A stretch of 64,000 bases of DNA from Gillisia sp. Hel_I_86. Its GTDB lineage: Bacteria > Bacteroidota > Bacteroidia > Flavobacteriales > Flavobacteriaceae. A program made the position numbers and the translations under genes. Position 1 is the first letter of the stretch. Every line of letters starts with the position of its first letter. Location: assembly GCF_007827275.1 (NCBI RefSeq), contig NZ_VISE01000001.1, forward strand, positions 3,286,001 through 3,350,000, given 5' to 3'. This document shows, in pieces, positions 1-64,000 of the stretch. A model generated the notes under the pieces. That model worked only from the letters and a program-made list of their open reading frames with translations, did no database searches and had not been told where the DNA came from.

Positions 1-629
1 TGGTGACTACCGTAAATTCTGAAGTAGATCGGGTTTCCATGCATGGTCTTCGAATTGAATTGTTGAAACGTCAGGCAGCTAGTCTTGAAATACCGTTACA
101 GCTAATAGCGTTGAATGGCACGGTTTCTATGAAGGAATATAATGCTGTCATGATTAGTATTGTTAACCAATTGAAAACGGAAGGTTATTCAAATGCTATA
201 TTTGGGGATATATTTTTGGAAGATCTTAGAAAGTATAGAGAAGATCAATTGAACAATATTGGAATCAAGACTGTTTTTCCATTATGGAAAAAAGATACAA
301 AGGAATTAATCCTCAAATTTATCAACCTTGGGTTTAAAGCCATTACAGTTTGTGTAAATGCAAAAGTATTGGATAAATCTTTCTGTGGAAGGGAAATTGA
401 TTTGGGATTTATAGAGAGCTTGCCAGAAAGTGTTGATCCTTGTGGAGAGCATGGAGAATTTCATACTTTTGTGTATGATGGGCCTAATTTTAAAGAGCCT
501 GTAGGATTTGAAGTAGGAGAAATTATCGAAAGAAAATATACGCCTTATAAAACCGATAATGATTGTTTTAAAAACAATGTCCAATCTTGGGATACCGCTT
601 TTTGGTATTGTGATCTCCTCCCGAAATAA
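1..629 (+). CDS. Diphthine--ammonia ligase family protein (5' truncated by window edge)
   Basis: The C-terminal ~209 residues of a Dph6-type ATP-pyrophosphatase domain protein are present. The reading frame is open to base 1, so the PP-loop (SGGKDS-like) N-terminus lies outside the window and the GTG at base 3 is not the real start. Recognisable family segments are TTVNSEVDRVSMHGLR, IFGDIFLEDLR, CVNAKVLD and the C-terminal DPCGEHGEFHTFVYDGP. In archaea and eukaryotes the family amidates diphthine; bacteria lack diphthamide, so the bacterial substrate is unknown. A strong hairpin with a T tract follows directly. Confidence 0.85.
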   Translation, partial: VTTVNSEVDRVSMHGLRIELLKRQAASLEIPLQLIALNGTVSMKEYNAVMISIVNQLKTEGYSNAIFGDIFLEDLRKYREDQLNNIGIKTVFPLWKKDTKELILKFINLGFKAITVCVNAKVLDKSFCGREIDLGFIESLPESVDPCGEHGEFHTFVYDGPNFKEPVGFEVGEIIERKYTPYKTDNDCFKNNVQSWDTAFWYCDLLPK

Positions 630-634
630 AATAA

Positions 635-662
635 AAAAGCTCCGATATTACGGAGCTTTTTG
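635..662 (+). terminator. Rho-independent terminator
   Basis: The stem AGCTCCG / CGGAGCT has a short ATATTA loop and is flanked by A and T runs. It lies about 6 bases after the stop of the diphthine-ammonia-ligase-like gene. Confidence 0.85.
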
Positions 663-696
663 TTGTAACCTATATAATGATGCTAATTAGATAGCT

Positions 697-737
697 TGGT
701 CGAAGGTTCAAAAACATCTCGACTACGCTGGATGTTA
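697..737. repeat. Dispersed intergenic repeat, CTCGACTACGCT type
   Basis: It contains GGTCGAAGG followed by CTCGACTACGCTGGATGT. The same module occurs near 9245-9293 and 31130-31185 and, in diverged form, near 37101. It is non-coding. Confidence 0.6.
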
Positions 738-778
738 CATTTTAAATATTATTATTAGAATATAATATAAAAATAGTT

Positions 779-2170
779 TTATAAATGGATCACTTCATCG
801 TAAGCTGCGGCAACAGCTTCCATCACTGCTTCACTCATAGTTGGATGTGGGTGAATAGTTTTTAAAACTTCATGTCCTGTAGTTTCCAATTTTCTTCCTA
901 GAACTGCTTCCGCGATCATATCGGTTACTCCGGCACCTATCATATGGCAACCTAGCCATTCGCCATATTTGGCATCGAAAATCACTTTTACGAACCCATC
1001 TGGAGTTCCTGCAGCTTTCGCTTTTCCTGAAGCTGAAAAAGGGAACTTCCCAATCTTCAACTCATATCCAGCTTCTTTAGCTTGCTTTTCAGTCATTCCC
1101 ACCGACGCAATTTCTGGAGTAGCATAGGTACATCCGGGAATGTTTCCATAGTCTATCGCTTCCACATGAACTCCTGCGATCTTTTCTACACAAGTAATAC
1201 CTTCTGCAGATGCTACGTGCGCCAGTGCTGGACCATCCACGACGTCTCCAATCGCATAAATTCCTGCAACGTTTGTTTGGTACCACTCGTTTACAACGAT
1301 TTTATCTCTATCGGTCTTAATGCCCAGTTCTTCCAAACCTATATTTTCAATATTGGTTTTTATACCAACTGCGGAAAGTACGATCTCTGCTTCTAAAGTT
1401 TCTTCGCCTTTTTTGGTCTTAACTTTGGCTTTTATTATTTTTCCTGAAGTATCCACACTCTCTACAGAAGAATTCGTCATTACCTTGATTCCGGCTTTCT
1501 TTACACTTCTTTCAAACTGTTTGGATATTTCTTCGTCTTCCAAAGGCACTAAATTGGGAAGGAATTCCACCAAAGTCACTTCTGTGCCCATGGCATTGTA
1601 AAAATGGGCAAATTCAACTCCAATTGCTCCAGAACCCACCACGATCATGGATTTTGGTTGTGTCTTTAAAGTCATTGCTTCTCGATACCCAATTACTTTT
1701 TTACCATCTTGTTTAAGATTTGGCAATTCCCTGGATCTGGCGCCGGTTGCCACGATTATATGGTCTGCTTCAACGTCTTTGGTCTTATTATCCTTATCTG
1801 TAACCTGAACTTTTTTTCCAACTTTAAGTTTTCCAAAACCTTCAATAACATCAATTTTGTTCTTCTTCATTAAGAACTGAACTCCTTTGCTCATACTATC
1901 GGCCACATCCCTACTGCGTTTTACTACAGCACTAAAATCTTTATCGGGTTTTTCAAGGCTAAGTCCGTAGTCCTCGGCATGTTTTAAATAATCGAATACC
2001 TGAGCACTTTTAAGCAATGCTTTTGTTGGAATACACCCCCAATTTAAGCATACCCCCCCAAGGCTTTCCTTTTCGATGATTGCGGTTTTAAAACCAAGTT
2101 GTGAAGCGCGAATTGCGGTAACGTAACCTCCTGGGCCACTTCCTAGAACAATGATATCGTATTTACTCAT
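779..2170 (-). CDS. lpd: Dihydrolipoyl dehydrogenase (E3)
   Basis: FAD- and NAD-dependent E3 component of 2-oxoacid dehydrogenase complexes; it re-oxidises dihydrolipoyl groups in the cytoplasm. The 463 residues are the normal length. Visible features are the N-terminal FAD-binding GxGxxG (GSGPGGY, about residue 10), the redox pair C41/C46 in GGVCLNWGCIPTK, an NAD-binding GSGAIGVEF, the second FAD motif AIGDV, and the C-terminal HPHPTMSEA with the catalytic His-Glu. It stands alone here without E1 or E2 genes, so I cannot say which complex it serves. Confidence 0.97.
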   Translation of the reverse strand: MSKYDIIVLGSGPGGYVTAIRASQLGFKTAIIEKESLGGVCLNWGCIPTKALLKSAQVFDYLKHAEDYGLSLEKPDKDFSAVVKRSRDVADSMSKGVQFLMKKNKIDVIEGFGKLKVGKKVQVTDKDNKTKDVEADHIIVATGARSRELPNLKQDGKKVIGYREAMTLKTQPKSMIVVGSGAIGVEFAHFYNAMGTEVTLVEFLPNLVPLEDEEISKQFERSVKKAGIKVMTNSSVESVDTSGKIIKAKVKTKKGEETLEAEIVLSAVGIKTNIENIGLEELGIKTDRDKIVVNEWYQTNVAGIYAIGDVVDGPALAHVASAEGITCVEKIAGVHVEAIDYGNIPGCTYATPEIASVGMTEKQAKEAGYELKIGKFPFSASGKAKAAGTPDGFVKVIFDAKYGEWLGCHMIGAGVTDMIAEAVLGRKLETTGHEVLKTIHPHPTMSEAVMEAVAAAYDEVIHL

Positions 2171-2827
2171 ATTTCGAAATTTTTATGACATTTTTAGAAG
2201 TAGCGAATTTAAGGAATCTAAGCCTAAATTGAAAGGATTGGAATTAGTGAAATTTTAAATATTAATAATCATTGACGTCTGGTTAAAGATTAAAGACCGC
2301 TTTGCTCAAAGAAACAAGAACAAAGACTGGATTTTAACTATGTGAAAAATGAATGTTTTGATCTGTACTGGTTCTTCAAACAGAAAAAATAATTCTGTGC
2401 GGCAATAGTAAGCCCCAACTATTGAAAACCGTCTAAATCTGCGTTGTTTCCAGGCTCACCCAAATTTAGGATTTTTTTACCGGACACTACTGATTAATAA
2501 TAAATGTATATCCATTTTCTTAGAATAAAATTTTGAAAATATTGTTCGCAGCGGGAGTTTTAGGTTCTCCTCTATACTTAATTAGATGCCGAAACACGTT
2601 CAGCATGATAAAAAAATAGAAGTTGCTGGTTAAAAAAACAGTAATAGGGACAAAAGCGGTTATACAGTAAAATCAAGAATCTTGGGGCAAGCCCGCGAGG
2701 TATGTTTTGGAAAATATTTTTAAAAATTGCGAGGCAAGCATCGAGGAATTAAACCCTCAATGAGGGATTAAAAATGGCTCTTTCAGTTAGAAAGAGCCAT
2801 AGAAAATATATCCTATTATAGGAGAGC
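2171..2827. other. Long intergenic region with repeat fragments, no gene seen
   Basis: No supported reading frame is present. It holds ATTGACGTCT (2271-2280, a boundary motif shared with repeats at 37 and 43 kb), a GCCGAAACACGTTCAGCATGA segment at 2588-2608 related to the GTCATGCTGAAC repeat family, and a GGCAAGC-rich stretch (about 2685-2767) ending in CCTCAATGAGG. It separates the lpd promoter side from the 3' end of the collagen-like lipoprotein gene. Confidence 0.6.
2770..2802 (-). terminator. Terminator of the collagen-like lipoprotein gene
   Basis: An 11-bp perfect stem (ATGGCTCTTTC / GAAAGAGCCAT) with an AGTTA loop. On the minus strand it is followed by a T run. It lies 28 bases past the stop codon. 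Confidence 0.8.
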
Positions 2828-3397
2828 CTAATTTGCTTTAATAACATCTGCTTCCCTAATATTCAATGCCTTCATTACGGCATTCATATTATTTAAATCT
2901 AACTGTTGCCTAGTCTGAGCGAAATTTGCTGGTAAAACAATAATCCTGAATTTTTGATTCAATCTAAAAGCTGGAGCTAATGCAGCGAAATCTAAGGGTG
3001 TACCATCTGTATTGATCCCGTCTATAAATATATATACATCTTCGTAAGTGAAGTCAAAATTATATTGAACAGTTTTATTGCTTAAGAAGTATGTTTGAGG
3101 TAGAGGATTATATATTTCAACGGGATTTCCGTTAGAGTCTTCCCCATCGGAGGCTTTTACGTATACTAATACAGCATCCGATTCAAGTACCTCTAAATTT
3201 ATTTCAGGATCATTAAAAAATAATTCAAGTGTATAGGAATTAGCAGCTGTAAAATCTCCAGTCAAATCAATTGCGGTTCCAATAAAACCATTTTCTCCAG
3301 AGGGCCCAGGAGGTCCAGGAGGTCCTTGTACGCTATCATCGGAACACGAGACGAGTGCAAAAAAAGCACATATAATAAGAGTAGCTGATTTTTTCAT
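2828..3397 (-). CDS. Collagen-like-repeat lipoprotein, function unknown
   Basis: A 189-residue putative lipoprotein with lipobox ALVSC (Cys19) and a short tether. The tether leads into a Gly-X-Y stretch (QGPPGPPGPSGENG, residues ~24-37) and then a ~150-residue beta-rich C-terminal domain without a known motif. Flavobacteria carry many short lipoproteins with a few collagen-like triplets ahead of an exported domain, usually annotated as hypothetical or collagen-like. It is the last gene of a reverse-strand run, 16 bp after the cytoplasmic msrB, and may share its transcript. Role unknown, though surface exposure is likely. Confidence 0.75.
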   Translation of the reverse strand: MKKSATLIICAFFALVSCSDDSVQGPPGPPGPSGENGFIGTAIDLTGDFTAANSYTLELFFNDPEINLEVLESDAVLVYVKASDGEDSNGNPVEIYNPLPQTYFLSNKTVQYNFDFTYEDVYIFIDGINTDGTPLDFAALAPAFRLNQKFRIIVLPANFAQTRQQLDLNNMNAVMKALNIREADVIKAN

Positions 3398-3413
3398 AAT
3401 TTGATTTTTAAGG

Positions 3414-3812
3414 TTATGGTTTTTTATTAAAATCTATACTTGCTGAATTTACACAAAATCTTTGACCCGTGGGGGTAGGGCCATCATTAAATACATGACC
3501 TAAATGACTTCCACAATTGGCGCAAAGAACCTCTGTTCTTAGCATTCCAAATGTTTTGTCCTGCACATATTCTATAGTTCCTTCTATGGCATCATCGAAA
3601 CTTGGCCATCCGCAACCGCTTTCAAATTTATGGTTGCTTTCAAAGAGTTTTGTTTTGCAGGCCGCACATTGATATTCCCCATGCTCGAAATGAAGATTGT
3701 ATTTCCCGGAATTTGGAGTTTCGGTTCCTTTCTGCCTAAGCACCCTGTATTGTTCTTCAGAAAGTTCTTGCTTCCATTCTTCTTCCGATTTTTCTATAGT
3801 ATACTTTTTCAT
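3414..3812 (-). CDS. msrB: Peptide-methionine (R)-S-oxide reductase, cytoplasmic
   Basis: Reduces methionine-R-sulfoxide in proteins. The 132 residues cover the single SelR domain. Both zinc-binding pairs are intact (C49/C52 in CAAC, C97/C100 in CANC), the catalytic Cys is C120 in GQRFCVNS, and C67 in SGCGWPSFD is a likely resolving Cys. There is no signal peptide. It lies 11 bp downstream of a second, exported MsrB paralogue, so the pair probably protects the cytoplasm and envelope respectively. Confidence 0.96.
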   Translation of the reverse strand: MKKYTIEKSEEEWKQELSEEQYRVLRQKGTETPNSGKYNLHFEHGEYQCAACKTKLFESNHKFESGCGWPSFDDAIEGTIEYVQDKTFGMLRTEVLCANCGSHLGHVFNDGPTPTGQRFCVNSASIDFNKKP

Positions 3813-3823
3813 TTTAAATATTC

Positions 3824-4327
3824 TTATTTTGTTTCAGGAATAAACTTCATCGCATCTCCGTTGATGCAATGTCTTTTTCCGGTGGTTCCCTGTGGGCCAT
3901 CATTGAATAAATGCCCTAAATGCCCTCCACAAGTTGCACAATGAATTTCATCTCTGGAGTAGCCCAATTTGGCATCCGATCCCATGGCAATTCCGCCTTC
4001 GATGGCTCTATCAAAACTTGGCCATCCCGTTCCGCTATCAAATTTATGTGCTGTTTTATACAATTCAGTACCATCGGCAGCACATACGAATGTTCCTGGC
4101 TTTTTAATATCGTTCAATTCGCTGGAAAAAGGCCTTTCTGTCCCTGCTTCCCTCAATATGTGGTATTGTGCAGGAGTTAAAATCCCTTTCCATTCAGCAT
4201 CTGTTTTTGATACTTCAAAAGTAGCAGCTACATCTTTTTTTGAATTTGCTTCAGATTTGTTTTTTTGAGCACTGCTATTACAGCTAACAGCTACAATTGC
4301 TAAAAATGCAAAAAATAGATTTTTCAT
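3824..4327 (-). CDS. msrB: Exported lipoprotein MsrB paralogue
   Basis: A 167-residue SelR-domain protein with a lipobox (VAVSC, Cys16), so probably tethered in the envelope. The catalytic Cys is kept (C154 in KRHCINGD). The zinc site is incomplete: the second pair C130/C133 (CATC) is present, but the first pair reads C-A-A-D (C82, D85). The usual resolving position reads SGTGW instead of SGCGW. It therefore differs from its neighbour in metal binding and probably in how its disulfide or sulfenate is recycled. Part of the reverse-strand run with the alpha/beta hydrolase 26 bp upstream. Confidence 0.93.
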   Translation of the reverse strand: MKNLFFAFLAIVAVSCNSSAQKNKSEANSKKDVAATFEVSKTDAEWKGILTPAQYHILREAGTERPFSSELNDIKKPGTFVCAADGTELYKTAHKFDSGTGWPSFDRAIEGGIAMGSDAKLGYSRDEIHCATCGGHLGHLFNDGPQGTTGKRHCINGDAMKFIPETK

Positions 4328-4353
4328 GTTTTTTATTGTTAAAACTACAAAGA

Positions 4354-5223
4354 TTATACCGCTATGAATGTTGTTATTTTGTTAATTACTTCAGGATCCC
4401 CTAAAATCTTTCGGTGTCCTAATCCTTGGGTGATATATAACTGACTCTTGCTTAGATTGTTGGCTATTTCGTGAGCAGAACTCACATGGACATCTACATC
4501 GTCTTCATCATGGATCACCAATGTAGGTATTTTTACTGCTTCCGCAGAAAATGCCCCGGAATAATTATCCATATCCTCCCCGAATTTTGAATCGAAATAG
4601 GCTTTCATTTTTATAGCCACTTTTTCATTCAGCTGCATATTTTTTGCAAAGTCCTTTGTAATATGGGTAACGCTGTTGGCTGTCCCTATAATTATCAATT
4701 TGTTTAGGGAAATGCCATTTTTTACTGCTCTTAAAATGGACATACCGCCCAATGAATGACCTATGCCGGCATGAAAAGGCCCATATAATTTATCTAGGTG
4801 ATGGATAGATTCAATAAAAAAGGGCATCATGCTAATTTTTCCTGGTGCATTTCCATGGGCCGGGGCATCGAAACTTACGGTACTAAACCCTTTTTGAACA
4901 AGCTCTTTGGCGATAGCTGCCATTTGCGTCCCAGTACCGCTCCAGCCATGAATCAACAAAATTTTATTTTTGGATTCCCCATAATGATATACTACAATAT
5001 CCCTATTTATGGAAGGAACGGTGATAGTTTCTTTAATGGAGTTTAGATCCATTTCTTTTTCCCTTTCAGGTAATTTATATTTAAACGGAGTTAGGAAAAG
5101 CCTTGCTGCAAAACGGCTTGCTATAAATGGTGAGATGGCAGTTAAAACCTTACCAGTTACCAAAAGGTATTTCGGTGCGAGTAAAACTTGCACCGGTTTC
5201 TTTTTTTCTATTGTTTGAGACAT
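4354..5223 (-). CDS. Alpha/beta hydrolase
   Basis: A 289-residue single-domain alpha/beta hydrolase. The oxyanion region is LIHGWSGTG, the nucleophile elbow is GHSLGG (GxSxG, Ser at about residue 158), a late-strand Asp lies in VIHDEDDVDV, and the catalytic His is probably in GLGHRKIL near the C-terminus. A hydrophobic N-terminal segment could associate with membrane. Substrate unknown; esterase or lipase activity is likely. First gene of the run leading into the two msrB genes. Confidence 0.85.
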   Translation of the reverse strand: MSQTIEKKKPVQVLLAPKYLLVTGKVLTAISPFIASRFAARLFLTPFKYKLPEREKEMDLNSIKETITVPSINRDIVVYHYGESKNKILLIHGWSGTGTQMAAIAKELVQKGFSTVSFDAPAHGNAPGKISMMPFFIESIHHLDKLYGPFHAGIGHSLGGMSILRAVKNGISLNKLIIIGTANSVTHITKDFAKNMQLNEKVAIKMKAYFDSKFGEDMDNYSGAFSAEAVKIPTLVIHDEDDVDVHVSSAHEIANNLSKSQLYITQGLGHRKILGDPEVINKITTFIAV

Positions 5224-5401
5224 AAAATTAATTGGGAAAGCGAAGTTAATTAAAATTTAGGGATCTAAAATTTAGAATGAATAAAGGAGGTGATTTTATT
5301 AATGGTATCATTTTTGAAAATATGTAATTGTTAAAGCAAACATAAACCTTCTTTAATTGAGACTGTTGTTTTGTATTTTTATCAACCTAAAACCAAAAAT
5401 C

Positions 5402-6223
5402 ATGAGAATTAAAAATTTATTTATAGCAGTTTTTGCTGTGATGGTAATGCTTGGTTGTAAAACCAACCCCTTTACTGGAAAAAAGAATTTGAATTTTGTA
5501 TCCAACGAACAAATTTTTCCTGCCGCATTTGCGCAGTACGATCAGTTTTTATCTGAAAACAAGGTAGTTACCGGAACTTCTGAAGCAAATATGGTAAAAA
5601 ATGTAGGTCAGAAAATAGTAACTGCATCCGAGAGATATTTAAATGCGAATGGATACCAAGGATATTTAAAGGATTTTGCTTGGGAATTTAATTTAGTAGA
5701 TGATGAGGCTGTGAACGCTTGGGCGATGCCAGGAGGAAAGGTAGTAGCCTATACGGGTATTTTACCAGTAGCTGGAGATGAAACCGGCTTGGCCGTAGTA
5801 ATGGCTCATGAGGTTGCACATGCTTTGGCAGATCATGGCGCACAACGTATGAGTGCCGCACAATTACAACAATTGGGTGCAGTTGCTGGTAGTGTAGCAG
5901 TAAGTGGAAGAAGCCAACAAACCCAGCAAATTTTTGCGCAAGCTTACGGATTAGGTTCGCAAGTGGGGGTAATGTTGCCGTTTAGCAGAAGCAATGAAAC
6001 GGAAGCAGATAGAATTGGATTAACATTGATGGCTATTGCAGGATATAACCCAGATGAAGCTGCAGATTTATGGAGAAGAATGGCCGCACAGAGTGATGGT
6101 AAAGCTCCACCAGAATTTTTAAGTACCCACCCATCCTCTCAAACCAGGATTAACAATCTTACTAAATGGGCTCCAGAAGCTAGGGCGGAAGCAAAAAAAT
6201 ATGGAGTAACTTCGTTTAAATAG
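5402..6223 (+). CDS. M48 family metallopeptidase lipoprotein (BepA/LoiP-like)
   Basis: A 273-residue envelope zinc protease. I chose the ATG at 5402 because it gives a lipoprotein signal (VMLGC, Cys19); an in-frame TTG at 5357 would add 15 residues ahead of the signal. The zinc motif is HEVAHALADH, the third ligand lies in NETEADRIGL, and STHPSSQTRI is the typical M48 C-terminal motif. Homologues degrade or assist misfolded outer-membrane proteins. A terminator follows before the next gene. Confidence 0.93.
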   Translation: MRIKNLFIAVFAVMVMLGCKTNPFTGKKNLNFVSNEQIFPAAFAQYDQFLSENKVVTGTSEANMVKNVGQKIVTASERYLNANGYQGYLKDFAWEFNLVDDEAVNAWAMPGGKVVAYTGILPVAGDETGLAVVMAHEVAHALADHGAQRMSAAQLQQLGAVAGSVAVSGRSQQTQQIFAQAYGLGSQVGVMLPFSRSNETEADRIGLTLMAIAGYNPDEAADLWRRMAAQSDGKAPPEFLSTHPSSQTRINNLTKWAPEARAEAKKYGVTSFK

Positions 6224-6243
6224 GATCTTTATTATAACTTTTT

Positions 6244-6277
6244 TGAAAGCCGTTCTCTTAGAGCGGCTTTTTTTTTA
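6244..6277 (+). terminator. Rho-independent terminator
   Basis: Stem AAAGCCG / CGGCTTT with an inner CTC/GAG extension and a run of nine T residues, between the M48 gene and the transporter start at 6288. Confidence 0.85.
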
Positions 6278-6287
6278 TTTTTAAAAA

Positions 6288-7622
6288 ATGAAATATCCTC
6301 CTAAAGGAAGTAAGAAATTATTAAATGCTTGGGCATTTTATGATTGGGCCAACTCTGTTTACAGTTTGGTGATCGCTTCCGCAATCTTTCCCATATTTTA
6401 TGGTGCTATCACCATCGTAAAAGATAGCAATGGTAAAATCGTAGACGATACCATAAGATTTATGGGATTTAATTTCAATAACGATTCCCTGATTAGTTAT
6501 GTTACTGCTTTGGCCTTTTTGGTGGTTTCTATTTTCAGTCCTTTTTTATCTGGGATCTCAGATTATGTAGGGAATAAAAAGTCCTTTTTGAAGTTTTTCT
6601 GCTATTTGGGAGCTGTATCTTGTATTGGACTTTTTTGGTTTAGCCTGGATTTCCTTTGGTTTGGACTATTGTGCTATTTTTTCGCTCTTATTGGCTTCTG
6701 GTCCAGTTTGGTGTTTTATAATTCATATTTACCAGATATCGCCTTTCCAGAGCAGCAAGATAAAATTAGTGCGAAAGGTTTTTCCTTGGGATATATTGGA
6801 AGTGTTATTCTATTGATCATTTGTTTGATATTGATAATGAAATACGATTGGTTTGGATTTGAAGATCCAGGTTTACCTACTAGATTATCCTTTGTATTAA
6901 CAGGGGTTTGGTGGATTGGATTTAGCCAATATACCTACAAGTATTTACCCAAAGGGAATAAGAAGGAAAAGCTTACAAGGAACGTTCTTTTTAATGGGTT
7001 TAAAGAAATAAATAAAATCTGGTTTGCACTTAAGCATCAGGTAAGATTGAGTAGATATTTATTGGCATTTTTCACCTACAGTATGGCGGTTCAAACCATT
7101 ATGCTGATTGCAACTTATTTTGGGATCGAAGAATTGGATTGGGGAGAGCAGGATACAACAACTGGTCTAATAGTAAGTATTTTATTGATACAATTGGTTG
7201 CTATTGCTGGAGCAACCTTAACATCCCGAATAGCCATAAAAATAGGAAATATTAAAACCCTTATATATTTAAATATTTTCTGGATCCTTATATGTATTTA
7301 TGCCTATTTCATAATCACCCCACAGGAGTTTTATGTTGCTGCGGCAGCCGTAGGCCTTGTAATGGGTGGAATTCAAGCCTTATCCCGTTCTACGTATTCC
7401 AAAATGATTCCCGAGAACACGTTGGATACGGCAAGTTATTTTAGTTTTTACGATGTTTCTGAAAAGATTGGGATTGTAATAGGGATGTCGATGTACGGAA
7501 TTGTAGCGCAATTAACAGGAAGTGTTCGAAATGCCATATTGTTTTTAATCGTGTTTTTTGTTACTGGGGTATTTTTGTTGTTGCGAGTACCAAAAGTTAA
7601 TGACCCTGTAAAAGTTAGTTAA
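6288..7622 (+). CDS. MFS transporter, UMF1 / Atg22-like family
   Basis: A 444-residue polytopic inner-membrane protein with about 12 hydrophobic segments. The N-terminus KLLNAWAFYDWANSVYSLVI is the hallmark of the UMF1 (Atg22-like) branch of the major facilitator superfamily. The FSLGYIGSVILL and GGIQALSRSTYSKMIP segments also fit; in yeast the relative Atg22 exports amino acids from the vacuole. The bacterial substrate is not known. It begins 11 bp after the previous gene's terminator, and its last codons form half of a long hairpin. Confidence 0.9.
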   Translation: MKYPPKGSKKLLNAWAFYDWANSVYSLVIASAIFPIFYGAITIVKDSNGKIVDDTIRFMGFNFNNDSLISYVTALAFLVVSIFSPFLSGISDYVGNKKSFLKFFCYLGAVSCIGLFWFSLDFLWFGLLCYFFALIGFWSSLVFYNSYLPDIAFPEQQDKISAKGFSLGYIGSVILLIICLILIMKYDWFGFEDPGLPTRLSFVLTGVWWIGFSQYTYKYLPKGNKKEKLTRNVLFNGFKEINKIWFALKHQVRLSRYLLAFFTYSMAVQTIMLIATYFGIEELDWGEQDTTTGLIVSILLIQLVAIAGATLTSRIAIKIGNIKTLIYLNIFWILICIYAYFIITPQEFYVAAAAVGLVMGGIQALSRSTYSKMIPENTLDTASYFSFYDVSEKIGIVIGMSMYGIVAQLTGSVRNAILFLIVFFVTGVFLLLRVPKVNDPVKVS

Positions 7623-7638
7623 CTCTTACAGGGTCATT
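7599..7638 (+). terminator. Perfect 13-bp hairpin spanning the transporter stop codon
   Basis: AATGACCCTGTAA (7599-7611) is exactly complementary to TTACAGGGTCATT (7626-7638). The stop codon at 7620-7622 lies in the loop. There is no strong T tract, so it may act as an mRNA 3' stabilising structure rather than a classic terminator. Confidence 0.6.
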
Positions 7639-7683
7639 AATCTTAACTGTGAAATGTTTATCCGTTTTTTGTCATTATAGTAA

Positions 7684-7798
7684 TCTCGTCACGCTGAATT
7701 TATTTCAGGGTCTCAACTTTTGTATTGAATTACTTTGTTAAGGGATTCTTCACTGCGTTCGGAATGGCGTCTTTATAAGTTTATCATAGTTTACGGAT
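7684..7798. repeat. Dispersed repeat cluster (ATTTATTTCAGGGTCTCAA type)
   Basis: CACGCTGAATTTATTTCAGGGTCTCAA-type sequence is followed by a second module GGATTCTTCACTGCGTTCGGAATGGCGTC and then TTTACGGATA. The same order (CAGGGTCTCAA, then an AATGACGT-like segment, then TTTACGGATA) recurs at 23238-23351. It lies just upstream of the transposase fragment. Confidence 0.6.
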
Positions 7799-7852
7799 AA
7801 TCAAAATGCTATTATTAACTGATGTTACGCACAAAAGTATTAAATTCCATTT

Positions 7853-8560
7853 ATGAATGTTAATAACCTTTTAGACTTATATACTGGTTATTTGTTGGTT
7901 ACACCGACTTATATTACAGCGACCGGTTTGTCATTAATGACGGGTAATAGTGTTGGTCATGAGCAAATAACGCGGTTGCTGCTATCCAGTAAAATAGACT
8001 CAAGAACCTTGTGGTTGGAAACTAAAGCTATGGTTCACGAAATTAGGTCATCAGAAGGGTTGTTGATTATTGACGATTCCATTGAGCCCAAAAAACACAC
8101 AAAAACCAATCCTTTAATAAATTGGCACTACGACCATTGTAGCGGTAAAAACGTTAAAGGTGTAAATTTTGTGAGTTCCTATTATTATAGTCCCAAGTAT
8201 GATATTGGCCTCCCTGTAGGTGTTGAGTTTGTAAAGAAAGATGTAGCCGTTTTAAACAAAAAAAGGAAACCTACTTTTAAAAACAAGGAAACCAAGAACG
8301 AAATGATGCGCCGCATGGTGGTACAAGCAAACCACAACATAGGTTTTAAGTATGTTTTGGCAGACAGCTGGTTTTCATCGTCAGAGAATATGAGCTGTAT
8401 CGCACAAGACTGCAATTCAGATTTTATAATGGCCCTTAAATCAAACAGGGCCGTAGCATTGAGCGAACAAGATAAAGCAAAGGGCATTTATCAAAGTATT
8501 GAATCGTTAACGCTGGAAGAGCGTACTATGTCAGTTTATTTGCCAATGCAATACGAATGA
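7853..8560 (+). pseudogene. Truncated DDE transposase (IS4/IS701-like)
   Basis: An N-terminal ~230 residues of an insertion-sequence transposase. The first DDE Asp is in LLIIDDSIEPKK and the second in YVLADSWFSSSENM; the region carrying the final Glu is missing. The last residues (about from 8535) read through into the 3' remnant of an opposite-strand integrase, so a deletion or rearrangement fused the two. A GATGTTACGCAC sequence about 30 bases upstream could mark the old left end, but no matching right end is visible. Almost certainly inactive. Confidence 0.8.
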
Positions 8561-8984
8561 TCTTTTTAAAATTGTTTACATATTTCAATGCTGAATTATG
8601 ATTGCATTCCCTTTTGGTTTTAAGGAAGTATTCAAATTTAGAGATAAACTGGTGGTCGATATCCTTCATGCGGTAATCTTCCGCCTTATAATTTTCGTTG
8701 ATAAACTGCTCTACATGATTGTAACATGTCCAGTAACGCTTAGCCGTGCTTTTAGAAATATCTTTTACCGGAAAGCCTATCCATTTGTTCATTGTGTTGC
8801 TTAAAGACCTCTAAAGTCATTTTGGATTTGTCCTTATCTTCCACTTTTCAGGATCTACACTGCGCCCAATGTTGATTTCTGAACGCTTACTATCCATTGT
8901 AACCCTCATTAAAATTGGGGTTAGGCCTTTCTTGTTAAGCTTACTTTTTTTAATGTAAAATCGAAGATAAATTGAAGTTTCCAT
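8530..8984 (-). pseudogene. Frameshifted, 3'-truncated tyrosine recombinase (integrase)
   Basis: Three successive reading frames together spell the N-terminal half of a Bacteroidota conjugative-element integrase. The first starts at ATG 8984 (METSIYLRFYIKKSK, then LMRVTMDSKRSEINIGRS, an Arm-DNA-binding domain). The second is a short frame around 8818-8755 (LEVFKQHNEQMDRL). The third runs from about 8790 (VKDISKSTAKRYWTCYNHVE through NNFKKIIRIALANK, the SAM-like core-binding domain). At least two frameshifts separate them, and the catalytic R-H-R-Y domain is absent because the sequence breaks at the transposase junction near 8535. Confidence 0.8.
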
Positions 8985-9098
8985 AGTTTGTTTAAATTAA
9001 GTCCCGAATTATTCTCTCAATTTAGTAAAAAGAAAACTTATTATAAAAAACTTTAACCTTTACAATTCACTGCAAATCAATGTATTAAACCGCTAAAA

Positions 9099-9185
9099 GG
9101 GACCGTTTTTGTAGTGTTCATAAAGGGTCCCGTATTAGTCCCCTTTTATATGATATTGTATGCCATTAAACGATATCATATAAAA
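9099..9185. repeat. Two adjacent inverted repeats next to the integrase remnant
   Basis: GGGACC (9099-9104) pairs with GGTCCC (9126-9131). TTTTATATGATAT (9144-9156) pairs perfectly over 13 bp with ATATCATATAAAA (9173-9185) around a 16-base loop. They directly precede a third palindrome, the hairpin at 9188-9222. Confidence 0.65.
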
Positions 9186-9187
9186 TG

Positions 9188-9222
9188 AAAAACCCCGTAA
9201 ATCCTAGGATTTCGGGGTTTTT
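9188..9222. terminator. Terminator-like hairpin
   Basis: AAAAACCCCG / CGGGGTTTTT outer stem with an inner AAATCC/GGATTT palindrome. It could terminate in either direction, but no intact gene immediately precedes it on the plus strand. Confidence 0.6.
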
Positions 9223-9244
9223 GATGTGAACTCTCGCCCAAAAA

Positions 9245-9293
9245 GTGGAGTCGAAGGGTCAAAAAATAACATCTCGACTACGCTCGATGTGAC
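9245..9293. repeat. Dispersed intergenic repeat, CTCGACTACGCTCGA type
   Basis: GTGGAGTCGAAGGGTC followed by CTCGACTACGCTCGATGTGA. The same two-part order occurs at 31137-31185 (GCGGAGTCGAAGGGTT, then CTCGACTGCGCTCGACGTGG). Confidence 0.6.
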
Positions 9294-9363
9294 TTTCAAA
9301 AAAATTCTGGTAAAAAAGGGTATGCCCTAGTTTTATAATAATGAATGAAACTAAGTTTAATCA

Positions 9364-9402
9364 ATAAAAAAAGCATCCATTTCAATTTAGAAATGGATGC
9401 TC
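9364..9402 (-). terminator. pheT terminator
   Basis: An 11-bp stem GCATCCATTTC / GAAATGGATGC with a T run on the minus strand (A run at 9366-9372), about 24 bases after the pheT stop. Confidence 0.85.
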
Positions 9403-9425
9403 ATATATTAAATCATTGTAGAAGT

Positions 9426-11852
9426 TTATCTCAACTCGGCTTGTAATTCTTTCTCGAAGCGTTGTTGAAGTTTATTCATGATCTTATCTACTTGCTTATC
9501 TGTAAGCGTATTGTTTTCATCCTGAAATTTAAAACTTACCGCATAACTTTTTTTGCCTTCTGGTAGATGATCTCCCTGATACACATCAAACAAATTCACC
9601 GATTGTAATAAACGTTTTTCTGTTTGCTTGGCAATATCTTCAATTTGTTTATAGTTGACAGAATTGTCAATCAACAACGCAAAATCCCTACGAATGGCAG
9701 GAAATTTGGGAATGGCATTGAATTTTGTTTTCTGGTTTTTTGCGGTTTCTTGTACCAGGTCCCAGTTAAAATCTGCAAATAAGACCTCCTGTTGAATCCC
9801 GAAATGTTTAAGTATGGATTTCTTGACCACTCCAAATTCCACCAATTTCGTTTTCCCTGAGCTTATAGAAATTCCTTCAGAAAAAATATCAGATTTCACC
9901 TCACCTGTTTTAATCGAATTGATCCCGAGCCTTTCCAGAATACGTTCGATAGTTCCTTTTGTATAAAAGAAATTTCCGTTGCTTGTACCTGTTATCCAAC
10001 TCTCAGAAAACTTGTTCCCCGTAACAAAAAGACTAAGGTGCTTGTTCTCAATTCTTCCGCTTTCATAATTATGATAGGTTTTGCCAAATTCAAATAACTT
10101 TAAATCTGCCTGTTTTCTATTGATGTTGTAATTCACCGCTTCTAATCCAGAGAAAAGTAAGGATTGTCTCATAACTGAAAGGTCCTGACTTAACGGATTA
10201 AGCATTGCCACATTTTGTTCTTCTTTTAACTGCTCAGATAATTTTATATAATTGGGCGTGGTTAAAGAATTCGCCATAGTTTCAAAGAAACCTTGACCAA
10301 CCAACTGATTGGCAATTATATTTTGAAGCTTGTAATCCTCAAATTTCCCTGAATTTGCTATAGAGGCATTCAACTTGGTCCCAGATTCGATATTGTTGTA
10401 TCCATACACTCGTAGGATCTCTTCAATAACATCAGATTGCCTTTGCACATCTACCCTGTAAGAAGGAATGGTAAGGCCCATTCCTGTTTCGGTTACATTG
10501 TTTACGCGAATTTCCAGGGATGCCAATATAGATTTGATAGTCTCTTCAGCTAAATTTTGTCCTATTAATTTATTCACTTTTTCAAAAGTTAGAAACACTT
10601 GAAAATCCTCAAACTTTTTAAAATAAAGATCATCTATCTCGCTGGTGATTTCACCACCGGCAATTCCTTTAATTAATATGGCCACACGTTTTAACGCATA
10701 CTCGGTGATGCTGGGATCTATCCCCCGCTCAAATCTAAAAGAGGCGTCTGTATTCAATCCGTGTCGTTTAGCTGACTTTCGTACGCTTACAGGATTAAAA
10801 TAGGCGCTTTCTATAAATAATTTGCTCGTATTTTCTGAAATCCCACTATTTATCCCTCCAAAAACACCCGCTATGCACAAAGGCTTTTCTGTATCACAAA
10901 TCATTAAATCTTCTTCATGAAGTTCCCTTTCAACTTCATCTAATGTGATGAATTTTGTTCCTGTTTTTAAGGTCTTAACATGGATTTCTTTTCCGGTGAT
11001 CTTATCGGCATCAAAAGCATGTAACGGCTGTCCTAGCTCGTGCATTACATAATTTGTGGCATCTATAATATTATTCTTAGGGTTAATTCCTATAGCTTTT
11101 AGCCTATTTTGAAGCCATTCCGGAGATTCATCTACTTGAATACCGGACATTGTAACACCACAATACCTGGGTGCTAAATGGGAATCTTCTACATTTATTG
11201 GAATTTTTAAACTTCTATTGTCTACATGAAAACCACTCACCGAAGGGGTGATCAATTCCAGACTTAGATCCTGCTGTTGGTAACCCGCTTTTAAATCTCG
11301 TGCCACACCCCAGTGGCTCATAGCATCGGCTCGGTTTGGAGTGAGTCCTATTTCAAAAACTTGATCATTTTCTATTTCGAAGATCTTTGTTACTGGTATA
11401 CCAGGTTTTAGGTCTTCTTTTAAAACCATGATTCCATCGTGACTGCTACCTAGCCCTAGTTCACTCTCAGAACAAACCATTCCGTAACTGGCTTCTCCTC
11501 TAATTTTCCCTTTCTTGATCTCCCAAGCTTCACCTTTATCATCATATAACGTCGTCCCAATGGTTGCAACCGGTACATTTTGACCCGCCTCAATATTTGG
11601 TGCGCCACATACTATTTGCAAGGCTTCTCCATTCCCAACATCTATTTTACAAAGTTGTAATCTATCTGCGTTAGGATGGGGAAGACAACTCACCACATGC
11701 CCTGTCACAATACCTTCCAATCCTCCCTTGATACTTTGGAAACTGCTAATTCCTTCTACTTCCAAACCTAGGTCTGTAAGTAAATATCCTGTTTCTTCAG
11801 GGTTCTTAGGAAGTTTAATAAATTGTTTAAGCCAGTTATATGAAATTTTCAT
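9426..11852 (-). CDS. pheT: Phenylalanine--tRNA ligase beta subunit
   Basis: The 808-residue large subunit of the alpha2-beta2 PheRS that charges tRNA-Phe. The N-terminus MKISYNWLKQFIKLP and the following tRNA-binding (EMAP-like) domain (GHVVSCLPHPNADRLQLCKID) are typical. B3/4 editing (ENTSKLFIESAYFNP), B5 and a C-terminal ferredoxin-fold anticodon-binding domain (FPAIRRDFALLI) follow in order. Full length. pheS is not in the window, which is common in Bacteroidota where the two genes are unlinked. Confidence 0.97.
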   Translation of the reverse strand: MKISYNWLKQFIKLPKNPEETGYLLTDLGLEVEGISSFQSIKGGLEGIVTGHVVSCLPHPNADRLQLCKIDVGNGEALQIVCGAPNIEAGQNVPVATIGTTLYDDKGEAWEIKKGKIRGEASYGMVCSESELGLGSSHDGIMVLKEDLKPGIPVTKIFEIENDQVFEIGLTPNRADAMSHWGVARDLKAGYQQQDLSLELITPSVSGFHVDNRSLKIPINVEDSHLAPRYCGVTMSGIQVDESPEWLQNRLKAIGINPKNNIIDATNYVMHELGQPLHAFDADKITGKEIHVKTLKTGTKFITLDEVERELHEEDLMICDTEKPLCIAGVFGGINSGISENTSKLFIESAYFNPVSVRKSAKRHGLNTDASFRFERGIDPSITEYALKRVAILIKGIAGGEITSEIDDLYFKKFEDFQVFLTFEKVNKLIGQNLAEETIKSILASLEIRVNNVTETGMGLTIPSYRVDVQRQSDVIEEILRVYGYNNIESGTKLNASIANSGKFEDYKLQNIIANQLVGQGFFETMANSLTTPNYIKLSEQLKEEQNVAMLNPLSQDLSVMRQSLLFSGLEAVNYNINRKQADLKLFEFGKTYHNYESGRIENKHLSLFVTGNKFSESWITGTSNGNFFYTKGTIERILERLGINSIKTGEVKSDIFSEGISISSGKTKLVEFGVVKKSILKHFGIQQEVLFADFNWDLVQETAKNQKTKFNAIPKFPAIRRDFALLIDNSVNYKQIEDIAKQTEKRLLQSVNLFDVYQGDHLPEGKKSYAVSFKFQDENNTLTDKQVDKIMNKLQQRFEKELQAELR

Positions 11853-11934
11853 CGAATAGGTTTTTCAAGCTGCAAAGATACTATTACCAAAGGTATTGGC
11901 ATAATTACAAAATTGTTTTTTAACGGGTTTTATG

Positions 11935-11970
11935 GCAAAAAATAATGGAGACAAAATTGCCTCCATTAGA
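11935..11970 (-). terminator. Terminator of the frameshifted TPR-type gene
   Basis: Stem TAATGGAG / CTCCATTA, with a T6 run on the minus strand, about 25 bases past the stop. Confidence 0.75.
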
Positions 11971-11993
11971 ATTGTCAATTTGGATTCCTGAGC

Positions 11994-12709
11994 TTACATA
12001 GATTTATTATAGTTCTGTACAGTTGCTTTTCCCCATTTATCTGAGCCATCTTCTTGCTGAAACACTACCCATTCTATGGAATTATTGGAATTCTTCATGA
12101 CCTCGTGACGTACTTTACGATCCTTCCCTTTTCTATCTACATAAGTTTCCATTAACTCGACCTTGTTGTTGCCAAGGTCCTTAACTTTTATATATGAAAC
12201 ATTTATTCCTAGAGGATCTGTAGGGTTGATAAAAGCCATATCATATCTATCTTCCATGGCATCATAAACTACTATTCTTTTTCCAACAGGATTGTTTCCC
12301 TGATTGAAAATTTGCTCATCAAGATCTGTAGTTCCTTTTTCTGCTAGTTCAACAGACTTTTTCAGGTTTTTTTTAGCTTCTTCCTTATTTCCCATTTCTA
12401 ACAAAAGATCTGCATAGGAATCGTAAGGATTAGCTTCTTTGCTATATTCTGCAATTTGAGCTTCAAATACTTTTTTTGCAGCATCCAGATCCTGGTCTTC
12501 CAGCATTAAGGTTCTTCAAAACCGTTATAACTTTTGTCGTCATTTAATTTATCATACATGTTAAGGCTCTGGTCTATACCATTTGCCTTGTATTCTGTAT
12601 GTAACTTATCTGATAAATTTGGTTCAGATTTTTCTTGTCCTAGAACTAATGGACCCAGGCTTATAAGCAATACGCCTATAAACCCCTTAAGGTTTAAATG
12701 TGCTCTCAT
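11994..12709 (-). pseudogene. Exported TPR-like protein split by a frameshift
   Basis: Two overlapping frames make one recognisable protein. The first (12709-12506, 67 aa) has a signal peptide (GFIGVLLISLGPLVLGQ) and ends KSYNGFEEP. The second (12506-11994, 170 aa) resumes LMLEDQDLDAAKKVFEAQ, matching tetratricopeptide repeats (NPYDSYADLLLEMGNKEEAKK). It ends in a ~90-residue C-terminal domain. Adding one A in GAAGAACC (about 12512) would join them as GFEE-TLMLEDQ, so a 1-base deletion or a sequencing error is likely. The frames overlap as TAATG, so translational reinitiation is an alternative. Function unknown. Confidence 0.75.
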
Positions 12710-12900
12710 AATTTTAATTTAATGTTAGTATTAAAATATTTTTGGGAGGAATATTGAATTCAAAACTTAAGATTGAGGATCTTAAAATTAATTAGAATAG
12801 GAATGGCGAATGCCTTTTTAGGAGTTGCGCAAGGGCTTAAAGTTACGAAATAACTTTCAAATAACTAATAATCAGTAAACAAGAACGGGTTTGGCAGGAT

Positions 12901-15006
12901 TTAACTTATATAATTCCAAATATTTTTGTGCTTAGTGACTTGTTGGTAGGTGTATTTTACCATTTTATGTTCGGGCAGTTCCAGGTTTGGATCTTCAGTT
13001 AATAATTTTTTAGCATAGTCCCGTGCAGTCTTAAGGATCTGATTGTCCTTTACAATATCTGCGATCTTTAGATTTAGAACTCCGCTTTGCTGGGTTCCCA
13101 TAAGGTCACCGGGACCTCTGAGCTTTAAATCTACTTCGGCCAATTCAAAGCCATCATTGGTGCTCACCATAGTTTGAAGCCGGGTTTTGCTGTCCTCGGA
13201 AAGTTTATGTCCAGACATCAGTATGCAATAACTCTGCTCTGCACCTCGTCCCACGCGCCCACGAAGTTGATGCAGTTGAGAAAGCCCAAAGCGCTCGGCG
13301 CTTTCTATTATCATCACACTCGCATTAGGCACGTTCACACCAACTTCTATTACGGTGGTAGCCACCATTATTTGAGTATCCCCATTTATAAAGCGATCCA
13401 TTTCGTAATTCTTGTCGGCAGGTTTCATTTGCCCATGCACAATGGAGATCTGATATTTGGGCATTGGAAATTCCCTTGAGATACTTTCGTAGCCATCCAT
13501 CAAATCTTTATAATCCATTTTTTCGGACTCCTGAATTAATGGGTACACGATATAAATTTGCCGCCCTTTTTCAATTTCATCTCTTATGAATCTAAAAACT
13601 TTTAGACGATTACTATCGAATCTATGAACTGTTTTTATGGACCTTCTTCCAGGGGGAAGTTCATCTATAACAGAGACGTCAAGATCGCCATATAAACTCA
13701 TCGCAAGGGTTCTTGGAATTGGCGTGGCAGTCATCACTAAAATGTGTGAAGGAAGCTCATTTTTTTTCCATAATTTAGATCGTTGTTCTACTCCAAACCG
13801 GTGTTGCTCATCTATAATTGCAAGGCCTAAATTTTTGAATTTTACCTTATCTTCGAGCAGGGCGTGAGTGCCGACAAGGATATCTAATTCCCCGTTTTCA
13901 AGTTTTTCATGAATTTCCCTCCTCTTTGAAGCTTTGGTTGAGCCAGTTAATAGTTCTATACTGGTGTTCAGTTCTTTACATAATTCAACTAAATCAGAAT
14001 AGTGTTGTACTGACAAAATTTCAGTAGGAGCCATTAAGCAAGCTTGGAATCCGTTGTCAAGTGCTATTAACATTGACATGAGCGCTACTATGGTTTTTCC
14101 GGAGCCCACATCTCCCTGTAAAAGCCGATTCATTTGTGCCCCACTCCCAAGATCGCTCCTAATTTCCTTGATCACCTTCTTTTGGGCACCTGTTAATTCA
14201 AAGGGTAAATGTTCTTTATAAAAGGTTTCAAAATTATCCCCGATGGTATCAAAAACATAACCCTTAATCCTTTTTTTATGGAGCATGTTTTTAACCAAAA
14301 GTTGAAGCTGAACATAAAATAATTCTTCGAATTTTAATCGAAATTGTGCCCTGGATAATAGCTCCTGGCTCTTTGGGAAATGAACATTAAAAAGTGCTTC
14401 TGCCCTGGAAATTAATTTAAGATCTTCGTGAATATTTTGTGGTAAGGTGTCATAAAATTTTCCTTTGGTTTCAATAAATAATTGTTGCATTAATTTATTG
14501 ATCACCCTATTTGTAATTCCTTTATTGGTGAGTTTTTCTGAAGAAGGATATACAGGTTGCATTGCAGTTCGTAAACTTTTTTCATGTTCTTCCAGTAATT
14601 CCATTTCTGGGTGGGGCATGCTAAATAGCCCGTTAAACCAATTTGTTTTTCCAAAGATTACATAAGGAGTGTTGATCTTTAGGTTTTCCCGAATCCATTT
14701 TTGACCCCTAAACCAAACCAGTTCCATTTTTCCGGTTTCATTCACAAAATCGGCAACAAGTCGTTTCCCCCTTTTTTGTTCTATGGTCCTAAGACCAACA
14801 ATTTTCCCTATAACCTGTACTTCAGCGGAATTCTGCTGAAGTTGGTTGATTTTATAATAGGTGGTTTTATCCAAATACCTATTGGGAAAGAAGTTGATGA
14901 GATCTTGGTAGGTGTGAATGCCAAGTTCCTTGCGAAGCAGCTCTGCCCGGTTGGGGCCAACTCCTTTTAAATAATCGATGGGGGTTTGTAGCAAATTGGC
15001 ATTCAT
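12901..15006 (-). CDS. recG: ATP-dependent DNA helicase RecG
   Basis: The 701-residue branch-migration helicase that remodels stalled forks and Holliday junctions. An N-terminal wedge/OB domain (YLKGVGPNRAELLRKELGI at the start) precedes the helicase core. The core shows Walker A GDVGSGKT, DEQHRFGVEQR (motif II), MTATPIPRT (motif III), TTVIEVGVNVPNA (motif V) and QLRGRVGRG (motif VI). Length and order are normal. It faces away from the M1 peptidase gene, so the 187-bp gap must hold two divergent promoters. Confidence 0.97.
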   Translation of the reverse strand: MNANLLQTPIDYLKGVGPNRAELLRKELGIHTYQDLINFFPNRYLDKTTYYKINQLQQNSAEVQVIGKIVGLRTIEQKRGKRLVADFVNETGKMELVWFRGQKWIRENLKINTPYVIFGKTNWFNGLFSMPHPEMELLEEHEKSLRTAMQPVYPSSEKLTNKGITNRVINKLMQQLFIETKGKFYDTLPQNIHEDLKLISRAEALFNVHFPKSQELLSRAQFRLKFEELFYVQLQLLVKNMLHKKRIKGYVFDTIGDNFETFYKEHLPFELTGAQKKVIKEIRSDLGSGAQMNRLLQGDVGSGKTIVALMSMLIALDNGFQACLMAPTEILSVQHYSDLVELCKELNTSIELLTGSTKASKRREIHEKLENGELDILVGTHALLEDKVKFKNLGLAIIDEQHRFGVEQRSKLWKKNELPSHILVMTATPIPRTLAMSLYGDLDVSVIDELPPGRRSIKTVHRFDSNRLKVFRFIRDEIEKGRQIYIVYPLIQESEKMDYKDLMDGYESISREFPMPKYQISIVHGQMKPADKNYEMDRFINGDTQIMVATTVIEVGVNVPNASVMIIESAERFGLSQLHQLRGRVGRGAEQSYCILMSGHKLSEDSKTRLQTMVSTNDGFELAEVDLKLRGPGDLMGTQQSGVLNLKIADIVKDNQILKTARDYAKKLLTEDPNLELPEHKMVKYTYQQVTKHKNIWNYIS

Positions 15007-15193
15007 GAAACGAAGATATTAAATTCCTTTTTTAATCCCGCATTCAAGGTTTAATTCTGCGGGGTTTTACTGGAACCTGAAACCTATTTAAAGAACTTTA
15101 TTGTATTATGAAAACTTGCTTAGATTCTAATGGGAAGATTTCTAATATAATAAATGGATTTTGTATTTTGCTTCCCTATTGAAGTCCCAATTC

Positions 15194-17311
15194 ATGAAAC
15201 AACTATTCCTATTGTTTTCTTTAGCATTCTATGTTGTTGGATATGCACAATATGATGGTTCATTGGAGCAAACCAATAAAGTCGATTTTCTACAAATGGA
15301 TGCTGAAGTAAGTATTCTTCCGCAGAAGAAAAGTGTAGAAGGAAAGGTAGTTTATCGTTTTAAAATACTCGATCCGCAAGATTCTATTTTTATCGATGCC
15401 AAGAACATGCAGTTTTCTGAAGTGCTGCTAAATGGTAAAAAAGTGCCATACACTAACGATAGCTCTAGAATCTGGATAAAATCTGCTTTTTCACCTAAAA
15501 AAGAATACCAGCTTCATTTAAAGTATACTGCCAAACCAAAACAAGCTATGTATTTTATCAATTGGGACGCTCCCAACAATTCAAACGGGAGTAAACAAGT
15601 GTGGACGCAAGGACAAGGGAGGGATAATTCCAATTGGTTACCAAGTTTTGACGATATGACCGAAAAATTGATTTTCAACCTCACAATCAATTTTAATAAG
15701 GGGTATCAGGTTATTTCGAATGGAGGATTAGCAAAAAAAACCGCGCTCAACGATTCCATTACCCAATGGAAATTTAAGATGGAGAAACCTATGAGCAGTT
15801 ACTTGGTGGCTGTTGCTGCGGGTAAATATGATAAACTCACTCTGCAATCTAAAACTGCTGTTCCCATTCATTTATATTTTGAACCTAAGGATTCCCTTAA
15901 GGCAGAACCCACCTATAGACATACTAAAGAAATCTTCGATTTTTTTGAAGAAGAAATAGGAGTGCCCTATCCATGGGAAAACTACAAACAGGTTCCCGTT
16001 CAGGATTTCCTATTTGCGGGGATGGAAAATACGGGAACAACCATCTTTTCAGATGCTTTGGTAATTGATTCTACGGCTTTCGTAGATCAGAACTATGTTT
16101 TTGTGAATGCCCATGAACTTGTCCACCAGTGGTTTGGTAATATGGTTACGGAAACCAATGGAAAACACCATTGGTTGCACGAAGGTTTCGCAACGTATTA
16201 TGCATGGATGGCCGAAAAAGGGATTTTTGGAGAAGATTATTTTTACTGGAAATTATACGAATCTGCAGAACAGTTGAAAGAATTAAGCGATTCCGGGAAA
16301 GGAGAGTCTTTGTTAGACCCGAAGGCGAGTTCCCTCACGTTTTATCAGAAAGGGGCTTGGGCATTGCATATTTTAAAAGAATTGATTGGGGAAGATAATT
16401 TTAGGAAAGCGATTAAAAGTTATCTCATAGAAAATGCATATTCCAATGTAACTACTGAAGATTTTGTACGAGCAGTAGAGGAAGTATCAAAAATCGATAT
16501 TTCTGCCTGGAAACAAGATTGGTTGCAACAAAGTGCTTTTCAAGGTACCGAAGCATTGGTTTCCTTAAAGAGATCTGGATTTATCACAAAATATATGGAA
16601 CTGGCTTCTTTGAGGGAAACTTCAATTTTAAATAAAAAAGAATATTTAGAAAAAGCCCTGGATTTTCCTGTGAACGAATACATAGGACAAGAAACTGTTT
16701 TTCAGTTGTCTGGGGAGAGCCTTCAGGAGACAGTCCCGCTTTATAAAAAAGCGCTGGAAACAAATAATGTGATGCTTAGGCAAGCCGTGGCCGTGAGTAT
16801 AGATTCGATTCCTTCAGCATTAAAATCAGAATTTATAGAGCTGTTAGAAGATGACTCTTATATCACAAAAGAAAATGCACTTTTGAAATCATGGCTTCAA
16901 TTTCCTGAAGAAACCTTGAGGTTTTTAAATAGTACCCAAGGCATTCACGGCTTTCAAAACAAGAATGTAAGACTGTTGTGGTTGGTCATTAATTTGGTAA
17001 GCCCGGAAATAGATCCAGAAAAAAAACCAGCCTATTTTGAAGAATTATCGGGATATACGAGTGAAACGCTACCTTTTGGCCTAAGGCAAAACGCCTTTGG
17101 ATATCTGTACCAAATAAATGCTTTTACTGAGCAGAATTTATTGGACCTTTTGGAAGGAGCGCAACACCATACATATAGCTTTAGAAATTATTGTAGAAGT
17201 TTATTGGATAAATTGTTGAAAGAAGAAGAATACCGCACAAAATATGTAGCTTTAAGTACTGTTATGGAAAATCCAGACTTAGAATTTCTAACCAAAAGAT
17301 TACAAAACTAA
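15194..17311 (+). CDS. M1 family aminopeptidase, exported
   Basis: A 705-residue zinc aminopeptidase. I prefer the ATG at 15194 because it yields a clean signal peptide (MKQLFLLFSLAFYVVGYAQ); an in-frame start at 15161 would add 11 residues. The substrate motif is GMENTGTT, the zinc site HELVHQWFGN with the third ligand in WLHEGFATYY. A helical C-terminal domain of ~250 residues follows. It probably trims peptides in the periplasm. Its stop overlaps the first patatin start (TAATG), making a three-gene operon. Confidence 0.93.
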   Translation: MKQLFLLFSLAFYVVGYAQYDGSLEQTNKVDFLQMDAEVSILPQKKSVEGKVVYRFKILDPQDSIFIDAKNMQFSEVLLNGKKVPYTNDSSRIWIKSAFSPKKEYQLHLKYTAKPKQAMYFINWDAPNNSNGSKQVWTQGQGRDNSNWLPSFDDMTEKLIFNLTINFNKGYQVISNGGLAKKTALNDSITQWKFKMEKPMSSYLVAVAAGKYDKLTLQSKTAVPIHLYFEPKDSLKAEPTYRHTKEIFDFFEEEIGVPYPWENYKQVPVQDFLFAGMENTGTTIFSDALVIDSTAFVDQNYVFVNAHELVHQWFGNMVTETNGKHHWLHEGFATYYAWMAEKGIFGEDYFYWKLYESAEQLKELSDSGKGESLLDPKASSLTFYQKGAWALHILKELIGEDNFRKAIKSYLIENAYSNVTTEDFVRAVEEVSKIDISAWKQDWLQQSAFQGTEALVSLKRSGFITKYMELASLRETSILNKKEYLEKALDFPVNEYIGQETVFQLSGESLQETVPLYKKALETNNVMLRQAVAVSIDSIPSALKSEFIELLEDDSYITKENALLKSWLQFPEETLRFLNSTQGIHGFQNKNVRLLWLVINLVSPEIDPEKKPAYFEELSGYTSETLPFGLRQNAFGYLYQINAFTEQNLLDLLEGAQHHTYSFRNYCRSLLDKLLKEEEYRTKYVALSTVMENPDLEFLTKRLQN

Positions 17312-18213
17312 TGCGGGCATTGGTAATTTCTGGAGGTGGCAGTAAAGGAGCTTTTGCGGGAGGGGTCGCACAGTATTTAATTGAAGAAATGGGCAATGAC
17401 TACGACCTCTTTTTGGGTACTTCCACAGGTAGTCTATTGATTTCTCATTTAGCGCTGAACAAGACCCAGAAGATCAAGGAGGTTTATACCACAGTTACTC
17501 AAAACAGCATCTTTAGCAATAGGCCATTTTTAATTAAAAGAATACATGGGCAAGATCAAATTTCTATAGATCATTTTAATGTCCTTCGTAATTTTTGGAG
17601 GGGCAAGAAAACTTTTGGGGAGAGTGGCAACCTTAAAAAATTGATCATGGACACAGTTTCCAGAAAAGATTTTGAAGAGCTTAAAGCCAGCAATAAGGAG
17701 ATTGTGGTAACAGTTTCCAATATCTCGTTGAATGAAATAGAATATAAATCCATACATGAATACAGTTATGAGGATTTTTGCGAGTGGATTTGGATCTCTT
17801 GCAATTATGTGCCGTTTATGAGCTTGGTCCAAAAGAATGGATGTGAATATGCCGATGGGGGTTTTGGATCTATGGTACCAATAGAAGAAGCAATTAAACG
17901 AGGCGCTACAGAAATTGATGCGATCATCCTTCAAACAGAAGTAACCTATTTTAATAGATTGCCATCAAAAAACGTGTTTTCGCTCATCACCAATTTATTT
18001 GGTTTTATGCTGGATAGAATCGAAAATCAGAATATAAGGATCGGAAAGTTCGCGGCAGCCAACAAAGACGTGATTATAAATTTCTATTATACTCCCACGG
18101 TGTTAACCACAAATTCCCTTATTTTTGATAAGGTAAAGATGGAACGTTGGTGGGAGAGTGGCTTTAGTTTTGCCAAATACAAAAATGAAGAATTGAACCA
18201 AATTGAACCTTAA
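17311..18213 (+). CDS. Patatin-like phospholipase, first of a tandem pair
   Basis: A 300-residue patatin-domain lipid acyl hydrolase. The oxyanion-hole motif is SGGGSKGAFAGG, the nucleophile Ser sits in GTSTGS (about residue 48), and the dyad Asp in YADGGFGS (about residue 183). All catalytic elements are therefore intact. There is no signal peptide, so it is probably cytoplasmic or membrane-peripheral. The start overlaps the M1 peptidase stop and the stop overlaps the next patatin start, both as TAATG. It shares its first 23 residues with that neighbour and stays similar along its length, which indicates tandem duplication. Confidence 0.93.
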   Translation: MRALVISGGGSKGAFAGGVAQYLIEEMGNDYDLFLGTSTGSLLISHLALNKTQKIKEVYTTVTQNSIFSNRPFLIKRIHGQDQISIDHFNVLRNFWRGKKTFGESGNLKKLIMDTVSRKDFEELKASNKEIVVTVSNISLNEIEYKSIHEYSYEDFCEWIWISCNYVPFMSLVQKNGCEYADGGFGSMVPIEEAIKRGATEIDAIILQTEVTYFNRLPSKNVFSLITNLFGFMLDRIENQNIRIGKFAAANKDVIINFYYTPTVLTTNSLIFDKVKMERWWESGFSFAKYKNEELNQIEP

Positions 18214-19136
18214 TGCGAGCATTGGTAATTTCAGGTGGCGGAAGTAAAGGAGCTTTCGCCGGGGGGGTAGCCCAATATTTAATGGAAGAAGAAGGCAAGA
18301 AATATGACTTGTTTCTTGGAACCTCTACGGGTAGTTTGCTAATTCCCCATTTAGCAGATGGCAACATTAAAAAAGTATATGATATCTACACGAATGTTAA
18401 TCAAAAAAAGATCTTTAGCATAAATCCATTTGTGGTAAAAAAGAAAGATGGTCGGGAATATGTGACCATCAATTATTTCAATATGTTTCTACAGTTTGCC
18501 AAAAAGAAGCGAACGTTTGGAGAAAGCAAGAATTTGCGAAAACACATTAAAAAGCATTTTTCTGAAGAAAATTTTAATTCAGTAAAAAACAAAGCAAAAG
18601 ATGTGGTTGTTACGGTATCCAATCTGTCCAAAAACAGGGTGGAATATAAATCTATCCAGGAGTTTTCTTACGATGATTTTTGCGATTGGATCTGGATCTC
18701 TTGCAACTATATTCCCTTTATGAGCCTTGCTACCAAAAATGGTTATGAGTATGCCGATGGGGGTTTGGGCTGCGTTGTGCCTATTAGGGAAGCTATAAAA
18801 CGCGGCGCAACCGAAGTAGATGCGATTATTTTGGAGGCCGAGAATATGGAGTACAACAAAGTGCTTGGTAAAAATCCTTTTTCATTGATGATAAACCTCT
18901 TCGGATTTTTACTGGATCAGGTAGAATACCACGATGTGGTGGAAGGAAAACTTGCCGCTATGAACAAACAGGTAAAATTGAACACTTATTACACCCCTGT
19001 TCAATTAACCGAGAATTCCTTGGTTTTTAATAAAAAAGCGATGACTTCTTGGTGGCAACAAGGTTTCGATTATGCCATGGAGCGCGGTATTCAAAAGAAA
19101 AATGAGCAAACCTTGTCTTTTAAGAAGATTCTTTAA
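18213..19136 (+). CDS. Patatin-like phospholipase, second of a tandem pair
   Basis: A 307-residue paralogue of the preceding gene with the same SGGGSKGAFAGG, GTSTGS and YADGGLGC elements and the shared EWIWISCNY/DWIWISCNY block. The C-terminus carries ~13 extra residues rich in Lys and Gln. Divergence is concentrated around residues 58-120 and the C-terminal third. That suggests the copies may differ in lipid specificity; this is inference. No terminator is obvious; an imperfect CCCTCC/GAGGGG element lies downstream. Confidence 0.92.
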   Translation: MRALVISGGGSKGAFAGGVAQYLMEEEGKKYDLFLGTSTGSLLIPHLADGNIKKVYDIYTNVNQKKIFSINPFVVKKKDGREYVTINYFNMFLQFAKKKRTFGESKNLRKHIKKHFSEENFNSVKNKAKDVVVTVSNLSKNRVEYKSIQEFSYDDFCDWIWISCNYIPFMSLATKNGYEYADGGLGCVVPIREAIKRGATEVDAIILEAENMEYNKVLGKNPFSLMINLFGFLLDQVEYHDVVEGKLAAMNKQVKLNTYYTPVQLTENSLVFNKKAMTSWWQQGFDYAMERGIQKKNEQTLSFKKIL

Positions 19137-19188
19137 ACGCAATTTATCCTAGACCCTACCATTCAATAATTAAGCCCTCCCTGAGGGG

Positions 19189-19710
19189 TTAAATTGTATT
19201 TCGCACTTCTTTTTTAATATAATCCAAAGCCGCTTCTGTAGGTGGTACTTGATCCATCAAGGCGCTTAAAATATTTTGTCTCAATTCATCGGCATTGGTC
19301 ACACTATCCTTTTTTGCTGTTTTCCGAATAATGCCAATAGTGGCATTTTTAGATGTTCTAATAACATTCCAACATTCTGAAGAAAGATAGATCTGTTGCG
19401 CTAGATTATGATCGAATTCCTGATCTATGGTTTGTACCAACATATCCTCGTATGCACCCAAATCATTGGATTTTGGTTTTATCCGGAGCAATAATTTTCC
19501 CATGGAAATTCTTTCCAGAAACAAGGCCATTCTCTCAAAAGCCTGTAATTTAATGGGGAGAGCGATTTTTTGATTTTCTATCCTTAGTTGATACAGTCTT
19601 CTTTTTTCTTCATTGGAAGTATGCATTTGAAAAAAATAAAAAGAGATCAAACCAATAATTACGGCCGGTAGTAGATAAAATAAAAGTTGTAGGAGATTGA
19701 TGTCGGTCAT
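19189..19710 (-). CDS. Conserved single-pass membrane protein, function unknown (DUF7935-like)
   Basis: 173 residues. One N-terminal transmembrane segment (LLFYLLPAVIIGLISFYFF) is followed by a basic, Glu/Lys-rich cytoplasmic domain with helical periodicity (KRRLYQLRIENQKIALPIKLQAFERMALFLER). It resembles a Bacteroidota-specific family of unknown function, and I cannot assign a biochemical role. It lies 2 bp after the FMN glutamate-synthase-like gene and is the last gene of that reverse-strand operon. Confidence 0.7.
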   Translation of the reverse strand: MTDINLLQLLFYLLPAVIIGLISFYFFQMHTSNEEKRRLYQLRIENQKIALPIKLQAFERMALFLERISMGKLLLRIKPKSNDLGAYEDMLVQTIDQEFDHNLAQQIYLSSECWNVIRTSKNATIGIIRKTAKKDSVTNADELRQNILSALMDQVPPTEAALDYIKKEVRNTI

Positions 19711-19712
19711 AG

Positions 19713-21335
19713 TTAATTTGTGTTGTATACAGAGGTTTCTTCGGTTTCTGCTTCTTTGGTTTTTACTTCTTTTCCTTTGGAGTATGTTCCACCCAGATAT
19801 GGACAGTCCATATGTGCCTGTACAGAGGTAAATGGCACCCTGGTTTTTTGGTACTTAAACGTTGAAGCTAGGGTTTTTGTTATATTCTTATCACTTAAAT
19901 TAATATCTACATCGTCCATTGTAAATTGTGAAGGATGTTCATAACCGCAAGCAGGGGTAATCTCCAGCAGTTCCTTTTTGAATTTTGTAAAATAGAAATT
20001 CACCCTATCTGCCTTATCCTTAACATTGATTCCCGCTTGTAACCATCTATTATGGGTGGTGATTCCTGTTGGGCAGGTGTTGTTATGGCAAGCTTGTGCT
20101 TGGATACAACCAATACTTATCATCGCTTCCCGGGCCACATTAATGCAATCTGCTCCCATCGCTAAGGCCATCGCGGCTTTATCGGGAAAACCGAGCTTAC
20201 CACTAGCAATAAATACAATTCTTTCTGTAATTCCTTGCTTCAGAAAAACATTGTACAAATTTGTAAATGCATTTATAAAAGGCAGGGAAACATGATCTGC
20301 GAAACTTGGGGGAGCGGCTCCAGTACCACCTTCGCCACCGTCTACGGTAATAAAATCCGGTCCACGATTGGTTTCCTTCATTATTTGTGCCAATTCCTCC
20401 CATTGTTTTAAATGTCCAATAGCCGATTTTATTCCCACTGGTAAGCCTGTAGCTTCTGCAATTTCTTCAATAAAATCCACCATTTCAGCTACGTTGATAA
20501 AAGCAGAATGAGTTGGTGGGGATAGGATGTCTTTTCCTAGAGGCACATGGCGTATTTCAGCAATTTCTTGAGTGATCTTAGAAGCTGGCAGCACACCCCC
20601 TTTTCCCGGTTTGGCTCCTTGAGATAACTTAACCTCAATGGCTCTTACCTGTGGATTCTCCTTAACCAATTTTAATAGCTTGTCCATGGAAAAATTCCCG
20701 TCATCTCCACGAACCCCAAAATATCCTGTCCCAAAATGAAACACCACATCTGCTCCCATTTTGTGATAAGGGGAAAGTCCACCTTTTCCCGTATTATGGT
20801 ATGCATTGGCCAATAAACAACCTTTATTTAGGGATTCTACAGCCTTGGCATAGAGCGATCCAAAACTAATGGCAGAAACATTGATGATGGATGTAGGTCT
20901 ATAAGGCCTTCTCGTTTTATTGAAAGAACCCATTACCTTGGCACAGGCAATAAAATAAGGATGTTCAAAATTAGGATGTGATTTTTCCAGTTTATAGGCA
21001 AGCATGGAATTATTTATGAAAATATAATTGGTCCTATAGATATCCTCATCGGTACCAAAGCTTTCATAATTATTCTCGTTTTTAGCCGAGGCGTAGATCC
21101 ATCCGCGTTCATTTCTATTAAAAGGAAGCTCTTCCCTGTCACTGGCAACAATATACTGCCTTAGTTCAGGACCTATGCTTTCCAAGAAATAGCGCAAATG
21201 GCCCACCACCGGAAAGTTGTGTTTTATAATATGTTCTTTACTGAAGAAGATATCCTTTATGGTTACAAGGACTAGGAAAATTAGAACCCAAGCCCACCAA
21301 GGTATACTTCCAAGTATATCTAATAGATCATTCAT
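19713..21335 (-). CDS. FMN-binding glutamate synthase family protein
   Basis: A 540-residue protein with an N-terminal membrane segment (SIPWWAWVLIFLVLVTI) and the FMN/glutamate-synthase central domain. Motifs include VSAISFGSLYAKAVESLNKG, GKGGLSPYHK, VKLSQGAKPGKGG and DGGEGGTGAAPPSFADH. A Cys-rich [3Fe-4S]-like motif reads CHNNTCPTGITTHN. The glutaminase and NADPH-binding parts of true GltB/GltD are missing, so it is an oxidoreductase of unproven substrate. The ATG at 21335 fits the 1-bp spacing to the upstream M20 gene better than an upstream in-frame start at 21356. Confidence 0.88.
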   Translation of the reverse strand: MNDLLDILGSIPWWAWVLIFLVLVTIKDIFFSKEHIIKHNFPVVGHLRYFLESIGPELRQYIVASDREELPFNRNERGWIYASAKNENNYESFGTDEDIYRTNYIFINNSMLAYKLEKSHPNFEHPYFIACAKVMGSFNKTRRPYRPTSIINVSAISFGSLYAKAVESLNKGCLLANAYHNTGKGGLSPYHKMGADVVFHFGTGYFGVRGDDGNFSMDKLLKLVKENPQVRAIEVKLSQGAKPGKGGVLPASKITQEIAEIRHVPLGKDILSPPTHSAFINVAEMVDFIEEIAEATGLPVGIKSAIGHLKQWEELAQIMKETNRGPDFITVDGGEGGTGAAPPSFADHVSLPFINAFTNLYNVFLKQGITERIVFIASGKLGFPDKAAMALAMGADCINVAREAMISIGCIQAQACHNNTCPTGITTHNRWLQAGINVKDKADRVNFYFTKFKKELLEITPACGYEHPSQFTMDDVDINLSDKNITKTLASTFKYQKTRVPFTSVQAHMDCPYLGGTYSKGKEVKTKEAETEETSVYNTN

Positions 21336-21336
21336 C

Positions 21337-22614
21337 TTAATTGTGTAAATAATCAAGTGCCAATTGGGACATTACTTTTACCCCCAACAACATGCCGCTT
21401 TCATCGATAAAAAAGTCTGGAGTGTGGTGCGGTGCAGCATCTGTGGCCCCTGGAGTTTGTCCTCCCAAAAAGAAGTAAAATCCAGGCACCACTTCCTGAA
21501 AGAATGAAAAATCTTCTCCCCCGGTTGTAGCTTTAACCAATTCCACTTTATTTTTTCCCGCAATATTTTGTAAGGTAGGCAGCATTTTTTCTGTTAAAGC
21601 AGGATCGTTATAAGTGATAGCCGTATTATTCTGAAATTCTATGCTAGCATCCCCGCCATAAGCCTTAGCAATTGCAGGTACCATTTCGCTCATTCTTTTT
21701 AGGATTTTAGCCTTCATATCGGCATCCAAGGTTCTTATGGTTCCAATTAATTCCGCAGATTCTGGGATTATATTAAACCGCACACCACTGGTTATTTTAC
21801 CAACCGTGATCACTGCTGCGCCGTCCACCAGTTTGGAATCCCGACTTATTATAGTTTGTAAACCGTCTATGATTTTTGCTGAAATCAGGATTGGATCGGT
21901 ACCGCTCCAAGGGGCAGAACCGTGGGTTTGCTTTCCTTGTACATTAATTACAAAACGTTCTACCGCTGCCATGGTGCCTTCTGGTTTGTACCGAATGGTC
22001 CCAACAGGGGTACTAGAATTTATATGTAACCCAAAAATAGCATCTACGTCTGGGTTTTTAAGCACTCCTTCTTCAATCATTACCGAAGCTCCTCCTTTTT
22101 CTCCCGGGGGTGGACCTTCTTCTGCTGGTTGAAAAATGAATTTTACCGTACCGTTTATCTTATCTTTATTTTTGGAAAGTATTTCGGCAACTCCCATTAA
22201 AATTGCGGTGTGGGTATCATGACCGCAGGCGTGCATAACCCCAGTACTGGTTCCTAAAAATTCTGTGGTAACTTCAGATTTAAAAGGCAACTCATTTATT
22301 TCGGTTACCGGTAGGGCATCGATATCGGCTCTTAAAGCAACTACTTTTCCTGGATTATTCCCTTTTAAAATACCAACGACCCCAGTTTTTGCAACTCCGG
22401 TTTGTACTTCTAGTCCTAGGCTCTCAAGATGTTTTGCTATTTTTTCAGCAGTTTTAAATTCCCGGTTTGAAAGTTCTGGATGTTCATGAAAATCCCTTCT
22501 CCATTCTATCACTTTTGGTTCAATCTCGTTAATTTGAGATTCCATATCGGGTGTCATTTGGGCTTGAGTTCCTGTTGCAAACAAGAAAGACAAACAGAAA
22601 AAGGTATATTTCAT
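21337..22614 (-). CDS. M20 family amidohydrolase, exported
   Basis: A 425-residue metal-dependent aminoacylase or peptidase (HipO/IAA-amino-acid-hydrolase type) with a signal peptide (MKYTFFCLSFLFATGTQAQ). Metal motifs are ALRADIDALP, ACGHDTHTAILMG, the PAEEGPP catalytic Glu pair, and the C-terminal HHTPDFFIDE. It likely frees amino acids from N-acyl or aromatic conjugates in the periplasm. It sits between the DsrE-like gene and the glutamate-synthase-like gene with gaps of 16 bp and 1 bp, so all four are probably one operon. Confidence 0.92.
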   Translation of the reverse strand: MKYTFFCLSFLFATGTQAQMTPDMESQINEIEPKVIEWRRDFHEHPELSNREFKTAEKIAKHLESLGLEVQTGVAKTGVVGILKGNNPGKVVALRADIDALPVTEINELPFKSEVTTEFLGTSTGVMHACGHDTHTAILMGVAEILSKNKDKINGTVKFIFQPAEEGPPPGEKGGASVMIEEGVLKNPDVDAIFGLHINSSTPVGTIRYKPEGTMAAVERFVINVQGKQTHGSAPWSGTDPILISAKIIDGLQTIISRDSKLVDGAAVITVGKITSGVRFNIIPESAELIGTIRTLDADMKAKILKRMSEMVPAIAKAYGGDASIEFQNNTAITYNDPALTEKMLPTLQNIAGKNKVELVKATTGGEDFSFFQEVVPGFYFFLGGQTPGATDAAPHHTPDFFIDESGMLLGVKVMSQLALDYLHN

Positions 22615-22630
22615 AGGTGTGTGCTTAAAT

Positions 22631-23173
22631 TTAAAAATTAATAAGGCGATAGCCTTTATTTTGAAGCTGTACCAAGGCCGTCATTGCAGAAAGCGCTATT
22701 TGAACTTCCGGTAATACTTCAGATTTTGTGATTTTTCTATGAGCAGCAGTTTGACCACATAAAATCACCTGGACTCCTTGATTTGCCAAAAGTGAAATTA
22801 ATTCGGCATTCGGATTTACAGAGATTTCAGGAAATTTCTCGTTGTAGAATTCGTCCTTTAATATTTCAGGATAAGCCCCTCCATGAATTACCAATGCAAC
22901 CTGAATGTTTTTAGCAGGTATACCGGCAGCCCTGTGCATATTTATAAACCTGGCTGCCGTTTCTATAAGCTTGTTTGGTTGGGAAGGATTATCAAAATTT
23001 TTGGCCACATCAAAAACCACTTTGAATTGCGCAGTAGTATCTGTTTTAAAGTCAGGATTGGAAACTTCATAGATTTTTCCGTATTCCTTGATCACCTCCC
23101 CGGAATGTGCTTCTTGAGCAAAAGATGCGGTAGAAATAGCAAGGCTTATTAGAATAAAAAGGCTTCTTATCAT
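22631..23173 (-). CDS. DsrE/DsrF-like family protein, exported
   Basis: 180 residues with a signal peptide (MIRSLFILISLAISTASFAQ) and a DsrE-fold domain (VVFDVAKN near residue 50, VALVIHGGAYP, and a Cys in VQVILCGQTAAHR). The start at 23173 is preferred because the longer frame to 23227 adds 18 residues before the signal peptide. The single conserved Cys could carry sulfur, as in DsrE/TusD proteins, but periplasmic relatives have no proven role. First gene of the M20 / glutamate-synthase-like operon. Confidence 0.82.
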   Translation of the reverse strand: MIRSLFILISLAISTASFAQEAHSGEVIKEYGKIYEVSNPDFKTDTTAQFKVVFDVAKNFDNPSQPNKLIETAARFINMHRAAGIPAKNIQVALVIHGGAYPEILKDEFYNEKFPEISVNPNAELISLLANQGVQVILCGQTAAHRKITKSEVLPEVQIALSAMTALVQLQNKGYRLINF

Positions 23174-23235
23174 TTTGTTTATAATATTAAAATTGGTAAT
23201 TTTTTTTGTATATCCTCTTTTAGACATAAACTTCT

Positions 23236-23357
23236 TTCGTCACCCTGAATTTATTTCAGGGTCTCAATTTATTGTTCTAAAATTCTGAAACTCCCGAACG
23301 ATCGGGACAGAATGACGTACTTTATCAATTTATGACACTTTACGGATATACAGTTTT
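23236..23357. repeat. Dispersed repeat cluster with CGGATATACAG end
   Basis: CCCTGAATTTATTTCAGGG, then CCCGAACGATCGGG, GAATGACGT, and finally CGGATATACAGTTTT (23343-23357). The last 15 bases are identical to 31221-31235. The block lies between two divergent genes, so it may also contain their promoters. Confidence 0.6.
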
Positions 23358-23490
23358 TTTCCGAAGCTAAATATATTTAAAATAATAGGCACGTCATAAT
23401 TTGCAGCCTTTTTGTTTAAAAGTAAGACCAAAAGGAGTTTTAAAGTACATCTTAATTGGTTAAATTCACAGCTTAAAAGAAAGTATAAAT

Positions 23491-25812
23491 TTGGAATCTT
23501 ATTTAGCAGAATTAAACGATGCCCAAAAGGCTCCCGTTCTTCAGAAAGATGGTGCAATGATAGTGATTGCGGGAGCAGGATCTGGGAAAACGAGGGTGCT
23601 GACCTACAGGATCGCTTATTTGATGAGCAAGGGAGTAGATCCCTTTAATATTCTTTCGCTAACTTTTACCAACAAGGCAGCGAGGGAAATGAAAAAAAGG
23701 ATCTCCCAGATTGTTGGAAGTAGTGAGGCAAAGAATTTATGGATGGGAACTTTTCACTCTATATTTGCCAAAATGTTGCGTTTCGAGGCCGATAAATTAG
23801 GCTATCCTTCAAATTTCACCATTTACGATACCCAAGATTCACAGCGCCTTATTTCAGCAATTATCAAAGAGATGGGGCTGGACAAGGATATCTATAAATA
23901 CAAGCAGGTATACTCGAGAATATCTTCCTATAAAAATAGCTTGATCACTGTTAAAGCCTATTTTCAGAATCCTGAGTTGCGTGAGGCTGATGCGATGTCC
24001 AAGAAACCCAGGCTTGGGGAAATCTATAAAAACTATGTAGATCGCTGTTTTAAAGCAGGCGCCATGGATTTTGATGATTTATTGCTGAAAACCAATGAGC
24101 TATTGAACAGGTTTCCGGAAGTACTTCAGAAATATCAGAATCGTTTTCGTTATATTTTGGTAGATGAGTACCAAGACACCAACCATTCCCAATACCTTAT
24201 TGTAAAAGCGCTTTCAGATAAATTTCAGAATATATGTGTGGTGGGGGATGATGCGCAAAGTATTTATGCCTTTCGCGGAGCGAACATCAACAATATCCTG
24301 AATTTTCAGAAGGATTACGATAATGTACAAATGTACCGTTTGGAGCAAAATTACCGTTCCACCAAGAACATTGTAAATGCGGCCAATTCCATCATAGAAA
24401 AGAATAAAACCAAACTGGATAAAGTGGTTTGGACCGCAAATGACGATGGGCCAAAGATTATTGTAAACCGGTTGCTGACCGATGGAGATGAAGGGCGGTA
24501 TGTAGCGAGCTCTATTTTCGAGAACAAGATGCAAAAGCAAATGAACAATGGGGATTTTGCAATCTTGTATAGAACCAATGCCCAGAGCAGGGCTATGGAG
24601 GACGCACTGCGTAAAAGGGAAATCCCTTATAGAATTTATGGCGGACTCTCTTTTTATCAACGCAAAGAGATCAAGGATGTCTTGTCTTATTTAAGATTGT
24701 TGGTAAACCCAAATGATGAGGAAGCATTAAAGAGGATCATTAATTTTCCTGCTAGAGGAATAGGTTCTACTACCATCGATAAATTGACCATTGCCGCCAA
24801 TCAATATGGTAAATCCATTTTTGAGATCATCGAAAATCTGGATCATTTGGATCTCAAGATAAATTCGGGAACCAGGAACAAGCTGGCGAACTTCGCGAAT
24901 ATGATCAAGAGTTTCAAGATCCTTACTGAAAATGCAGATGCATTTGTGGTTGCAGATACGGTAGCTCGGAAAACCGGGCTCATTCAAGAGCTTAAAAAAG
25001 ATGGAACTCCAGAAGGAATAGCAAAAATCGAAAATATTGAAGAACTCCTTAACGGGATCAGGGATTTTGTGGAAGGACAGCAGGAGATAGCAGATGTTAC
25101 AGGTTCTTTAGCGGAATTCTTGGAAGATGTGGCCTTGGCAACAGATATGGACAAGGAAACCAACGAGGACCATGTGGCACTTATGACCATACATTTGGCA
25201 AAAGGACTGGAATTTCCGTTTGTATATATAGTAGGAATGGAAGAAGACCTTTTTCCTTCTGCAATGAGTATGAACACGCGTTCTGAATTGGAAGAAGAAC
25301 GAAGATTGTTTTATGTGGCATTAACCAGGGCTGAAAAGCAAGCATATTTAACTTATACACAATCCCGATATAGATGGGGCAAATTGGTAGATGCAGAACC
25401 AAGTAGGTTTATTGAGGAAATAGATGAAGCCTATATGGATTATATGATTCCGCAGGATGATTATAAATATAAGCCCTTGATGGATATCGATATTTTTGGA
25501 GATGTAGATAAAAGCAAGCTAAGGCAATCAAAACCAAAATTAGGAACCCCACCCCCAGCTCATAAACCAAATGAGGAGCAGTTAAAGAAACTCAGAAAGC
25601 TTAGGCCAACTACTGCAAATTATCCTACAGCTTCGATAAAGGACAGCGTGAAACTGGAAGCAGGAAACGAAGTTGAACATATTCGTTTTGGAAAGGGAAA
25701 AGTGCTGAATATCGATGGTATTGGACAGGATAAAAAAGCGGAGATCAATTTTGAAAATGGCGGTGTTAAAAAACTGTTGTTGAGATTCGCTAAACTGAAG
25801 CTGCTTTCTTAA
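23491..25812 (+). CDS. UvrD/PcrA-type SF1A DNA helicase (TTG start)
   Basis: A 773-residue 3'-5' helicase for excision repair or fork clearance. Q motif LNDAQKAPVLQ, Walker A AGAGSGKTR, DEYQDTNHSQ (motif II), GDDAQSIYAFRGA (motif III), TIHLAKGLEFPFVYI (motif V) and VALTRAEKQAYL (motif VI) are in order. The C-terminal Tudor-like domain (VEHIRFGKGKVLNIDG) binds RNA polymerase in PcrA. The start is TTG at 23491, chosen because ESYLAELNDAQ matches the family N-terminus and no in-frame ATG lies nearby. Confidence 0.95.
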   Translation: MESYLAELNDAQKAPVLQKDGAMIVIAGAGSGKTRVLTYRIAYLMSKGVDPFNILSLTFTNKAAREMKKRISQIVGSSEAKNLWMGTFHSIFAKMLRFEADKLGYPSNFTIYDTQDSQRLISAIIKEMGLDKDIYKYKQVYSRISSYKNSLITVKAYFQNPELREADAMSKKPRLGEIYKNYVDRCFKAGAMDFDDLLLKTNELLNRFPEVLQKYQNRFRYILVDEYQDTNHSQYLIVKALSDKFQNICVVGDDAQSIYAFRGANINNILNFQKDYDNVQMYRLEQNYRSTKNIVNAANSIIEKNKTKLDKVVWTANDDGPKIIVNRLLTDGDEGRYVASSIFENKMQKQMNNGDFAILYRTNAQSRAMEDALRKREIPYRIYGGLSFYQRKEIKDVLSYLRLLVNPNDEEALKRIINFPARGIGSTTIDKLTIAANQYGKSIFEIIENLDHLDLKINSGTRNKLANFANMIKSFKILTENADAFVVADTVARKTGLIQELKKDGTPEGIAKIENIEELLNGIRDFVEGQQEIADVTGSLAEFLEDVALATDMDKETNEDHVALMTIHLAKGLEFPFVYIVGMEEDLFPSAMSMNTRSELEEERRLFYVALTRAEKQAYLTYTQSRYRWGKLVDAEPSRFIEEIDEAYMDYMIPQDDYKYKPLMDIDIFGDVDKSKLRQSKPKLGTPPPAHKPNEEQLKKLRKLRPTTANYPTASIKDSVKLEAGNEVEHIRFGKGKVLNIDGIGQDKKAEINFENGGVKKLLLRFAKLKLLS

Positions 25813-25853
25813 ATTAGTTATTGTTTTAAGCAAAATATTAAAATGAAATTATA

Positions 25854-26474
25854 ATGGCCAACCTAATAAAAATTTACGACGAGAACCCAAATCCAAAAGA
25901 CATCAAGAAAGTTGTTGATGTGCTAAGGAAAGGAGGTTTGATAATTTACCCAACAGATACGGTTTATGGAATGGGTTGCGATATTACAAATACAAGTGCT
26001 TTAGAGCGTATAGCACAAATAAAACAAGTGAAATTGGAGAAGGCTAATTTTTCATTTATTTGCGAAGACCTAAGTAATCTATCAGACTATGTAAAGCAAA
26101 TAGACTCCCCAACTTTTAAAATTCTAAAGCGCAATTTACCTGGGCCATTTACTTTTATCCTTCCGGGAAACAACAATCTTCCAAATGTCTTCAAGAAAAA
26201 GAAAACTGTGGGGATTAGGGTGCCAGATAATAATATTTGTCGGGCGATTGTAAGGGAACTAGGGAATCCTATAGTTTCAACATCTATAAAAGATGAGGAT
26301 GAGGTTATTGAGTACACAACAGATCCTGAATTGATTCTCGAAAAGTGGCATAATCTGGTGGATCTTGTAATCGATGGCGGCTATGGAGATAATGTAGCTT
26401 CTACGATAATAGATCTTACCGGAGATGAGCCAGAAGTGATCAGAGAAGGAAAGGGGAGTTTGGAGCTTATGTAG
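25854..26474 (+). CDS. L-threonylcarbamoyladenylate synthase (Sua5/YciO/YrdC family)
   Basis: The 206-residue YrdC-domain enzyme makes threonylcarbamoyl-AMP for tRNA t6A37 synthesis. Typical segments are GGLIIYPTDTVYGMGCD, KANFSFICEDLSNLSDY, PGPFTFILPG and VGIRVPDN. The C-terminal Sua5 domain is absent. Its FSFICEDLS and short tail fit the YciO-like branch as well as TsaC, so the exact subgroup is uncertain. It is followed by a bidirectional terminator shared with the OmpA gene. Confidence 0.88.
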   Translation: MANLIKIYDENPNPKDIKKVVDVLRKGGLIIYPTDTVYGMGCDITNTSALERIAQIKQVKLEKANFSFICEDLSNLSDYVKQIDSPTFKILKRNLPGPFTFILPGNNNLPNVFKKKKTVGIRVPDNNICRAIVRELGNPIVSTSIKDEDEVIEYTTDPELILEKWHNLVDLVIDGGYGDNVASTIIDLTGDEPEVIREGKGSLELM

Positions 26475-26502
26475 CTTTTTAGGAAATAATTATATTTGTA
26501 AA

Positions 26503-26530
26503 TAAAAAAAGCCCCGCATCGGGGCTTTTA
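26503..26530. terminator. Bidirectional terminator
   Basis: Stem GCCCCG / CGGGGC flanked by A7 and T4 runs. It lies between the convergent YrdC-family and OmpA-family genes. Confidence 0.85.
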
Positions 26531-26550
26531 ATTTTTAAAGAAGGTTTAGC

Positions 26551-27384
26551 TTATTTAGCTTCTTTCATTCCTTGCTCTATAAGATTGTAGAATTGGTCTA
26601 ATTTAGGCAAGATCACGATTCGTGTACGTCTATTCTTAGAACGTCCATCTTCAGAGTCGTTGGAAGCCAAGGGCACATAGTAACTTCTACCCGCAGCGGT
26701 CATTCTTTCTGGTGGTACACCAAACTCGTCTTGTAATACCCTAACAACAGAAGTTGCACGTTTAACACTTAAGTCCCAGTTATCTTCGAACATTGCAGTT
26801 TTAATAGGTTTGCTATCTGTATGTCCTTCCACCATAAATTCGATTTCCGGCTTGTTTTTTACCACAGTTGCAACTTTTCCTAGTACTTCTTTTGCACGAG
26901 AGGTAATATTATACCTTCCACTGTCGAACAACAATTTATCCGAGATAGAAACGTAAACCACACCTTTTTCGACATTAATGCTAATATCCTCATCGCTCAT
27001 GTTTCCAAGAACACCTTTAAGGCTGGTAACCAAGGCCAAAGTAACAGAATCTTTTTTGCTAATTGCATCCTGCATACGCTGGATCTTCATATCCTTTTCT
27101 TTGATGCTCTCCAATGATTTTTCAAGGTTAGAAGCTTCTTTTGTGGAAAGAGTTGCTAAGTTTCCAACATTGTTCAATAATGCAGAATTCTGATTATTAA
27201 GGGTTTTAATTTGTGCGTTTAAACTTTCTTTTTCATCCAAACAAGAATTCAATTTAACGGTCGCAGTGTTTAATTGATCCTTTGTCTCTTGTTGTAAAGT
27301 TTCGAGTTCAGCGTATTTCTTCTGTGACACACAAGAAGAAAGTAATAAAGCGGCTGTTGCCGTAAGTAACATGATTTTCTTCAT
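26551..27384 (-). CDS. OmpA family lipoprotein
   Basis: 277 residues: lipobox LLLSSC (Cys17), a ~100-residue coiled coil rich in Lys, Glu and Asn (SQKKYAELETLQQETKDQ onward), then a C-terminal OmpA peptidoglycan-binding domain. That domain shows LLFDSGRYNITSRAKEVL, VEGHTDSKPI, DLSVKRATSVVRVL and the diaminopimelate-binding NRRTRIVILP. It probably links the outer membrane to the cell wall. A promoter-like TAATTTTG lies 43 bases upstream of the start. Confidence 0.93.
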   Translation of the reverse strand: MKKIMLLTATAALLLSSCVSQKKYAELETLQQETKDQLNTATVKLNSCLDEKESLNAQIKTLNNQNSALLNNVGNLATLSTKEASNLEKSLESIKEKDMKIQRMQDAISKKDSVTLALVTSLKGVLGNMSDEDISINVEKGVVYVSISDKLLFDSGRYNITSRAKEVLGKVATVVKNKPEIEFMVEGHTDSKPIKTAMFEDNWDLSVKRATSVVRVLQDEFGVPPERMTAAGRSYYVPLASNDSEDGRSKNRRTRIVILPKLDQFYNLIEQGMKEAK

Positions 27385-27426
27385 AATTTGTTGTAAATTT
27401 TATTTGTTAGATTTTTTCAAAGCTAT

Positions 27427-27434
27427 CAAAATTA
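27427..27434 (-). promoter_or_regulatory. -7 element candidate for the OmpA lipoprotein gene
   Basis: TAATTTTG on the minus strand matches the Bacteroidota TAnnTTTG -7 element. I see no clear TTTG -33 element at the expected 19-bp spacing. Confidence 0.4.
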
Positions 27435-27465
27435 GTGCCCATAAACTAGTTTTTGCCTTGAAACA

Positions 27466-28464
27466 TTATAAATCGGAAAATTTTTTTTGACCCAATCCAT
27501 AATTCCGGTAAACAACGGAAATTTTTGAATAATAATTATCTTTCTTGGGAAGTTTTTTACGCTTTTTTAAAAGAATATTTAAATGCTTGTAAAAGCTCAT
27601 ATGTGCTTGAAAAACAGCAGTGAAGTGACTGAATTTAAATTCGAATAAAAATTTAATTGCTGCCACGCCATCCAAAACCATTCGCAAAAGAAGCACCAAG
27701 ATAATTTTATTGGAAGGCACATTCTTAATCAGGTTAAATAGGCTATTTCTGAAATTGAAAAATGTCTTTTTTGGGTTCATGCTACTTAAAGTTGCACCGC
27801 CTACGTGATACACCACAGAATTTGGGGTGTAAACCACCTTGTGCCCATAGTTATGAAGCCTCCAGCAGATATCTATTTCTTCCTGGTGAGAGAAATAATC
27901 TTCATCTAATTTGCCAACTTCGTAATATTGATCCCGTTTTATAGCCAAACACGCCCCACTTGCCCAAAAGACCTCCATTTCGTCATCATATTGTCCCAAA
28001 TCTTTTTCCAAATTATCAAAAATCCTTCCCCGACAATAAGGATAGCCAAACTTATCTATAAAACCCCCGGCGGCCCCTGCATATTCAAAATGGGTTGGTC
28101 TTTTATAATCCAAGATTTTTGGTTGTACCGCAGCTACCTTTTTGTCATTTTTAAAAATAGCTTTAATGGGAGGAATCCAGTTGGGCGTGACTTTTACATC
28201 ACTATTCAACAGAATAAAAATATCTTCAGTTAATCCAGCTAAAGCATCATTATAACCTTTTGCATAACCACCATTCACTTTGTTTTGAATGATCCCTACT
28301 TCAGGAAAATTGGCTTCAACATAAGAAACAGACATATCGGTAGAAGCATTGTCCGCCACATAGAGATTGGCTTCTTTCGAATATTCAACAACCGCTGGCA
28401 GGAACTCTTTTAAAAGAGCCAGTCCATTCCAATTCAATATTACTACCGCAACAGTCTGACTCAT
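27466..28464 (-). CDS. Glycosyltransferase family 2
   Basis: A 332-residue GT-A-fold enzyme. N-terminal VAVVILNWNGLALLKEFLP binds the nucleotide sugar, ILLNSDVKVTPNW contains the metal-binding DxD-like site, and CLAIKRDQYYEVGKLDEDYF and HQEEIDICWRLHNYGHKV are the usual acceptor-side motifs. These resemble rhamnosyltransferase-like family members. Hydrophobic C-terminal helices suggest membrane association. The start MSQTVAV at 28464 is preferred over an upstream frame to 28497. Donor and acceptor are unknown; surface polysaccharide synthesis is likely. Confidence 0.9.
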   Translation of the reverse strand: MSQTVAVVILNWNGLALLKEFLPAVVEYSKEANLYVADNASTDMSVSYVEANFPEVGIIQNKVNGGYAKGYNDALAGLTEDIFILLNSDVKVTPNWIPPIKAIFKNDKKVAAVQPKILDYKRPTHFEYAGAAGGFIDKFGYPYCRGRIFDNLEKDLGQYDDEMEVFWASGACLAIKRDQYYEVGKLDEDYFSHQEEIDICWRLHNYGHKVVYTPNSVVYHVGGATLSSMNPKKTFFNFRNSLFNLIKNVPSNKIILVLLLRMVLDGVAAIKFLFEFKFSHFTAVFQAHMSFYKHLNILLKKRKKLPKKDNYYSKISVVYRNYGLGQKKFSDL

Positions 28465-28535
28465 TCTATATTCTGATTTTTTATTCCCTGACGTCAAAAG
28501 TAAACAGAATAAATTTTAGGTTAAAGCACGGGGGC

Positions 28536-28982
28536 CTACAATTGATATTCTGGGAGGGATTGTAAAAACTGATACTTTTCCAGTTCGTAATCCAATTGAC
28601 AAAAATGATGGTCCAAGCCATTGGTGACCATAAGGTAGGTGGCATCCAAACTCATATTATATCTGGCAATTTGATCGAAGGTGTCCTGGGTGATCTTTAT
28701 GGAAGGTGCTTTGCATTCCACAATTATATGGATATCCCCTTTTGAATTATAAACTACTACATCGTACCTTTTAATTCGCTTTCCTATTTTGAGTTGTTTT
28801 TCAACATTAATAAGGCTTTTGGGGTATTTTTTTTCTGAAATTAGATACTGAACGGTATGTAATCTCACCCATTCTTCAGGAGTAAGGATTATAAATTTTT
28901 TCCTGATCTCATCGAAAACGGCTATTTTATTTTCGCTATTTTTGAAGCGAAATGTATATTGCGGAAAATTCAATTTTTGCAT
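28536..28982 (-). CDS. Stand-alone HsdR N-terminal-domain protein (putative PD-(D/E)XK nuclease)
   Basis: A 148-residue protein made only of the type I restriction HsdR N-terminal domain. The nuclease signature is intact: D74 in KRYDVVVYN, E89-x-K91 in VECKAPSI, and QxxxY (Q104-Y108) in DQIARYN. No helicase domain and no HsdM or HsdS partner is nearby, so it is not a restriction system. It is divergently placed 144 bp from holA. That arrangement is familiar in Bacteroidota, but its job is unknown. Confidence 0.85.
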   Translation of the reverse strand: MQKLNFPQYTFRFKNSENKIAVFDEIRKKFIILTPEEWVRLHTVQYLISEKKYPKSLINVEKQLKIGKRIKRYDVVVYNSKGDIHIIVECKAPSIKITQDTFDQIARYNMSLDATYLMVTNGLDHHFCQLDYELEKYQFLQSLPEYQL

Positions 28983-29126
28983 CAGTTCAAATAAACAAAA
29001 TTATAAAGTTATAGCTCAGGAATTTTTCAATTTAATCTCGGGTTGGAACCTAAGTGATCTTGTATAATTAATACCTTTTGAAGTAAAAAAACTTCAATTA
29101 AGTACGCCAAACTGCCTTACACCCTT

Positions 29127-30131
29127 ATGGAAGACGCAATTCAAATAGTTACTTCAATTAAAAACGGACAGGTAAAACCCATCTATTTTTTAATGGGCGA
29201 AGAGTCCTACTATATAGATAAGATTGCCAAATATATAGAAGCTCATCTTATGCCGGAGGAGGAAAAGGGTTTTAATCAAATGGTGATGTACGGGCGGGAC
29301 ACTACAGTTGATGAAATAATTAGTAATTCCAAGCGATATCCTATGATGGCCCAGAGGCAGGTGATTATTGTAAAAGAGGCACAGGACCTTTCCAGAACTA
29401 TTGAGAAATTAGAAGCATACTCCGATAATCCACAACCTACAACAACTTTGGTGGTATGTTACAAGTACAAAAAAATCGATAAACGAAAAAAGCTATATAA
29501 GTCGGTGGCTAAAGCCGGGGTGATCTTTGAAAGTAAAAGGCTGTATGAGAATCAGGTATCAGATTGGATTCAGAAAACACTAAAAGCTAGCGGATATGCC
29601 ATTTCTCCAAAAGCATCCCAAATGCTGGTGGAATTTTTGGGAACCGATTTAAGCAAGATCGATAATGAACTGCAAAAATTACAATTAATAGCCCCAAAAG
29701 GCACCAATATTACTCCCGAGCTCATTGAAGAAAATATTGGGATAAGTAAGGATTTCAATAATTTTGAACTCAGAAAGGCTATTGGAATGCGCGATTCTGT
29801 TAAAGCGCATAGAATTATAAATTACTTCGCACAAAACACCAAGGACAACCCTATGGTAGTAACAGTATCCTTATTGTTTGGATATTTCTCCCAAATATTG
29901 CAATATCACGGCACAGCCGATAAATCCAAGGCCAACGTTGCCAAGGTACTAAAGGTGAATCCTTATTTTGTGGCAGATTATGTTTTGGCAGCCAGGAATT
30001 ATCCAATGAAAAAGGTGAGCCAGATCATTACCTATTTGCGGGAAACAGATGTGAAAAGCAAAGGAGTTGGTGCTGCAAATATGCCTGCTGGCGATCTATT
30101 AAAGGAATTGGTTGTAAAAATAATGAATTAA
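29127..30131 (+). CDS. holA: DNA polymerase III subunit delta
   Basis: 334 residues. Clamp-loader delta opens the beta clamp. The start has KPIYFLMGEESYYIDKIAKYIE, the middle KRYPMMAQRQVIIVKEAQDL, and the C-terminal collar domain ends with AANMPAGDLLKELVVKIMN. The nucleotide-binding motif is degenerate, as normal for delta. The stop is immediately followed by the menA ATG with no gap (TAAATG), so the two are cotranscribed. Confidence 0.95.
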   Translation: MEDAIQIVTSIKNGQVKPIYFLMGEESYYIDKIAKYIEAHLMPEEEKGFNQMVMYGRDTTVDEIISNSKRYPMMAQRQVIIVKEAQDLSRTIEKLEAYSDNPQPTTTLVVCYKYKKIDKRKKLYKSVAKAGVIFESKRLYENQVSDWIQKTLKASGYAISPKASQMLVEFLGTDLSKIDNELQKLQLIAPKGTNITPELIEENIGISKDFNNFELRKAIGMRDSVKAHRIINYFAQNTKDNPMVVTVSLLFGYFSQILQYHGTADKSKANVAKVLKVNPYFVADYVLAARNYPMKKVSQIITYLRETDVKSKGVGAANMPAGDLLKELVVKIMN

Positions 30132-31034
30132 ATGAGGGGATTTAAAACGTGGATAGATGCAGCAAGACTTAGAACTTTACCTTTATCGATAAGTGGAATT
30201 ATTGTAGGGACAACCATTGCGGTTCATCAGGGGTATTTTAATATAGTGATTTTTAGCCTGGCATTGGGAACCACACTGGGACTCCAAATCTTATCCAATT
30301 TCGCCAACGATTATGGGGATGGGGTCAAAGGAACCGACAATCAGGATAGAGTTGGCCCTACTAGAGCTTTGCAGGGCGGTATGATTACTGAAAAGGAGAT
30401 GAAACAGGGAATTGTACTTACGGCAATATTAACCTTGTTCATGGCGGTGCTTTTAATTTATTCAGCTTTTGGACAGGAACATTTTTGGTATGCTATTATC
30501 TTTTTTCTATTGGGGGTAAGTGCTATTGTGGCAGCAATTAAATACACCGTTGGTACCAATGCTTATGGCTACAGGGGTTTGGGAGATGTTTTTGTATTTA
30601 TATTCTTTGGGCTGGTGGCCGTTTTGGGGACCTATTTTCTTTATGCCCGTGAGATATATTGGATTGCTTTATTGCCCGCAACCGCTATAGGAATGCTAAG
30701 TGCGGGAGTACTGAACCTTAATAATATGAGGGATAGAATTTCCGATGAAAAATCTGGAAAAATCACGCTAGTGGTAAAAATGGGGCAGAAATGGGCTAAA
30801 AATTATCATTATTCCTTGATTCTGGGTGCTATATTTTCCCTTATTATATTTAGTGTGTTAATGTCCAAAGAGCTCAATAATTTCATCTATATAATTGCCT
30901 TTATTCCTTTGGTCCTTCACTTAAAGAGAGTGGTACAAAATGAGGATCCCCAAAAACTAGATCCAGAACTTAAAGTATTGGCTTTAACAACCTTTGCAAT
31001 AGCTGTTTTGTTTGGGATTGGTTTAATTATTTAA
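30132..31034 (+). CDS. menA: 1,4-dihydroxy-2-naphthoate polyprenyltransferase
   Basis: A 300-residue integral membrane UbiA-family prenyltransferase that attaches the isoprenoid tail to DHNA in menaquinone synthesis. It begins FKTWIDAARLRTLPLSISG. The two Asp-rich Mg-diphosphate sites are NFANDYGDGVKGTDNQD and NNMRDRISDEKSGK. About 8-9 hydrophobic helices are present. menC and menE lie downstream, interleaved with a hydrolase and a protease gene. Confidence 0.96.
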   Translation: MRGFKTWIDAARLRTLPLSISGIIVGTTIAVHQGYFNIVIFSLALGTTLGLQILSNFANDYGDGVKGTDNQDRVGPTRALQGGMITEKEMKQGIVLTAILTLFMAVLLIYSAFGQEHFWYAIIFFLLGVSAIVAAIKYTVGTNAYGYRGLGDVFVFIFFGLVAVLGTYFLYAREIYWIALLPATAIGMLSAGVLNLNNMRDRISDEKSGKITLVVKMGQKWAKNYHYSLILGAIFSLIIFSVLMSKELNNFIYIIAFIPLVLHLKRVVQNEDPQKLDPELKVLALTTFAIAVLFGIGLII

Positions 31035-31079
31035 CAGGAATTAAAATTTAACATCGGGTTGAGGTTTAATCCCTTTTCA

Positions 31080-31235
31080 ATGTTTATTTTTATGCTTATC
31101 CGTTTAAACACCTAAAAATAGGTTTTGTCTCCCTGAGCGGAGTCGAAGGGTTAAACAAAGACGTCTCGACTGCGCTCGACGTGGCATTTTTAGTTCCATT
31201 GTGCCTTTTAGGCATATTAGCGGATATACAGTTTT
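31080..31235. repeat. Dispersed repeat cluster upstream of the UPF0173 gene
   Basis: TTATCCGTTT at its left edge is followed by CGGAGTCGAAGGG, then CTCGACTGCGCTCGACGTGG (31165-31184), a GTGCCTTTTAGGCA palindrome, and CGGATATACAGTTTT (31221-31235, identical to 23343-23357). It ends 22 bases before the start codon at 31258, so part of it may be in the 5' leader. Confidence 0.6.
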
Positions 31236-31257
31236 ATTGAAATTCAATGTCTTTCCA

Positions 31258-31938
31258 ATGATTATAACTTTTTACGGTCAAAATTCCTTCGGAATTAAAA
31301 TAGGTGATAGCAGTATTATAGTAGATCCATTTATTACAGGAAATAAACTTTCCAAAGATGTAATAAATATCCAAGATTTAAAAGCAGACTTTATCTTGCT
31401 TACGCATGCGCATCAGGATCATATTCTGGATGCCGAGGCTATTGCAAAAAATACGGGAGCCGTAATTGTTAGCAATTTTGAGATCGCAACCCATTATGAG
31501 GATAAAGGTTTCGAAGTGCATCCTATGAATCATGGGGGCTCTTGGGATTTTGAATTTGGAAAAGTGAAATATGTAAATGCCATCCATACCAGTTCTTTCC
31601 CAGATGGTTCCTATGGGGGACAACCCGGAGGATTTGTGATAGAAGGGGAGCATAAGAATATTTATATCGCAGGAGATACTGCTTTAACTATGGATATGAA
31701 GCTTATTCCATTAAGTACTACGCTGGACCTGGCAATTTTGCCCATTGGGGATAATTTTACAATGGGAGTAGAAGAAGCTATACTAGCCAGTGATTTTGTT
31801 GAATGTGATAAAATAATAGGTTGCCATTACGATACTTTTGGATACATAGAAATAGACCACGAGGAAGCAAAGCGTAAATTTTATGAAAAAGGGAAAGATC
31901 TTATGCTTTTGGAAATAGGTGAAAGTATCGAGCTTTAA
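31258..31938 (+). CDS. UPF0173 metal-dependent hydrolase (metallo-beta-lactamase fold)
   Basis: 226 residues. The metal motif is LLTHAHQDHILDAEAI, with further ligands in HTSSFPDG, AGDTALTMDM and CHYDTFGY. The start MIITFYGQNSFGIKIG at 31258 is the family N-terminus; an upstream in-frame start at 31201 lies within repeat DNA. UPF0173 proteins have no assigned pathway. Its position between menA and menC raises the idea of a thioesterase-like or other step in menaquinone metabolism. That is inference only. Confidence 0.9.
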   Translation: MIITFYGQNSFGIKIGDSSIIVDPFITGNKLSKDVINIQDLKADFILLTHAHQDHILDAEAIAKNTGAVIVSNFEIATHYEDKGFEVHPMNHGGSWDFEFGKVKYVNAIHTSSFPDGSYGGQPGGFVIEGEHKNIYIAGDTALTMDMKLIPLSTTLDLAILPIGDNFTMGVEEAILASDFVECDKIIGCHYDTFGYIEIDHEEAKRKFYEKGKDLMLLEIGESIEL

Positions 31939-31960
31939 TTTTGAAATTCTTTAATTCTTA

Positions 31961-32995
31961 ATGAAAGCAACTTATCGCAGACATCTTCTTGAATTTAAAC
32001 GCCCAAGTGGAACTTCCCGGGGTGTTCTTACCACTAAGGAAACCTGGTTTATAATTATAAATTCTGAAGGCAAAACGGGTATTGGAGAGTGCGGACTCTT
32101 AAGGTCTCTTAGCATAGATGATAAACCGGATTATGAAAAGAAATTGGCCTGGGTGTGTGAAAATATCTCCCTAGGTGCAGAAGCACTTTGGGGGCAACTT
32201 TTGGAGTTTCCCTCGCTGCAATTTGGAGTGGAAATGGCCTTTAGATCTTTGGAAGCTTCAACTCCTTTTTTATTGCACCCTTCAGGATTTACCAAGGGAC
32301 ATGATTCCATCCCAATAAATGGTTTGGTTTGGATGGGTGAAAAATCTTTTATGAAGGAGCAAATTCTCGATAAGATCAAAAATGGATTTAAATGCATTAA
32401 GCTGAAAATTGGTGCGATCGATTTCAATGCCGAATTAGATCTACTTAAATTTATAAGATCCGGGTTTTCTTCGGAAGAAATAGAAATAAGGGTAGATGCT
32501 AACGGTGCTTTTTCTCCGGAAGAAGCCTTTATAAAGTTAGAACGGCTTAGTAAATTCAACATCCATAGTATAGAGCAGCCAATAAAGCAGGGACAACTTG
32601 ATGAAATGGCTAGATTGTGCGAGGTTGCTCCTGTCCCAATCGCCCTGGATGAAGAACTAATTGGTGTTACTGGTGTAACATATAAGAGAAAACTACTACA
32701 AACAATAAATCCTCAATACATTATTTTTAAGCCGAGCTTAATTGGTGGGTATCGGGGCACAGAGGAATGGTTGCAATTGGCAAATGAAATGAATATAGAT
32801 TGGTGGGCAACAAGTGCTTTGGAAAGCAATGTGGGTTTAAACGCCATAAGCCAATGGACATACACGAAAAAGTCCCAATTGCCACAAGGTCTTGGAACCG
32901 GTGGCCTTTATACCAACAATTTTGAGTCCCCGTTAGAAGTGAAAAACGGAACTATTACGTACAACCCTGAAACCCCTTGGGGTTTTAATTTATAA
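31961..32995 (+). CDS. menC: o-Succinylbenzoate synthase
   Basis: A 344-residue enolase-superfamily enzyme that dehydrates SHCHC to o-succinylbenzoate in menaquinone synthesis. The catalytic Lys pair lies in CIKLKIGAI, the metal ligand Asp in IRVDANGAF, further ligands in SIEQPI and ALDEELIG, and the second acid/base Lys in YIIFKPSLIGG. An N-terminal capping domain covers the first ~100 residues. menE lies two genes on. Confidence 0.94.
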   Translation: MKATYRRHLLEFKRPSGTSRGVLTTKETWFIIINSEGKTGIGECGLLRSLSIDDKPDYEKKLAWVCENISLGAEALWGQLLEFPSLQFGVEMAFRSLEASTPFLLHPSGFTKGHDSIPINGLVWMGEKSFMKEQILDKIKNGFKCIKLKIGAIDFNAELDLLKFIRSGFSSEEIEIRVDANGAFSPEEAFIKLERLSKFNIHSIEQPIKQGQLDEMARLCEVAPVPIALDEELIGVTGVTYKRKLLQTINPQYIIFKPSLIGGYRGTEEWLQLANEMNIDWWATSALESNVGLNAISQWTYTKKSQLPQGLGTGGLYTNNFESPLEVKNGTITYNPETPWGFNL

Positions 32996-33002
32996 TTTAT
33001 AC

Positions 33003-33953
33003 ATGTTTATACAGCAAGCATTTAATTACCAACATAGTTTTTGGAGATATTTATTGGGGCTCTCCATAATAATCTTAGCAGTAATCCTCGGGCAAATTCC
33101 ATTGGCAGTCGCCATGTTTATGGAAGGTGGGATGGATATCGTTGGAATGGAGGAAAATGAAATATTGAAGATATTGGACCCCAATTTAAACCTGTTTTTA
33201 TTGCTACTTACTTTTGCAGTAGGGCTGTTTGCCTTGTTCTTTGTGGTAAAATTTATCCATTATCAACCTATTGGGACGGTTACCACATCTCGCAAAAAAG
33301 TAGATTGGGGAAGGTTTTTCTTCGGATTTGGGTTGGTGGCAATTTTTTCAGTTTCGGTGACAGCTTTCGATTATTTTTCCAATCCTCAGGATTATATAGT
33401 GAATTTCCAGTCGGGGCCATTTTTTATAATGCTCATCATCGCTTTGATCATGATCCCATTGCAAACCAGTTTCGAGGAATATCTATTCCGAGGCTATTTA
33501 ATGCAAGGAATTGGGGTGTTGGTTAAGAATAAATGGTTTCCGTTGATATTGACATCAGTCGTATTTGGTGGCCTGCATTTCTTTAATCCAGAGGTGACAA
33601 AAATGGGAAATATTATCATGATCTACTATATTGGTACAGGTTTTCTATTGGGTATTATGACGCTGATGGATGAAGGTTTGGAGTTGGCTTTGGGTTTTCA
33701 TGCTGGTAATAACTTATTAACAGTGGTTCTGGTCACTGCAGATTGGACTGCATTTCAAACGGATTCCTTATTAAAGGATATATCAGATCCAACAGCGGGA
33801 GTAGATGTGTTAATCCCAATTTTCGTAGTCTATCCCTTGTTTTTGTTTATAATGGCCAAGAAATATGGATGGAGCAATTGGAAGGAGAAATTAACAGGAA
33901 GGGTAGAAGCTCCAGTTGTTGATAATTATATTCAAAATATAGAAAATCCATAA
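33003..33953 (+). CDS. CPBP family intramembrane glutamic endopeptidase
   Basis: A 316-residue polytopic protein with about 8 transmembrane segments. The Abi/CPBP catalytic motifs are all present: EEYLFRGYLMQG (EExxxR), FGGLHFFNPE (HxxxN region) and GFHAGNNL (second His). Family members process prenylated proteins or act in bacteriocin immunity. It sits 7 bp after menC and 56 bp before menE, so it is cotranscribed with menaquinone genes; the link is unexplained. Confidence 0.92.
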   Translation: MFIQQAFNYQHSFWRYLLGLSIIILAVILGQIPLAVAMFMEGGMDIVGMEENEILKILDPNLNLFLLLLTFAVGLFALFFVVKFIHYQPIGTVTTSRKKVDWGRFFFGFGLVAIFSVSVTAFDYFSNPQDYIVNFQSGPFFIMLIIALIMIPLQTSFEEYLFRGYLMQGIGVLVKNKWFPLILTSVVFGGLHFFNPEVTKMGNIIMIYYIGTGFLLGIMTLMDEGLELALGFHAGNNLLTVVLVTADWTAFQTDSLLKDISDPTAGVDVLIPIFVVYPLFLFIMAKKYGWSNWKEKLTGRVEAPVVDNYIQNIENP

Positions 33954-34009
33954 ATATTTTTGTTAAATTTAAACATTAATATTAACTAATTTGTTAAAAA
34001 ACAGGTTTA

Positions 34010-35101
34010 ATGCTTGAAAAATTCAGTATTCCAGATACTCATAAAGATTTTAAGATCAACAAGTTGCATTTTTCCAATGAAGATTTGGCGAAAGTGGCCT
34101 ATAACTTCATTAAAGAAGGAGAGCCACATGAAGGAGAGGTTGGAGAATTTCTTTTAGATTGGGTAAAATCTTCTAAATTTATTGAAGTAAAAACTTCTGG
34201 TTCTACCGGTGGATCAAAAAAAATAAAGGTAAGGAAAGAACACATGATCAATTCTGCCTTAGCTACAGGTAAATTTTTTGAACTACCGGCAGGTTCCACT
34301 GCCTTAATGTGTTTACCTGCAAAATATATAGCGGGAAAAATGATGTTGGTGCGCGCAATGGTGTTGGGCTGGGAACTAGATTTGGTTCCACCTTCTTCAA
34401 ACCCGCTGGATAATCTCTATAAAACCTACGATTTTTGCGCCATGACCCCGTTTCAATTGGATAATTCTATAAGTAGATTGCACCTTATCAAGAAATTAAT
34501 TGTTGGGGGAGGAGCGGTTTCCCCGAACTTACAGAAAATGGTTCAGGGTTTGAACACCAAGGTTTATGAAACTTTTGGAATGACAGAAACCGTTTCACAT
34601 ATTGCGGCGAAACGATTAAATGGTAAAAAGAAAAAAACTTCTCCTTTTAAACTAATGCCAAATGTGCATATTTCAGTAGATGCTAGGGAATGTTTGGTAA
34701 TAAAGGCACCTTTAATTTCAGATGACGTTCTAATTACTAACGATGTAGTAGAAATTAAAACCTATAAGCAGTTCTATTGGAAGGGCAGGTACGATAATGT
34801 GGTAAATTCTGGTGGAATAAAATTGTTTCCAGAAGAAATTGAAAATAAATTGAGCGAGGTGATCAATGGCCGGTTTTTCTTTATTGGGATGCCGGATGAT
34901 GCGCTTGGCGAGAAATTGGTGTTGTTTGTAGAAGCATATTTTTCTGAAGAATTGCTTTCAGAACTTCAAGTGAAGGTGCAATCTTTAAAAGAGCTTCATA
35001 AGTACGAAGTTCCGAAGAAAATCTACCTGATCCAGAAATTCGAGGAAACTCCCAATGGGAAGATCCATAGAAAGAATACTCTTCGAAGTAAAATGAAGTA
35101 A
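34010..35101 (+). CDS. menE: o-Succinylbenzoate--CoA ligase (AMP-binding, short form)
   Basis: A 363-residue ANL-superfamily adenylating enzyme, shorter than the usual ~450-490 residues, as in other Bacteroidota MenE. The P-loop-like motif is TSGSTGGSKKIKV, the adenine pocket TFGMTETVSHIA, the hinge region KGRYDNVVNSGGIKLFPEEIE, and the catalytic Lys is in PNGKIHRK. The downstream location from menC supports MenE over a generic acyl-CoA ligase. Confidence 0.92.
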   Translation: MLEKFSIPDTHKDFKINKLHFSNEDLAKVAYNFIKEGEPHEGEVGEFLLDWVKSSKFIEVKTSGSTGGSKKIKVRKEHMINSALATGKFFELPAGSTALMCLPAKYIAGKMMLVRAMVLGWELDLVPPSSNPLDNLYKTYDFCAMTPFQLDNSISRLHLIKKLIVGGGAVSPNLQKMVQGLNTKVYETFGMTETVSHIAAKRLNGKKKKTSPFKLMPNVHISVDARECLVIKAPLISDDVLITNDVVEIKTYKQFYWKGRYDNVVNSGGIKLFPEEIENKLSEVINGRFFFIGMPDDALGEKLVLFVEAYFSEELLSELQVKVQSLKELHKYEVPKKIYLIQKFEETPNGKIHRKNTLRSKMK

Positions 35102-35132
35102 CTTCCCTTTCTAATTTTCAACAATTGTTTTT

Positions 35133-36449
35133 ATGTACAAATACTTAATCCTTTTCCTATGTGTTGGTTTTTCGCTCAACGCACAAATCCTTTCAGAAAA
35201 AAACAGGGCAGAAGTTATAGATGACATACTTCAGGATAAATTCGAAAATTTATTGCCAGATTTAATGGAGAGGGCGGGAATAGACATGTGGGTATTGATT
35301 TCCAGGGAATACAACGAAGATCCTGTTTTAAAAACAATGTTGCCGTCCACTTGGTTAAATGCCAGAAGGCGTACTATTTTAGTTTTTTATAAACCAAACG
35401 GCTCGAATCGTGTTGAACGATTGGCGGTAGCCAGATACAATATTGGCGATAATATTACTTCGGTTTGGGATAAAGAAAAAGAACCAGATCAATGGAAAGC
35501 GCTTGTAGATCTAATTGCTGAAAAGAACCCTTCTAAAATTGGATTGAATTTTTCTAAAAATTTTGCAATTGCCGATGGCTTGGTAAAAACGGATCATGAA
35601 GAATTTCTTGCAAACTTACCAAGTGAGCTGAAACCAAAAATAGTATCTGCTGAAGATCTTGCAATTGGCTGGATAGAAACCAGAACTCCTATGGAAATGG
35701 AGCTATATGAAGGGTTGGTGGAAATAACACATGCAATTATTGCTGAAGCTTTTAGCAGGAAAGTGATAAGCCCTGGAAAAACAACATCTGAAGAAGTGGT
35801 TTGGTGGATGCGCCAAAAAGTAACAGAGTTGGGCTTGGAAACTTGGTTTCATCCCACGGTGGATATTCAGAGAAAAGAAGATGATTTAAAAGATCATATC
35901 GATGCTTTTTCAAATGGGTATGGAGAAACGGTGATCCAGCCGGGAGATTTATTGCATTGCGACTTCGGCATATCATATTTAAGGCTAAATTCAGATTGCC
36001 AGCAACATGCTTATGTTTTAAAAACAGGTGAAACCGAAGCACCTAAATTCTTACAGGCAGCTTTAAAAAAGGGAAACCAACTTCAGGATATACTTACGAA
36101 TAATTTTAAAACCGGTGACTCAGGGAACGAAATTTTAAAAAGATCTTTGATCGAGGCTAAATCTGTAGGACTTGATCCTTCCATCTATACACATCCTTTG
36201 GGACTTTATGGGCATTCTGCTGGGCCAACTATTGGCATGTGGGATTCTCAAGGAGGTGTTCCCGGAACTGGAGATTACCTGCTATACCCTAATACTGTTT
36301 ATGCTATAGAGCTTAATACCACGGTAACTCTTCCAGAATGGAACAAGAAGCTTCGCATTATGCTGGAAGAAGCCGGATTTTGGGGAGAAGGTAACTTTCG
36401 TTATGTTAATGGGCGCCAAACAGAATTGCTTTTAATTCCCTCCAATTAA
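35133..36449 (+). CDS. M24 family metallopeptidase (Xaa-Pro peptidase-like), exported
   Basis: 438 residues with a signal peptide (MYKYLILFLCVGFSLNAQ), a creatinase-like N-domain and a pita-bread catalytic domain. Metal ligands are visible as HCDFGISYLRLNSDC (two Asp), GHSAGP (His), AIELNT (Glu) and IMLEEAGF (Glu). It probably cleaves proline-containing peptides in the periplasm. Its stop overlaps the convergent DoxX stop within a shared TTAA. Confidence 0.9.
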   Translation: MYKYLILFLCVGFSLNAQILSEKNRAEVIDDILQDKFENLLPDLMERAGIDMWVLISREYNEDPVLKTMLPSTWLNARRRTILVFYKPNGSNRVERLAVARYNIGDNITSVWDKEKEPDQWKALVDLIAEKNPSKIGLNFSKNFAIADGLVKTDHEEFLANLPSELKPKIVSAEDLAIGWIETRTPMEMELYEGLVEITHAIIAEAFSRKVISPGKTTSEEVVWWMRQKVTELGLETWFHPTVDIQRKEDDLKDHIDAFSNGYGETVIQPGDLLHCDFGISYLRLNSDCQQHAYVLKTGETEAPKFLQAALKKGNQLQDILTNNFKTGDSGNEILKRSLIEAKSVGLDPSIYTHPLGLYGHSAGPTIGMWDSQGGVPGTGDYLLYPNTVYAIELNTTVTLPEWNKKLRIMLEEAGFWGEGNFRYVNGRQTELLLIPSN

Positions 36450-36868
36450 TATCCCATCTTTAAATAATAATCTGCGGAATGCTTTCCAGAACCATAGATT
36501 ATAAAAAAACAGGTAAGCAATAATATTGCGATTGCAAGTACTAAATTCCCAGGATTCATTGCCCCAATAAAGTTGATTAAGATCGCGCCAATAAGTATTG
36601 GAAGTTGTGCAATCAATGCCCAACGTGTAAGCAAACCAAAGGCTATCATAAGGCCTCCCACTAAATGTGCTGGCGCTACGTAGTGAATAACGATCATCGC
36701 TCCTCCAAAATCGCGAAGTGGCTTGAATAGCTCCATAAGCATCTGACTTTGAGAAATAAATTGAAGTCCTTTTATAAAAAAGAAAACTCCCAGTGCAACC
36801 CTTAAAATGTCCAGTGAATAATAAGTATGCGCATTTGCCCACTTATTAAGAGATTTTATTGTTGTCAT
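36446..36868 (-). CDS. DoxX family membrane protein
   Basis: 140 residues with four hydrophobic helices (LRVALGVFFFIKGLQFIS, AHLVGGLMIAFGLLTRW, IAQLPILIGAILINFIG, AIAILLLTCFFIIYGSG). The pattern is that of DoxX/SURF4-like proteins, which take part in redox or thiosulfate:quinone chemistry in some species; the substrate here is unknown. It converges with the M24 peptidase gene, and both stops lie in one TTAA. Confidence 0.88.
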   Translation of the reverse strand: MTTIKSLNKWANAHTYYSLDILRVALGVFFFIKGLQFISQSQMLMELFKPLRDFGGAMIVIHYVAPAHLVGGLMIAFGLLTRWALIAQLPILIGAILINFIGAMNPGNLVLAIAILLLTCFFIIYGSGKHSADYYLKMGY

Positions 36869-37362
36869 AACTCAAAATTTAACAGTTAAGTTACTGATAA
36901 TTAGTGACTTTATGAAAATAAAAATTGAATTTCTACAGAAGAAAGCCTCCAAGTTTTTAATTTAACATGGAGGCTTTGATAAATATTGATTCAATTTATT
37001 TTATAGAGGTCAGTAGATAGTTACCTATTGAAAAGTTTATCAATGTCGCTATCTGTCAGATTGAGCGTAAGTCAAAACCTTTATTTAGAGAACGAAGAGT
37101 TCTCGACTCCGCTACCATTGACGTGTTTTTATTTATTTGTGAATCCAAGACCCTGAAACCAGTTCAGGGTGACGATGCGGAATTGTCGTCATGCTGAACT
37201 TGTTTCAGCATCCCATCAGCTTATATAAAAAACACGTCAATTTCCTACGCTGGATAATTTTTTTATCACGGATCTCGAACCGACATTGTGGTAAAGATTA
37301 AAATACTGGTTATTAACAGGATAATCATCTTATTTAGATATGTGTTTATCTAGTGATCTCTG
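36869..37362. other. Intergenic repeat island, no gene seen
   Basis: It holds a perfect 10-bp hairpin AAAGCCTCCA/TGGAGGCTTT (36942-36977) and a chain of repeats. These are CTCGACTCCGCT (37102-37113), ACCATTGACGT (37114-37124), CCCTGAAACCAGTTCAGGG (37151-37169), GTCATGCTGAACTTGTTTCAGC (37188-37209), ACGTCAATTTCCTACGCT (37234-37251) and TTTTTTTATCACGGATCTC (37258-37276). The order of modules is partly shared with 43.2-43.6 kb and 60.0-60.2 kb. Confidence 0.65.
37102..37276. repeat. Composite modular repeat bounded by ATTGACGT / ACGTCAAT
   Basis: ACCATTGACGT (37114-37124) and ACGTCAATTTCCTACGCT (37234-37251) form inverted boundaries around two internal palindromes (CCCTGAAACCAGTTCAGGG, and GCTGAACTTGTTTCAGC within 37188-37212). 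The same two boundary sequences occur at 43273-43283 and 43632-43649. Confidence 0.6.
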
Positions 37363-39003
37363 TTATTTTATAAATTTTGTTTCTATATAGAACTCTTTTT
37401 CGTTGACTTGAATATCATCGAGATCTTCTACTTCCTTCGAAAATTCGATCCAAGTATTTGAAGGAGCAATCCTAATTTCTTTTTCATGTATAAAAATATC
37501 AACAGGCATCCTGAAGTTAGAGACATCTGTATTCCAACGATAATGGATTCGTTTGCCAGTTTTTTTGAATTCCAATACCGGAATGTTAGCGTATCTTAAA
37601 TATTGGTCAAAAACCGGTTGAAGCTCTGTTGCTATTGGAACATTAAAGAAATCTTCAACCGTTTTCGTGTCAATTGTTTGATGCTTGTAGGTACTGGTGT
37701 AATCTTTTAAGGTTTTCCACCAAAGTTCATCATTGTCATAAATACTTCTAATAGTATTTAAGAGATTAGCACCTTTAGGATACATATCTCTGGAACCTTC
37801 ACTGTTCACTCCATAGTCTCCAATTATAGGTGACTGGTTGCCAATGTTCTTTCTAAGCCCTTCCAAATATTTTAAAGCATCTTCTTTTCCCCACCTACAT
37901 TCAATATAAACTGCTTCAGAATAGGTAGTGAAACCTTCATGGATCCACATATCGGCAATGTCATTAGCTGTGATGCTGTTCCCAAACCACTCGTGTCCAG
38001 ATTCATGGATGATAATGAAATCCCATCTTAAGCCAATTCCTGTTCCAGAGAGATCACGGCCTAAATAGCCCATTTTGTAGTAGTTACCATAAGCTACGGC
38101 ACTTTGATGTTCCATGCCCAAATAAGGAGTTTCCACCAGCTTGAACCCATCCTCTTTAAAAGGATATTCCCCGAACTTTTCATAAAAACATTCCATCATT
38201 GGTTTAACCTCTGCGAACTGTTTTTTAGCTTTTTCGAGGTTATAAGGCAACACATAAAAATCCAGATCCAGATCTTGATAGGTATCTTGAAAATGAACAT
38301 AATTGGCTATGTTGAAAACGATGTCGTAGTTATTTATAGGATTATTCACCTTATAACTCCAGCGAGTGTACCCATTTTGTAAATCTGTTTTACCAATAAA
38401 TCGTCCATTGGAAACATTGGTCAGCCCGTTTGGTACTGCAATTTCAATCAAGGTTTCTTCCGGCTCATCACTTTGATGATCTTTATTGGGATACCAAAGA
38501 CTGGCTCCGGTTCCCTGAACGGCTACTCCAATCCACGGATTTCCTTCTTCATCCTTTTTAAAAACAAAACCACCATCCCAGGGCGCATTTTTTGCAACTA
38601 TAGGATTCCCAGAATAAAACACCTGAATGGAGTCTGTTGCTTCAGATCCTAAGGCTTCTTCGAATTCAACAAAAACAGCATTAAATTTTCTGGTATAGGC
38701 TAGCTGATGATTCCCATGCAATATTGAGTCTATCTGCATGTTTTCGAAAAGATCTATCTGCATAACAGGCAAATCTTCTTCAGCCTTAAATGTAATCGTA
38801 TTAAAACCTGAGATAAATCGCTCTTCTGGATCAATTTGAACTTGCAAATGATATTTCAAAACATCGTATGCACGTTCCGGCCTCAGCGATCCTCGAAGGG
38901 AATCTGCTTCGGTATATTGTTTTTGCTTGTTACTAAGTACTTGACCATTTACCGAAATACTTGTAAATAAAACAGCAGCCAATAATAAAAAGATATTTTT
39001 CAT
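37363..39003 (-). CDS. M1 family metallopeptidase, exported, short form
   Basis: 546 residues with a signal peptide (MKNIFLLLAAVLFTSISVNGQ). Substrate motif GMEHQSAVAYGN replaces the classic GAMEN; zinc site HESGHEWFGN with the third ligand in WIHEGFTTYSE. It ends soon after the catalytic domain, without the long helical C-terminal domain of the 705-residue M1 at 15.2 kb. The two are therefore different subfamilies. It lies 5 bp downstream of the acyl-CoA carboxylase gene on the same strand. Confidence 0.92.
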   Translation of the reverse strand: MKNIFLLLAAVLFTSISVNGQVLSNKQKQYTEADSLRGSLRPERAYDVLKYHLQVQIDPEERFISGFNTITFKAEEDLPVMQIDLFENMQIDSILHGNHQLAYTRKFNAVFVEFEEALGSEATDSIQVFYSGNPIVAKNAPWDGGFVFKKDEEGNPWIGVAVQGTGASLWYPNKDHQSDEPEETLIEIAVPNGLTNVSNGRFIGKTDLQNGYTRWSYKVNNPINNYDIVFNIANYVHFQDTYQDLDLDFYVLPYNLEKAKKQFAEVKPMMECFYEKFGEYPFKEDGFKLVETPYLGMEHQSAVAYGNYYKMGYLGRDLSGTGIGLRWDFIIIHESGHEWFGNSITANDIADMWIHEGFTTYSEAVYIECRWGKEDALKYLEGLRKNIGNQSPIIGDYGVNSEGSRDMYPKGANLLNTIRSIYDNDELWWKTLKDYTSTYKHQTIDTKTVEDFFNVPIATELQPVFDQYLRYANIPVLEFKKTGKRIHYRWNTDVSNFRMPVDIFIHEKEIRIAPSNTWIEFSKEVEDLDDIQVNEKEFYIETKFIK

Positions 39004-39008
39004 TAAAA

Positions 39009-40637
39009 TCAGGTCTGGATTACTCCTAAATTAAAATCTTTGGTAATAGGAGCGTGGTTCGCAGCTTCAATCCCTGTAGAGATCCATTTTCTGGTATCTA
39101 ACGGATTTATAATAGCATCTGTCCATAGTCTGGCGGCTGCATAGTATGGAGAAGTTTGTTTGTCGTATCTGGCTTTTATTTTATCGAATACTTCTTTTTC
39201 TTTGTCGGCATCTACTTTTTCCCCTTTTTTGGCCATGGAAGCTGTTTCAATTTGAGCCAATACCTTTGCAGCTTGAGTTCCTCCCATTACGGCAAGCTCG
39301 GCACTTGGCCATGCCACTATAAATCTAGGATCGTATGCTTTTCCGCACATCGCGTAATTCCCGGCACCATAGGAGTTTCCAATGATGATTGTGAATTTAG
39401 GCACTACAGAGTTACTTACTGCACTCACCATTTTGGCTCCATCTTTTATAATTCCGCCATGCTCACTTTTACTTCCAACCATGAATCCGGTAACATCTTG
39501 TAAAAACACCAAAGGAATTTTCTTCTGGTTACAGTTTGCTATAAAACGAGTGGCTTTATCGGCAGAATCTGAATAAATAACCCCGCCAAACTGCATTTCT
39601 CCGGTCTTGGTTTTTACAATTTTACGCTGATTGGCAACAATTCCAACTGCCCACCCATCTATTCTGGCGTATCCGGTAATAATTGTTTGCCCATATTCCT
39701 TCTTATATTCTTCAAATTCGGAATCATCTACCAATCTCGAGATGATCTCCCGCATGTCATATTGATCGTTGCGCTTTCTTGGTAAAATTCCGAAGATCTC
39801 ATTTGGATCTTCCTTCGGTTTTACAGTAGGCTTCCTACTATATCCAGCCTTATCGTAATCCCCAATTTTATCCATGATGTTCTTGATCTTGTCCAAGGCA
39901 TCTTTATCGTCTTTGGCTTTATAATCTGTTACTCCACTTATTTCAGAATGTGTGGTAGCACCCCCAAGAGTTTCATTATCTATAGATTCTCCTATAGCAG
40001 CTTTTACCAAGTAGCTTCCTGCTAAGAAAATACTTCCGGTTTTTTCAACTATTATAGCTTCATCACTCATAATTGGTAAGTAAGCACCACCGGCAACACA
40101 ACTTCCCATTACGGCTGAGATTTGGGTTATTCCCATACTACTCATTACTGCATTATTTCTGAAAATTCTTCCGAAGTGTTCTTTGTCCGGAAAAATTTCA
40201 TCTTGCATTGGTAAATATACCCCCGCGCTGTCCACCAAATAAATGATTGGAAGCCTGTTTTCGATAGCAATCTCCTGAGCCCTTAAATTCTTTTTTGCAG
40301 TGATAGGAAACCAAGCTCCGGCTTTTACGGTTGCATCGTTTGCAACAACAATACATTGTTTTCCGGAAACATGTCCTATTTTAATAACTACTCCACCACT
40401 AGGGCATCCGCCATGCTCTTCATACATCTCATCTCCTACAAAGGCTCCAAGCTCTATAGCAGCTTCAGAATCATCTAAAAGATAATTAACACGCTCTCTG
40501 GCAGTCATTTTTCCCTTGGCATGATGTTTTTCGATGCGTTTTTCTCCTCCTCCAAGCTTAACTTGTGCAAGCTTTTGTCTTAATGTAGAAAGTAAAAGTT
40601 TATTATGATCTTCATTTTTATTGAAGTTAAGATCCAT
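39009..40637 (-). CDS. Acyl-CoA carboxylase, carboxyltransferase (beta) subunit
   Basis: 542 residues, both crotonase-like carboxyltransferase halves present. Visible are GKMTARERVNYLLDD, HGGCPSGGVVIKIG, GSCVAGGAYLPIMSDEAIIV in the N half and FLQDVTGFMVGSKSEHGGIIKDGAKM, IIGNSYGAGNYAMCG and WPSAELAVMGG in the C half. It transfers carboxyl from biotin to an acyl-CoA, most likely methylcrotonyl- or propionyl-CoA. The sequence alone does not decide which. The biotin carboxylase subunit is not in the window. Confidence 0.92.
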   Translation of the reverse strand: MDLNFNKNEDHNKLLLSTLRQKLAQVKLGGGEKRIEKHHAKGKMTARERVNYLLDDSEAAIELGAFVGDEMYEEHGGCPSGGVVIKIGHVSGKQCIVVANDATVKAGAWFPITAKKNLRAQEIAIENRLPIIYLVDSAGVYLPMQDEIFPDKEHFGRIFRNNAVMSSMGITQISAVMGSCVAGGAYLPIMSDEAIIVEKTGSIFLAGSYLVKAAIGESIDNETLGGATTHSEISGVTDYKAKDDKDALDKIKNIMDKIGDYDKAGYSRKPTVKPKEDPNEIFGILPRKRNDQYDMREIISRLVDDSEFEEYKKEYGQTIITGYARIDGWAVGIVANQRKIVKTKTGEMQFGGVIYSDSADKATRFIANCNQKKIPLVFLQDVTGFMVGSKSEHGGIIKDGAKMVSAVSNSVVPKFTIIIGNSYGAGNYAMCGKAYDPRFIVAWPSAELAVMGGTQAAKVLAQIETASMAKKGEKVDADKEKEVFDKIKARYDKQTSPYYAAARLWTDAIINPLDTRKWISTGIEAANHAPITKDFNLGVIQT

Positions 40638-40852
40638 AGGAATTGTAGTATTATATTGCCCGAATATTAGTGGTTAAAGAGATAATGATAACCCAAGAAT
40701 AATTTCGGGATTTTATTCTAGTATCAGTATCTTGGCTAAAATACAAAATCGATGTAATTTTTAAAGCTGAAAATGTTTTAAAATGCCTCCTGAAATATGG
40801 TTATTTGTAATGATATAGTTTTGCGATTCCGTGAAAAATCAAAGTTTAAGAC

Positions 40853-41323
40853 ATGAAAGAAATTAGAAATCAATTAGTTAAGCATATTAAGGGTGGGGAA
40901 GCTTTTATGCCAATCGATAATTTGTTAAAATTTATTTCATTTGAAAAATTATGTGAACGTCCTGAAAATCTTCCATATTCCTTCTATGAGATATTCTATC
41001 ATATAAGATTCGCTCAGAGAGACATATTGGATTATATCAAAAATGATAATTACAAGCATAAGCAGTGGCCACAAGATTATTGGCCCAAGAATAACAGTAT
41101 TGAATCTTCTGAAGTGTGGGAATCATTAAAATCGAAGTTTTTTAAAGAACAGCAAGAATTAATCGAATTTTTACTAGAGCCAAAAAATGACATTTTTCGT
41201 CCTGTGAATTTACAAACTAAGCACATTGTACTAAGAGAAATTTTCCTGGTAATCGAGCATAATTCGTATCACACCGGTCAATTGATGATTGTTTTAAGAA
41301 GTTTAGGTTTGTATCCCGCATAA
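40853..41323 (+). CDS. DinB-like (DUF664/DinB_2) putative metalloenzyme
   Basis: A 156-residue four-helix protein of the YfiT/DinB superfamily. The likely metal His residues are in FYHIRFAQRDILDYI and IEHNSYHTGQLMIV, the canonical HxxxH near the C-terminus. Some relatives use bacillithiol or mycothiol as cosubstrate. Because this organism carries bshB1 and ytxJ, a bacillithiol transferase role is an attractive but unproven idea. It is not DNA polymerase IV, which shares the DinB name. Confidence 0.85.
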   Translation: MKEIRNQLVKHIKGGEAFMPIDNLLKFISFEKLCERPENLPYSFYEIFYHIRFAQRDILDYIKNDNYKHKQWPQDYWPKNNSIESSEVWESLKSKFFKEQQELIEFLLEPKNDIFRPVNLQTKHIVLREIFLVIEHNSYHTGQLMIVLRSLGLYPA

Positions 41324-41473
41324 TTCAGGTTTGCAATGCTGGGATGCGATTAAAATTTAGGATATTTGTACTTTCAAAAATCTAAAATTTTAAAGTGTCA
41401 CTATACTATTGATGAATGAGACAGTGACAGTTTAAATAGGATTTATTAGATTGTAATAATAAAAACATTAAAA

Positions 41474-43165
41474 ATGGCAGATGATAATAAGGTGATTTTC
41501 TCCATGTCTGGGTTAACAAAGACCTTCCCGGGAGCAAATACACCAGTACTAAAGAATATTTATTTAAGTTTCTTCTATGGGGCTAAAATAGGGATTTTAG
41601 GATTGAACGGATCTGGAAAATCAACATTGTTGAAGATCATTGCAGGGGTGGAAAAGAACTATCAAGGAGATGTGGTCTTCGCTCCCGGGTATACCGTTGG
41701 TATGCTGGAGCAAGAACCAGATCTTGATGATGAAAAAACGGTTTTAGAGGTTGTAAAAGAAGGGGTGGCTGCAACTGTGGCAATTCTTGATGAATACAAT
41801 AAGATAAACGATATGTTTGGCCTTCCTGAGGTTTATGAGGATGCAGATAAAATGCAAAAACTCATGGATAAGCAGGCAGCTCTACAAGATGAGATCGATG
41901 CTTCTAATGCTTGGGAATTAGATACCAAACTGGAAATTGCAATGGATGCACTTCGTACTCCAGACTCGGACAAGAAAATTGGAGTATTATCTGGAGGGGA
42001 GCGCAGAAGAGTTGCTTTATGTAGATTGTTATTACAAGAGCCAGATGTGTTATTATTGGATGAGCCAACCAACCATTTGGATGCCGAATCTGTACATTGG
42101 TTGGAACATCATTTAGCTCAATACAAAGGAACCGTGATCGCTGTAACTCACGATAGGTACTTCCTTGACAATGTAGCCGGGTGGATACTGGAACTGGATC
42201 GAGGTGAAGGAATTCCTTGGAAAGGGAACTATTCTTCTTGGTTAGATCAAAAATCCAAACGTTTGGCACAGGAGCAAAAAACAGCAAGCAAGCGTCAAAA
42301 AACATTAGAACGGGAATTGGAATGGTCCCGTATGTCCCCAAAAGGAAGGCAGACCAAGCAAAAAGCGAGATTGAACAATTACGATAAATTGTTGAGTCAG
42401 GATCAGAAAAAGATGGACGAGCAATTGGAGATCTATATTCCTAATGGTCCCCGTTTGGGAACAAACGTTATTGAAGCTAAAGGAGTAAGCAAGGCTTTTG
42501 ATGATAAACTGCTTTATGAAGATTTTAATTTCACCTTACCACAGGCTGGAATTGTTGGAGTTATTGGGCCTAACGGTGCAGGTAAGACCACTATTTTTAA
42601 AATGATCATGGGTGAGATAGCTCCAGATCAGGGAAGTTTTGAAGTAGGAGATACGGTAAAGATCGCATATGTAGATCAAAGCCATTCCAATATGGATCCC
42701 GAAAAAACGATTTGGCAAAATTTCAGCGACGGGCAGGAGCTTATTAATATGGGGGGAAAACAAGTGAATTCCAGAGCCTATTTAAGCCGATTCAATTTTG
42801 GGGGAGGAGAACAGAACAAAAAAGTGAGCATGCTTTCCGGAGGGGAACGTAACCGTTTGCACCTTGCCATGACTCTTAAAGAAGAAGGAAACGTGTTGTT
42901 ATTGGATGAGCCAACGAATGACTTGGATGTAAATACCCTGCGTGCGCTGGAAGAAGGTTTAGATAACTTTGCGGGCTGTGCGGTGGTGATTTCTCACGAT
43001 AGATGGTTCTTGGATAGAATATGTACGCATATCCTAGCTTTTGAAGGTAATTCGCAGGTTTATTTCTTTGAAGGGGGTTTCTCAGATTATGAAGAGAACA
43101 AAAAGAAACGTTTGGGTGGAGATTTGATGCCGAAGCGTATCAAATACAAAAAATTGACTCGATAA
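41474..43165 (+). CDS. ettA: Energy-dependent translational throttle protein EttA (ABC-F)
   Basis: 563 residues, two ABC ATPase domains and no transmembrane part. First domain GLNGSGKST, VLSGGERRRVALC, LLLDEPTNHLDAES; second GPNGAGKTT, MLSGGERNRLHLA, LLLDEPTNDLDVNT. The arm insertion in domain 1 and the inter-domain linker (WSRMSPKGRQTKQKARLNNY) match EttA, which gates the ribosomal E site by ATP/ADP ratio. Full length. Confidence 0.96.
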   Translation: MADDNKVIFSMSGLTKTFPGANTPVLKNIYLSFFYGAKIGILGLNGSGKSTLLKIIAGVEKNYQGDVVFAPGYTVGMLEQEPDLDDEKTVLEVVKEGVAATVAILDEYNKINDMFGLPEVYEDADKMQKLMDKQAALQDEIDASNAWELDTKLEIAMDALRTPDSDKKIGVLSGGERRRVALCRLLLQEPDVLLLDEPTNHLDAESVHWLEHHLAQYKGTVIAVTHDRYFLDNVAGWILELDRGEGIPWKGNYSSWLDQKSKRLAQEQKTASKRQKTLERELEWSRMSPKGRQTKQKARLNNYDKLLSQDQKKMDEQLEIYIPNGPRLGTNVIEAKGVSKAFDDKLLYEDFNFTLPQAGIVGVIGPNGAGKTTIFKMIMGEIAPDQGSFEVGDTVKIAYVDQSHSNMDPEKTIWQNFSDGQELINMGGKQVNSRAYLSRFNFGGGEQNKKVSMLSGGERNRLHLAMTLKEEGNVLLLDEPTNDLDVNTLRALEEGLDNFAGCAVVISHDRWFLDRICTHILAFEGNSQVYFFEGGFSDYEENKKKRLGGDLMPKRIKYKKLTR

Positions 43166-43447
43166 ATGACTGTCAAAATTTTATATTTTCGTCAAGCTGT
43201 CCCGACGGTTCGGGAGTTTCAGCTTTTAATTAATTATAACTATATAAGATTTTAGAGATCCTGAAATGAATTACCATTGACGTATTTTTATAAGTTGCTT
43301 ATTTATAGCTAATTATAGTATCTAATTCCTTAGCTATTTTTTAATACGCTTTTTGTTCTCATTGCGGCAATTCCAAGAATTTGTAAAACACTCCCTTTGG
43401 TCTATAAAGCTTTGATTAATTTTAATGGTTGTTGATTTTTTTGTTTG

Positions 43448-43578
43448 TCCAAAAAAACGGAACCAAAAAAAGGACACTTTTTTGTAGGTGTTTACAATTA
43501 TGCTACCGCATAATTAGAACCGTGCTCCCCCAGCTAAATTTTCTCCAAGGCTTCGAAAATTTTACGCTGGGGAAGCAC
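43448..43578. other. Chain of three hairpins, candidate structured RNA or repeat
   Basis: GTCC and GGAC flank an A-rich segment (about 43447-43475). AATTATGC (43496-43503) pairs with GCATAATT (43508-43515) around TACC. A long imperfect stem runs from GTGCTCCCCCAGC (43522-43534) to GCTGGGGAAGCAC (43566-43578), with an inner TAAATTTTC / GAAAATTTTA. T runs occur nearby. No known RNA family is recognised. Confidence 0.4.
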
Positions 43579-43689
43579 TACACGGCAAAAAAGAAGTTCT
43601 TAAAAACGATAAATCTGCTAAGAACCATCATACGTCAATTTCCTACGCTCAGGATGACCATTTTATCAATTTGCAGATTATTTTAAGCA

Positions 43690-43732
43690 TAAAAAATCTC
43701 CGAAGATCTTTCTTCGGAGGTTTTATTTTATA
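43690..43732. terminator. Bidirectional terminator
   Basis: Stem CTCCGAAGA / TCTTCGGAG with a TCTT loop, an A6 run on the left (T run on the minus strand) and TTTTATTTTA on the right. It ends transcription of the small minus-strand gene at 43746. Confidence 0.8.
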
Positions 43733-43745
43733 ATTCAAACTAGTA

Positions 43746-44039
43746 TTACTCTATGTTCCTGTAAGTCAATTCCAATTCGTCATCTGCAATTTGTGGATCG
43801 TCTACTCTTGTTAAAATGAGAATATCCCCATCAATTGTATATTTGAAGTCATCTGAACCATTTATTTTTAGGGTGTCCTCAGATAGCGTATAATCGGAGG
43901 TACCCGATTTTGCTATATAAAAATAATCTTCTCTGGGATTCTGCACACTAACCCTGTTTTCTGAATCTTTAAACTGGAGGGTAAAATCGTTGAAAGTAGT
44001 ATCAGGATCAAAACCGCAAAAACAACGGAGATTGGTCAA
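43746..44039 (-). CDS. Hypothetical protein with no ATG start, possibly 5' truncated
   Basis: 97 residues if the TTG at 44039 is used. The sequence (LRCFCGFDPD, then alternating polar beta-like stretches ending YTIDGDILILTRVDD and LELTYRNIE) resembles the mature part of small flavobacterial lipoproteins. The frame stays open upstream for ~14 codons (QQKKFLAFSKKSG) to a stop, with no ATG and no signal peptide. That upstream part runs straight into a palindromic repeat at 44070-44240. It may be a gene whose 5' end was replaced by the repeat. Function unknown. Confidence 0.45.
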   Translation of the reverse strand: MTNLRCFCGFDPDTTFNDFTLQFKDSENRVSVQNPREDYFYIAKSGTSDYTLSEDTLKINGSDDFKYTIDGDILILTRVDDPQIADDELELTYRNIE

Positions 44040-44068
44040 CCCACTTTTCTTACTGAAAGCTAAAAACT

Positions 44069-44240
44069 TTTTTTGTTGTCATTTCGAAGGAGTTTTTGAA
44101 CGACCGAGAAATCTCTTTCAAAAAAGAATTTAATCTTGGTAATTCTGGCCGTCAAACTTCGACATGCTCAGTTCGACCAAGATTTATACAGCTTTTAAAT
44201 ACGAAATAAAGATTTCTCCCTTCGGTCGAAATGACAAAAA
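44069..44240. repeat. Large inverted repeat (GTCATTTCGA...TCGAAATGAC)
   Basis: TTGTCATTTCGAAGGAG at the left and CTTCGGTCGAAATGACAA at the right are inverted copies, each with an inner AGAAATCT / AGATTTCT. Between them lies a further repeat-like CTTCGACATGCTCAGTTCGA (44157-44176). The element separates the start-less small gene from the DEAD-box gene. Confidence 0.65.
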
Positions 44241-44246
44241 ATGATA

Positions 44247-45488
44247 TTATTTATACCAGCGTTTTTTATTGGCTTTAGAACCACTTCCTTTTCTCCCTTT
44301 TTTATGCTTGCTGCCTTTCTTTTTGTGAACGATAGGTTCAGCATCTTTCTCTAAAGGATAAGGATGTTCCGTCTCTACAGGAATTTTATTCCCGATCAAT
44401 GTTTCAATGAATTTTATGTATTTTTTTTCATCTGCACTACAAAAAGAAATTGAGGTTCCCACACTGCCTGCACGCCCGGTACGCCCAATTCGATGTACAT
44501 AAACCTCTGACATACTCGGGATGTCAAAATTGATCACAAAATCCAAGGAATCGATATCTAATCCACGTGCTGCAAGATCTGTTGCAACCAATATATTTAC
44601 TTCTTTGCTTTTAAATCTTTCCAACGCCGAAGTTCTATCAGACTGACTTTTATCTCCGTGAAGTTCATCGGCTTTAAAGCCATTTTTCACAAGAGATTGC
44701 AAAGCTTTTTCAACTCCAAACTTGGTTCTCCTAAAGATCAAGACAGATTTGTTTTTAACCACATTACGCATTACATAAAGCAGTAGTTCTACTTTATCCC
44801 GCTTTGGAACCATATATAGCTTTTGCTCTATAGAGGGTGCGGCAGAAGAATTTACGGTCAGCTCAATTTTCTCAGGGTCTTGCAATAAAGATTTGGCCAG
44901 ATCCTGAACTTTTGGTGGAATAGTTGCTGAAAACATAAGCCTTTGCACCAAATTGGGAGCAAGCCTGATTATTTTTTGGACTTCATCTATAAAGCCCATA
45001 TCCAGCATAAGATCTGCTTCATCGAGAACCAAAATTTCCACTTCTTCAAGATTGATGTAACCTTGTTTTCTTAGGTCCAATAGTCTTCCGGGAGTAGCTA
45101 CCAGAATATGTAAGCCATCTTTTAAGAAGTTGATTTGTGGTTGCATGGAAGCACCACCAAAAACTACTCCGGATTTTATATTGGTGAATTTTGAATAGTC
45201 TTTAATATTCTCTGCAATTTGCACGGCCAATTCTCTGGTTGGGCTTACAATTAATACAGATAGAGTGTCTTTTATTTTTGGATCTTCCACCCGCTTAATC
45301 AAAAGTTGTAGCAGCGGAATAGCAAAAGCACCTGTTTTCCCGGTTCCTGTTTGCGCACAAGCAATAACATCGTTCCTTCTTAATATTTCAGGAATTACCT
45401 TTTCTTGGATTGGAGTAGGAGTGGTGTGTCCTATTTCGGATATTCCCTGCTGAATGGTTTGGGATAAAGGTAAATCTTCAAAAAGCAT
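44247..45488 (-). CDS. DEAD-box RNA helicase (RhlE-like)
   Basis: A 413-residue ATP-dependent RNA helicase. Q motif PTPIQEKVIP, Walker A AQTGTGKT, PTRELAVQ, TPGRLLDL, DEADLMLDMGF, SATIPP, ATDLAARGLDIDS and HRIGRTGRAG are all present. The C-terminus is a basic tail (KKKGSKHKKGRKGSGSK) that probably adds RNA affinity. Likely roles are ribosome assembly and cold adaptation, which the sequence does not resolve. Confidence 0.95.
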   Translation of the reverse strand: MLFEDLPLSQTIQQGISEIGHTTPTPIQEKVIPEILRRNDVIACAQTGTGKTGAFAIPLLQLLIKRVEDPKIKDTLSVLIVSPTRELAVQIAENIKDYSKFTNIKSGVVFGGASMQPQINFLKDGLHILVATPGRLLDLRKQGYINLEEVEILVLDEADLMLDMGFIDEVQKIIRLAPNLVQRLMFSATIPPKVQDLAKSLLQDPEKIELTVNSSAAPSIEQKLYMVPKRDKVELLLYVMRNVVKNKSVLIFRRTKFGVEKALQSLVKNGFKADELHGDKSQSDRTSALERFKSKEVNILVATDLAARGLDIDSLDFVINFDIPSMSEVYVHRIGRTGRAGSVGTSISFCSADEKKYIKFIETLIGNKIPVETEHPYPLEKDAEPIVHKKKGSKHKKGRKGSGSKANKKRWYK

Positions 45489-45570
45489 AATTTTATTTTA
45501 GACTTCAAAGATACTATAATTGTACGTTGGCTTTGCTAGCTTAAAAAGCGAAGTTAGCTAAAAGTGGTAT

Positions 45571-46113
45571 TTAGTTAATATATAAAACCTGAGAGCTTGC
45601 AGAACCATCTAAATTCACTGTTACAATAAACAAAGCCCCATTTTCATTATCCGAAAGATGCTCATATTTTTTTTCTTTTAAAATAGCATTTGCAAATTCT
45701 GGCGTGGTATTGCTATGTCCCACCACTAAAACCGTTTTGCCTTTGGTTTCTTTCTGAAATTCTGCATCATAAATTTTGTGGGGATCATATATATTAAGCT
45801 CCAAATCTTTTGAAGAAGCAGTAGGTTGTGCCGTGGCTTTGGTTCTGTGATAATTGGTGCTGTAAACCATGTCGAAAGGAACATCTTTAAAGACCTTCGC
45901 CCAATTTTCTGCCCTTTCCGTTCCTTGATCAGTCAATAAAGGATCTTTTTTAGTAGTATCACTTCGGTCTTTTTCTGCATGCCGAATTAAATAATAGGTG
46001 GTTACTTCATTATGATTTTCCAATGAAGATGTCTCCTTATTTTCAATTTTATTAGCCTTGTTTATGCTGAAGGTAGAGAGTACAATAGTGAGTATTAAAG
46101 CAAAACTTTTCAT
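45571..46113 (-). CDS. Histidine phosphatase family protein, exported
   Basis: 180 residues with a signal peptide (MKSFALILTIVLSTFSINKA) and a compact histidine-phosphatase domain. The phospho-accepting His is in YLIRHAEKDRSD (RHG-like, here RHA) and the second His in VLVVGHSNTTPEFAN. The family removes phosphate from small molecules. It lies 3 bp downstream of a phytase-like lipoprotein gene, so the two exported proteins may act together on phosphorylated substrates; this is inferred. Confidence 0.9.
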   Translation of the reverse strand: MKSFALILTIVLSTFSINKANKIENKETSSLENHNEVTTYYLIRHAEKDRSDTTKKDPLLTDQGTERAENWAKVFKDVPFDMVYSTNYHRTKATAQPTASSKDLELNIYDPHKIYDAEFQKETKGKTVLVVGHSNTTPEFANAILKEKKYEHLSDNENGALFIVTVNLDGSASSQVLYIN

Positions 46114-46116
46114 GTT

Positions 46117-47211
46117 TTATTGTTTAAAGATGACTTCCATTAATATTACTTGATTCAATTGTTTTCCCAAAGTATTAAAATTATTGTCTGAAATTAGAAT
46201 TAAGGTTTTGTTCCCATTTGGAAGATCTGGGCCAAAGGTCATTCCTTCAATATTATCAATAATCCCATCAGTTAATTTCTTTTTTACAGATTTAAAATCG
46301 AATACCAACTCCTTGGTGGCTTTTGTGTATTTTTCTTTTCGCAGGTTTTCGAAATCCAAGGTATTGGTGGCGTTTTCAGCATTTATATCAAAAATCCGAA
46401 CGGTATTTCCATAACTACCATGCCCTGCAGAAAAAGCCCTTTCCAATACCAGGAATTTATGAGGTGCATATTGGATCAATTCTGTAAGTCCATTTACAGC
46501 AAAGTATTTCCATGGGACCTTGGAAATATTCTCCAGGGAAATAACAAATTGCTCATCGGCTTTTCCCGATTCTTTATTAAAATGTGTTATTCTTATAGGG
46601 GAGTTGGTAGGAAATAATTTAGGTTTAGAGCCATCTTTTGTAAGCGGAAGTTCCATCCCTACCCAAAAGCCTTCATTTTGAAGGTCTTTGGTAAGGCCCT
46701 CAAAAACACCGTTATTCCGTGGTTGTTGGCTTCCTGTTGAAGTAAAATAATCTGGCAATTCAAAATTCTTAAGGAACTCCCCATTGGAATCTATATAAAA
46801 AATTGAAGGCTTCTGATTTTTAGAAATAGCGCCTTCACTGGTTAAGACTATATTTTCATTTTCTATTCTTATAGATTCCAGGTCCAGCGTATTCACTTTT
46901 AAAAATCCTGCAGCCCTATTTAACTTTATCACATCAGAAATGAGTATGGTATCGATTTTATTCCCCTTGATCCTTATTTCCGAAGTATAAATTCTTGGAT
47001 TTCCGGGGTGATCGCAAACTATATAATAAACACCGTTTTGATAATCTATTCCAGAAAGGCCACCAACTTTAGTTCCTTCAATTTCGATATTTGCATCAAT
47101 AATATAGTCATCCAAATATCGGAGTTCGATATTCTTAGAATTCAATTTTTTGGATGTACCGCAAGAAGTAAGAAATACAGCGGCAATTGCAAACAGTAAT
47201 ACTCTTTTCAT
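46117..47211 (-). CDS. Esterase-like / phytase-like lipoprotein
   Basis: 364 residues, lipobox FLTSC (Cys17), then a beta-propeller-like domain of the phytase-like (DUF4397-unrelated, esterase-like) family. Recognisable are VGGLSGIDYQNGVYYIVCDH, LESIRIENENIVLTSEGA, NNGVFEGLTKD and the C-terminal DNIEGMTFGPDLPNGNKTLILISDNNFN, which carries the acidic calcium-site residues. Family members are annotated both as esterase-like and phytase-like; the substrate is unknown. Confidence 0.85.
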   Translation of the reverse strand: MKRVLLFAIAAVFLTSCGTSKKLNSKNIELRYLDDYIIDANIEIEGTKVGGLSGIDYQNGVYYIVCDHPGNPRIYTSEIRIKGNKIDTILISDVIKLNRAAGFLKVNTLDLESIRIENENIVLTSEGAISKNQKPSIFYIDSNGEFLKNFELPDYFTSTGSQQPRNNGVFEGLTKDLQNEGFWVGMELPLTKDGSKPKLFPTNSPIRITHFNKESGKADEQFVISLENISKVPWKYFAVNGLTELIQYAPHKFLVLERAFSAGHGSYGNTVRIFDINAENATNTLDFENLRKEKYTKATKELVFDFKSVKKKLTDGIIDNIEGMTFGPDLPNGNKTLILISDNNFNTLGKQLNQVILMEVIFKQ

Positions 47212-47328
47212 GGACTTAGGTAAAGGGTAAAAATAACAAATCCTTAAGATAATAATAGGAGTTTGTTGAGAGAATTCGCGGTTTGTAAAATGTACATTTA
47301 AATATTATTAACCATAAAAATGAAAATT

Positions 47329-47514
47329 ATGAATAATGACCAATTAGAAGGAAAATGGAAACGAATTAAAGGGGATTTTAAGCAAAAATACGGCAAACTT
47401 ACTGACGATGACGTAACTTATTCTGAAGGAAAGTTTGACGAAATGATGGGGCGCCTGCAAGACAAAACAGGTAAAACGAAAGAAGAATTAAAAGACGAAA
47501 TAGATAGGTGGTAG
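47329..47514 (+). CDS. CsbD family stress protein
   Basis: 61 residues from the ATG at 47329 (an in-frame ATG at 47320 adds MKI). The CsbD pattern is clear: MNNDQLEGKWKRIKGDFKQ, KYGKLTDDDVTYSEGK and QDKTGKTKEELKDEID. These small charged helical proteins are induced by general stress in other bacteria. A bidirectional terminator separates it from clpB, which converges on it. Confidence 0.92.
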   Translation: MNNDQLEGKWKRIKGDFKQKYGKLTDDDVTYSEGKFDEMMGRLQDKTGKTKEELKDEIDRW

Positions 47515-47534
47515 ACAATAAATCGCCACTTATT

Positions 47535-47570
47535 GAAAAAGGCTGCTTATTTTATTAAGCAGCCTTTCTT
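47535..47570. terminator. Bidirectional terminator between csbD-like gene and clpB
   Basis: A 12-bp perfect stem AAAGGCTGCTTA / TAAGCAGCCTTT. It abuts the last base of the clpB stop codon. Confidence 0.85.
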
Positions 47571-50179
47571 TATTGGTCTTTGTTTGCTAGTTCTTCCTGA
47601 TTCCTGAAAACCAGTGTGTCATCGAATTCATCCAATAATATGATGCTATCTGTTTTAACTCTTCCCGAAAGGATTTCTTTAGAAAGTTTGTTCAGCACCT
47701 CTCTTTGCAATACCCTCTTTACAGGTCGTGCCCCATATTGAGGGTCGAAACCTAGTCTTGAAAGATATGCCAATGCTTCTTTTGTAGCATCCAGCACAAT
47801 ACCTTGCTTTAAAAGCATTTTTTTAAGTCCATTCAACTGTAGGCCTACGATCTTTAGAATGTCCTTCTTGTTTAATGGTGCAAATAGAACAATATCATCT
47901 ATTCTATTGATGAATTCTGGGCGAACCGTTTGTTTTAATAACCCAAGTACTTCTACTTTTGCACTTTCCATGGCAGTGTCAAGATCTTTTACTGTTTCAA
48001 ATTTCTCCTGAATAATAGGAGAACCCATGTTGGATGTCATTATAATAATAGCATTCTTGAAATCGGCCAATCTTCCTTTATTGTCTGTAAGCCTGCCTTC
48101 ATCCAACACTTGCAATAAAATATTAAAAGTATCGGGATGTGCTTTTTCAATTTCATCCAATAGGATGACAGAATAAGGTTTTCTACGAACAGCTTCGGTA
48201 AGTTGGCCGCCTTCTTCGTAACCTATATATCCCGGAGGTGCTCCTACCAATCTACTAACCGCATGACGTTCTTGATATTCGCTCATATCTATTCTGGTCA
48301 TAGCAGACTCGTCATCAAAAAGATATTCTGCAAGAGCCTTCGCCAGCTCGGTTTTACCAACTCCAGTGGTACCCAAAAACAAGAAGGTCCCAATTGGCTT
48401 CTTTTGGTCTTGTAATCCGGCGCGACTTCTTCTTACAGCATCACTCACAGCTTGGATCGCCTCTTCCTGCCCAACTACACGCTTGTGCAATTCATCTTCT
48501 AGCTTCAGCAATTTTTCACGATCACTTTGCAACATTTTAGTAACAGGCACTCCGGTCCATTTTGCAACAACTTCAGCGATATCCTCGTAAGTTACTTCCT
48601 CTTTTATTAGCGTTTTGCTATCCTGATTGTTTTCTACTTGTTTCTGTAGTTCTTCTAACCGCTCTTGTGCTTCTTTAATTTTGCCATATCTAATTTCTGC
48701 CACTTTTCCGTAGTCGCCTTCACGTTCTGCCCTTTCGGCTTCCAGTTTAAATTGCTCGATATCAGATTTAGCCGATTGAATATTATCTACAACCTCTTTT
48801 TCGTTCTTCCATCGTGCATTCAATTCGTTGCGCTCTTCCTTAAGGTTGGCAAGATCGGCAGTTAAAATTTTTAACTTGGACTCATCGTTCTCCCGCTTGA
48901 TAGCTTCGATCTCAATTTCTAATTGGGTTACTTTTCTATCCAGCACATCTAATTCTTCCGGCTTGGAATTGATCTCCATCCTAATTTTTGATGCGGCTTC
49001 ATCCATAAGATCTATCGCCTTATCTGGTAAAAACCTATTGGTGATATAGCGTTGCGAAAGTTCTACAGCTGCGATAATAGCCTCATCTTTGATACGCACT
49101 TTATGATGAGTTTCATATTTTTCTTTGATCCCACGAAGAATAGAGATAGCACTTTCTGTATCTGGCTCATCTACTATCACTTTTTGGAAACGTCTTTCCA
49201 AAGCTTTGTCCTTTTCGAAATATTTCTGATATTCATCCAAGGTAGTGGCACCAATGGCTCTTAACTCTCCACGAGCTAAGGCCGGCTTTAAAATATTTGC
49301 GGCATCCATTGCTCCTTGTCCGCCACCGGCACCAACAAGCGTGTGGATCTCATCGATAAATAATACGATATCTCCTTCGCTTTCGGTAACTTCTTTTATT
49401 ACTGCTTTTAAGCGCTCTTCAAATTCTCCTTTATATTTGGCTCCAGCGATCAGCGCTCCCATATCTAGGGAAAATATTTGTTTGTTCTTTAAATTTTCTG
49501 GAATATCCCCATCTATGATCCTATGGGCTAGTCCTTCCGCAATTGCGGTTTTCCCAACCCCGGGTTCACCAACCAGCATCGGATTGTTTTTTGTTCTTCT
49601 GGATAGAATTTGGAGTACCCTCCTAATTTCTTCATCACGTCCAATAACAGGATCCAGTTTCCCTTCTTCAGCTAACTTATTGAGGTTTTTAGCGTATTTG
49701 TTAAGTGAGTTATAGGTTTCCTCAGCGCTTTTAGAAGTTACTCGATCTCCTTTACGCAATTCATCTATAGCCGCTCTAAGACTTTTTTCTGAAGCGCCCT
49801 GATCTTTCAAGATCTGAGCAACCTTACTGGAAGATTTGAATATTGCCAATATTAGATGTTCAATAGAAACATATTCATCTTTCATTTTACCGGCGATGCT
49901 ACTTGCGTCATTTAAAGTTGAAGAAGCAGTTCTTGAGAGCATTATGTCTCCCCCGGTTACTTTTGGGAAATTTTCTAAAGTCTTATCCAGTATTTGGGTA
50001 AAAAGCCCAATATTGATATTTAATTTTTTGAGCAGAAAGGGAGTTACATTTTCATCGACCAAGGTAATGCCTTTGAAGATATGTTCATTTTCTATTTGCT
50101 GATGACCCAATTCCTGAGCAAGTTGTTGTGCTTGCTGAATGGCCTCTTGTGATTTTATGGTAAAGTTGTTTAAGTTCAT
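47570..50179 (-). CDS. clpB: ATP-dependent chaperone ClpB
   Basis: An 869-residue disaggregase. Start MNLNNFTIKSQEAIQQAQ at 50179 is the family N-terminus, and an upstream frame to 50200 is unlikely. Order: Clp N-domain (to ~145), AAA-1 (GEPGVGKTAIAEG, FIDEIHTLVGAGG), the long coiled-coil middle domain (about residues 400-530, LDRKVTQLEIEIEAIKREN), AAA-2 (GTTGVGKTELAKAL, LLDEIEKAHPD) and D2-small. An inverted pair of operator-like 15-mers lies upstream of the start. Confidence 0.97.
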   Translation of the reverse strand: MNLNNFTIKSQEAIQQAQQLAQELGHQQIENEHIFKGITLVDENVTPFLLKKLNINIGLFTQILDKTLENFPKVTGGDIMLSRTASSTLNDASSIAGKMKDEYVSIEHLILAIFKSSSKVAQILKDQGASEKSLRAAIDELRKGDRVTSKSAEETYNSLNKYAKNLNKLAEEGKLDPVIGRDEEIRRVLQILSRRTKNNPMLVGEPGVGKTAIAEGLAHRIIDGDIPENLKNKQIFSLDMGALIAGAKYKGEFEERLKAVIKEVTESEGDIVLFIDEIHTLVGAGGGQGAMDAANILKPALARGELRAIGATTLDEYQKYFEKDKALERRFQKVIVDEPDTESAISILRGIKEKYETHHKVRIKDEAIIAAVELSQRYITNRFLPDKAIDLMDEAASKIRMEINSKPEELDVLDRKVTQLEIEIEAIKRENDESKLKILTADLANLKEERNELNARWKNEKEVVDNIQSAKSDIEQFKLEAERAEREGDYGKVAEIRYGKIKEAQERLEELQKQVENNQDSKTLIKEEVTYEDIAEVVAKWTGVPVTKMLQSDREKLLKLEDELHKRVVGQEEAIQAVSDAVRRSRAGLQDQKKPIGTFLFLGTTGVGKTELAKALAEYLFDDESAMTRIDMSEYQERHAVSRLVGAPPGYIGYEEGGQLTEAVRRKPYSVILLDEIEKAHPDTFNILLQVLDEGRLTDNKGRLADFKNAIIIMTSNMGSPIIQEKFETVKDLDTAMESAKVEVLGLLKQTVRPEFINRIDDIVLFAPLNKKDILKIVGLQLNGLKKMLLKQGIVLDATKEALAYLSRLGFDPQYGARPVKRVLQREVLNKLSKEILSGRVKTDSIILLDEFDDTLVFRNQEELANKDQ

Positions 50180-50211
50180 TAGTTTTAGTTTTAAATACAA
50201 AACATGAATAT

Positions 50212-50283
50212 CAAAGCATATACCAACAGAATGGAGCTGTCAAAATGACTGTTATCATTGAGTTTGGGCAGACATTTTGCCTG
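50212..50283 (-). promoter_or_regulatory. clpB promoter with an inverted operator-like pair
   Basis: On the plus strand CTGTCAAAATGACTG (50237-50251) and CAGACATTTTGCCTG (50269-50283) are inverted copies of a C(T/A)GnCAAAATGnCTG motif with centres 32 bp apart. The nearer copy contains TTTTGACAG on the clpB strand. It sits 20 bases ahead of TATGCTTTG (50212-50220), a TAnnTTTG-like -7 element with one extra base. The layout suggests a heat-shock repressor site overlapping the promoter. Confidence 0.5.
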
Positions 50284-50407
50284 TTGTGCTAAACTATAAG
50301 TTACGCATTTAGATTTTTATTTTTAAGTTCTTTTATCTAAACTTTTATTCCGGGATAGATGGTTTTATTGCCTGAAATCCTATTTTTGCACACTAAAATT
50401 ATAATAT

Positions 50408-50800
50408 ATGGGATTTTTTGATAGAATGTTCAAGTCTGAAAATAATGACAATAATCCAGAGAATAAATCTGTGCCTTGGATTCAACTAACTCAAATTGAG
50501 ACCTTAGAGGAAATAGCCAAAGATTCTTTTAACCAGCCAATTGCAATTTTAAAACATTCTACATCTTGTGGGATTAGTAGAATGGTTTTAAGACAATTTG
50601 AGCAAAATTATAATCTAGATCCAGATTCAATTAAATTATATTTCTTGGATCTTTTGAGATACAGGGATATTTCCAATAAGATTGCTTCCAGGTTTAATGT
50701 CCCTCATGAGAGTCCACAATTGATTATGATCAAAGATGGAAAAGCTGTTTATGATGCTTCCCATAGTGCGATCACTATAGAGAAATTGAAAACAGTGTAA
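50408..50800 (+). CDS. ytxJ: Bacillithiol system redox-active protein YtxJ
   Basis: A 130-residue thioredoxin-fold protein of the YtxJ family. The active site is ILKHSTSCGISRMVLRQFE, a single catalytic Cys. YLDLLRYRDISNKIASRF and VPHESPQLIMIKDGKAVYDASHSAI are typical of the family. Homologues are proposed to act as monothiol bacilliredoxins. This fits with bshB1 at 62.7 kb. A TATTTTTG -7-like element at 50381-50388 lies 20 bases upstream. Confidence 0.92.
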   Translation: MGFFDRMFKSENNDNNPENKSVPWIQLTQIETLEEIAKDSFNQPIAILKHSTSCGISRMVLRQFEQNYNLDPDSIKLYFLDLLRYRDISNKIASRFNVPHESPQLIMIKDGKAVYDASHSAITIEKLKTV

Positions 50801-51018
50801 TCTGACCTTGTGGATTTACATCTCCCAGGTTTATCTCGATTTTTTTAATTCATGCCTGGTGGTCTTGTTTGGCTTTTGATTTTAACACGTATATTTCTTA
50901 AAATTTTTATTTGTAATTATTTAATAGGGGAGGTTAAAGTTGTTATAAAGCTTTATTAAGTAAGAATTTACACACGTATCTTCATACTATTATTTATTAA
51001 CCATTTAAATATAGTATC

Positions 51019-51135
51019 ATGGAAAATCAAAAAGATCCTCAAAAGAAAGATCAAAAATCAACTCAGAAACCGGGAACTAAGTCTAATCCTCAAACAGGAG
51101 GACAAAAGAAAAATTCTCAAAATACCAAAAGGTAA
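51019..51135 (+). CDS. Small 38-residue polar, disordered peptide
   Basis: An ATG frame of 38 codons (MENQKDPQKKDQKSTQ...NTKR) is followed 25 bases later by a strong terminator, with a 200-base upstream region free of other genes. Apart from Met1 it contains no Ile, Leu, Val, Phe, Trp, Tyr, Ala, Cys or His. It is made of Lys, Gln, Asn, Pro, Gly, Ser, Thr, Asp, Glu and Arg. It should be fully unfolded and basic. The isolated transcript-like arrangement argues that it is a real gene; its function is unknown. Confidence 0.6.
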   Translation: MENQKDPQKKDQKSTQKPGTKSNPQTGGQKKNSQNTKR

Positions 51136-51157
51136 GTAGGGTTAATCGATCTGAAAG

Positions 51158-51197
51158 AAAAATGGCTATCCAATTAGTATTGGATAGCCATTTTTTA
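51158..51197. terminator. Bidirectional terminator
   Basis: A 14-bp perfect stem AATGGCTATCCAAT / ATTGGATAGCCATT with a TAGT loop and T6 on the right. It serves the small peptide gene and the convergent fumarylacetoacetase gene. Confidence 0.88.
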
Positions 51198-51210
51198 TGG
51201 TTGTAAGAGA

Positions 51211-52506
51211 TTATTTTTTCTTCGTTTGGGGTTCGTAAACCGGTAAAAGCTTAGTGCTTACCTCTCCAAAACCTATTCTTCTGTCTTTTCCTTCACAGTA
51301 CCCACGCATAATAACCGTATCGTTATCTTCAATAAATTTCCGCTCAGTTCCATCACTTAATTTCACAGGTTTTTCACCTTTCCATGAAAGTTCCAGCATG
51401 GATCCATAAGAATCGGGGGTTGGCCCGGAAATAGTTCCAGAACCCATCATGTCTCCAGAATTAATTGGGCATCCATTCACAGTATGATGAGCCAGTTGCT
51501 GACTCATGTTCCAATACATATATTTGAAATTGGATTTAGAGATCGTTGTCTCTTCTTTATCTTCAGGCTGTATTGCAACCTCTAAATGAATATTGAAACT
51601 TTTCTTTCCTTTAAATTGAAGGTAAGGAAGTAATTCCTTTTCCGGTTCCGGGCTTTTAGTCCTAAAAGGCTCTAAGGCGTCCAGGGTTACGATCCAAGGT
51701 GAAATTGAAGAGGCAAAATTCTTCGCCAAGAAGGGCCCTAGCGGCACGTATTCCCATTTCTGAATGTCTCTTGCACTCCAGTCATTAAACAAGACCATTC
51801 CAAAGATATAATCTTCAGCTTCGTCTATGGGAATTGACTCTCCCAATGGGTTTCCATCTGTTGTAATAAATGCCATTTCCAATTCGAAATCCACCAATCT
51901 GGAAGGGCCAAAAATGGGTTCTGTAGCCCCTGCCGGTAAAGTTTGACCTTGCGGTCTATGTACTGGGATACCACTGGGAATTATAGAAGAACTTCTTCCG
52001 TGGTAACCTACAGGGATATGCAACCAGTTTGGTAAAAGTGCATTATCTGGGTCACGGAACATGGTCCCCACATTGGTAGCATGTTCTTTACTAGAATAGA
52101 AATCGGTATAATCTCCTACCTGTACCGGTAATTGCATTTCAATTTCATCTAAAGTGAAAAGCACTGTATTTCGATGATCTTGGTTGTCTTTTAATTTTGG
52201 ATTTTTGGCATCAAAAATATCAGCGATTCGGTTTCTCACCAAACGCCAGGTTTTTTTACCATCAGATATAAAGTCGTTTAAAGTATCTTGAAGAAAAATA
52301 TCATCGGTAAGAGGGATTTCGTCAAAATATCCTAATTGATGTAGGGCACCCAGATCAATGGCGTAGTCACCAATTCTGGTTCCAATTGTAACCATATCGT
52401 CTCTTGTTAAAAAAACTCCGAACGGAATATTTTGAATTGGAAAATCGGTGTTACTTGGAATGTCCAGCCAGGTTTTTCTATTAGGATCATTTGCTGATAT
52501 AGGCAT
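51211..52506 (-). CDS. fahA: Fumarylacetoacetase
   Basis: 431 residues. Hydrolyses 4-fumarylacetoacetate to fumarate and acetoacetate, the last step of tyrosine breakdown. An N-terminal SH3-like domain is followed by the beta-roll catalytic domain with YTDFYSSKEHATNVG (metal Asp, catalytic His), GYHGRSSSII, VDFELEMAF (metal Glu), LFNDWSARDIQKWEYVPLGPFLAKNF and INSGDMMGSGTISG. The length matches eukaryotic-type FAH. Homogentisate dioxygenase is not in the window. Confidence 0.96.
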   Translation of the reverse strand: MPISANDPNRKTWLDIPSNTDFPIQNIPFGVFLTRDDMVTIGTRIGDYAIDLGALHQLGYFDEIPLTDDIFLQDTLNDFISDGKKTWRLVRNRIADIFDAKNPKLKDNQDHRNTVLFTLDEIEMQLPVQVGDYTDFYSSKEHATNVGTMFRDPDNALLPNWLHIPVGYHGRSSSIIPSGIPVHRPQGQTLPAGATEPIFGPSRLVDFELEMAFITTDGNPLGESIPIDEAEDYIFGMVLFNDWSARDIQKWEYVPLGPFLAKNFASSISPWIVTLDALEPFRTKSPEPEKELLPYLQFKGKKSFNIHLEVAIQPEDKEETTISKSNFKYMYWNMSQQLAHHTVNGCPINSGDMMGSGTISGPTPDSYGSMLELSWKGEKPVKLSDGTERKFIEDNDTVIMRGYCEGKDRRIGFGEVSTKLLPVYEPQTKKK

Positions 52507-52581
52507 ATATTATTTTGTTTTATTTTTAAATGTATTAATTTCAAAGTTATTATTTTCCAGCAATTAACCGATTGGAATTAT

Positions 52582-52589
52582 TACTTTTG
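52582..52589 (+). promoter_or_regulatory. -7 element candidate for glyA
   Basis: TACTTTTG matches TAnnTTTG and lies 26 bases before the glyA ATG. No TTTG -33 element is seen at the expected spacing. Confidence 0.4.
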
Positions 52590-52615
52590 AGGAATATTTA
52601 ACGTAAAAAATTAAC

Positions 52616-53887
52616 ATGCAACAAGATACACAAATTTTTGATCTGATAGAAGCTGAAAGAAACCGTCAACTGAATGGTTTAGAACTAATTGCTAGTGAGA
52701 ATTTTGTGAGCGATCAGGTGCTTGAAGCAGCCGGTTCTATACTAACAAATAAATATGCTGAAGGATATCCAGGAAAGAGATATTATGGAGGTTGTGAGAT
52801 CGTAGATGAGGTAGAAACACTAGCCATAGAACGTTTAAAGGAACTTTTTAATGCGGAGTATGCCAATGTGCAACCCCATTCAGGTTCTCAAGCAAATACA
52901 GCGGTTTTTCATGCTTGTATGCAGCCAGGAGATAAATTTCTTGGTTTCGATCTTTCTCATGGAGGACATTTAACGCATGGATCTCCTGTAAACTTTTCTG
53001 GGAGGCTATACCAGCCAGTGTTTTACGGAGTTGTAAAGGAAACTGGATTGATAGATTACGATGCAGTTGCAGAGATCGCTGAAAGGGAAAAACCTAAAAT
53101 GATTATCGCAGGAGCTTCTGCATATTCAAGGGAAATAGATTATAAAAGATTTCGTGAAATAGCCGATAGTGTTGGCGCAATTTTATTTGCAGATATCGCT
53201 CATCCTGCCGGTCTTATAGCCAAAGGACTTTTAGGAGATCCTTTACCACATTGCCATGTGGTAACTTCTACAACCCATAAAACCTTACGTGGACCACGAG
53301 GTGGAATTATCATGATGGGGAAAGACTTCGATAATCCATTTGGATTGAAATTGAAAAATGGGAATCTTAAGAAAATGTCGGCTTTATTGGATAGTGGAGT
53401 GTTTCCAGGAAACCAAGGCGGGCCTTTAGAGCATATTATCGCAGCAAAGGCAGTAGCATTCGGTGAGGCCCTCACAGATGAGTTTCTTCATTATATGGTA
53501 CAGGTTAAGAAAAATGCAAAAGCCTTGGCAGCTGCATTTGTAGCTAAAGATTATCATGTGATCTCTGGCGGAACAGATAACCACATGATGTTAATAGATC
53601 TTAGAAATAAAAATATTACTGGAAAACAGGCTGAAGAAGCTTTGGGAATGGCAGAGATCACGGTGAACAAGAATATGGTGCCTTTTGATGATAAGTCTCC
53701 TTTTGTTACCTCTGGGATTCGTATTGGAACTCCTGCTGTAACAACACGCGGACTTAAAGAAGATGATATGGCCAAGATCGTAGATCTTATAGATCGTGTG
53801 ATCACCAATTTTGAGGATGAAGCTGAGCTGATTAAGATTGAAGCCGAAGTTCTGGATATGATGCAGGATCTTCCACTTTTCGCATAA
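52616..53887 (+). CDS. glyA: Serine hydroxymethyltransferase
   Basis: A 423-residue PLP enzyme interconverting serine and glycine with tetrahydrofolate. Start region [22 protein letters not shown], substrate site [18 protein letters not shown] Lys in [16 protein letters not shown], and [19 protein letters not shown]. Full length and single copy. It faces away from fahA. Confidence 0.98.
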
Positions 53888-54086
53888 ATTCCAGTTATAT
53901 TATTTTATAAATAGGATTTTCCCAAAAGGGAGGTTCTCTTTATTGTTCTGCAAATATCATCGGATCAAAAAAAAACAGTTTTTAGGGATGGAATTATAAG
54001 TTGACTAATAATCTGCTATATTAGCTGCGCTTCATTTTAATCAAGATCTTCTGTTATATTAATTAGTGGTCATTAACATCTCAATT

Positions 54087-55700
54087 ATGAAAATCAATTT
54101 GTCTTGTTTCAATATTTTTTTCACCTCTTTGATTTTTGTAGTGCTTTCCGGCTGCTCTGCTAGCAATATTATTGAAGAGAAAAACCCTACGATATTGCCC
54201 CCAGATGAACTTTACGGGCCACTCTTCTATGATGTACAAACCGATGAAAATATTTTTGAGGACAGTAAAACTTTTGTAGATGCCGTTCCCTTATATGATG
54301 TAGCTATAATAAGAAATAAATATGCGGCCTTAAAGGACAAATCTTCTGCCTCCCTTAAGAAATTTGTGGAAAATAATTTTGAGCTACCTACTGGTTCATC
54401 GACGTATGTAACAGATTCTTCCTCTATAAATATCCACATTTCAAAACTATGGGGCGTTTTAAAACGTCCGGCAGATAAAAAAATATCGGGGACCCTTATT
54501 CCCTTGCCAGAACCTTATATAGTTCCTGGTGGAAGGTTTAGAGAGGTATATTACTGGGATAGTTATTTTACCATCCTCGGTTTAGCTGAAGACAATGAGC
54601 TGGAGACCATTGAAAACATGATAGATAATTTTTCTTATCTCATTAATGAAAAAGGCTTTATTCCCAATGGCAATCGCACCTATTACTTAGGCAGGTCGCA
54701 ACCTCCTTTTTATTCCCTTATGGTAGAAATTCTTGCGGCCAACAAATCCGATTCTATTTATTCGGAATATTTAGAACCTCTGGAAAAGGAATATAATTTT
54801 TGGATGAAGGGAAAGGAAGACATTAATTCAAGTAGGCAAGATTACTTGCGAGTAGTTATGATGCCCGATGGATCGATCCTAAATAGGTATTGGGACACTA
54901 AAAATACCCCACGCCCAGAGAGTTACCGTGAAGATGTTGCCACTGCCGATAAGGCACTTTCAGATTTTCCTAATCTTAAACGAGAGGATATTTATAGGAA
55001 TTTACGGGCAGGAGCAGAATCGGGATGGGATTTCTCGAGCAGATGGCTTAATAAAGTAGATGGGGAGTACAAACTTGCTACTATCCACACCACAGATATC
55101 GTTCCTGTAGATTTAAACTCGTTGTTGTACAATCTAGAGATGACTTTATCCAAGAGTTATCTATTGGGAGGTGATCCTGTAAAAGCTGAAATATTTAATT
55201 CTAAAGCTAATGCGCGTAAAGAAGCGATCTTAAAATATTGCTGGAATACTGAAAATGGGTTTTTCATGGATTATAATTTTAAAAAGAATTCTCAAACTGA
55301 AATTCTTTCCCTTGCGGGGGTTTATCCCTTGTTTTTCAATATAGCTGAAGAAAACCAGGCGGAGCTGGTGCAGGGAAAAATAAAGGAAATTTTCTTAAAA
55401 CCCGGTGGATTGGTTACAACCCCCAACCATACCGGACAGCAATGGGATGCGCCCAATGGCTGGGCGCCATTGCAATGGATGGCCATTAAAGGTTTAAGGA
55501 ACTACGGTTATCCTGTGCTGGCAAATGACATAAAGGGGCGATGGATTAAATTAAACAGGGAAGTATATAAAAAAACATTTAAGATGCTCGAAAAATATAA
55601 TGTGGAGGATTTGTCTAAGGAAAGCGGGGGAGGGGAATATCCTACGCAAGATGGATTTGGCTGGACCAATGGGGTCTTTCAGAAATTATCCAAAGAATAA
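54087..55700 (+). CDS. Alpha,alpha-trehalase (GH37), lipoprotein
   Basis: 537 residues from the ATG at 54087, which gives a lipoprotein signal (VVLSGC, Cys23). A GTG at 54066 would add 7 residues. Both GH37 signatures are present: PGGRFREVYYWDSYF and QWDAPNGWAPLQW. The catalytic Asp is in AESGWDFSSRW and the catalytic Glu in GGGEYPTQDGFGWTNGV. It cleaves trehalose to glucose in the periplasm or at the cell surface. YkvA follows 3 bp after the stop. Confidence 0.95.
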   Translation: MKINLSCFNIFFTSLIFVVLSGCSASNIIEEKNPTILPPDELYGPLFYDVQTDENIFEDSKTFVDAVPLYDVAIIRNKYAALKDKSSASLKKFVENNFELPTGSSTYVTDSSSINIHISKLWGVLKRPADKKISGTLIPLPEPYIVPGGRFREVYYWDSYFTILGLAEDNELETIENMIDNFSYLINEKGFIPNGNRTYYLGRSQPPFYSLMVEILAANKSDSIYSEYLEPLEKEYNFWMKGKEDINSSRQDYLRVVMMPDGSILNRYWDTKNTPRPESYREDVATADKALSDFPNLKREDIYRNLRAGAESGWDFSSRWLNKVDGEYKLATIHTTDIVPVDLNSLLYNLEMTLSKSYLLGGDPVKAEIFNSKANARKEAILKYCWNTENGFFMDYNFKKNSQTEILSLAGVYPLFFNIAEENQAELVQGKIKEIFLKPGGLVTTPNHTGQQWDAPNGWAPLQWMAIKGLRNYGYPVLANDIKGRWIKLNREVYKKTFKMLEKYNVEDLSKESGGGEYPTQDGFGWTNGVFQKLSKE

Positions 55701-55703
55701 AAA

Positions 55704-56099
55704 TTGAATTTCCTGAATAAACTTAAATTAAAAGTTGAGAAACTTAAGCAGGAGATACAGGTTTTATCCATTGCCTATAGCGATCCTCGAACTCCGTGGA
55801 CGGCAAAATTGCTTATTGGATTAACAGTTGGGTATTTATTAAGTCCCATCGATCTTATTCCAGATTTCATCCCTGTCTTGGGAATTTTAGATGACCTTAT
55901 TCTGGTTCCACTTTTGATAACCGCATCCATCAAATTGATTCCAAAGCAAGTAATTCTTGAAGCTAGGCTAGTGGCTCTTAAAAACCCGAAAAGGATGAAA
56001 AAGAACAACTGGGTCGTTGCTTTTTTCATCCTTTTCTTATGGTCAATAATAATCTATAGTCTATTCACCTATTTTCAAGGAAAGACCAGATATTTTTAG
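55704..56099 (+). CDS. YkvA family protein (DUF1232), TTG start
   Basis: 131 residues. The DUF1232 core reads DPRTPWTAKLLIGLTVGYLLSPIDLIPDFIPVLGILDDL with two membrane helices, and a third helix is at the C-terminus (WVVAFFILFLWSIIIYSLF). The start is TTG at 55704, 3 bp after the trehalase stop, so translation is probably coupled. Function unknown. Confidence 0.88.
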   Translation: MNFLNKLKLKVEKLKQEIQVLSIAYSDPRTPWTAKLLIGLTVGYLLSPIDLIPDFIPVLGILDDLILVPLLITASIKLIPKQVILEARLVALKNPKRMKKNNWVVAFFILFLWSIIIYSLFTYFQGKTRYF

Positions 56100-56108
56100 T
56101 TGTTAATC

Positions 56109-56915
56109 TTACTTCATTTCTGGATACCAGTTCAATTGCACTACTTCAATCTCCTTGTTTCCTTTGTTTACCAATTCCTTGAATTTCGAAACGTCTGAAA
56201 GTCCATCTTTTCCTCTGTAATGGTATGGGTAAACTTTCTTAGGTGCAAAAGCTAAAACCCCATCTGCTGCATCTTCTACTGTCATTGTGTACGGTAAGTT
56301 CATACAAACTAATGCCACATCGATGTTCTCCAAGGCTCTCATTTCTGGGATATCTTCAGTATCCCCCGAAATGTATAGACGTTGCCCATCCTTTTCAACT
56401 ATATATCCGTTACCTCTTCCCTTGGTGTGTTTTGCATCTTCAGCCTCTGGTAAATTGTACATTGGAACGGCTTTAATGGAGAATCCCATAATTTCCTGAG
56501 TGTCGCCATTGTTCATCACCACTAAATTAGCCTCCATTTCTTTTGGTAATTTATCTTTAACGGCTTGAGGAACAATTACCTTAGTAGCCCCCAATTTAAG
56601 AGTTTCCAAAGTTTTGGCATCCATGTGATCTCCATGGATATCTGTAACCAAAACAAAGCTAGGAGCGTCTTTTCCTTTAAAAATGTCAGCACCTCCTACA
56701 GGATCTGTATAGATCACGACCTCTCCCCACTTTATAACTGCAGTGGCGTGAGAAATAGGTACAATCTCTAGAGCCAGATCTGAAGTTTCCATTTCTGGAT
56801 CTACTTCAGCTGTAGGCTCAGTTTCATTTTCAGATAAATTTTCTTTTTTCCCTTCATTTTTACAAGAGGTGAATAAAACCCCTATACAAAATACGGCAAT
56901 TATCGATCTTTTCAT
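56109..56915 (-). CDS. MBL-fold metallo-hydrolase lipoprotein
   Basis: 268 residues, lipobox LFTSC (Cys18), an acidic linker (NETEPTAEVDPEMETSD), then a metallo-beta-lactamase fold. VTDIHGDHMDAKTLE is the metal motif with the first His replaced (DIHGDH in place of HxHxDH). Other ligands lie in YISGDTEDIPEM and YPYHYRGKDG. It is related to UPF0173/UlaG-like hydrolases such as the one at 31.3 kb. Envelope-located; substrate unknown. Confidence 0.87.
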   Translation of the reverse strand: MKRSIIAVFCIGVLFTSCKNEGKKENLSENETEPTAEVDPEMETSDLALEIVPISHATAVIKWGEVVIYTDPVGGADIFKGKDAPSFVLVTDIHGDHMDAKTLETLKLGATKVIVPQAVKDKLPKEMEANLVVMNNGDTQEIMGFSIKAVPMYNLPEAEDAKHTKGRGNGYIVEKDGQRLYISGDTEDIPEMRALENIDVALVCMNLPYTMTVEDAADGVLAFAPKKVYPYHYRGKDGLSDVSKFKELVNKGNKEIEVVQLNWYPEMK

Positions 56916-57042
56916 TTTAAATGGTTTTTAGTTGGTTATTATAGGTTTTTTTAACCAAAAAAAACCCAAAAAGGGGCTTTCATATTGATTATTCCATAAA
57001 GTTAAGAAAGCTATAAGTGAATCTCTAGCAATTAATAAAGAT

Positions 57043-57501
57043 TTATGAAAGCTTCAACTCCATCTTAATATCCCCCCTGGAATACGGATTGTTTTCTTCG
57101 ATAGGAATCTCTTTAAAACCATATTTTTTATAAATATAAATGGCATTTTCAAGTTTTCTGTTGGAATAGATTATAAGTTTCTTCCATTTTTTCTGCTTCG
57201 CAAAATCAATGCTGTGTTCCATTAATTGTTGTCCAATTTTCTTTCCTTGGGCAGCAGGGGTTACAGCCATTTTTGTAAGCTCAAAAATATCATCTTCCAT
57301 TTTCATCAAAGCGACAGTTGCAATAATTTCTTCATCTTCCTTTACAAAGAAAATAGTGCCTCCCGGTGCAATTATATATTTTTTGGGATTCCCCAACACA
57401 TCTTTATCATGCGGCTCTACCCAAAAATATTTTTCGAGCCATGCGATATTAAGATTTTTGAAGTCCTCTGCGTATTTTTGGGCGTATGATACAATTTCCA
57501 T
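57043..57501 (-). CDS. GNAT family N-acetyltransferase
   Basis: A 152-residue acetyl-CoA-dependent acyltransferase. The CoA pyrophosphate loop is AVTPAAQGKKIGQQLMEH, preceded by FELTKMAV, and the C-terminal strand IYKKYGFKEIPI is typical. Its ATG overlaps the hutG stop (TAATG), so it is cotranslated with the histidine-degradation genes. Substrate unknown. Confidence 0.9.
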   Translation of the reverse strand: MEIVSYAQKYAEDFKNLNIAWLEKYFWVEPHDKDVLGNPKKYIIAPGGTIFFVKEDEEIIATVALMKMEDDIFELTKMAVTPAAQGKKIGQQLMEHSIDFAKQKKWKKLIIYSNRKLENAIYIYKKYGFKEIPIEENNPYSRGDIKMELKLS

Positions 57502-58496
57502 TATCTAATAAAATCTGTTATAAAGTAACTTAAAGCCTTTCCTACTTTATTCTCTGTAGCTTCGGTAGGTGCAGCTTCACAAATATGCAAATAGTTGATG
57601 TGTTCTTCTTCGGAAGCAATGCTTATGAAATTTCTTATCATATTTATAGCAAAGCCACTTGGGGTTTGAGCACTACTTGGAAAGCCCTTTATCGCGTCAC
57701 AATCCAGTTCCAATCCAAAATTATCGTGAGAAACAAATTCCAATTCTTCTCTAAAGGCCTGCACGATTTTTTCTGAAGGCATTAAAATTAAATGCTCAAA
57801 AAGACGGAATCCATCATTTGCTGAATGAAGCATGTTTTCAAAGATATACTGAGGTGTATAATTTTGATGGAGTCCAAAAATTCTATATTTCCCCAGAAAA
57901 TTTTCTTTTCTGGCATAGCTAAAGCCATTTCCACTATGCCTGTATTCGGTTTTTCTAAGATCGGTATGGGCATCTATATTTAAAATATTCACAGATTTTT
58001 TTAAGGCTTCAGAAGTACCTTTCATATTTCCGTAGGCATTGTTATGCCCACCGCCAATTATTATAGGGATCTTTCCTGCTGAAATGATCTTAGTGACCAT
58101 TCGACTTACTACTTCATCTATTTTGCCAATGAGGTCTCCTAATTTTAAATGATAATTAGGATCGGCAACATCTATATTCGAAGCTTTTTGCATTGCATTG
58201 CTACAATCCACCTCCCCCAATAAAATCACTTTTTCGGGTTTGGTATATTGATTTGCCTGAATATTAAGCAAAGAATTTAAACAGCATTTCCATGCTCCGG
58301 CGGCTCCAGCTTTGCCTAAATTTCCCCGAATTCCAATATCTTCTGGAATGCCAAAAAGCACATATTTGGCATCTATGGTCGCTAGGTCCTCGAGATCTTG
58401 TATGAATTGAACCCGCTCCCCAAATTTAATTTCACCCTCACGGCTTTTTATGATCTTCTGGACGTCTTTTAAATTATATATTTTAACCCCTTCCAT
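57501..58496 (-). CDS. hutG: Formimidoylglutamase (arginase family)
   Basis: A 331-residue binuclear-manganese ureohydrolase. Metal ligands are in IIGGGHNNAYGN, LNIDAHTDLRKTEYRHSGNGFSYA and GLELDCDAIKGFPSSAQTPSGF. Assignment to formimidoylglutamate hydrolysis rests on the immediate overlap with hutI rather than on a diagnostic residue. TAATG overlaps occur at both ends (hutI upstream, GNAT downstream). Confidence 0.9.
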   Translation of the reverse strand: MEGVKIYNLKDVQKIIKSREGEIKFGERVQFIQDLEDLATIDAKYVLFGIPEDIGIRGNLGKAGAAGAWKCCLNSLLNIQANQYTKPEKVILLGEVDCSNAMQKASNIDVADPNYHLKLGDLIGKIDEVVSRMVTKIISAGKIPIIIGGGHNNAYGNMKGTSEALKKSVNILNIDAHTDLRKTEYRHSGNGFSYARKENFLGKYRIFGLHQNYTPQYIFENMLHSANDGFRLFEHLILMPSEKIVQAFREELEFVSHDNFGLELDCDAIKGFPSSAQTPSGFAINMIRNFISIASEEEHINYLHICEAAPTEATENKVGKALSYFITDFIR

Positions 58497-59734
58497 TACT
58501 CCATCAATTTTCCATTAATATAAATTGCTTCAATGGGATTACTACCAAATGCATACGGAATGTAGGTGTATGATGGGATCGCCTTTGTGATTATTAGATT
58601 GGCGAGCTTCCCTTTGGTAATACTTCCCACTTTCTCACTCAAGTCCATTGCATAGGCACCATTTATGGTTGCTGCATTTATGGCTTCTTCCGGGGTCATT
58701 TTCATTTTAATACAGGCTAGTGACACCACCAGGTTCATATTACCGCTGGGGGCACTTCCAGGATTAAAATCTGTTGCAAGCGCCAAAGGCAGTCCCGCAT
58801 CTATGATCATTCTTGCCGGGGTGTACGGAATACTTAAGAATAGTGAACATCCGGGCAAAGCTACCGGCATGGTTCCGGAATTTTTTAGCGACTCCACATC
58901 TTCGGCTCTCATTTCTTCCAAATGGTCTACACTTAATGCATTGTTCTCAATTCCTGCCTGTACACCTCCAATTGCGTTGAACTGATTCACATGTATTTTC
59001 GGATGTAAATTGAATTTTGCAGCAGCTTTCAGTAATTTATTGGTGTCTTCTACCGTAAAATATCCTAGTTCACAAAAAATATCGATATAGTCTGCAAGAT
59101 TTTCCTTTGCAACCGCAGGAAGAATTTCATCGATCACATAATCTATGTATTCACCCTTCTTATTTTTATATTCCAAGGGTAGGGCATGAGCTCCTAAAAA
59201 AGTGGCTTTTATGGGTAGGTTATAATGCTGCTGTAATTTTTTGATTACCCGAAGCATTTTTAATTCTGCTTCCTTTGTGAGTCCGTATCCTGATTTAATC
59301 TCCACGGCCCCGGTACCCAATTTAATTACTTCCTCTAATCTTTTGGCAGATTGATCGTAGAGATCCTCTTCGGAAGTATTTTGCAATGTTTTGGCAGAAT
59401 TTAATATTCCCCCTCCATTGTTGGCGATCTCTTCATAGGAAAGCCCGCTAATTCGCTGACTAAATTCTTGTTCCCTGTTTCCTGCATACACAATATGGGT
59501 ATGGGAATCGCACCACGCAGGCATCACCATCTTCCCGGTGAGGTCTATTGTTTTATCTGCTGAAATGTTAGAAAGATCATCCATTTTACCATAATCGGAG
59601 ATCTTAGCATCTTCTATTAACAACCAAGCATTCTTGATTGTAGGAAGGATGTTCATCTCTTTTCCGGAAAGTTTTAAAACAGAGGGTTCTCTAACCTGAA
59701 GCAGTTCTTTAATGTTTGTAAAAAGTAGTTTCAT
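58496..59734 (-). CDS. hutI: Imidazolonepropionase
   Basis: A 412-residue amidohydrolase that opens the imidazolone ring in histidine breakdown. Metal ligands: WCDSHTHIVYAGNREQEFSQR, the central FLGAHALPLEYK, HVNQFNAIGG, and ATDFNPGSAPSGNM. Length is normal. hutH and hutU, which act earlier, are not in the window. First gene of the hutI-hutG-GNAT set. Confidence 0.97.
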   Translation of the reverse strand: MKLLFTNIKELLQVREPSVLKLSGKEMNILPTIKNAWLLIEDAKISDYGKMDDLSNISADKTIDLTGKMVMPAWCDSHTHIVYAGNREQEFSQRISGLSYEEIANNGGGILNSAKTLQNTSEEDLYDQSAKRLEEVIKLGTGAVEIKSGYGLTKEAELKMLRVIKKLQQHYNLPIKATFLGAHALPLEYKNKKGEYIDYVIDEILPAVAKENLADYIDIFCELGYFTVEDTNKLLKAAAKFNLHPKIHVNQFNAIGGVQAGIENNALSVDHLEEMRAEDVESLKNSGTMPVALPGCSLFLSIPYTPARMIIDAGLPLALATDFNPGSAPSGNMNLVVSLACIKMKMTPEEAINAATINGAYAMDLSEKVGSITKGKLANLIITKAIPSYTYIPYAFGSNPIEAIYINGKLME

Positions 59735-60276
59735 AGTGTAAAGATAAAAAAGCCTTTAGGTTTTTCGCTTTACATTAAAGAAATTGAAAGGATACCTTAT
59801 AAAATAGGTGGTGCCAATATCTTTTGGGCTCCATAAATATCGACGCACTTATTGAACCTTTTGGAAATAGATGGATTTTGCTCTCTTGAGATCCAGATCT
59901 TTAATCTCCTCATTCAGGGTTTAATTAAAATGAGGCTGCGTAAAAGGTAGTAAACTGGTCATCCTGTTACGATAGCTATCGGAATTATTTCAGGATACCC
60001 TAATACTAAAAACCAATATTCTAAATTGAGACCCTGAAACAAGTTCAGGGTGACGATGCGGTATTGCCGTCGTGCTGCCCCGAAGCTTCGGGGGTTTCAG
60101 CATCTATTTCATTAGAAAATCGAAAATTATGTCAAAAACCTACTCTAGGTAAATTTTTTTATCACGGGTCTCAGGGTGACGCATCAACTATAAAACACAA
60201 TACGTAGATAAAATTAGCAAAAACAAAAATGAGGTTAACGAATAGTCAACCTCATTTAAAATATTTATTTGAAAAT
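59735..60276. other. Intergenic repeat island, no gene seen
   Basis: It contains GTCATCCTG...CAGGATACC (59958-59999), GAGACCCTGAAACAAGTTCAGG (60028-60049), GCTGCCCCGAAGCTTCGGGG (60073-60092) and TTTTTTTATCACGGGTCTC (60154-60172). The last element matches 37258-37276 apart from one base. The ADH terminator is at the right edge. Confidence 0.6.
60222..60260 (-). terminator. Alcohol dehydrogenase terminator
   Basis: Stem AAATGAGGTT / AACCTCATTT, followed by a T-rich run on the minus strand. It lies 17 bases past the stop. Confidence 0.75.
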
Positions 60277-61329
60277 CTAACTACTCTTAAGCGATTTCAT
60301 ATCTATTACAAATCGATATTTCACATCAGATTTCTGAACCCTTTCAAAAGCCTCATTTATATTCTGAATATCTATCATTTCCACATCCGAAACTATATTG
60401 TGTTTTCCACAAAAATCCAACATTTCCTGAGTTTCCTTGATTCCTCCAATAAGCGATCCTGCAATAGTTTTTCTACTTGCAATTAGTCCGCCACCGTGAA
60501 TAGGATCCAAAGGTTCTATCGCTCCCACCAGTACCATGGTTGCATCCCGTTTTAATAAACCAATATATGGGTTTACGTCATGTCCTACGGGAACAGTGTT
60601 CAAAAGAAAATCGAACGAGTTGGCGTGGTCTTTCATTTGCTTTTCATCTTTGGAGATCAAAACTTCATCTGCTCCCAATTTTTTTGCATCACCACTTTTT
60701 CCTGGAGATGTTGTAATCATTGTCACATGTGCGCCCATTGCATGAGCAAACTTAATTCCCATATGTCCTAATCCACCAAGGCCAATTACTCCAACTTTAT
60801 CTCCTTTTTTTACATTCCAGTGGTTAAGTGGGCTAAAGGTTGTAATTCCAGCACAAAGAAGTGGAGCTACTGCTTCTATATCTAAATTTTCAGGAACGTT
60901 CAACACGAATTTTTTATCTACAACCACCTTTTCTGAGTATCCACCAAATGTATGGTCCCCAAGATGCTTGTCTTTACTATTATAAGTATAGGTTGCGCCA
61001 TTCTCACAATATTGTTCCAAATCCTCTTTACAAGAATCACAGGTTTGGCAAGAATCTACCATACAACCAACCCCAACAAGATCACCTTCTTTAAAATTCT
61101 TAACATTCTCACCAACTTTGGTTACACGTCCAACAATTTCATGTCCAGGAACAACAGGATATTGAGAGTTTTTCCAATCGTTTTTTACGGTATGTATATC
61201 ACTATGGCAAACCCCACAATATAGAATATCAATTTCTACATCTTCTTTGGTGATATCCCTTCTTTTTAATCTAAAAGGCTCTAATTCTGCGGTTTTAGAT
61301 GACGCTGCATATGCTTTAACTTCGCTCAT
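60277..61329 (-). CDS. Zinc-dependent NAD(P) alcohol/aldehyde dehydrogenase (YahK/CAD-like)
   Basis: A 350-residue medium-chain dehydrogenase. Catalytic zinc Cys in LYCGVCHSDIHTV, followed by PVVPGHEIVGRV. Structural zinc Cys are in CQTCDSCKEDLEQYC. The nucleotide fold is VGVIGLGGLGHMGIKFAHAMGA. The CxxCxxC pattern and HWNVKKGDKVGVIG resemble NADPH-preferring YahK/CAD-type reductases of broad specificity. I prefer ATG 61329 (MSEVKAYA); in-frame ATGs at 61344 and 61371 would lengthen it. Confidence 0.92.
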   Translation of the reverse strand: MSEVKAYAASSKTAELEPFRLKRRDITKEDVEIDILYCGVCHSDIHTVKNDWKNSQYPVVPGHEIVGRVTKVGENVKNFKEGDLVGVGCMVDSCQTCDSCKEDLEQYCENGATYTYNSKDKHLGDHTFGGYSEKVVVDKKFVLNVPENLDIEAVAPLLCAGITTFSPLNHWNVKKGDKVGVIGLGGLGHMGIKFAHAMGAHVTMITTSPGKSGDAKKLGADEVLISKDEKQMKDHANSFDFLLNTVPVGHDVNPYIGLLKRDATMVLVGAIEPLDPIHGGGLIASRKTIAGSLIGGIKETQEMLDFCGKHNIVSDVEMIDIQNINEAFERVQKSDVKYRFVIDMKSLKSS

Positions 61330-61546
61330 AATCTTCTTTTTCATTAATTTTTTACGGACTCGAAGATACAAAATACAACCCGTGGCATACTGGCTACGGA
61401 CGACTTTAAACTAAGTTTAACTCAATATATTAACACAGGTTATTATTTCTAAGAATAAATGGTGATATTGGCTTTTGTTGAAATGAGTTTAGATAAATTC
61501 TTTTTACATTAGAGCAAATTTTTAGCTTACAAAACAAACTCAGCTT

Positions 61547-62710
61547 ATGAACAACAAGAAACCCGGAATTAATACTCGGTGCACTCATGCCGGCGAATTG
61601 GAAGACACTCAGTTTAAAGGAGCCGTTTCTCCATTGTATATGTCTACCTCGTATGCTTTTGAAGATGTTGAGGTAAAGCGATATCCAAGATATTTCAATA
61701 CTCCAAACCAGGTGGCTTTGGCCAAGAAGATGGCTGCCCTGGAAAATGGGGAAGCTGCTTTGATCTTTGGAAGTGGGATGGCGGCAGTGAGCAACTCTTT
61801 AATGGCATTTTTACATAATGGAGATCATGTTGTGCTGCAAAATACCCTTTATGGCGGGACCAGTAATTTGGTAGTCGAAGAATTTGAAAAATTTGGAATC
61901 TCCTATTCGTTTACAACAGATTCGAAACCGGAAAGTTTTAAAGCTGAGATCAAAGGGAACACAAAGGTTATTTATATAGAAACGCCTTCAAACCCATTGC
62001 TTACCATTACAGATCTCAATGCAATAGCGAAAATTGCCAAGGAGCATGGTTTGGTGAGCATGATAGATAATACTTTTGCTTCCCCCGTAAATCAAAATCC
62101 AATCGATTTTGGGATTGATGTGGTTATCCATTCTGCTACAAAATATATGGGCGGACATAGTGATATTTTGGCCGGTACTGTTATTTCTTCAGAAGAGCTT
62201 ATAGACACCATTTTTCAATTGGCCAAGAATTTGGGAGGTAATTTAAGCGATTATACTGTTTGGCTTTTGGAAAGAAGCATAAAAACCATGGGCTTGAGGG
62301 TTAAAGCCCAAAATAAAAACGCTAAAAAAATAGCTAAATATCTTGAAAAGCATGAAGATGTAGAGCGCGTATATTACCCAGGATTAAAATCCCATCCAGA
62401 TCATGAATTGGCAAAATCTCAAATGAGGGGTTTCGGCGGAATGCTGTCTTTTGAGTTGAAAGAAGGTTTACAAGCTTCTTTATTTCAAAAAAAATTGAAA
62501 ATGATCAAACCTTCCATGAGTTTGGCAGGAGTGGAGTCCACTATCCTTTCACCAACCTTGACTTCTCATGCATTATTAACTCCTGAAGAACGTACCAAGC
62601 AAGGAATAAAAGATGGACTAATGCGTTTTTCCGTAGGGATTGAAGAAAAGGAAGATCTTATTGCCGATTTAGAGCAAGCATTTGCCTCACTAAAACAAGT
62701 AAAAGTTTAA
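61547..62710 (+). CDS. PLP-dependent trans-sulfuration enzyme (cystathionine gamma-synthase/lyase or methionine gamma-lyase-like)
   Basis: A 387-residue Cys/Met-metabolism PLP enzyme. Cofactor Lys in VIHSATKYMGGHSDILAG, phosphate loop FGSGMAAVSNSLMAF, substrate-side RYPRYFNTPNQ and the SLGGVESTI-like SLAGVESTILSPT. Family members differ only in a few active-site residues, so I cannot fix whether it makes cystathionine, cleaves it, or degrades methionine. The neighbouring bshB1 (27 bp downstream) places it near cysteine-thiol metabolism. Confidence 0.9.
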   Translation: MNNKKPGINTRCTHAGELEDTQFKGAVSPLYMSTSYAFEDVEVKRYPRYFNTPNQVALAKKMAALENGEAALIFGSGMAAVSNSLMAFLHNGDHVVLQNTLYGGTSNLVVEEFEKFGISYSFTTDSKPESFKAEIKGNTKVIYIETPSNPLLTITDLNAIAKIAKEHGLVSMIDNTFASPVNQNPIDFGIDVVIHSATKYMGGHSDILAGTVISSEELIDTIFQLAKNLGGNLSDYTVWLLERSIKTMGLRVKAQNKNAKKIAKYLEKHEDVERVYYPGLKSHPDHELAKSQMRGFGGMLSFELKEGLQASLFQKKLKMIKPSMSLAGVESTILSPTLTSHALLTPEERTKQGIKDGLMRFSVGIEEKEDLIADLEQAFASLKQVKV

Positions 62711-62737
62711 ACAAAAATAAATTAGAGAATATACTAT

Positions 62738-63454
62738 ATGAAATTAGATTTATTGGCTTTTGGAGCACATCCCGATGATATTGAGTTGAGTTGTGCCGGA
62801 ACAATTGCTAAGGAAGTTGCAAGAGGAAAAAAAGTTGGGGTTATAGACCTTACGCGTGGAGAATTGGGTACTCGCGGTACTGCTGAAACCAGAGACCAAG
62901 AGGCCGCAGATGCATCTAAAATATTAGGCTTGGAAATTAGGGAAAATTTAAAATTTAAGGATGGGTTCTTTGTCAATAACGAAGCACACCAATTGGAAAT
63001 AATAAGGAGCCTTAGAAAATATAAGCCCGAAATAGTGTTTTGCAATGCGATAAACGATAGGCATATAGACCATGGCAAAGGCTCCAGTTTAGTAAGTGAT
63101 GCTTGCTTTTTAAGCGGACTTAGAAAAATAGAAACAAGTGAAGATGGTGCAGGGCAGGAACCATGGAGACCAAAACATGTATATCATTATATTCAGTGGA
63201 AAAATATAACTCCAGATATTGTGGTAGATATTACGGGATATATGGATGTTAAGATGAATTCTGTAAAAGCATATAAAACGCAATTTTTTGATAGGGAGAG
63301 CAAAGAACCCAATACTCCTATCTCCAGCGACAATTTTTTTGATAGTATAACCTACCGTGCGCGGGACTTGGGGCGTCTAATTGGAACTGAGCATGCAGAA
63401 GGTTTTACCGTAGAACGCTATCCCGCAGTAGATTCCATTTTTGACCTAATTTAA
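62738..63454 (+). CDS. bshB1: Bacillithiol biosynthesis deacetylase BshB1
   Basis: A 238-residue LmbE/PIG-L zinc deacetylase that removes the acetyl group from GlcNAc-malate in bacillithiol synthesis. Zinc ligands are in LAFGAHPDDIELSCAGT and in DRHIDHGKGSSLV. The LTRGELGTRGT segment and VERYPAVDSIF C-terminus fit the BshB1 group. bshA and bshC are not in the window. It is followed by the tRNA-His promoter. Confidence 0.95.
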   Translation: MKLDLLAFGAHPDDIELSCAGTIAKEVARGKKVGVIDLTRGELGTRGTAETRDQEAADASKILGLEIRENLKFKDGFFVNNEAHQLEIIRSLRKYKPEIVFCNAINDRHIDHGKGSSLVSDACFLSGLRKIETSEDGAGQEPWRPKHVYHYIQWKNITPDIVVDITGYMDVKMNSVKAYKTQFFDRESKEPNTPISSDNFFDSITYRARDLGRLIGTEHAEGFTVERYPAVDSIFDLI

Positions 63455-63466
63455 TTTCATTTTTTC

Positions 63467-63497
63467 TTTGAGGAATTATAGAAAAAATATACATTTG
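63467..63497 (+). promoter_or_regulatory. tRNA-His promoter (Bacteroidota consensus)
   Basis: TTTG at 63467-63470, exactly 19 bp of spacer, then TACATTTG (TAnnTTTG) at 63490-63497. It lies 16 bases upstream of the mature tRNA. Confidence 0.8.
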
Positions 63498-63512
63498 CAT
63501 CCGCGAATAAAT

Positions 63513-63587
63513 GGTGGTTGTAGCTCAGCTGGTTAGAGCATCGGTTTGTGGTACCGAGGGTCGCCGGTTCGAACCCGGTCTTCCACC
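63513..63587 (+). tRNA. tRNA-His (GTG anticodon)
   Basis: Cloverleaf with D-stem GCTC/GAGC, anticodon stem TCGGT/ACCGA around the loop TTGTGGT (anticodon GTG, His), variable GGGTC and T-arm GCCGG-TTCGAAC-CCGGT. The extra G at -1 (63513) opposite the discriminator C is the histidine identity element. In my pairing, acceptor positions 5-68 and 6-67 are U-U. CCA is not encoded. Confidence 0.93.
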
Positions 63588-63594
63588 CTTTTTT

Positions 63595-63627
63595 AACTCC
63601 TTGGGAAACTAAGGAGTTTTTTTTTGT
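63595..63627 (+). terminator. tRNA-His terminator
   Basis: Stem AACTCCTT / AAGGAGTT with a GGGAAACT loop and a long T run. Confidence 0.85.
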
Positions 63628-63635
63628 TTTTAGAT

Positions 63636-63845
63636 TTTTCGAGAATCCCGATAGCTATTGAGACAGGATCGCATTGATCTGTCATCCTGGCGAAGGAAGG
63701 ATCTCGTTTTATTAGAGGGTTTGTTGCTTCAATGAGATTCTTTACTGCGTTCAGAATGACATTGCATTTTTATCGTAAAGACTTCTCGTCTCCGTTTGAA
63801 GTGACCTTCATATTTGTCATTCCGACGAAGGAGGAATCTCTTTAA
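63636..63845. repeat. Dispersed repeat cluster (GTCATCCTGGCGAAGGA / GTCATTCCGACGAAGGA types)
   Basis: CCCGATAGCTATTGAGACAGG, GTCATCCTGGCGAAGGAAGG (63681-63700), GAGATTCTTTACTGCGTTCAG (about 63739-63759) and GTCATTCCGACGAAGGAGGA (63817-63836). The GATTCTTTACTGCGTTC module resembles GATTCTTCACTGCGTTC at about 7744-7760. Confidence 0.6.
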
Positions 63846-63867
63846 CAGGGTGTAGTATGTTATAAAT

Positions 63868-64000
63868 CTAGGGCACCAAAAATGTTTGTTTCCAAATGCC
63901 TTCATCTAACCTGAATCGTGCCCGTAGGTGATTAGAGTCTTGCTTTATTTTTAAAAACTCCATTCTTACTGGTTTAAATTCCAACAATCCAAAATGCAGT
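63868..64000 (-). CDS. C-terminal end of an unidentified protein (cut by window edge)
   Basis: 43 residues in one open frame to the window edge, ending in a TAG at 63868-63870. It contains FKPVRMEFLKIKQDSNHLRAR and ends DEGIWKQTFLVP. The pattern of a basic strand followed by W-x-x-x-x-L-V-P loosely recalls the C-terminus of pyridoxamine-phosphate-oxidase-like proteins. The evidence is too thin to name it. Confidence 0.45.
   Translation of the reverse strand, partial: LHFGLLEFKPVRMEFLKIKQDSNHLRARFRLDEGIWKQTFLVP

Follow-up and report, generated by a model that had tools for sequence, protein, structure and literature searches.

Transcription from sigma-54 promoters requires an activator of the AAA+ ATPase type, and the promoters are marked by the -24/-12 element TGGCA-N6-TTGC, in which the GG and the G(C) are 10 bp apart. 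Among the closest described systems, NtrC of Escherichia coli acts at glnAp2 through paired palindromic dimer sites, which are 32 bp apart at glnA, and PspF, which acts at pspA in the same species, has no sensor domain. Known sigma-54 enhancers lie at about -80 to -140; for an enhancer-binding protein, a site with its centre at -45 is unusually near. Chaperone genes are under dedicated control by other means in many bacteria, namely by HrcA at CIRCE, HspR at HAIR, CtsR, or the sigma factor RpoH; to our knowledge, Bacteroidota are without RpoH and mostly without HrcA. The protease group COG0542 is taken here to include ClpB.

Sigma-54 control of flavobacterial chaperones is already in print (PMC9723704; PMC12316311). 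A sigma-54 (SM4) regulon of Flavobacterium psychrophilum has been described with mapped transcription starts that carry -24/-12 elements, and its genes comprise groES-groEL, lon, dnaK, grpE-dnaJ, htpG, skp, clpB, a rhomboid protease gene and others (ISME Commun. 2021, PMC9723704). Neither an activator site nor a chaperone activator is given in the available part of that paper, which names three PF00158 proteins as candidates, and the words palindrome, operator and upstream activating are absent from its main text. Similarly, an in silico study across phyla found Bacteroidota sigma-54 promoters to be enriched at groEL, ibpA, groES, grpE, dnaJ and dnaK, with the chaperone enrichment highest in Flavobacteriia and extending to the protease group COG0542 (PLoS One 2025, PMC12316311); these are promoter predictions, and the part of the article at hand gives no activator site or cognate activator for the chaperones. 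Among the papers listed in a literature search that covered mostly titles and the openings of abstracts, none names this site or this activator for Flavobacteriales chaperones. The main text of PMC3162934 contains neither Bacteroid- nor Flavobacter-, and PMC2754498, as far as its accessible text goes, concerns a planctomycete. What is added here is a palindrome, a 13-bp and a 32-bp spacing rule, and an orphan regulator linked to groES as candidate activator.

The locus described below resembles the NtrC and PspF systems in its paired palindromes and in its candidate activator, a AAA+ protein with a Fis-type helix-turn-helix (HTH) that would act on sigma-54 and is, like PspF, without a sensor domain. 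It differs from them in a proximal site at about -45, in near-fixed spacing, in its chaperone targets and in a conserved linker between the AAA+ and HTH domains. The sites and regulators are also not those of HrcA, HspR, CtsR or RpoH, and the proposed regulator is neither a repressor nor a factor of the sigma-70 family but acts on sigma-54. With a probability of roughly 0.8, we read the motifs upstream of clpB as tandem sites of a sigma-54 activator that would serve a chaperone regulon of the Flavobacteriales, the most likely activator being the groES-linked orphan.

The clpB upstream region

The window is the whole stretch of DNA analysed, 64,000 nucleotides corresponding to genome bases 3286001-3350000, and the features of its clpB locus are collected in Table 1. 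A first-pass annotation had described two 15-bp motifs upstream of clpB as an inverted, presumably regulatory pair about three helical turns apart. Both motifs were found as written, with their centres 32 bp apart; the reading as a regulatory pair with this spacing is supported, and the pair is conserved at clpB across the genus. A ClpB start is available for 15 loci of the genus (G010, the sixteenth genome, has no full ClpB and was left out), and the distance between the two sites is exactly 32 bp in 14 of them and 33 bp in the remaining one. The inversion, in contrast, is an artefact: each motif is itself a palindrome of the form C-W-G-N-C-A NNN T-G-N-C-W-G (CAGNCA-NNN-TGNCTG) with the 11-bp core GNCANNNTGNC, so that two tandem dimer sites are predicted, and the copies appear inverted because of an AAA versus a TTT centre alone. 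Read on the clpB strand, the outer core GACATTTTGCC is GGCAAAATGTC, and in one relative (L135) both clpB copies have the same orientation, with GACAAAATGAC occurring twice. Relative to the predicted clpB start, the inner site is centred at about -45 and ends 13 bp before the -24 TGG, and the outer site is centred at about -77.

Table 1. Features of the clpB locus, in window positions
Feature	Position	Strand	Remarks
Inner (proximal) activator site, predicted	50237-50251	.	CTGTCAAAATGACTG; core 50239-50249, GTCAAAATGAC
Outer (distal) activator site, predicted	50269-50283	.	CAGACATTTTGCCTG; core 50271-50281, GACATTTTGCC
Sigma-54-type promoter, predicted	50211-50225	-	TGGTATATGCTTTGA; -24 TGG 50225-50223; -12 TTGA 50214-50211
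Predicted clpB transcription start	50199	-	12 nt past the -12 element; placed from sigma-54 promoter geometry
clpB	47570-50179	-	869 aa, starts MNLNNFTIKSQEAIQQAQ; NCBIfam TIGR03346 above cut-off

How rare the motif is depends on how much of it is demanded. The longer pattern CWGNCAAAATGNCWG has two exact matches in the window, both upstream of clpB; with up to two mismatches it has 10 against 6.5 expected, so that weaker matches are near chance. Across the whole genome of 4,245,106 bases, CWGNCANNNTGNCWG has two perfect matches, again both upstream of clpB, and with up to one mismatch it is found at 179 places versus 72 for the reversed control. Taken by itself, the 11-bp core is not rare, with eight occurrences in the window and 7.6 expected, and a single palindrome was therefore rejected as a marker of the regulon, being at chance level there; apart from the clpB pair, however, no two neighbouring cores in the window are closer together than 60 bp. 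Genome-wide, GNCAAAATGNC occurs at 43 places versus 44 for the reversed control, and most of the 43 are inside genes.

The sigma-54-type pattern, with two matches in the window against 0.9 expected, is likewise weak evidence when taken alone. Its -12 C is not conserved, as TTGC is present at 3 of the 15 clpB loci and in 19 of 77 anchored promoters. Because a sigma-54 promoter needs an ATPase activator, the clpB palindromes are better read as predicted activator sites. The gene divergent from clpB (50408-50800, + strand) encodes a YtxJ-type bacillithiol-system protein (TIGR04019 above cut-off).

The proposed regulon in this genome

The first-pass annotation had envisaged the motif before dnaK, groESL, htpG, clpB and hsp20 genes, and a search along these lines found perfect cores at clpB, hsp20, dnaK and htpG. 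In addition, grpE has a perfect core, and the core at groES is imperfect. The hsp20 and grpE sites surfaced through the GNCAAAATGNC search and the dnaK site through a family search, and a promoter consensus, TGGHAWHWDHWTTGM, was written from clpB, hsp20, grpE and dnaK; htpG was not used for it, and the 13-bp spacing was no part of the pattern. Run against the genome, this consensus gave 66 sigma-54-like sites versus 28 for the reversed control. Flanks were read at 62 distinct sites (four of the 66 were skipped for repeated flanks or a position near the end of a stretch), and a 6/6 palindrome stands exactly 13 bp before TGG at five of them: clpB, hsp20, dnaK, grpE-dnaJ and htpG, the last identified by eye from its product sequence. 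All other offsets from 0 to 59 at the same 62 sites hold one perfect palindrome, which is the clpB outer site at 45. Specificity comes only from the palindrome together with the promoter at 13 bp.

At groES the site in this genome, TTCATAATGTC, is weaker and the -12 element is without TTGC; the TGGHAWHWDHWTTGM pattern missed this gene, which would be a sixth member of the regulon. One of the two hsp20 genes has the site, and the second (L139) is without it. Two further observations were made during the genome searches. A perfect core, GACAAAATGGC, at C1:2129342-2129352 (L081:1501-1511) has TTTGC at the right distance with TGG absent; about 400 bp downstream of it is a gene identified by eye as that of a rhomboid protease. 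A tandem array at C1:68948-69659 (L007-L014) consists of eight copies of CTGTCATTCTGAAAG, in which steps of 103 and 95 bp alternate.

Conservation in relatives

The comparison with relatives took in grpE from 40 genomes of 16 families of Flavobacteriales, 16 of the 40 being from this genus, and dnaK from 14 of the 16 genus genomes, two having no full dnaK. The hsp20 genes, with one fragment (L130) excluded, were divided into a subgroup of 11 and a rest of 13 on the basis of the protein (WLP near the start) and without regard to the promoter. A palindrome matching at least 5/6 core letters, 12-14 bp before NGG-N10-G, is present at 15/15 clpB, 11/11 hsp20 subgroup, 37/40 grpE and 14/14 dnaK loci, and GG-N10-G stands at the fixed place in the same numbers; shuffled regions gave means of 0.06, 0.04, 0.42 and 0.12, respectively. 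For a perfect palindrome under the same 12-14 bp rule, the counts are 12/15, 8/11, 35/40 and 14/14, and the shuffled means are at most 0.06. Under the strict test, which demands a perfect palindrome exactly 13 bp before TGG-N-W-N6-TTG, they are 9/15, 7/11, 31/40 and 14/14, and twenty shuffles of each region, groES included, yielded none.

The 13 hsp20 genes outside the subgroup gave no perfect palindrome and two with at least 5/6. Upstream of three of them (L118, L120 and L123), a sigma-54-like TGGCATTTAATTTGC or similar sequence is present, preceded by several half-site-like TGTCA/TGACA repeats with no perfect palindrome, such as CTGTCATTTTTT and CTGTCAACTTTT at L123. The outer site is at 32 bp in 9 of the 11 hsp20 subgroup loci and at 31 bp in one more, but was found neither at grpE (0/37) nor at dnaK (0/14), so that among these four groups only clpB and the hsp20 subgroup have it.

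At groES, 95 loci were compared, 16 from the genus and 79 named loci of L296-L375 (L331, a cut-off locus, is without groES). With a looser promoter pattern, a perfect core was found in 1/95 of the upstream regions and at least 5/6 in 67/95. In 91/95, the half-site nearer the promoter, TGNC, is kept at exactly 13 bp from TGGCA, as TGTCAG in 80, and the other half-site and the -12 element vary, the latter being mostly without TTGC. From this pattern it looks as if groES were only partly under palindrome control.

Three grpE loci depart from the rule: in G035 there is no more than a half-site, in G039 the palindrome is perfect and precedes TTGCATAAATTTTGC by 12 bp, and in G032 a perfect palindrome is 33 bp before TGGCA. 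The last of these is a displacement by +20, or about two helical turns, and a second displaced site is found at groES of G039, at 24 bp (+11, about one turn). Together with the outer sites at +32 (three turns), these two displaced cases are close to whole turns and would place the activator on one face of the helix.

Candidate activator

Five proteins with a strong PF00158 match are encoded in this genome. Three of these enhancer-binding proteins (bEBPs) have a receiver and an HTH, one has a receiver without an HTH, and one is an orphan. The orphan consists of a AAA+ domain from residue 13 (PF00158, E=1.4e-66, with KGAFTGA, the GAFTGA loop, in the sequence), the lid, a stretch of about 115 residues that matches no Pfam family, and a C-terminal Fis-type HTH_8 at residues 377-415 (PF02954, E=3.4e-12); no receiver domain (PF00072) was detected at E up to 0.01. 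It was rejected as PspF, the domain order being the same and the TIGR02974 score 273 bits against a cut-off of 443.55, and as a two-component response regulator such as NtrC or ZraR for lack of an N-terminal receiver. By these memberships it is classed as an NtrC-type enhancer-binding protein that is neither PspF nor a response regulator. The nearest named relatives of the protein are from Gillisia, at 95% identity, and an AlphaFold model of a Gillisia orphan protein had a mean pLDDT of 44.7, too poor for use.

In this genome, groES-groEL follows the orphan gene at a distance of about 3 kb, in an order read by eye as miaB, orphan, lptE, an unnamed gene of about 290 codons, secG, groES and groEL. 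This linkage is kept in relatives: the groES start follows the orphan start by 3.1-5.0 kb in 79/80 named relatives, the eightieth being the cut-off locus L331. The orphan was present in 25/25 genomes checked, this genome and 24 relatives of 16 families; a script, whose test required two I/V in a row, labelled 21 of the 25 as orphans, and G016, G022, G026 and G029 were assigned to the same type from the printed sequences. Its HTH segment ELGISERTLYRKIK is nearly invariant across the 25 genomes, and the linker segment EREILYKVLFDMK between the AAA+ domain and the HTH shows no variation among the 20 named sequences that were aligned out of 80 found. The strict pattern found no palindrome-plus-promoter in the 500 bp upstream of the orphan at 80 named loci (one of which, L331, was placed about 150 bp off), nor at 25 rpoN loci, and thus no sign of autoregulation.

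A receiver-AAA+ protein without an HTH match is encoded at C1:628371-629537 (L173:3372-4538, - strand), about 5.4 kb from grpE, and judged by coordinates a PF00158 gene is found 4-6 kb from grpE in 14 of the 16 genus genomes. With no HTH, this receiver protein was rejected as the activator.

Single-activator genomes and a possible receiver-domain activator

It could still be that the palindromes are sigma-54 activator sites and that the activator is a receiver-domain bEBP of a two-component system, as three bEBPs with receiver and HTH are encoded in this genome and a receiver bEBP is a neighbour of grpE. We consider this unlikely, because the grpE neighbour has no HTH_8 match, because the linkage to groES belongs to the orphan, and because there are four genomes (G031, G034, G035 and G039) in which the orphan is the only strong PF00158 protein among the matches listed. 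With a single strong candidate, the sigma-54 promoters of these four should depend on the orphan. All four have rpoN (PF04552), as do all 25 genomes searched, this genome included. Three of the four keep a perfect grpE palindrome before the -24 element, at 13 bp in G034, 14 bp in G031 and 12 bp in G039; the fourth, G035, does not, which speaks against the orphan reading.

G031, G034 and G035 are genomes of 1.7-1.9 Mb, each 99% complete, and G039 is a single contig of 344,793 bases rated 100% complete. In G039, the interval from the orphan to groES-groEL holds a palindrome and no open reading frame of at least 80 codons. Three scanned stretches of this genome (28 kb) contain two perfect palindromes, at groES and grpE, with 0.8 expected; its rpoN locus and clpB stretch have none.

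Alternative explanations

A second alternative is that the promoter is blocked by an unnamed heat-labile repressor sitting on the palindromes, in the manner of HrcA, HspR or CtsR in other bacteria. Promoter-adjacent palindromes at chaperone genes are the usual geometry of a repressor, and a near-fixed 13-bp spacing with a centre at -45 is unusual for an enhancer. However, operators of the established kinds are lacking at the motifs. CIRCE, the HrcA operator, is TTAGCACTC-N9-GAGTGCTAA and has no match in the window at up to three mismatches; HAIR, the HspR operator, is CTTGAGT-N7-ACTCAAG and has three window matches at three mismatches versus 2.4 expected, none at the clpB sites; and the CtsR operator, direct heptads RGTCAAANANRGTCAAA, has seven window matches versus 14.4 expected, none at the clpB sites. 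Moreover, the sites end 13 bp short of the -24 element, and an activator would fit the 32-bp pair and the two cases of displacement by approximately whole turns. The first-pass annotation had placed a repressor over a -33 element, but the element conserved across the regulon is -24/-12, rather than TTG or TAnnTTTG. Taken together, a repressor seems to us distinctly unlikely.

The Bacteroidota housekeeping promoter consists of TTG at -33 and TAnnTTTG at -7. That clpB is driven by such a promoter, or by a sigma-70-like TTGACA-N17-TATGCT, with the motif forming the -33/-35 region, is very improbable: TTGACA-N17-TATGCT is present at clpB, TTG within the inner site is kept at 14/15 clpB and 28/37 grpE loci and TAnnTTTG occurs in 10/37 grpE promoters, but TTG is found in the sites of 4/11 hsp20 subgroup and 0/14 dnaK loci, TAnnTTTG at 0/15 clpB, 0/11 hsp20 subgroup and 0/14 dnaK loci, all of which have GG-N10-G, and sigma-54-type starts are listed for these genes in the accessible part of the F. 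psychrophilum study (PMC9723704). The earlier reading of the inner-site TTG as a -33 element agrees with its conservation at clpB and fails at hsp20 and dnaK. The sigma-70-like sequence was also rejected on frequency, with two promoter-like sites in the stretch versus 1.5 in shuffles.

Proposed mechanism and implications

A sigma-54-dependent regulon with the groES-linked orphan as probable activator would comprise clpB, the hsp20 subgroup, dnaK, grpE-dnaJ and htpG, together with groES-groEL at its weaker site, and is the best explanation of the predicted sites and promoters, their spacing, the gene linkage, the conservation and the single-activator genomes, all of which are read from sequence. 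The orphan may bind the palindromes, heat may be the signal, and chaperones may inhibit the activator by titration. In the mechanism that we propose, protein-folding stress would release the orphan from inhibition, cooperative binding of two orphan dimers to one face of the helix would be followed by assembly of a hexamer, and ATP hydrolysis would open the complex of RNA polymerase with sigma-54. Two dimers 32 bp apart would strengthen clpB and hsp20, and the orphan linker might be the part that receives the inhibition, perhaps from chaperones.

The regulon shares groES-groEL, dnaK, grpE-dnaJ, htpG and clpB with the SM4 regulon of F. psychrophilum as given in the available part of its description (PMC9723704). 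In that species, co-expression puts clpB in cluster B415 and groES, dnaK, grpE, htpG and lon in B254, so that clpB may have another input; the split matches that between two-site and one-site promoters, which is only a suggestion. The sigma-54 group is reported to be strongly induced on blood agar and somewhat by osmotic pressure, plasma and freshwater, and a heat test of the group was not found in the available portion of the paper (PMC9723704).

A broader proposal, to which we give somewhat less than even odds, is that a single sensor-less orphan encoded beside groES-groEL governs the Flavobacteriales heat-shock response, acting from about -45, and from -77 too at clpB and hsp20, that it is held back through its linker by the chaperones whose genes it induces, and that this circuit explains the survival of RpoN in insect symbionts of about 0.3 Mb in which most other regulation has been lost. 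Walczuchella, Uzinura and Blattabacterium are reported to keep RpoN, which the authors of a comparison called unusual and tentatively tied to nitrogen, and the table in the accessible part of that comparison lists RpoN as absent in one of four symbionts, apparently Sulcia (PMC3971599). The single-activator genome G039 need not be any of these three.

The regulon proposed here offers a concrete circuit, in which a single site with a single spacing rule and a single candidate regulator may account for the control of clpB, hsp20, dnaK, grpE-dnaJ, htpG and groESL. For a sigma-54 activator, action from -45 at near-fixed spacing would, if true, be mechanistically unusual. The circuit would also offer a reason for the retention of rpoN in reduced flavobacterial symbionts, an oddity in the comparison cited above, as far as its available text goes (PMC3971599).
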